Source: a virus
Strand: one strand, 5' to 3'
IMG/VR virus record: IMGVR_UViG_3300025141_000846
Location: 1 to 22,489 of that record
Length of the DNA stretch: 22,489 nt
Shown: one piece after another, positions 1 to 22,489 of the stretch
How the letters are laid out: every line of letters begins with the position of its first letter
How positions within the stretch are numbered: the stretch's first letter is position 1
Notes under the pieces: model-generated
The model's database searches: none
What the model was told of the DNA's origin: nothing
The model's input: only the letters and a program-made list of their open reading frames with translations
Program-made: the position numbers and the translations under genes

Positions 1-20
1 TTTCTAATTAGTTTCATTTT

Positions 21-83
21 TTAATACACCATTAAAAGAAACATACTTACTGCAAGATTAATCATTATTATTTCTATTATCAT
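21..83 (-). CDS. possible 20-residue hydrophobic peptide
   Basis: This small ORF starts directly after the stop codon of the gene at 84-251 (TAA followed at once by ATG). The product is almost entirely Ile, Leu, Val, Met and Phe, with one Glu near the start, so it could be a single membrane-spanning helix. Its support is position in a tightly packed minus-strand operon and similarity in size and composition to the ORF at 868-930. There is no recognisable family and no separate ribosome binding site. It may be noise in AT-rich DNA. Confidence 0.3.
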   Translation of the reverse strand: MIIEIIMINLAVSMFLLMVY

Positions 84-251
84 TTATGCAAATATATCCT
101 TAATAATATCAATAAAAGTATTTTTATCCCCAATCCAACAAGTTCCACCTTTAACTTCTTTGGGATTATTTTTTGTTAGTTTTATTAAAGTATAATTCAT
201 ATTGTCATATATTCCACTACCCTTCCATTGATCTAGCATCGTGTTTATCAT
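84..251 (-). CDS. hypothetical protein, 55 aa
   Basis: Unrecognised small protein. The ATG at 251 is preceded on the minus strand by AGGAAGGA with 7-8 nt spacing, one of the few good Shine-Dalgarno sequences in the left arm, which supports both the gene and its start. The sequence is mixed (LDQWKGSGIYDN near the N-terminus, GGTCWIGDKNTFIDII near the C-terminus), with one Cys-Trp pair and no membrane segment. It lies 13 nt downstream of the ORF at 265-417, probably in the same transcript. Function unknown. Confidence 0.6.
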   Translation of the reverse strand: MINTMLDQWKGSGIYDNMNYTLIKLTKNNPKEVKGGTCWIGDKNTFIDIIKDIFA

Positions 252-264
252 TTTGTTATCCTTC

Positions 265-417
265 CTAATTAATTAAAATCCATATTATTAATATAAGTAA
301 TCCAGAATCTCTTGCTACAATTAATCTGTTTTTTTTAATTCTTGTATCGTGTTGAATAACTTTAAAATCATTTCTTAAATAGTTATCTACCCAATTTTTT
401 ATTTGTTTATCAGTCAT
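265..417 (-). CDS. hypothetical protein, 50 aa
   Basis: Small ORF whose ATG (417) lies inside the end of the preceding gene: ATGACTGA contains both its start and the upstream stop, an 8-nt overlap typical of translational coupling. The product starts MTDKQIKNWVDNYLRNDF, is basic in the middle (TRIKKNRL) and ends in a hydrophobic run (LLILIIWILI), which could be a C-terminal membrane anchor. Its stop codon lies next to the Shine-Dalgarno sequence of the next gene. No family recognised. Confidence 0.55.
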   Translation of the reverse strand: MTDKQIKNWVDNYLRNDFKVIQHDTRIKKNRLIVARDSGLLILIIWILIN

Positions 418-700
418 TTTTATAATGAAATTGTTTTATAAATTCCTTTGCTTGTTGATATGTTTCAAAATCTTTTTGTATTAATTCACCTATTGTATTC
501 TCTTTAGTTATTTTATTTATTACATACTCATATTTTCTTGGCCTATCTAACATATCGGAAAATTTATATGTCAATCTAACTAAAAAATATGTATTTGTTT
601 GTTTATTTTTTAACAAATAATATCGTATGTCATTAAAGAATCTTTGATTTACTTTACTGAACCATTGTTTATTATTATTTTTAAATTCTGTTAGTGTCAT
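410..700 (-). CDS. hypothetical protein, 96 aa
   Basis: Unrecognised basic protein rich in Lys, Tyr, Phe and Asn, without membrane segment or signal peptide. The N-terminal half has an aromatic, strand-like pattern (DIRYYLLKNKQTNTYFLVRLTY) and the C-terminal 25 residues look helical (YQQAKEFIKQF), suggesting a small alpha/beta fold. Its ATG overlaps the TGA of the upstream 55-codon gene (ATGA), and its own stop overlaps the start of the downstream gene, so it sits in the middle of a coupled minus-strand operon. Function unknown; probably an early or accessory phage protein. Confidence 0.75.
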   Translation of the reverse strand: MTLTEFKNNNKQWFSKVNQRFFNDIRYYLLKNKQTNTYFLVRLTYKFSDMLDRPRKYEYVINKITKENTIGELIQKDFETYQQAKEFIKQFHYKND

Positions 701-864
701 TTTAAATGTACTTGCCTGTAAATGTAACCATTATCTAACGTTTCTTTTTTTTTTATACATATACCATTCTCAACTAATTTATTTACAATTTTTCTAGTGG
801 TTCTATTATTACTGTACCATTGCCAACCACCATATTTTTTTAAAAATTTAATTAAGTCTTTCAT
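697..864 (-). CDS. hypothetical protein, 55 aa, possibly winged-helix
   Basis: Small ORF ending in an ATGA overlap with the gene at 410-700. The product begins MKDLIKFLKKYGGWQWYSN and continues with a helix-like stretch (TTRKIVNKLVENG) followed by a basic, hairpin-like stretch (IKKKETLDNGYIYRQVHL). That order (helix, helix, two-stranded wing) resembles a minimal winged helix-turn-helix DNA-binding domain, so a small regulator is possible; this is inference from pattern only. There is no clear Shine-Dalgarno sequence; the start is chosen as the only ATG that gives this coherent product. Confidence 0.6.
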   Translation of the reverse strand: MKDLIKFLKKYGGWQWYSNNRTTRKIVNKLVENGICIKKKETLDNGYIYRQVHLK

Positions 865-867
865 TTT

Positions 868-930
868 TTATATTGCTATTAATACTCCAAGTATTATTAA
901 AAAATATATTATAAGTATAATCTTAGTCAT
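868..930 (-). CDS. possible 20-residue membrane peptide
   Basis: The ATG at 930 lies within the end of the 147-codon gene: ATGACTAA carries this start and the upstream stop, the same 8-nt overlap arrangement as at 410-417. The product is MTK followed by about 17 hydrophobic residues (Ile, Leu, Val, Tyr, Phe, Ala), a plausible single transmembrane helix. It fills most of an otherwise empty gap before the gene at 697-864. Very short, so chance cannot be excluded; a second hydrophobic 20-mer at 21-83 makes it more interesting. Confidence 0.35.
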   Translation of the reverse strand: MTKIILIIYFLIILGVLIAI

Positions 931-1366
931 TCTTTGCCATATTACAAGGTTTAATTTCTTTATGATTATCTGGATTATAAAAAAAAGTATGGCCATGAAC
1001 TCTTTCATTCGGCTTAATTGATAAAATCATATTGGCCATAAAATTAAAGTAATTTTCTACTACTCTATTTTGTAATTTATTACTAGGGTTTTTGTCAATA
1101 GAACCCATTTTAATTGCAAGGTTTATAATATCATCATGTATATATGGAATGTTTAAAGCTAGGCCAGATAACCATTCTGCAATGGCCTTTTGTTTGCCTA
1201 CTCTTTCAACCATAAATCCATATGCTGTATTAAATTTATTAAATAAATAATCAATTTTAGTATTACGATTTATTTTTTTTATTTTATTCTCCTTCATTTC
1301 ATCAGCTACAATAGAGAGAATATATTTTTCATATTTCTTTTTATATTTTGTGTGATGTAATTTCAT
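923..1366 (-). CDS. hypothetical protein, 147 aa
   Basis: The largest left-arm gene. The product is soluble and basic at the N-terminus (KLHHTKYKKKYEKY), has helical stretches in the middle (YGFMVERVGKQKAIAEWLSGLAL) and ends in HTFFYNPDNHKEIK. No domain that I recognise. Instead of a Shine-Dalgarno sequence, the ATG is preceded directly by the 14-nt element ACGTTATATATATT, identical to the one before the neighbouring gene at 1383-1559. It is 16 nt from that gene. Probably a conserved phage accessory or replication-associated protein; role unknown. Confidence 0.8.
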   Translation of the reverse strand: MKLHHTKYKKKYEKYILSIVADEMKENKIKKINRNTKIDYLFNKFNTAYGFMVERVGKQKAIAEWLSGLALNIPYIHDDIINLAIKMGSIDKNPSNKLQNRVVENYFNFMANMILSIKPNERVHGHTFFYNPDNHKEIKPCNMAKND

Positions 1367-1380
1367 AATATATATAACGT
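1367..1380 (-). promoter_or_regulatory. start-proximal ACGTT element, copy 1
   Basis: On the minus strand this reads ACGTTATATATATT and abuts the ATG of the 147-codon gene. It is identical over 14 nt to copy 2 (1560-1573) and shares ACGTT at the same distance from ATG with copy 3 (1862-1875). It contains TATATA, so it could be a -10-like promoter element giving leaderless mRNA, or an AT-rich ribosome-entry sequence. Function inferred from repetition and position only. Confidence 0.5.
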
Positions 1381-1382
1381 TT

Positions 1383-1559
1383 CTATCTGGTTTTTATTGC
1401 GTTTCTTTTTATTAATTCTTTTTTTAATTCTGTAACAATTTCTTCCATTGTTTTACCAGTTTTTATTTCAATACTTTTAATAATAACTTCTTGCTCTTTC
1501 ATTGTTTTACCAGTTTTTGCTTCAATGATTTTAATAATATCTTTTTGTTTTTTATTCAT
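1383..1559 (-). CDS. small protein with internal tandem duplication, 58 aa
   Basis: The start is placed at 1559 (MNKKQKD) rather than at the upstream ATG at 1595, because the ATG at 1559 is preceded by the same 14-nt ACGTT element as the next gene and the upstream extension would overlap the preceding gene. The product consists largely of two 18-residue repeats: IIKIIEAKTGKTMKE and IIKSIEIKTGKTMEE, followed by a basic tail (LKKELIKRNAIKTR). Each repeat looks like a short amphipathic helix with a KTGKT turn. This is not a Walker A motif: the glycine spacing is wrong. No family recognised. Confidence 0.65.
   Translation of the reverse strand: MNKKQKDIIKIIEAKTGKTMKEQEVIIKSIEIKTGKTMEEIVTELKKELIKRNAIKTR
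1446..1553. repeat. tandem direct repeat, 54-nt unit x2
   Basis: Two adjacent copies begin at 1446 and 1500. The first 19 nt are identical (CATTGTTTTACCAGTTTTT) and similarity continues through about 40 nt with a few substitutions. The period of 54 nt equals 18 codons, so the reading frame of the 58-codon gene is kept. Confidence 0.75.
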
Positions 1560-1573
1560 AATATATATAACGT
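1560..1573 (-). promoter_or_regulatory. start-proximal ACGTT element, copy 2
   Basis: Reads ACGTTATATATATT on the minus strand directly before the ATG at 1559, identical to copy 1. The three bases further upstream extend it to GGTACGTT, which matches copy 3. It lies in the short gap between the 93-codon and 58-codon genes. Confidence 0.5.
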
Positions 1574-1579
1574 ACCTTG

Positions 1580-1861
1580 TTAATAAACATTGCAATAACT
1601 ATTGCCTACTTTTAAACCAAAATCATAATTCCAAGAAACATACTTTATTTCTATTTCTGGTTTATAACCCATTTCTTCTACTCTTTTAATAAATTTTGTT
1701 GCATGACAATCTTCTTCTAAGTAAAAAAAACCACGATTGTCTATAAAAGAAAAGGTTTTAAAATCACTTGGCTTGAAGTTAAATAATTTAATGTCAGCTT
1801 CTGGAACTTTAAGATAACCATGTGATGTATTATCAAAGTGTATGTATTTTTTTATAATCAT
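1580..1861 (-). CDS. hypothetical phage protein, 93 aa
   Basis: First gene of the minus-strand arm, next to the divergent spacer. The product opens MIIKKYIHFDNTSHGYLKVP and contains FSFIDNRGFFYLEEDCHATKF. The pattern of an HFDxxxHGYLxVP start followed by YLEEDCxA is one I associate with small uncharacterised proteins in many phages and bacteria; I know no assigned function. It appears soluble, about half strand-like. The ATG is preceded by ACGTTCTATTAATT, a diverged copy of the element before the next two genes. Sure that it is a gene, not of its role. Confidence 0.8.
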   Translation of the reverse strand: MIIKKYIHFDNTSHGYLKVPEADIKLFNFKPSDFKTFSFIDNRGFFYLEEDCHATKFIKRVEEMGYKPEIEIKYVSWNYDFGLKVGNSYCNVY

Positions 1862-1875
1862 AATTAATAGAACGT
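1862..1875 (-). promoter_or_regulatory. start-proximal ACGTT element, copy 3
   Basis: Reads ACGTTCTATTAATT on the minus strand, directly before the ATG at 1861. The GGTACGTT part matches copy 2, and the distance from ACGTT to ATG is the same in all three copies; the AT part differs. Confidence 0.4.
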
Positions 1876-1885
1876 ACCATATTAA

Positions 1886-1913
1886 ATTTTATTGCATCTT
1901 TTTATTACGACAA
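1886..1913 (-). promoter_or_regulatory. candidate sigma70-type promoter for the left arm
   Basis: On the minus strand, TTGTCG (1913-1908) matches TTGACA at four of six positions and TAAAAT (1891-1886) matches TATAAT at five of six, with a 16-nt spacer. Transcription would begin near 1879, just ahead of the first left-arm gene. In AT-rich DNA such matches arise by chance, so this is a candidate only. Confidence 0.35.
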
Positions 1914-2051
1914 TACTTGTCTTATATAAAGATAACTAATCCAATAAGTTGTAATCTCCAGAACGAAGAGAAGTATAAAAGAATGAGTTGAGATAACCCT
2001 ATTTTATTACTGTCATTAACACCAGTCTTCACGTGAGATCAAACAAAAGCT

Positions 2052-2104
2052 GAAGAGAAGGAGAGAAGAGAAGGAAGAAGGAGAGAAGCTGAAGAAAAAA
2101 AGGA
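2052..2104. other. homopurine tract
   Basis: The run 2052-2088 is 37 consecutive purines on the plus strand; after CT it continues with 14 more purines (2091-2104). Short direct repeats occur inside (AAGGAGAGAAG twice, AGCTGAAGA twice). Such tracts can form triplex DNA or act as strongly strand-biased signals. No function can be assigned from sequence. Confidence 0.7.
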
Positions 2105-2134
2105 TCGTTGGCGCTGTCGTATAACGTCTGTTAT

Positions 2135-2154
2135 GGGAAGGGATAGGGCTAGGG
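2135..2154 (+). other. G-quadruplex motif
   Basis: GGGAAGGGATAGGGCTAGGG has four G-triplets separated by loops of 2, 3 and 3 nt, a perfect match to the standard quadruplex-forming pattern. It is followed by an eight-T run at 2160-2167. Exceptional in such AT-rich DNA. Confidence 0.75.
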
Positions 2155-2167
2155 CGTTCTTTTTTTT

Positions 2168-2221
2168 GCGTGGGCGTGTATGGGCGTGGGCGTGGACAAA
2201 AACGAAGGGGGGCAGGGGGGG
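2168..2221 (+). other. G-run-rich stretch with GGGCGTG repeats
   Basis: Contains three copies of GGGCGTG (2172, 2182, 2188) and ends with six and seven consecutive G residues (2207-2212 and 2215-2221) separated by CA. With the quadruplex motif just upstream it forms an almost 90-nt block in which G runs are all on the plus strand. This composition is not found elsewhere in the window. Confidence 0.65.
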
Positions 2222-2279
2222 CAAAAACAACCCGCCACATATATAGTCGTGTTATATATGGTACCAAAGCACACTCACA

Positions 2280-3401
2280 ATGTCAATGTCTTCGTATTTA
2301 ATTTCCCATAATCACCCACTATATATATTACTTACAGGTACTGGAAATATGACAGATATTAAAAATATAGTAGCAGCAAAATATCTCAAACCAAACTATC
2401 AAGAAAACGTTGATAGATTAATGCCTTTTTGGAAAGAACAAGAAGGAAATATAAAATATCAAACAAATATAAAACAAGAAACTACAACACCAGTAATGGG
2501 AGGAAAAATAAGTAGCCAAAATCCTTATATAAAAACTCCTTCTTTTGATGAAAAGACACAAACATTTAAAGCATATTATGATAAAATAGGAAAAAAATGG
2601 ACTATTGGATATGGACATACAGATGGAGTTGAACCAGAAGATACTGCAACAATTAATCAAGCAGATGCTTTTTTAGAAGAAGATGGCAAAAGATTAATAC
2701 ATGAAACAGATAACTTGTTAAAAGAAAAATATCAAATTAGTATATTTGATTTACCAGAATCTGGACAAGATTTAGTGGGTGATATGGGTTTTAATATAGG
2801 TCCAGACAAATTCACTACTGTATGGTCGAACATGTTAAATGCACTAAAAAATAAAGATTGGGTTACTGTTAGCAAAGAATATACTGCAACAAATACTCCA
2901 GAGAGAAATAAAGCTAGATTTGAAAAATGGATTGAACCTCGTTTAATTGCAGAACAATCATTTAAATCCAAACAATTTGAACAACAGGATAAAAAAGAAA
3001 GTTTAGAAAAACAAAAGATTGTATATGATACTATGCCAGACTTAGCAAACGCAATACAAACACAAGAAATTCCTAAAGAAAAAATTAAAGGTTTTGTTAC
3101 TGAAGCTGCAAGCAGTAAGCTATTAAGTGAAATAGGAGAAAGAATCCATGTGCCAGAGTTTATAGAAAACTTAGGTATAGATGTTGATGTTAAAGGAAAA
3201 GATGAATTTGCAATTAAAGGTAAGGGATTAACTTATACAGACACACCATACGATCAAAGTTTAGTTAAAGAATTCGGAAAAGAAGGTGGTGTTACTGGTA
3301 GTGTAGGAATAAGTAAAAGTGATTTTGGAGATGAAAAAACTATTGGTGGCCAGATTAATATACCTACTGATAAGATTTTTAGAAGAAAAAAAAGAAAATA
3401 A
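2280..3401 (+). CDS. GH24 lysozyme (endolysin-like) with long C-terminal extension
   Basis: Peptidoglycan-cleaving muramidase of the T4-lysozyme type (glycoside hydrolase 24). Residues about 88-220 form the domain: Glu91, Asp101 and Thr108 in FKAYYDKIGKKWTIGYGHT correspond to the T4 lysozyme Glu-Asp-Thr catalytic set (one extra residue between Glu and Asp), and GDMGFNIG near 165 fits the second lobe. The protein is 373 aa against about 165 for T4 lysozyme: roughly 80 residues precede the domain and about 150 follow it, ending in a basic tail (FRRKKRK). No signal peptide, so release would need a holin, which I do not see, or delivery in the virion. The ATG at 2280 has no Shine-Dalgarno; an in-frame ATG at 2349 (MTDIKNIVAAKY), with AGG about 10 nt upstream, may be the true start, giving 350 aa. 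The stop is followed directly by the terminase gene. Confidence 0.85.
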   Translation: MSMSSYLISHNHPLYILLTGTGNMTDIKNIVAAKYLKPNYQENVDRLMPFWKEQEGNIKYQTNIKQETTTPVMGGKISSQNPYIKTPSFDEKTQTFKAYYDKIGKKWTIGYGHTDGVEPEDTATINQADAFLEEDGKRLIHETDNLLKEKYQISIFDLPESGQDLVGDMGFNIGPDKFTTVWSNMLNALKNKDWVTVSKEYTATNTPERNKARFEKWIEPRLIAEQSFKSKQFEQQDKKESLEKQKIVYDTMPDLANAIQTQEIPKEKIKGFVTEAASSKLLSEIGERIHVPEFIENLGIDVDVKGKDEFAIKGKGLTYTDTPYDQSLVKEFGKEGGVTGSVGISKSDFGDEKTIGGQINIPTDKIFRRKKRK

Positions 3402-4691
3402 ATGGTTCAAGTAGTAAAGATACCTTATAGCCCCAGAAAGCTACAAGCATATCTACATGATAATTTAAAAAGATTTTCGGTGGTAGTATGTCATAGAAGG
3501 TTTGGTAAAACAGTTATGGCTGTCAATCACTTGCTTCGTGCTGCACTCACAACCACAAACAAATCTTCTCGGTTTGCCTATATGGCACCTACATACAGAC
3601 AAGCAAAATCGGTGGCATGGGATTATTTAAAATTTTATGCACATAAAGTTCCTGGTGCTAAGTTCCATGAAACAGAATTAAGATGTGATTTACCTAATGG
3701 TTCCAGAATATCTTTACTTGGTGCTGAGAACCCAGATAGTTTAAGAGGTATATTTTTGGATGGTATAGTGATGGATGAATATGCAGATATGCCAGAGAGA
3801 GTGTTTGGGGAAGTGGTAAGACCTGCATTAGTAGACAGAAAAGGTTTCTGTTTTTTTGTAGGAACTCCTAGAGGACAAAATAATTTTTATAAATTATATC
3901 AAGAAGCTGTAACTAATCCTAAATGGTTCTCTAAAGTATACAGGGCATCAAGAACAAAAATACTTCCTAAAGAAGAACTAGAAGCAGCAAAGGCAATAAT
4001 GACTGAAAACCAGTTTGAGCAAGAGTTTGAGTGTTCGTTTGTTGCAAATGTTGAAGGTGCTATATATGGAAAGCCATTAGACCAAGCATTAAATGAAAAA
4101 AGAATTACAAAAGTTCCATACGATGAAGGTTATCCTGTAAGTACTTTTTGGGATTTAGGTATTGCAGACGCAACAGCAATTTGGTTTGCACAAGTAGTAG
4201 GACACGCAGTTCATATTATAAATTATTATGAAGCTAAGGGTGAGGGTTTAAAACATTACTGTGAGATATTAAATACTTATAAGTATCTTTATCAACATCA
4301 CTATGCTCCACATGATATTGATGTCCGAGAATTAGGTACAGGTAAATCAAGGCGTGAAATCGCTATGGAGTTAGGTTTAAACTTCAAAATAGTACCAAAG
4401 TTACCTGTTGAGGATGGAATACATGCAGCACAACAATTAATATCTAGGTGTTGGTTTGATGCAAAAAACTGTGAAGATGGCCTGCAGGCACTTCGACAAT
4501 ATCACAGGGTATATGATGAAAAGACTCAATCGTTTAGGACAAGACCTAAGCACGATTGGTCATCTCATGCTGCAGATGCCTTTCGTTATATGGGAATTGG
4601 GCTAGATACAGAAGAAGGATTTATGAGAAAACCAAAACAAAGAATTTCGCAACAGGAATATAACCCATTTACTATGGAGAGTTTGGGGTAA
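3402..4691 (+). CDS. terminase large subunit
   Basis: ATP-driven DNA packaging motor and nuclease, which docks on the portal and cuts concatemeric DNA. N-terminal ATPase: Walker A variant CHRRFGKT (30-37), Walker B GIVMDEY with Asp125-Glu126, and coupling motif GTPRG (154-158). C-terminal RNase H-like nuclease: FWDLGIADAT with Asp251 and Asp256, and DWSSHAADAFRY near 385-395 supplying the last acidic ligand. At 429 aa it is shorter than T7 gp19 (586 aa) and lies before the portal gene rather than at the end of the late region, so it appears to be of a different terminase lineage from T7. No small subunit is evident nearby. Its stop overlaps the next start (TAATG). Confidence 0.93.
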   Translation: MVQVVKIPYSPRKLQAYLHDNLKRFSVVVCHRRFGKTVMAVNHLLRAALTTTNKSSRFAYMAPTYRQAKSVAWDYLKFYAHKVPGAKFHETELRCDLPNGSRISLLGAENPDSLRGIFLDGIVMDEYADMPERVFGEVVRPALVDRKGFCFFVGTPRGQNNFYKLYQEAVTNPKWFSKVYRASRTKILPKEELEAAKAIMTENQFEQEFECSFVANVEGAIYGKPLDQALNEKRITKVPYDEGYPVSTFWDLGIADATAIWFAQVVGHAVHIINYYEAKGEGLKHYCEILNTYKYLYQHHYAPHDIDVRELGTGKSRREIAMELGLNFKIVPKLPVEDGIHAAQQLISRCWFDAKNCEDGLQALRQYHRVYDEKTQSFRTRPKHDWSSHAADAFRYMGIGLDTEEGFMRKPKQRISQQEYNPFTMESLG

Positions 4692-5038
4692 TGGTTGCAA
4701 AAGAAACCTGGATGGCTGTCGGTGCAGTTGTTAGTGCTTTAAGTTCGGCTGCAAGTTTAATGATGCAACCAGAAATGCCGAGTTATGATTTACCAGATGT
4801 ACCAGAGTCGCCACCACGACCACCTGTTACTAGAGATAATGCAGAGAGTATTGTAAATGATCCACAAGCATCTGCTGCAGAAAAATCGCAGGCACAATCT
4901 TTATTAGATGAGATGGCAGGAGAAAGAAGAAGAGTAAAACAAAAAGCAGCAAGGGCTGGATTAATACAAACAGGCCCACAAGGATTACTGGATGAACCAG
5001 AAACTTATAAGAAAACTTTATTAGGAGGTACTACATAA
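4691..5038 (+). CDS. small structural or assembly protein with KKTLLGG tail
   Basis: 115-aa protein between terminase and portal. A hydrophobic N-terminal stretch (AVGAVVSALSSAASLMM, about residues 10-26) is followed by a Pro-rich linker, an acidic and Ala-rich helical part, and a C-terminal signature of IQTGPQG, 15 intervening residues, then KKTLLGG. That ending recurs in the next protein and in degraded form in the third. Comparable small proteins near the portal of other podophages have this kind of TILTG...KTLLG ending; their exact role is not known to me. Overlaps terminase by one base and ends by overlapping the next ATG (TAATG). The codons for LGG supply the GGAGG ribosome binding site of the next gene. 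Confidence 0.8.
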   Translation: MVAKETWMAVGAVVSALSSAASLMMQPEMPSYDLPDVPESPPRPPVTRDNAESIVNDPQASAAEKSQAQSLLDEMAGERRRVKQKAARAGLIQTGPQGLLDEPETYKKTLLGGTT

Positions 5039-5271
5039 TGGGAGGTATTTTTTCACCACCAGCACCACCACCACAACCTAAACCTGTGGCTCCACCACCA
5101 GCACCGAAGCCAGTTGCTCCAGCAGGACCAACAAAGGCAGAGTTGGAACAGAGTGAAGCAGCAGCAGCACAACAAAGAAAAAGAAAAGGTCGTTATGCTA
5201 CTATAATGACTGGTGCTGAGGGCGTTACTGGTGATCCACTTACAGAAAAGAAAACTTTATTGGGAGGTTAA
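5038..5271 (+). CDS. small Pro-rich protein with KKTLLGG tail
   Basis: 77-aa protein with an N-terminal Pro/Ala-rich half (PPAPPPQPKPVAPPPAPKP) followed by a short Ala/Gln-rich helix, a basic patch (RKRKGRY) and the signature IMTGAEG...KKTLLGG also found in the preceding protein. The shared tail suggests the two are diverged paralogues, or that both carry a docking tag for the same partner (perhaps portal or capsid). The ATG at 5038 is preceded by GGAGG (5024-5028), which lies inside the coding sequence of the previous gene. It ends in another GGAGG (5263-5267) used by the next gene. Confidence 0.8.
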   Translation: MGGIFSPPAPPPQPKPVAPPPAPKPVAPAGPTKAELEQSEAAAAQQRKRKGRYATIMTGAEGVTGDPLTEKKTLLGG

Positions 5272-5649
5272 GTGAGTGGAATAAAACATTGGATAAATTA
5301 CAGAGAAGGGCAACTTAGAGGAGCTTTAGGTGGAGGTAAACCTTTACCAGGAGGATGGACTGCATATGATAAAGAGAAAAACCAACTTGTACCAGGAACC
5401 CCAGAGATGAGAGAATTTAGGAAAGATAAATATAAATTGTATAATCCAGATGTAAAAGAAACATACTGGGATAAAGAAGAAAATTTGATTAAAGCAGGTG
5501 TAGATCCTAAATTAGTAAAAGAGAAAGAAAAGAAAGCAGGAAAAACAAAAACGACTAAACAATCTAAAACACCATTAACACAACAAAAAGTTTTAATGGC
5601 TAGACAAGAAGGAAGTGGGCAAACAATTAAAAAAACATTAATGGGATAA
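5272..5649 (+). CDS. hypothetical protein with KKTLMG tail, 125 aa
   Basis: Begins with GTG immediately after the preceding stop; GGAGG 4 nt upstream supports this start. The product starts MSGIKHWINYREGQLRGALG, is Gly- and Lys-rich with a strongly basic C-terminal third (KEKKAGKTKTTKQSK) and ends QEGSGQTIKKTLMG, a degraded form of the tail of the two proteins before it. No domain recognised. The charge suggests contact with nucleic acid or the acidic capsid interior, but this is speculation. It lies 4 nt before the portal gene. Confidence 0.75.
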   Translation: MSGIKHWINYREGQLRGALGGGKPLPGGWTAYDKEKNQLVPGTPEMREFRKDKYKLYNPDVKETYWDKEENLIKAGVDPKLVKEKEKKAGKTKTTKQSKTPLTQQKVLMARQEGSGQTIKKTLMG

Positions 5650-5653
5650 TATT

Positions 5654-7267
5654 ATGGCAGTAAGTAAATTTGTATCAGATAAATTAAAACAGTTTGAAAG
5701 TTTAAAAAACCTTCGTTATTCTTGGGAAGGACATTGGCAAGAAATTGCTGATTATGTTTTACCTAGAAAAGCGAATGTTACTAAGACAAGAGCTAAAGGA
5801 GATAAACGAACAGAATTAATTTATGATGCTACTGCAATACACGCATTAGAATTATTATCTGCATCTCTTCATGGTATGCTTACCAACCCTTCTACATCTT
5901 GGTTTGATTTAAAATATAAACAAAATGAAATTAACGATGACGCAGGTGCGAAGGCATGGTTAGATACTGCTGTAGAAAGAATGTATCAAGCATTTGCTCG
6001 TAGTAATTTTCAACAAGAGATACACGAATTATATATGGACCTTACTGCTTTTGGAACTGCCTGTTTATTCCTAGAAGATTCTGATGGAGAGTTGCGTTTC
6101 TCTTCAAGACATGTTGCAGAAATATTTATATCTGAAAATCATCAAGGCAAAATAGATATGGTTTGCAGAAAATTTAATATGTCTGCAAGAGCAGCAGTTC
6201 AACAATGGGGAGTGCAAGCAGGAAGTAAAATTCTTAATGAAGCAAAAACAGATCCGTACAAAGATGTTACAATCTTACACTCTGTCTATCCTAGAGATAA
6301 TTATGATACAAAGAAAAAAGATAAATTAAATAAACCATTTGGCTCTTGTTACATTGATCCAGACGGACAGCATTTAATTGCAGAAGGTGGTTTTGATGAA
6401 TTTCCATTTATGGTTCCTAGATTTTTAAAATCATCTAATGAAGTATATGGAAGAAGTCCATCAATGACTGCGTTGCCTGACATTAAAATGTTAAATGAAA
6501 TGGCAAAGACAACAATCAAGGCAGCACAAAAACAAGTTGATCCACCGTTGTTAGTTCCAGATGATGGATTTGTTTTACCTGTAAGAACTGTTCCAGGTGG
6601 TTTAAATTATTATCGTGCAGGAACAAGAGATAGAATTGAACCATTAAATATTGGTGCTAATAATCCAATAGGATTAAATATGGAAGAACAAAAAAGAAGA
6701 GCTATTAGAGAAGCATTTTTTGTAGACCAATTACTTTTAGGACAAGGCCCACAAATGACAGCAACAGAAGTTGTACAAAGAAACGAAGAGAAGATGAGAT
6801 TACTAGGACCTGTTCTTGGAAGATTAACAAGTGAATTATTAAGACCTTTAATTAATAGAGCTTTTAGCATTTTATTAAGAAATGAACAATTACCACCTAT
6901 GCCAGAATATTTAGAAGGTGTTGATATAGAAATAGAATATGTATCACCACTTGCTAAAGCACAAAGAACTTCTGACTTATCTGGAATATTAAGAGCATTA
7001 GAAATTGCTGTTCCATTACAACAACAAGTACCTGTGTTTGATTATATAAATTCAGATAAATTAATTAAATATATATTTGATATATTAGGTGTGCCTGGTA
7101 CATTATTAAATGATGATGTTAGTGTTGCACAAAAAAGAGAACAAGATGCTATGGCACAACAACAACAATTACAACAACAACAACTGGCACAAGCAGCAGA
7201 GTCAGCAGGGAAGGCAGCTCCTGCTGTTAGAGAAGTTGCAAACATGATGACTACAGAAGCAACATAA
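5654..7267 (+). CDS. portal protein (T7 gp8-type head-tail connector)
   Basis: Forms the dodecameric ring at one capsid vertex through which DNA enters and leaves and on which the tail is built. It matches the T7-type head-tail connector family in length (537 aa; T7 gp8 is 536) and in features: the N-terminal helical SWEGHWQEIADYVLPR, a basic loop, then LLSASLHGMLTNPSTSWFDL at about 70-90, and the EVYGRSPSMTALPDIKMLNEM segment near 260-285. The C-terminus is Gln-rich (about 497-515) and Ala-rich, as in other connectors, where it forms the crown or barrel. The stop overlaps the next ATG (TAATG). Assignment is secure. Confidence 0.95.
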   Translation: MAVSKFVSDKLKQFESLKNLRYSWEGHWQEIADYVLPRKANVTKTRAKGDKRTELIYDATAIHALELLSASLHGMLTNPSTSWFDLKYKQNEINDDAGAKAWLDTAVERMYQAFARSNFQQEIHELYMDLTAFGTACLFLEDSDGELRFSSRHVAEIFISENHQGKIDMVCRKFNMSARAAVQQWGVQAGSKILNEAKTDPYKDVTILHSVYPRDNYDTKKKDKLNKPFGSCYIDPDGQHLIAEGGFDEFPFMVPRFLKSSNEVYGRSPSMTALPDIKMLNEMAKTTIKAAQKQVDPPLLVPDDGFVLPVRTVPGGLNYYRAGTRDRIEPLNIGANNPIGLNMEEQKRRAIREAFFVDQLLLGQGPQMTATEVVQRNEEKMRLLGPVLGRLTSELLRPLINRAFSILLRNEQLPPMPEYLEGVDIEIEYVSPLAKAQRTSDLSGILRALEIAVPLQQQVPVFDYINSDKLIKYIFDILGVPGTLLNDDVSVAQKREQDAMAQQQQLQQQQLAQAAESAGKAAPAVREVANMMTTEAT

Positions 7268-7488
7268 TGGATTTAGATAAATTACAACAATTAAAAAAAG
7301 AATATAAAGTTGTCTTTGGTTCTGAACAAGGCAAAAGAGTTTTAAAAGATTTAAAGTTTCGTTGTCATCATTACATACCTACGCATGTAAGAAATGACTC
7401 ACACGAAAGTGCCTTTCTTGAAGGGCAACGATCTGTTTTATTAACCATTTTAAGTTTTATAAAGGAGGAAAATAAACAAGATGGCTGA
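7267..7488 (+). CDS. Bbp19-like small phage protein
   Basis: 73-aa protein between portal and scaffold. The pattern of VFGSEQGKRVLKDL, then a Cys-His pair (RCHH), then FLEGQRSVLLTILSFI fits the small Bbp19-like family, commonly found next to portal and scaffold genes in podoviruses; I recognise it by pattern and position. Its role is not established; an assembly factor is likely. It starts in the stop codon of the portal gene and overlaps the start of the scaffold gene by 8 nt; the scaffold's AAAGGAGG lies inside its coding region. Confidence 0.65.
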   Translation: MDLDKLQQLKKEYKVVFGSEQGKRVLKDLKFRCHHYIPTHVRNDSHESAFLEGQRSVLLTILSFIKEENKQDG

Positions 7489-8317
7489 AGAGCAAGCACA
7501 GGTAGCGACAGAAGAAACATCGTCTGATGTTGCACAAACAGAAGAACAACCGTTAGATGCACAAGTGGATTGGAGAGAAAATCTCCCAGAAGATTTAAGA
7601 AACGATCCATCATTGACAACTGTTAAAGATGTGCCAGGTTTAGCAAAATCTTATATTCATGCACAAAAAATGATAGGTGCAGATAAGATTGCAATTCCTG
7701 GAAAAAATGCTTCGGAAGAAGAATGGGATGCTGTATATAATAAATTAGGCAAACCAGAAGAAGCAAAAACTTATGAGGAAGATTTGGGTGATTTACCTAT
7801 TCCAGAGGAAAATGTAAAAAACTTTAAAGATACTGCTCATAAGTTAGGTCTTAACCAAATACAATTTAAAGGATTAACTTCTTGGTATAAAGATTTAGTT
7901 AAGACACAAATAGAAGATATAAATGTGGATGCTGATACTAAAAGAGCAGAATCAGAAGCTGCATTGCGAAAAGAGTTTGGAAAAACTTATGACGCAAAAT
8001 TAAAATCTTCTCAAAGAGTATTCCAAACTTATGGCGATACTAAATTTTTAGATGTAGAATTAAAAGATGGAACTAAATTAGGTAATCATCCTACATTTAT
8101 AAAGTTGATGTCTAACATTGCAGACACTATATCTGAAGACAAGATTGCTACTGGAGAAAAAGGAAGTGAGTTTTTCACTCCTGCAGAAGCTAAAAGAAAG
8201 ATTGCAGAATTAACTGTTACTGGTTCACCATACTGGAATCGTAAAGATCCAGGCCATGAAGATGCAGTTAAAGAAGTAGCAGACATGCAAGAGATGGTTC
8301 ATCCAGAAGAAGGATAG
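7481..8317 (+). CDS. capsid scaffolding (assembly) protein
   Basis: Internal scaffold that directs major capsid protein into procapsids and then leaves, functional counterpart of T7 gp9 (307 aa; here 278). The protein is acidic and helical with an N-terminal disordered Glu/Gln/Ala-rich stretch, then DWRENLPEDLRNDPSL and VPGLAKSYIHAQKMIG (about 31-65), a combination typical of podophage scaffolds. The C-terminal end is charged and helical (MQEMVHPEEG). A strong AAAGGAGG (7461-7468) precedes the ATG. Position between connector and capsid supports the call. Confidence 0.88.
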   Translation: MAEEQAQVATEETSSDVAQTEEQPLDAQVDWRENLPEDLRNDPSLTTVKDVPGLAKSYIHAQKMIGADKIAIPGKNASEEEWDAVYNKLGKPEEAKTYEEDLGDLPIPEENVKNFKDTAHKLGLNQIQFKGLTSWYKDLVKTQIEDINVDADTKRAESEAALRKEFGKTYDAKLKSSQRVFQTYGDTKFLDVELKDGTKLGNHPTFIKLMSNIADTISEDKIATGEKGSEFFTPAEAKRKIAELTVTGSPYWNRKDPGHEDAVKEVADMQEMVHPEEG

Positions 8318-8343
8318 AAAGGAAATAGGAATAGATAAGGAAA

Positions 8344-8424
8344 ATGAATGAATGGAAAAAACCTACTATTCGTATCGTTGCTGTTGGTCTTGAAATCAAT
8401 AGTTACGCTTGTGCGATAGTTTAA
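8344..8424 (+). CDS. PqqA-like ribosomal peptide precursor, 26 aa
   Basis: A 26-codon ORF just after the scaffold gene. The peptide carries the landmarks of PqqA, the substrate for pyrroloquinoline quinone (PQQ) synthesis: N-terminal W-x2-P (WKKP), then G-x-E-x3-Y (GLEINSY) with Trp4, Pro7, Gly15, Glu17 and Tyr21. The spacings Trp-Pro 3, Pro-Gly 8, Gly-Glu 2 and Glu-Tyr 4 equal those I remember for bacterial PqqA (23-30 aa), in which the radical-SAM enzyme PqqE joins that Glu and Tyr. AAGG lies 3 nt before the ATG, which is close; a stop codon just upstream excludes a longer start. An AU-rich hairpin follows the stop. No PqqB-E homologue occurs in the window, so processing would rely on the host or on genes elsewhere. 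A structural mimic or decoy is another possibility. Confidence 0.7.
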   Translation: MNEWKKPTIRIVAVGLEINSYACAIV

Positions 8425-8432
8425 AAAGTTTT

Positions 8433-8459
8433 TTTTGTTTTGGTTTTTTTAAAACAAAA
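8433..8459 (+). repeat. AU-rich inverted repeat (9-bp stem)
   Basis: TTTTGTTTT (8433-8441) and AAAACAAAA (8451-8459) are perfectly complementary around a 9-nt loop. It starts 8 nt after the stop of the PqqA-like ORF, so it could stabilise the 3' end of that transcript or weakly pause polymerase. It has no GC-rich stem, so it is not a typical intrinsic terminator. Confidence 0.5.
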
Positions 8460-8461
8460 GT

Positions 8462-8571
8462 CAGGGTAAATGGGAACATTCCTGTTGTTAGTCTAATGAC
8501 TCGTATGGGGTAATCGTTACTTCCCAAGAGAGTGTCCAATTATGGACAGCACTTCTCGCTGTTTATTTTTT
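8462..8571 (+). ncRNA. structured leader RNA upstream of the capsid gene
   Basis: A chain of hairpins is visible. (1) CAGG 8462-8465 with CCTG 8481-8484. (2) AGTC 8490-8493 with GACT 8498-8501 around TAAT. (3) TGGG+GTAA (8506-8513) with TTAC+CCCA (8517-8526), loop TCG and a TT bulge. (4) A long stem 8528-8538 with 8543-8557, loop ATTA, inner stem GTCCA/TGGAC, with two bulges. A T-rich stretch (8561-8571) follows stem 4, so attenuation or partial termination before the capsid gene is possible. The capsid Shine-Dalgarno (AAGGAG, 8588-8593) lies outside the stems. I cannot match it to a known RNA family; an mRNA leader or stand-alone RNA are both possible. Confidence 0.5.
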
Positions 8572-8598
8572 ATTAACAATTTTGGATAAGGAGATCTA

Positions 8599-9468
8599 AT
8601 GAGTTCTCAAATTACTACGGCTTTTGTTCAACAATATAGTAGTAATGTACAATTACTTTCTCAACAAAAAGGAAGTTTGTTAAGAAACGCTGTACGAGTT
8701 GAAAGCCAAGTAGGAAAGAACGCATTTTACGATCAAGTTGGTTCTGCGACTGCACAAAAGAGAATGAGCAGACATGCAGACACACCACAAATTGACACTC
8801 CACATGCCAGAAGAAGAGTATCGCTTGTTGATTATGAGTATGCTGACTTAATTGACGACCAAGACAAAGTCAGAACATTAATTGATCCAACAAGTCCTTA
8901 CTCACAAGCCACAGCATTTGCAATGGGAAGAGCTATTGATGATGAAATCGTCTCTGCTGCTTTCGGAACTGCATATACTGGTGAAACAGGTTCTACTTCA
9001 ACGAGTTTTCCAGCAGGACAACAAGTTGGAGTCGGCTCACCTGCTGCAGGTTTGACAGTCGCAAAGCTCGTAGAAGCAAAGCAATTACTTGATGAGAATA
9101 ATGTTGATCCAACATTACCTCGTTATTGTGCTGTTGCTCCTGAACAGCTTGCAGATTTGTTAAACATAACAACTGTAACTTCATCAGATTACAATACTGT
9201 TAAAGCATTAGTGCAAGGCGAAATTGATACATTCTTAGGTTTTAAGTTTATTGTATCTAATCGTCTTTCCAGTGAATCTGGAGTTAATCGTAGAGTGATT
9301 GCTTGGGCTGAAGACGGCTTATTACTTTCAATAGGTAAAGATATTACTGCGAAAATAGATGAAAGAGCTGACAAAGGTTATGCTACACAAGTCTATTATT
9401 CTATGAGTATCGGTGCTACAAGAATGGAAGAAGAAAAAGTCGTTGAAATTAAATGTAGAGAGGACTAG
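8599..9468 (+). CDS. major capsid protein
   Basis: 289-aa protein placed directly after the scaffold gene, with a strong ribosome binding site (AAGGAG, 5-nt spacing), as expected of the most abundant virion protein. Sequence features fit an HK97-fold capsid of marine podoviruses: an N-terminal arm (residues 1-60), RRRVSLVDYEYADLIDDQDKVRTLIDPTSPY (about 70-100, split here by family-like charged residues), an Ala-rich helix AMGRAIDDEIVSAAFG, and the C-terminal FLGFKFIVSNRL and MEEEKVVEIKCRED. It is shorter than T7 gp10A (345 aa) and not obviously similar to it in sequence, so the fold assignment rests on context and pattern. Good confidence in function. Confidence 0.88.
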   Translation: MSSQITTAFVQQYSSNVQLLSQQKGSLLRNAVRVESQVGKNAFYDQVGSATAQKRMSRHADTPQIDTPHARRRVSLVDYEYADLIDDQDKVRTLIDPTSPYSQATAFAMGRAIDDEIVSAAFGTAYTGETGSTSTSFPAGQQVGVGSPAAGLTVAKLVEAKQLLDENNVDPTLPRYCAVAPEQLADLLNITTVTSSDYNTVKALVQGEIDTFLGFKFIVSNRLSSESGVNRRVIAWAEDGLLLSIGKDITAKIDERADKGYATQVYYSMSIGATRMEEEKVVEIKCRED

Positions 9469-9483
9469 GGGTAACTAAATAAT

Positions 9484-9939
9484 ATGGCAACTGTTTATGG
9501 TTCAAATATTACAAATTTAGACGCAACTCCTAGAGTTCCTGCATCTTCTGAGCAAGTACACGGAGTAATGAGAGTGTGGTATGATACTTATGAAGCAAGT
9601 TCTCTTGGCTCTGGTAGCACAATTACTATGGCAAGAATACCTGCTTATTCCACAGTTCACGATGTTGTTTTGAAATGTGATGCCTTAGGTGGCTCTTCAA
9701 CTTTATCAGTTGGAGATTCTAGTGATGCTGACCTGTTTTTAACAGTTGTTGGTACATGGAATGTTGCTGGGCAAACACAATCAATTCAAGCAGGGCAAGA
9801 CGCTATTGCTGCTGGAACTAGCACAGGAATATTAGGTGCTGGTTATCGTTATACAAGTGAAACTGATTTAATCATCACTACTGGTGGTGCAACTATTTCA
9901 GGTAGTATTCACATGTGGACATATTACACAACTGATTAA
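9484..9939 (+). CDS. probable head-associated structural protein, 151 aa
   Basis: Follows the capsid gene by 15 nt and precedes a probable terminator, so it is likely made at high level with the capsid. The product is rich in Gly, Ser, Thr and Ala and predicted beta: ARIPAYSTVHDVVLKCDAL, STLSVGDSSDADLFL, then TSETDLIITTGGATISG and a Tyr-rich end. This compact, repetitive beta pattern resembles capsid decoration or small structural proteins in marine phages. No defined family is recognised by me. The ATG has only a weak ribosome binding site (AGGGG, 9468-9472). Confidence 0.7.
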   Translation: MATVYGSNITNLDATPRVPASSEQVHGVMRVWYDTYEASSLGSGSTITMARIPAYSTVHDVVLKCDALGGSSTLSVGDSSDADLFLTVVGTWNVAGQTQSIQAGQDAIAAGTSTGILGAGYRYTSETDLIITTGGATISGSIHMWTYYTTD

Positions 9940-9983
9940 TGCGTTTGTAATTCTAACACAATCCTGAATAAGATTCTGAGTTA

Positions 9984-10020
9984 GCCAGTACTTGTAAACA
10001 GAAACTGGCAACATTTTTTT
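9984..10020 (+). terminator. probable intrinsic terminator
   Basis: AGCCAGT/ACTGGC stem (GCCAGT 9984-9989 with ACTGGC 10004-10009), 14-nt loop, then AACA and seven T residues (10014-10020). A weaker stem (CTAAC 9953-9957 with GTTAG 9980-9984) lies just before it and shares one base, so the two may compete. Position between capsid-module and tail genes parallels the T7 terminator after gene 10, which lets capsid genes be expressed above tail genes. Confidence 0.6.
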
Positions 10021-10050
10021 ATATTATTAATAGGAGAAAAAAAATAATTA

Positions 10051-10635
10051 ATGGCAAGTAAAGTTGATATATGTAATTCTGCAATGAACATGTTAGGAGC
10101 ATCTAACATTGTATCATTAACAGAGGATAGTAAAAATGCTCGTTTATTAAATCAAAGATTTGATTTTGTAAGAGATGCTGTATTTAGAGGACATGCTTGG
10201 AATTGTTTAATTAACAGACAACAATTAAATCAATCTTCAACAACTCCTACTTATCAGTATAGTTATGCTTATCCACTACCTACCGATCCATATTGTTTAA
10301 GAATTTTAGATTTTCATACAGGTTCTTATTCTTCCAATGAAGTGGATATAGATTGGAAAGTAGAAGGAAGAGAAATTTTAACAGACCAAGCAACAGTATA
10401 TATTAAATATATTGGAAGAGTTACTGATCCAAATGAATATGATACATTGTTAATTGAAACAGTTGCTGCGAGATTAGCTTCAGATACAGGTTATGCTATC
10501 ACAGGTTCCACTACATTAACAAATGCTATGTGGCAATTATACGAAGCAAAGATTGTTGAAGCAAGACATGCTGATGCGACAGAAGGAAAACCAGATGAAA
10601 TAATAGCTAATACATGGCTTAATGCGAGGGCTTAA
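10051..10635 (+). CDS. tail tubular protein A (T7 gp11-like adaptor)
   Basis: Ring protein below the portal that joins head to tail nozzle. Length 194 aa (T7 gp11 is 196) and position before the gp12-like gene agree. The N-terminal CNSAMNMLGASNIVSL, followed by LLNQRFDFVRDAVFRGHAWNC (about 35-55) and YAYPLPTDPYCLRIL, is the characteristic pattern of this family in podoviruses. The C-terminal part is helical with an ETVAARLASDTGYAI segment. A Shine-Dalgarno AGGAG (10032-10036) lies rather far (14 nt) from the ATG. The next gene follows after 5 nt. Confidence 0.9.
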   Translation: MASKVDICNSAMNMLGASNIVSLTEDSKNARLLNQRFDFVRDAVFRGHAWNCLINRQQLNQSSTTPTYQYSYAYPLPTDPYCLRILDFHTGSYSSNEVDIDWKVEGREILTDQATVYIKYIGRVTDPNEYDTLLIETVAARLASDTGYAITGSTTLTNAMWQLYEAKIVEARHADATEGKPDEIIANTWLNARA

Positions 10636-10640
10636 TAATA

Positions 10641-13172
10641 ATGGCTAGAACAACATTAGCATACTCAAATTTTACTGGTGGTGAAATATCCCCCAGACTA
10701 GAAGGAAGAACTGATTTAGCAATTTACAATAATTCTGCAAAAGAATTAAATAATTTTCTTATACATCCACATGGTGGTGTGTCAAGAAGGCCAGGTACAG
10801 AATTTGTTTCAAGAGTTCACGACCAATCTAAATATACAAGATTAATACCTTTTGAATTTTCTACAGTACAAACTTATGTTTTAGAATTTGCGACAGGTAA
10901 AATAAGATTTTATAAAAATCAAGCACCAATATATGAAGCAACAAAAACTATATCTGGAGCAACACAAGCAAACCCATGTGTAGTTACTGCAACTTCACAT
11001 GGATATTCTGATGGAGATTTTGTTCTTATACAAGCAGTTGTAGGAATGACAGAATTAAATGGAAGAAGATATAAGGTAGCAAACAAAACAACTAACACTT
11101 TTGAATTACAAGATGAAGATGGAACCAATATTAATTCAAGTGCTTTTACTGCTTATAGTTCTGCAGGTACTGCATCAAGAGTATATACTATCAGCAATCC
11201 ATATACCGAAGCACAATTAAGAGATATTAAATTTACTCAATCTGCAGATGTTATGTATTTAGTTCATCCAGATGTATCTATTAGAAAATTAACAAGAACA
11301 GCACATACCACTTGGACATTAACAGAAGCAGATTTACTTGATGGACCTTACTTAGATGAAAATACTACAGCAACAACTATGACACCATCTCATTCTTCAG
11401 GAGATGATCGAACAATAACGGCTTCAACTTCAACTTTTGCTTCAAGCGATGTAGGAAGATTAATTACTTTTGATTCTGGTTATGCAAAAATAATAACCTA
11501 TACAAGTGGAACTGTTGTGAAAGCTGATATTAAAGATGATTTTGCTGGAACAAGTGCTACGACTGCTTGGTCATTAGGAGCATTTTCTGATACGACAGGA
11601 CATCCTGCTGCTACTACATTTTTTGAACAAAGATTAGTTTTTGGTTCAACAGCTACAGAACCACAATCTTTATTTTTTAGTCAGTCAGCAGATTATGAAA
11701 ACTTTAAAGCAGGAACTGATGCTAGTGATGCAATGATATTTGCAATAGCATCTGACCATGTTAATGTTATCAGATGGCTTGCAGGAACTAGATCATTATT
11801 AATTGGAACAATGGGTGGAGAGTTTATAGCAAAAGGTGGAGGAACAGACTCTGCATTAACACCTACAAATATTGAAATAAGAAAACAATCTAATTATGGC
11901 TGTGCATCAATACATCCACTAAGTATTTCTAATGTTACAGTTTTTACTCAAAGAGCAAAAAGAAAGTTAAGAGAGATGGTATATGATTATGATACAGATT
12001 CTTTTGTTGCACCAGATTTAACTATACTTGCAGAACATATAACAGAAACTGGTGTAGTAGAACAAGCATATCAAAAAGAACCAGATAGTGTTGTTTGGTG
12101 TGTTTTAACAAATGGAAAAATGGTGGGTATGACATATCAAAGAGAACAAAAAGTTGTTGGTTGGCATGAGCATGAAATAGGTGGAACCTTTACTGGAACA
12201 CATGAAAGTTATGATAGTCTGACTTATTCTCATGGATTAGTTGAAAGTGTATGCACTATACCAACAGATGCTGATGAAGATGAAATGTGGGTTGTTGTTA
12301 AAAGAACAATTAACTCTTCAACAAAAAGATTTATTGAAAAATTAAAACCAATAGATTGGGGTTCTAATAATAACAATATGTTTTTTGTAGATAGTGGACT
12401 AACATTTACTGCAAGCACTAAAAGTTTTACTAATTCTAATGTTAATGCAAGTAATGAGAGAATTACAATAGCTAGTCATGCAATGAGTACAGAACAAGCC
12501 GTACAAATAGAACCATTAGATACTGCAACAATGCCTGGTGGTATAAATCAATATCAAACATATTTTATTAAAAGTATAGATTCCAATACCGTAGAATTAT
12601 ATTTAACTGCTGCTGGAGCAACTGCTGGAACTGTAGCACAAAAAGTTGATATTACTTCAACAGGAAGTGGAAGTTTTACAATGCACTTAGCAAGCATAAC
12701 ATTAACAGGACTACATCATTTAGAAGGACAATCAGTTACATGTTTGGTTAATGGTGCAACACATCCAAATAAAACTGTATCAAGTGGAGCAATAACTTTA
12801 GATAGATATGCAGTAAAAGCTCATATAGGATTAAATTATACATCAACTTTACAAACATTAAGAATGGACACGGCTGTTGGAACAGGCCAAGAAACAGTAC
12901 AAGGTATGCCTAAAAGAATACATAATATTTTTGTTAGATTATATAAAACAATAGGGTTGTTAGTAGGTAGTTCAACAAGTAATGTAGATAGAGTTCCGTT
13001 TCGTAGTTCTGCAGATTCAATGGATAGTGCTGTAGATTTATTTAGTGGAGATAAAGAAGTAGAATTTAGAGGAGGATTTAGTACGAATGGTAATATTGTA
13101 GTACAACAAAATCAACCATTGCCTATGACAATATTATCTATATTTGCAAGTGCTAACATATTTAGTAAATGA
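10641..13172 (+). CDS. tail tubular protein B (T7 gp12-like nozzle)
   Basis: Forms the hexameric tail nozzle and anchors fibres. The start (YSNFTGGEISPRLEGRTDL, then NFLIHPHGGVSRRPGTEFV) is diagnostic for gp12-like proteins, as is FPFEFS/LEFATGKIRFYKN-type sequence near 70-95. Length 843 aa against 794 in T7; the excess matches two extra beta modules, about residues 106-185 (VVTATSHGYSDGDFV...NTFELQ) and 600-683 (ITIASHAMSTEQAV...NTVELYL), which resemble each other. These small modules recur in other phage tail proteins and may be surface-exposed. The gene ends with an ATGA overlap to the next. Confidence 0.9.
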   Translation: MARTTLAYSNFTGGEISPRLEGRTDLAIYNNSAKELNNFLIHPHGGVSRRPGTEFVSRVHDQSKYTRLIPFEFSTVQTYVLEFATGKIRFYKNQAPIYEATKTISGATQANPCVVTATSHGYSDGDFVLIQAVVGMTELNGRRYKVANKTTNTFELQDEDGTNINSSAFTAYSSAGTASRVYTISNPYTEAQLRDIKFTQSADVMYLVHPDVSIRKLTRTAHTTWTLTEADLLDGPYLDENTTATTMTPSHSSGDDRTITASTSTFASSDVGRLITFDSGYAKIITYTSGTVVKADIKDDFAGTSATTAWSLGAFSDTTGHPAATTFFEQRLVFGSTATEPQSLFFSQSADYENFKAGTDASDAMIFAIASDHVNVIRWLAGTRSLLIGTMGGEFIAKGGGTDSALTPTNIEIRKQSNYGCASIHPLSISNVTVFTQRAKRKLREMVYDYDTDSFVAPDLTILAEHITETGVVEQAYQKEPDSVVWCVLTNGKMVGMTYQREQKVVGWHEHEIGGTFTGTHESYDSLTYSHGLVESVCTIPTDADEDEMWVVVKRTINSSTKRFIEKLKPIDWGSNNNNMFFVDSGLTFTASTKSFTNSNVNASNERITIASHAMSTEQAVQIEPLDTATMPGGINQYQTYFIKSIDSNTVELYLTAAGATAGTVAQKVDITSTGSGSFTMHLASITLTGLHHLEGQSVTCLVNGATHPNKTVSSGAITLDRYAVKAHIGLNYTSTLQTLRMDTAVGTGQETVQGMPKRIHNIFVRLYKTIGLLVGSSTSNVDRVPFRSSADSMDSAVDLFSGDKEVEFRGGFSTNGNIVVQQNQPLPMTILSIFASANIFSK

Positions 13173-13603
13173 AAATAGTACCATTTAAAAAAGAACATAT
13201 AAAAAAGTTAATGGATTTAGAACCAAATTACAGAAGATTATTTTATGGAACTAAACAACATTACTTAAAAAGTTTTCCAGAAAAACAAAATGTTTGGACA
13301 GGATTAGATGATAATAACAGAGTTGTAGGTTGTTCTGGAGTGTATGAATTATGGAAAGAAGTAGGAGAGGGTTGGTTGCTTGCAAGTAATTTAATAAGAA
13401 AACATCCTCTTACTACTATAAAAACAATGAAACAAAACTTAAATATGTTAATGAAAGAATATAAAAGAATACAAATAGTAGTTCAAAATAATTTTCCAGA
13501 AGGAATGAAGTTTGCATTAATGTTAGGTTTTAAACCAGAAGGACTAATGGTTAGATATGGACCAGATGGTAGAGATTATATGAGAATGGCGAGAACAAGA
13601 TAA
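13169..13603 (+). CDS. internal virion protein A-like (T7 gp13 position), GNAT-like fold
   Basis: 144-aa protein in the gp13 slot (T7 gp13 is 138 aa). The sequence fits a GNAT acetyltransferase-like fold: an N-terminal strand and helix (MKIVPFKKEHIKKLMDLE), a central VVGCSGVYELW strand, then IVVQNNFPEGMKFALMLGFKPEG, the usual end of such domains. The acetyl-CoA binding Q/RxxGxG/A loop is not obvious, so enzymatic activity is doubtful; I infer a virion-assembly role from gene order. Four-base ATGA overlap with the nozzle gene and TAATG overlap with the next gene show tight coupling. Confidence 0.75.
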   Translation: MKIVPFKKEHIKKLMDLEPNYRRLFYGTKQHYLKSFPEKQNVWTGLDDNNRVVGCSGVYELWKEVGEGWLLASNLIRKHPLTTIKTMKQNLNMLMKEYKRIQIVVQNNFPEGMKFALMLGFKPEGLMVRYGPDGRDYMRMARTR

Positions 13604-14241
13604 TGGCTATAGACGCAAAAACAGCAATGATGATAGGAACAACTGCTTTAGGGTTTGGAGCAAAGATGGCCCAAGCCAATGCTTTAAAAAAAGAAGGCCA
13701 AATTGCAGCATCTATTGAAAGAAGAAATGCTGCAGCCGAAGAACAAAATATAGCAGATTTTAAAGCATCACAGGAATTTGAATTAGATTTATTACAAGTA
13801 GATTTTGATACAATACAGTCTGCAGCAGAAACAGGTTACGCATATGCTGGTGTTCAAATTGGAAGAGGAACTCCTGTTCATATTTTTGTAGACAATCAAA
13901 GAAAATTTTTAACACAGAGTCAGGCAATAAATTATAATACAAATATAGAAATTAATAAAGCAACGGTAAGAAGGGATGGATATTTATTAAGAGCATTACA
14001 ATCTCAACAATATTATAAATCAAGAGCAAGAGCTGTACAATTTGATGCTTTTGCTGGAGTCATTAAAGGTGGATCAGATATTTATAAACAATTAAAAAGA
14101 CCACCTGCTTTACAAACAACATCAGAAAGTTTAGGAATGTCGCCACAATATGGTTTTGGAAATGCTAGTTCTGGAATAATGAGTTCAAAATTTAATGTAA
14201 ACCCAAGAGCAAAATATAGAAGGACTCAAAGTACAAGGTAA
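13603..14241 (+). CDS. internal virion protein B-like (T7 gp14)
   Basis: Ejection protein expected to be released first and to form a pore in the outer membrane, as known for T7 gp14 (196 aa; here 212). Features: Ala/Gly-rich hydrophobic N-terminus (AMMIGTTALGFGAKMAQANAL, beginning at about residue 8), then a long helical region rich in Gln, Glu and Ala, the AGVQIGRGTPVHIFVDNQR segment near 80-100, another helix, and a Ser/Gly/Arg-rich C-terminal tail. This pattern is shared by gp14-like proteins of marine podoviruses. The neighbour order is that of T7. Confidence 0.82.
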   Translation: MAIDAKTAMMIGTTALGFGAKMAQANALKKEGQIAASIERRNAAAEEQNIADFKASQEFELDLLQVDFDTIQSAAETGYAYAGVQIGRGTPVHIFVDNQRKFLTQSQAINYNTNIEINKATVRRDGYLLRALQSQQYYKSRARAVQFDAFAGVIKGGSDIYKQLKRPPALQTTSESLGMSPQYGFGNASSGIMSSKFNVNPRAKYRRTQSTR

Positions 14242-14247
14242 TTAATT

Positions 14248-16398
14248 ATGGTACAAATAAAAAAATATAGTCCTAATATAGAAAAACTTAAAACTGGTGG
14301 ACAAACAATAACAGGCACAGCTATGGGTTCTGAATTTGCATATCAAGGTTTTGCAGAACTTATGAATACATCTAATGAAGCATTAAAAAAAGGTTTAGAT
14401 AGTATAAATTTAGCAAAAGATAATCTTTGGATAACAAAACAATCTGCAGCTTTTGATGAGTTTGCATTACAATATGTCAATGAAAAAAGATTAACTTGGG
14501 GAGATCCTTCTTTAAATGGATTTAAAGATGATGTAAGTGAAAATTTAGATACTAAAGTAAATGAATTAATGCAAGGTGCACCTTCAGACAAAGCACATAG
14601 TGAATTACAAAATAAATTAATATTATTAAAAAGTGGTTATGTTAATAAAGCATTTGGACATGAAACCAAAGCAACAACAAATCAATTAATTGTAGATGAA
14701 AATAAATCATTGGAAAAAATTATTGCTGGTGTAAAAGCTGGTAATGGTTTAACTCCAGACCTTATGCAAAATGCCAGAGATACTATTGTATCTATGTATA
14801 GTAAATCAGACGGAATTTATAGACATCCAGAAGAAGTTGCAGAAAAAATTAACGAAGCAATGAAACGATTAATTGGGGCACAACTTTATGCTGTAACTAC
14901 AGATCAGGGAAATAAAGCTATATCTGAAGTTGAATGGAATATAAGAAAAGAATTAACCGAGAAAAAAGATTTTTATATAAATTTATTAGATGGCGATGAA
15001 GATATGTATGAAGATATATTATATGAAAATATAAATTTATTTAAAAAACATGAAACAGAAAAATTAAAACTAAATGAGCAGGAACTATCAAATGATAAAA
15101 GATATTTTCCTCCACCGTTTATTGAAGTTATAAATACAATAGACGAACATCCACAAAATATTTTGTCTGTTCCTGATAAACATAAATTTGAAAATGTTGC
15201 CAACGACTTAGATCCTGCATCTAAAAATGCTGGCCTAAGGTTTATAAAAGAATATCCATTATTAAAACAAAACAAATTAGATGTTAAGCCATCTGATCCT
15301 TATGCAATAGAAATGATAAAAGATAAATTTAATAATGCAGAGGATATTAGACAAGAATTAGATATTGCTTATACAAATGATGCAATAAATATTAATGATT
15401 ATATACATTGGAAAAATGTATATGAATGGAATACTCCTGGAACAAATAAGAATAAAAAAGTTTTAGAAATAAATAAATCTATTGAAGGAAAATTAAAAGC
15501 AGTTAAAAATTATAGTGGTTTAAATGAAAGAGATGTAGCTGATATTGAAACAGACTGGAGTAAGCAAAGAATAGATAAAGCCACAACATATTTAGCAGAA
15601 CCAGAACAAATGGAAGAAGATTTTGATAAAATACTTTTATCATACAGAATTAATAAAGCTGTTATTAATATTTCAAAAACAAGACAAAAATTACCTACTG
15701 TTTTAACTGGAAAGGATATATCTTTAGTTCTTGCAGAAAAAGAAGGAACACAATTACAAAACGGATTAGTTGAATTTTTTGTTACATTAGATAGTTTAAC
15801 AGGACAAGAACAAATTGATTATCTAAAAACAGAAGGACCAAAAATAAATTATATTGTACAACAACACGAAGTGTACCATGATAAAAAATTTGATTTTAAT
15901 AGTTTATTAATGAAAGAAAATTTTAAGAAAATTAAGGAAGGAACATACAAACTACAAAGTAGAGATTCAAGAATAGATGATGTTAGTGAAAATCCTTACT
16001 TTGATACTAGAGATAAAGAAGATGAAAAAATGAAAATGTTAAGTCCGTATTATCTTACCATAATAGATACAGCTAATTTAATTATAGATAAAGTAAATGT
16101 TGCACCAGAAGGACCAGTTGATTTCCGACAATTTCAACAACAATTAGATAAAGATGTAGATAATATTGTAGATAAAGATGATATTAGCAAAGATAATTTA
16201 TCTAAAAGACATGTTAAAGAATTATTACTAAATTTAATTTTTGAAAAAAGACCAGATATATCAGGAGAAGGAATGAAAGCACGACCAAAAATTACCACAG
16301 GAGATAATGTTGATTTTCTACCAATGTGGACAACTGTAGATGCAAGACAAAAAAAATATCTTAATTACATATTAAGAAAGGAACAAAATTATGACTAA
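14248..16398 (+). CDS. internal virion protein C-like (T7 gp15 position)
   Basis: 716-aa, highly charged, mostly helical protein occupying the gp15 slot (T7 gp15 is 747 aa). No conserved domain can be named from sequence; the assignment rests on synteny, length and helical composition. In T7, gp15 and gp16 form the periplasmic conduit through which DNA passes. Rich in Lys, Asn, Glu and Ile with no membrane segment. It starts 6 nt after the preceding gene and its last codons overlap the next gene by 8 nt (ATGACTAA), as expected for subunits of one complex. Confidence 0.7.
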   Translation: MVQIKKYSPNIEKLKTGGQTITGTAMGSEFAYQGFAELMNTSNEALKKGLDSINLAKDNLWITKQSAAFDEFALQYVNEKRLTWGDPSLNGFKDDVSENLDTKVNELMQGAPSDKAHSELQNKLILLKSGYVNKAFGHETKATTNQLIVDENKSLEKIIAGVKAGNGLTPDLMQNARDTIVSMYSKSDGIYRHPEEVAEKINEAMKRLIGAQLYAVTTDQGNKAISEVEWNIRKELTEKKDFYINLLDGDEDMYEDILYENINLFKKHETEKLKLNEQELSNDKRYFPPPFIEVINTIDEHPQNILSVPDKHKFENVANDLDPASKNAGLRFIKEYPLLKQNKLDVKPSDPYAIEMIKDKFNNAEDIRQELDIAYTNDAININDYIHWKNVYEWNTPGTNKNKKVLEINKSIEGKLKAVKNYSGLNERDVADIETDWSKQRIDKATTYLAEPEQMEEDFDKILLSYRINKAVINISKTRQKLPTVLTGKDISLVLAEKEGTQLQNGLVEFFVTLDSLTGQEQIDYLKTEGPKINYIVQQHEVYHDKKFDFNSLLMKENFKKIKEGTYKLQSRDSRIDDVSENPYFDTRDKEDEKMKMLSPYYLTIIDTANLIIDKVNVAPEGPVDFRQFQQQLDKDVDNIVDKDDISKDNLSKRHVKELLLNLIFEKRPDISGEGMKARPKITTGDNVDFLPMWTTVDARQKKYLNYILRKEQNYD

Positions 16399-19300
16399 AA
16401 TTCCAGATAATATAGAAGAGTGGTATAAAGAACAAATTGGTTATAGAGAAGAAGAAGAATCTTTAAACACTATGACATCACACGCAAATAATATTGGAGT
16501 TAATTTTAATCCTCAACAATTAAACAAAATACAAAATGCAGAATTATATAGAGATAATGTAGAAGATAAACCATTTTTACAAAGAGCAGGTAAAGATATA
16601 TTAAAGTTTGGTACTTCAATGGATATATTTAAAGCAATAGGAAATGCTGGGGTTGATGCTGTTAATGAAACAGAACACGCATTAGAAGATGTTATAGGAT
16701 TTTTAGGCAAGCAGGTTGGTTTAAAACGAGCAGATAAAATAAAAATATTTGAAGATGTAGATGAAGAAAATAATTATGCACTTAATATTGAATTACCAGA
16801 AGGTTGGAAAGATTATAAATCTGCTACTGGGCGAGGATTAGAAAATATTTTACAATTCCTTGCAGGGTTTGTAGGAGCAGGAAAATTTATTAGACCACTT
16901 AAATATGTAGCTAAAGATGGTAAAACAAAAATTGGTTTAAAAGCAATAGGAAAAGGAGCAGTCGCAGACGGTGCTGTTTTTGATCCACAAGAGCAAAGAT
17001 TATCTAGTTTAATTCAAAATTATCCAGAAACAGAAAATTTTATAACAGAATATTTACAAGCCGATCCAAAAGATACTGCAATAGAAGGAAGATTTAAAGC
17101 ATTTTTAGAAGGAGGAGCATTAGGTCTTGGTGCTGAAGGATTAATGGCTGGTCTTAGGGTTCTTCGTGGTAGTGCAAAAAAGCAATTAGTAGATGAAGTA
17201 CAATTACAACAAGCACAACAAACAGAATTAAAAGGAAAGGCATATTTGCCACCAGATTGGCTTGATGCTTTAGGCCCAAAATTAAAAGGAAGAATAACTG
17301 GTTGGAAAGACAAACCTAAAACAGTTGGAACAGAAATTACAGAAAAAGAATTAAAAGCAAGACCAATTTTAGGATTAAATAAATTGTTAGATGATATGAA
17401 ACTTATAGATCCTAATTATAGAAACATAAACGAAACAACAGATGTAGACCAGTTATTAACAGAGGTATTAAATCCTAGAACAAAAATAGGAAAAGAAGTA
17501 AAAGCAAGTAAAGTTTTAGAAACATTAGCAAAAAGACAAAAGTCAGCTTATAAATTAACTAAAGCTGATGAAGAAGTTTTTAAAAATAATAAAGCAAAAC
17601 TTGATGAATTACACAAAGGAAGAGGTAAATTTTATGGAAAAGAAGATTATAAAAAAAGTATTGTAGCTCTTACCGACCATTTAGGAGATTCTCTTGAAGA
17701 GTTATTAGAAAGACAACCTGGAATAATAAAAAATTTAACAGAAGAAAAAGTTGCAGCAATAGGATTTATTGCAAAAGCATCTCAAAGAAAAACAGGAGAA
17801 ATTGTAAAAGATATAGTAACAAAAATACAAAACAAAACAATTACAGATAGAGATTTTATAATTGGAAACGAAGCGTTTAGAGCACATGCGTTAATAGTAG
17901 GTCATTGGAGAGGACTAGGAGCAGACCAAGCAAGACAATTTAGACAAAGACAATATATAAATGATTTAGATGATGCAAGAGATCTTAGTAATATAGTAAA
18001 AACTAAAATAGAAGCAATGGCTGGTGGTAATAAAGTATTACAAGAAAAATATAAAAAATTAGCTACTTTATTTGAAGCAAATCTTAGTATAGGTAATCTA
18101 AATAGATCTATGAAAGAAATGGGAGAAGCAAAAACGATAGATAGAATATTAGAAGTATTTATAAATGGTATCTTGTCTGGTCCAAAAACACACATTGTTA
18201 ATGGTTTAGGAAATACAATAGTTATAGGAATGAGATTAGCAGAAGCAGGAATAGCAAGAGGTTATGCAAGATTATTAGGTGATGATGTTAGTATTGCTGC
18301 TGGAGAAGCGTTTGCAGAAGCAGACGGTATGGTACGAGGATTTGCAGATATGATGAGATATTATTATAAAACAGCAGTAAGGGGAGTTGGCAAAGCAGAA
18401 CAACCTCATGGATATGATTTAACAAATACAAAATTAGAATCTGGACAACAAAGAGCTATAGCTTCAGACCAAATGAATTTATCAACTAAAATGGACTCAA
18501 CAGTAGGACCAGCTATTAATTTTGTTGGTAGTGCAATAAGAATACCAGGAGCAGCATTAATGCACGAAGATGCTTTCTTTAAAGTTATAGGTTATCAAAT
18601 GGGTTTATATAGACATTCACACAGACAAGCAATAAAAGAATTTAAAGCATATAAAAGTTCTGGGAAAAAAATAAAATTAGATGATGCTGAATGGATTAAA
18701 AATAAAAGATATGATATTTTAAAAAATATTGATAGTAATAAATATAAATCAATAAGGTTGTTAGCATCAGACCAAGCCCATTTACAAACATTTACAAAAA
18801 GAGTAGGAGAAAAAGCTGTTGGTTTACAATCTACTTTATTAAGAAATCCAGCACTAAGATTTATAGTTCCTTTTTTTAGAACACCTGCAAATATTTTAAG
18901 TTATGTTACTGATCGTTCTCCTTTGTTTTGGTTAAAACAAGATATGAGAAAAGCTCTAACGATGGCTGATGGATATACTAGAGCAGACAGATATAATGCC
19001 TTATCCAAATTAACAATGGGTTGGTTAATGATGGCTTGGACCTTTGACCAAGTATTAGCTGGAAATATAACTGGTAAGGGAAATACTCCAAAAGGATCAT
19101 TACAAGTAAAAAGAAGAATGGGAATAAATCCTTATTCAGTAAAAGTTGGAGATGTTCGTTTTCAATATTCCAGAACTGATCCAATAGGAATGACAGTAGG
19201 TATGGCTGCAGATATGGCTGAGATGTTATATAGTGTAGAAGATTTTGATGGATATGAAGAACAATTTTTAGAACAATTTGCTATTGGCACATTAACAATG

Positions 19301-20011
19301 GCAAATAATTTTGTTAGTAAAACATATATGTCTGGTGTATCAGAATTGATAAATGTTATATCTGAACCAGATAGGTATAGTATGAATTATTTATCTCGTT
19401 TTTTTGGTGCTTTAGTTCCTTATAGTTCATTACAAAGAGAAATCAAAAGAGCAACGCAACCATATATAAAACAAACTGTAGGATTTATGGGAAATATAGA
19501 AAAAAACACATTAGGATTTGGAGATAAACTACCACCTAGAAGAGATTTTTGGGGAAATGAAATTCCTTCACAAAATTTGGCGTTAGGTGATAACACTTTA
19601 GGATTTATATATGATGCTGTATCTCCTATATATGCTACAAGAGAAGCAAAAAATCCAGTTGATGAAGAATTTTTAAGATTAAATTATCTTCCAAACAAAC
19701 CTTTTTCAAGAAGACAAAGTATTGGAAATAAAAGAGTGGATATGTACCAATATCCAGAAGATTATGACAGTCTTAATCAGAATTTTGGTGCGTTAAAGCA
19801 TCCTAGATATAATGGAAGAACATTATTTCAAAAACTAAATTCATTAGTAAGTGGTGTTGGTTATGAATCAAAATATTATCAACAACTAGAAGATGATGAT
19901 AAAAGAACATATATAGGTAATATTATAGCAGATTATAGACGTGCTGCAAAAAACATAGTTTTTAGTTCACCAAAAAATCATAAGTTAAGGCATTTAATTA
20001 GGGGAGGATAG
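16391..20011 (+). CDS. internal virion protein D-like (T7 gp16 position)
   Basis: The longest gene here, 1206 aa (T7 gp16 is 1318). It should be part of the DNA-ejection machinery. Hydrophobic and Gly-rich stretches (LQFLAGFVGAGKF near 150-165; GGALGLGAEGLMAGL near 240-255) could be membrane-interacting. Around residue 820-835 RNPALRFIVPFFRTPANIL and later PYSSLQREIKR match a conserved part of large virion proteins in podophages. I do not see the N-terminal lytic transglycosylase domain (Glu with GLMQV-type motif) present in T7 gp16. The cell-wall cutting activity may therefore come from another protein, such as the GH24 protein at 2280. Confidence 0.78.
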   Translation: MTKIPDNIEEWYKEQIGYREEEESLNTMTSHANNIGVNFNPQQLNKIQNAELYRDNVEDKPFLQRAGKDILKFGTSMDIFKAIGNAGVDAVNETEHALEDVIGFLGKQVGLKRADKIKIFEDVDEENNYALNIELPEGWKDYKSATGRGLENILQFLAGFVGAGKFIRPLKYVAKDGKTKIGLKAIGKGAVADGAVFDPQEQRLSSLIQNYPETENFITEYLQADPKDTAIEGRFKAFLEGGALGLGAEGLMAGLRVLRGSAKKQLVDEVQLQQAQQTELKGKAYLPPDWLDALGPKLKGRITGWKDKPKTVGTEITEKELKARPILGLNKLLDDMKLIDPNYRNINETTDVDQLLTEVLNPRTKIGKEVKASKVLETLAKRQKSAYKLTKADEEVFKNNKAKLDELHKGRGKFYGKEDYKKSIVALTDHLGDSLEELLERQPGIIKNLTEEKVAAIGFIAKASQRKTGEIVKDIVTKIQNKTITDRDFIIGNEAFRAHALIVGHWRGLGADQARQFRQRQYINDLDDARDLSNIVKTKIEAMAGGNKVLQEKYKKLATLFEANLSIGNLNRSMKEMGEAKTIDRILEVFINGILSGPKTHIVNGLGNTIVIGMRLAEAGIARGYARLLGDDVSIAAGEAFAEADGMVRGFADMMRYYYKTAVRGVGKAEQPHGYDLTNTKLESGQQRAIASDQMNLSTKMDSTVGPAINFVGSAIRIPGAALMHEDAFFKVIGYQMGLYRHSHRQAIKEFKAYKSSGKKIKLDDAEWIKNKRYDILKNIDSNKYKSIRLLASDQAHLQTFTKRVGEKAVGLQSTLLRNPALRFIVPFFRTPANILSYVTDRSPLFWLKQDMRKALTMADGYTRADRYNALSKLTMGWLMMAWTFDQVLAGNITGKGNTPKGSLQVKRRMGINPYSVKVGDVRFQYSRTDPIGMTVGMAADMAEMLYSVEDFDGYEEQFLEQFAIGTLTMANNFVSKTYMSGVSELINVISEPDRYSMNYLSRFFGALVPYSSLQREIKRATQPYIKQTVGFMGNIEKNTLGFGDKLPPRRDFWGNEIPSQNLALGDNTLGFIYDAVSPIYATREAKNPVDEEFLRLNYLPNKPFSRRQSIGNKRVDMYQYPEDYDSLNQNFGALKHPRYNGRTLFQKLNSLVSGVGYESKYYQQLEDDDKRTYIGNIIADYRRAAKNIVFSSPKNHKLRHLIRGG

Positions 20012-20044
20012 ACACTAAATATATAACTAACGGAATTTCGGCCA

Positions 20045-21721
20045 ATGACAGTATCAACAACTAATACAAAAGTATCATTTACAGGTAGTTCATCTAATGG
20101 AACTGATGGCACATCTACATTTGCATACAATTTTAAAGTCTTTTCTACTGCAGAAATTAAAGTAATTATTAGAACCACAGCAACAGGCGTGGAAACTACA
20201 AAAACCTTAACGACTCATTACACAGTAACAGGCGCAGGGGAAGATGCTGGAGGTAATGTAGTATTCACTTCTGGTAATAACCCACTTTCTTCAGAAACTG
20301 TAATTATTAAAAGGAATATTAGTTTAGCACAAGGAACAGATTATGTAGCTAACGATCCATTTCCTGCAGAAAGCCATGAAGATGGATTAGATAAAATAGT
20401 CCACATGGTTATCCAACAAAATGAAGAATTAAGTAGATGTTTAAAAGCATCAGAAACATTAACAGATTTAACCACACCAGAATTTACAGACGCTGCTGCT
20501 AGCAGAGCAGATAAAGTTTTAGGATTTAGTTCTGATGGTACAACTTTAACTACAACCACAACATTCAATCCTGCTGGTGGAGATACTTCTCAATTCACAT
20601 ACAGCACAACCACAACTGACTCTGATCCAGGAAGTGGTGTCATCCGTTTTAATCATGCAACTTTGGCTAGTGCAACGATTGCTTATGCAGATGATTTAGA
20701 TGCGTTAGGCACAGATGTATCTGCTTGGGTACAAAGTTTTGATGATGTAACTGGTAATGCTACAAACAGAGGAAGAATTAGAATACACAAAGCTGGTAAC
20801 CTTGCTATATGGGCAACTTATAAAGTATCAGGAGCAATAACAGATGCTAGTGGATATAGTAAAATTCCGATTGTTTATATTGATGGAGCAGGTTCATTTA
20901 CAGATGAAGATTCAATTTATTTATCTTTTGCTGCAAGTGGAGAAGATGGAGCAATACCAGGTTATTATCTTAAATTTGATACAGGCACATCTGACGCAGA
21001 TCCTGGTGCTGGCGAAATAGCATTTAATAATGGAACTTATGCTTCAGTAACAGCAATTTATATTGATGATGCAGATGCAAACGGAGTAACAATCGCTGGT
21101 GATACTGATACTTGGGATGACTCTACTTCAAGTATCAAAGGTCAGATAATGATTTATGATATTAATGATAGTACAACTTATGCAAGATTTAAAATTACAG
21201 GAACTACAACTGATGCTTCTGGATATAGTAAACTAGCAGTTGCACATTTAGCATCTAATAATACATTTTCAGCAGCAGACGAATTATCAGTTCATTTTAC
21301 TCAAAGTGGTTATAAAGGAGATACAGGATCAACTGGACCGACAGGACCGACAGGACCTACAGGTCCAAATGGACCAACAGGACCAACAGGACCAACAGGA
21401 CCGACAGGATCAACTGGTCCAACAGGATCAACTGGACCATCTGGCCCTTCAACATCGTTTACTCTAGCAGCAGCAAGTGGCCCAAGCCAAACTATTTCTG
21501 ATACAAATACAATGACAATCGCAGCAGGCGAAGGAATTGACACGACAGCTAGTGCGACAGATACAGTAACAATCTCTGGTGAGGATGCTTCAACAAGTAA
21601 TAAAGGAGTGGCAAGTTTTCTTGCTCAAGAATTTACAGTAACTTCAGGTGCAGTTTCTTTTAATGATAGTATGCACCCAACTATAACTGGTACAGGAAAG
21701 GCATTAGTATTCGGATTTTAA
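20045..21721 (+). CDS. tail fibre protein with T7 gp17-type N-terminus and collagen-like stretch
   Basis: Receptor-binding fibre, 558 aa (T7 gp17 is 553). Residues about 1-145 match the T7 tail-fibre attachment domain ([66 protein letters not shown]). Two related beta modules follow at about 179-302 and 307-424, both with DPGxGxIxF near the start and TDASGYSK near the end. Residues 425-469 are 15 Gly-X-Y triplets, mostly GPT, which should form a collagen-like triple helix. The last 90 residues are Ser/Thr-rich beta sequence, probably the trimeric tip. No clear Shine-Dalgarno precedes the ATG. N-terminal domain assignment is secure; receptor unknown. Confidence 0.92.
21317..21451 (+). repeat. 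collagen-like Gly-X-Y coding repeat
   Basis: Fifteen 9-nt units encoding Gly-X-Y (mainly GPT, with GST, GPN, GPS and GDT). The DNA is a near-tandem array of GGACCNACA units, prone to slippage, so the number of triplets may vary between related phages. Confidence 0.9.
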
Positions 21722-21736
21722 TTATGGAGGAAATAA

Positions 21737-22066
21737 ATGGCTAGTGAAGTATTAAAAGTAGCTCATGCAGCAGGAGTAACAAACTCAGAAACTGTTTTAA
21801 TAAATGGGGTAAGTGGACACACTTATACTATTTTATCAATTATGGTTTGTGAAACAGCAGGTGCAGCAGAAACTTTTGATCTCTATATAGACGATGATGG
21901 TGGTGGTACAGATTATGAAATTTATTCTGACCAAGCACTTGCAGCTAACGCTACATTTGAACACACAAGTAAATTTGTTATAGAAGATACAGATCATTTG
22001 TGTATTGCAACTGGTAGTAGTGCTAATGTTGATGTAGTTGTTTCGTATTTAGATCAAACATTGTAG
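21737..22066 (+). CDS. small beta-rich structural protein, 109 aa
   Basis: Lies 15 nt after the tail fibre, with a strong GGAGG before the ATG (TATGGAGGAAATAA). The product starts MASEVLKVAHAAGVTN and has HTYTILSIMVCETAGAAETFDLYID, then CIATGSSANVDVVVSYLD near the end: an alternating strand pattern of a single beta-sandwich domain. I do not recognise a named family; proteins of this size and pattern are often found beside tail fibres in marine phages and may be fibre accessories or small virion components. Confidence 0.7.
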   Translation: MASEVLKVAHAAGVTNSETVLINGVSGHTYTILSIMVCETAGAAETFDLYIDDDGGGTDYEIYSDQALAANATFEHTSKFVIEDTDHLCIATGSSANVDVVVSYLDQTL

Positions 22067-22073
22067 GTAAACT

Positions 22074-22489
22074 ATGAGTGGTATAGTTTCTGATAACATC
22101 GATAGACAATCTGGTGTAATCGCAGAACCATCAGGTGGAGCTGAAGTTCGTTCTGACGATCCATCAGCATCTGAAGGCACAGTATGGTTCAATACAACTT
22201 CTGGAGTATTAAAGGTTTTTAGGAATATAGCTGCTTGGAGTGCAGGAGGAACTTATCCATCAACACATTCACAAATGGCAGCAACAGGTATAATAAGTGC
22301 AGTAATAGCAGCAGGAGGAACTGATGGTTCAAATACCCAATCAACTTCCTACGAATATAATGGAACAGCTTGGGCTAGTAATATAGCTATAAACACAGCT
22401 TGTGCTGGGCCATCAAGAGGTGGCACTCAAACATCAGCACTTATTGCAGGGGGAATAACTGACTATACACCAACTTACACAAGTAAAAC
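22074..22489 (+). CDS. kelch-like repeat protein, partial (runs off window)
   Basis: Open frame from the ATG at 22074 to the window end, 138 codons so far and no stop. It starts MSGIVSDNIDRQSGVI, then EGTVWFNTTSGVLKVFRN (an N-terminal beta part often used to attach phage tail proteins), then repeats of the type VIAAGGTDGSNTQSTSYEYNGTAW and LIAGGITDY, matching a kelch-type beta-propeller pattern (Gly-Gly, then Tyr, then Trp). Such proteins in phages are usually receptor-binding or virion surface proteins, here next to the fibre. The 3' end lies outside the window, so the number of propeller blades is unknown. Confidence 0.75.
   Translation, partial: MSGIVSDNIDRQSGVIAEPSGGAEVRSDDPSASEGTVWFNTTSGVLKVFRNIAAWSAGGTYPSTHSQMAATGIISAVIAAGGTDGSNTQSTSYEYNGTAWASNIAINTACAGPSRGGTQTSALIAGGITDYTPTYTSK

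Follow-up and report, generated by a model that had tools for sequence, protein, structure and literature searches.

Why should a phage encode, among its virion genes, a peptide that resembles the precursor of PQQ? Bacterial PqqE, together with PqqD, cross-links a glutamate and a tyrosine of PqqA en route to PQQ. One PqqA is consumed per PQQ, whereas PqqB-E are catalysts that persist. The DNA analysed here, a virus record from IMG/VR that is 22,489 bases long (hereafter the window), had been described in an initial annotation as containing a phage-encoded, PqqA-like ORF between scaffold and capsid genes, with three functions offered: raising the host's PQQ supply, feeding a different radical-SAM product or acting as a decoy substrate.

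A PqqA-like peptide encoded in a phage head module

The ORF lies at 8344..8424 (+), exactly as claimed, and comprises 26 codons followed by TAA; its product is MNEWKKPTIRIVAVGLEINSYACAIV. The landmarks W4, P7, G15, E17 and Y21 are spaced by 3, 8, 2 and 4 residues, precisely as in PqqA. The N-terminal landmark W4-K-K-P7 is encoded at 8353..8364 (+), and E17-x3-Y21, the residues joined by PqqE in bacterial PqqA, at 8392..8406 (+). The combination that we took as defining PqqA, an E-x3-Y pair with Trp, Pro and Gly upstream at fixed spacing, is present here and in the variant encoded by a related contig, L002. The window peptide scored 33.6 bits (E 2.4e-8) with the NCBIfam equivalog profile TIGR02107, the curated cut-off of which is 20 bits, and 21.9 bits with the Pfam PqqA profile PF08042 (cut-off 21.1 bits), in agreement with the proposed identity; the L002 variant also exceeded the TIGR02107 cut-off. 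As judged by curated profiles, the window ORF is therefore PqqA.

With only 26 codons, the ORF could in principle reflect chance resemblance or an assembly chimera. However, a degenerate DNA pattern of the PqqA motif matched once in the window and in none of 100 dinucleotide shuffles, the curated cut-offs were passed, and the same context is repeated in six other contigs bearing different public names. These relatives refute both explanations, which we consider extremely improbable. The peptide is nevertheless atypical in two respects: it is not acidic at position 8 (numbered from Trp), where Glu occurs in 93% of alpha-type phage peptides among the matches listed, and it ends in AIV, the usual alpha-type ending being AEI or AEK. 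A Shine-Dalgarno-like AAGGA (8337..8341, +) precedes the ATG by only 2 nt, and because this spacing is short the exact start of pqqA is not certain.

Profile matches bore out the claimed placement. Upstream is a scaffold-type gene (7481..8317, +; phrog_3742, 1e-49; phrog_458 protease, 3e-12), the syntenic counterpart of which in HTVC035P is annotated as a capsid assembly protein, and downstream is the major capsid protein gene (8599..9468, +; PF19821, 2.5e-93; phrog_3437). A terminator-like hairpin with a T-rich tail separates pqqA from the capsid gene (8542..8566, +; two such hairpins were found in the scanned region, with 0.2 expected), which is consistent with pqqA being read together with the upstream genes. 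The interval from pqqA to the capsid gene (8425-8598) is strongly conserved in contigs L002-L005 and contains hairpins; by fold energy it does not stand out (z -1.15), and Rfam gave no match within the window. Towards the end of the window, 20045-21721 is likely a tail-fibre gene with collagen-like Gly-x-y (GPTGPTG) repeats.

The initial annotation had also pointed to the rest of the genome as a place to look for PqqB-E. Neither PqqE nor a PQQ-dehydrogenase domain was detected in the window, and nothing similar to PqqB, PqqC or PqqD was found among the window proteins scanned. The gene is not encoded beside pqqBCDE, an arrangement that is usual but not obligatory. As a host-like metabolic gene amid virion genes, in the window and in the six other contigs, its setting is that of an auxiliary metabolic gene.

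Presence and conservation within the window clade

The window phage is a marine phage of the HTVC010P type: its capsid protein is 62-71% identical to those of cultured SAR11 phages, and it shares with HTVC010P-type pelagiphages the order portal, scaffold, capsid, tail-tube. Unlike the window, these pelagiphages fill the scaffold-capsid slot with a conserved gene of 56-80 aa unrelated to PqqA, which we found in almost all of about 70 other HTVC010P-type loci with a readable gap (L006, L010-L081, L519, L520). It has the core RLECLRLAVEFGTQRD...YYEWV and is missing in the window clade; one member searched against NCBIfam gave no match. The slot contains pqqA in the window, L002, L003, L007, L108, L119 and L138, and this placement is specific to the window clade.

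Two contigs with capsids 95% identical, L004 and L005, precisely lack window 8312..8421 (+), a segment of 110 bp delimited by alignment and by blastn breakpoints at 8311/8422. Since exactly this segment is absent, the scaffold gene of L004 and L005 terminates at the pqqA stop codon. All more distant relatives also lack pqqA, so the window pqqA is an accessory gene rather than an artefact, and any benefit that it confers would be conditional. The initial annotation would have been undermined had related phages lacked the ORF, and here the outcome was divided: it is absent from L004, L005 and distant relatives, but close relatives keep it with all landmarks. The DNA that L002 shares with the window is 88% identical, and the pqqA frame of L002 is open; over the 23 codons from Trp it shows three synonymous and three conservative non-synonymous differences (I to V, I to V and A to S). 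None falls at a landmark, as had been expected of Trp, Pro, Gly, Glu and Tyr in close relatives. With L108 included, the count for the window clade is four synonymous to three non-synonymous (relative to site numbers, P is about 0.05), which is only suggestive of selection within this clade.

Orphan pqqA recurs across phages

We scanned IMG/VR with degenerate DNA patterns for PqqA cores. A complete scan with the WKKP core returned 64 loci and two others at least 120 stretches each; of the 230 loci that the latter two added, 228 contain a short PqqA ORF, representing 118 distinct peptides among the matches listed. In all, at least about 290 loci contain such an ORF, eleven of them probably host flanks of prophages. 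These eleven (L088, L091, L103, L105, L106, L111, L114, L126, L130, L133 and L137), which encode MWKKP(A/E)F(I/V)D(M/L)RLGLEVTLYISNR, were excluded as probable prophages inserted beside host pqqA: the contigs are mostly 26-42 kb (L103 and L114 are shorter), and pqqA, together with its own terminator, is generally placed 300-450 bases from a contig end. L133 has the start of a TonB-receptor-like gene on one side of pqqA and tail-fibre-like genes on the other. The pattern match in L115, inside a 201-residue frame, was dismissed as chance. By tblastn against 50,697 phage records, the window peptide and a marine-alpha peptide gave no match, and gamma/beta-type queries recovered cultured phages of OM43.

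Two main types of phage PqqA emerged among the matches listed, a betaproteobacterial type, WTKPAATEMRFGFEVTMYVMNK, and a marine alphaproteobacterial type, GLEIN(S/C)YACAE(I/K), to which the window peptide belongs. As conservation of the searched residues arises by construction, pN/pS was computed at the codons left free by the search. Among the matches listed, nearest-neighbour values were 0.31 for the alpha type and 0.22 for the beta type, and exceeded 1 in the other two frames, pointing to strong purifying selection across the wider phage set. The synonymous/non-synonymous comparison proposed at the outset indicated coding constraint for phage pqqA at large and was suggestive for the window clade. 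These data bear on whether the window gene is a host fragment that was picked up passively and drifts without any function, as might be argued from its clean 110-bp absence in L004 and L005, the small sample of substitutions and the unusual C-terminus. The open frame and intact landmarks of L002, half of whose six differences are synonymous, and the selection seen in the wider set argue against drift, which we regard as unlikely.

The phage peptides resemble the matching bacterial types, for example WKKPEIKEISVGLEINCYACAEI versus WKKPEIREVAVGLEINCYACAEL. This similarity weighs against a decoy or inhibitor that would occupy PqqD/PqqE and lower PQQ, or disturb another radical-SAM peptide pathway. 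Such a peptide would be expected to share the recognition landmarks of the true substrate, as the phage peptide does, and the window peptide is off consensus at position 8 and at its C-terminus; however, the cross-linked Glu and Tyr are intact, from which turnover would be expected rather than a block, and we judge this role quite improbable.

In the IMG/VR loci pqqA is often found among head and packaging genes, and its neighbours differ among phages. In loci analysed with PHROGs and tblastn, and among the matches listed, pqqA lies between the terminase and portal genes (TerL-pqqA-portal) in about 10 loci, and in about 34 it follows portal and precedes a GroES-like gene (portal-(173 aa)-pqqA-GroES); in L451 and L466 it comes directly after the capsid gene (capsid-pqqA-tail), and other copies adjoin a nucleotidase or exonuclease gene. 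As the neighbours differ, several independent acquisitions by phages are suggested, the peptides, at about 23 residues, being too short for proof by a tree.

Seven complete phage genomes, six from cultured OM43 phages (MEP401, MEP402, Venkman, P19250A, MEP301 and Melnitz) and one metagenomic, each encode one PqqA above the curated cut-off, and in most the ORF is unannotated. Unannotated copies in cultured OM43 phages lie on the minus strand at OP830906 41902-41970, OP830907 43050-43118, MT375522 9977-10045, KX815270 28085-28153 and MW452941 3316-3384, most of them with clear Shine-Dalgarno sites. In Melnitz (MZ577097 76140-76205, +) and in MW202481 (2119-2187, +) a hypothetical gene is annotated on the strand opposite pqqA, and for this reason was probably assigned to the wrong strand.

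PqqE above the cut-off was found in none of these seven genomes and in none of 100 IMG/VR records, nearly all with pqqA and many of them fragments, where a single weak radical-SAM match reached 27.7 bits. Applied to marine alphaproteobacteria, the same search recovered full PqqE with scores of about 550-575 bits, and so is effective. A PQQ-dehydrogenase-type domain was present in only one of 50 records. The 72-kb viral contig of locus L330 (G503), which has a beta-type pqqA, also has, at 34406-35671, a frame of 628 residues in which PQQ_2 repeats occur; this may be a PQQ dehydrogenase gene like that of a phage from Lake Baikal (see below).

Candidate hosts

The cultured relatives of the window phage infect SAR11. 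The bacterial pqqA DNA nearest to that of the window comes from the marine alphaproteobacterial order of genome G063, with 17-19 mismatches in 69 positions. PqqE was found in 24 of 28 genomes of this order and in 21 of 32 of a second marine alphaproteobacterial order, HIMB59, and many of the genomes examined from these bacteria have 2-5 copies of pqqA. Seven marine alphaproteobacterial genomes (G050, G057, G058, G061, G071, G073 and G079) have 4-5 copies, and three marine alphaproteobacterial copies lie in tandem at 2135-2849 of L177. The window-type capsid had no match in 60 genomes of the two orders. Capsid relatives were found in 91 of 385 genomes across the class; the loci retrieved from those 91 showed no PqqA ORF. 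Tetranucleotide correlations, too weak to name a host, were 0.60-0.69 with candidate hosts and 0.78 with phages encoding GLEINCYACAEI peptides.

A proposed substrate-only auxiliary gene

Our preferred reading, to which we assign a probability of about 0.72, is that the window ORF is a real, selected pqqA that acts as a substrate-only auxiliary gene boosting the PQQ supply of the host. It is the best supported of the three functions first offered, and we found nothing favouring a decoy role or a different radical-SAM product. Because PqqA is consumed one per PQQ and PqqB-E are catalytic, a phage need supply only PqqA. The peptide would be made from the head-gene region during infection, probably late to judge from its position. 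Host PqqD and PqqE would then cross-link Glu17 to Tyr21 and host PqqB and PqqC would complete PQQ, such that supply of the peptide by itself could sustain or increase PQQ formation once host gene expression falls. Sustained PQQ might in turn keep or raise respiration through periplasmic PQQ dehydrogenases. The departures of the window peptide at position 8 and in its AIV terminus, the short Shine-Dalgarno spacing and a capsid unmatched in 60 genomes of the two PQQ-making orders all count against supply as the function.

The recurrent head-module location in dissimilar phages raises another use for a PqqE-cross-linked peptide, whether as part of the virion, as a binder of metal or as a signal, and a possible lanthanide link has been raised for orphan pqqA (PMC11317620). 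Strong late expression would account equally well for this location, however, and the beta-type genes of cultured OM43 phages lie elsewhere, for example by recombination or tail genes, so that we hold such a use to be quite improbable. Put more broadly, host PqqE/PqqD might cross-link the phage peptide into a product that serves the phage directly, whether virion-bound, metal-binding or inhibitory to host PQQ synthesis. This is improbable in our estimation; if true, it would explain the repeated lodging in head modules and would constitute a phage-borne, ribosomally made and modified peptide that borrows the maturase of its host.

Host PQQ supply, the reading that we favour, would represent a minimal route by which a phage boosts a cofactor: carrying only the consumable of the pathway, a peptide of 23-27 aa that gene callers skip. 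Since orphan pqqA is found repeatedly in OM43 methylotroph phages and in phages with a PqqA matching that of PQQ-making marine alphaproteobacteria, infection may shape marine alcohol and methanol oxidation. Cultured OM43 phage-host pairs with pqqA open the idea to direct test.

Comparison with known systems

The suggestion in the initial annotation that no such system had been described is not supported by the literature. PqqA was reported in 2020 in a putative methylophage contig from Lake Baikal, VP_266, together with methanol dehydrogenase (PMC7678222), and pqqA, pqqE and pqqD are among viral genes listed from reservoir sediments (PMC13188868). PQQ goes unmentioned in the MEP301 paper and in one describing a novel OM43 phage lineage, and in the Melnitz paper it figures solely as an ingredient of the medium. 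The wide occurrence of pqqA in phages, its orphan state and its position in head modules appear to be new, no report having been found in the open literature searched, outside which most subscription journals lie.

VP_266 resembles the window in encoding a phage PqqA proposed to support PQQ enzymes; it differs in being T4-like and in also encoding methanol dehydrogenase, whereas the window is of the HTVC010P type with no dehydrogenase found. Cultured OM43 phages likewise encode an orphan PqqA above the cut-off, but of the beta type WT.P..TEMRFGFEVTMYVMNK and at other genomic positions. With the bacterial PqqA described by TIGR02107 and PF08042, the window peptide shares its length, the W-x2-P and G-x-E-x3-Y spacings and scores above the cut-offs; it differs in being encoded by a phage that has no PqqBCDE, in not having the acidic residue usually found at position 8 and in terminating in AIV. 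Bacteria themselves retain orphan pqqA copies (PMC11317620, PMC9851590), with five copies known in one methylotroph (PMC9851590); PqqA availability is rate-determining for PQQ in Methylovorus, according to Ge 2015 as cited in PMC11317620. Like the window gene, these methylotroph orphans lie away from the pqq operon and can add precursor, but they are chromosomal, whereas that of the window is in the head-gene region of a phage.
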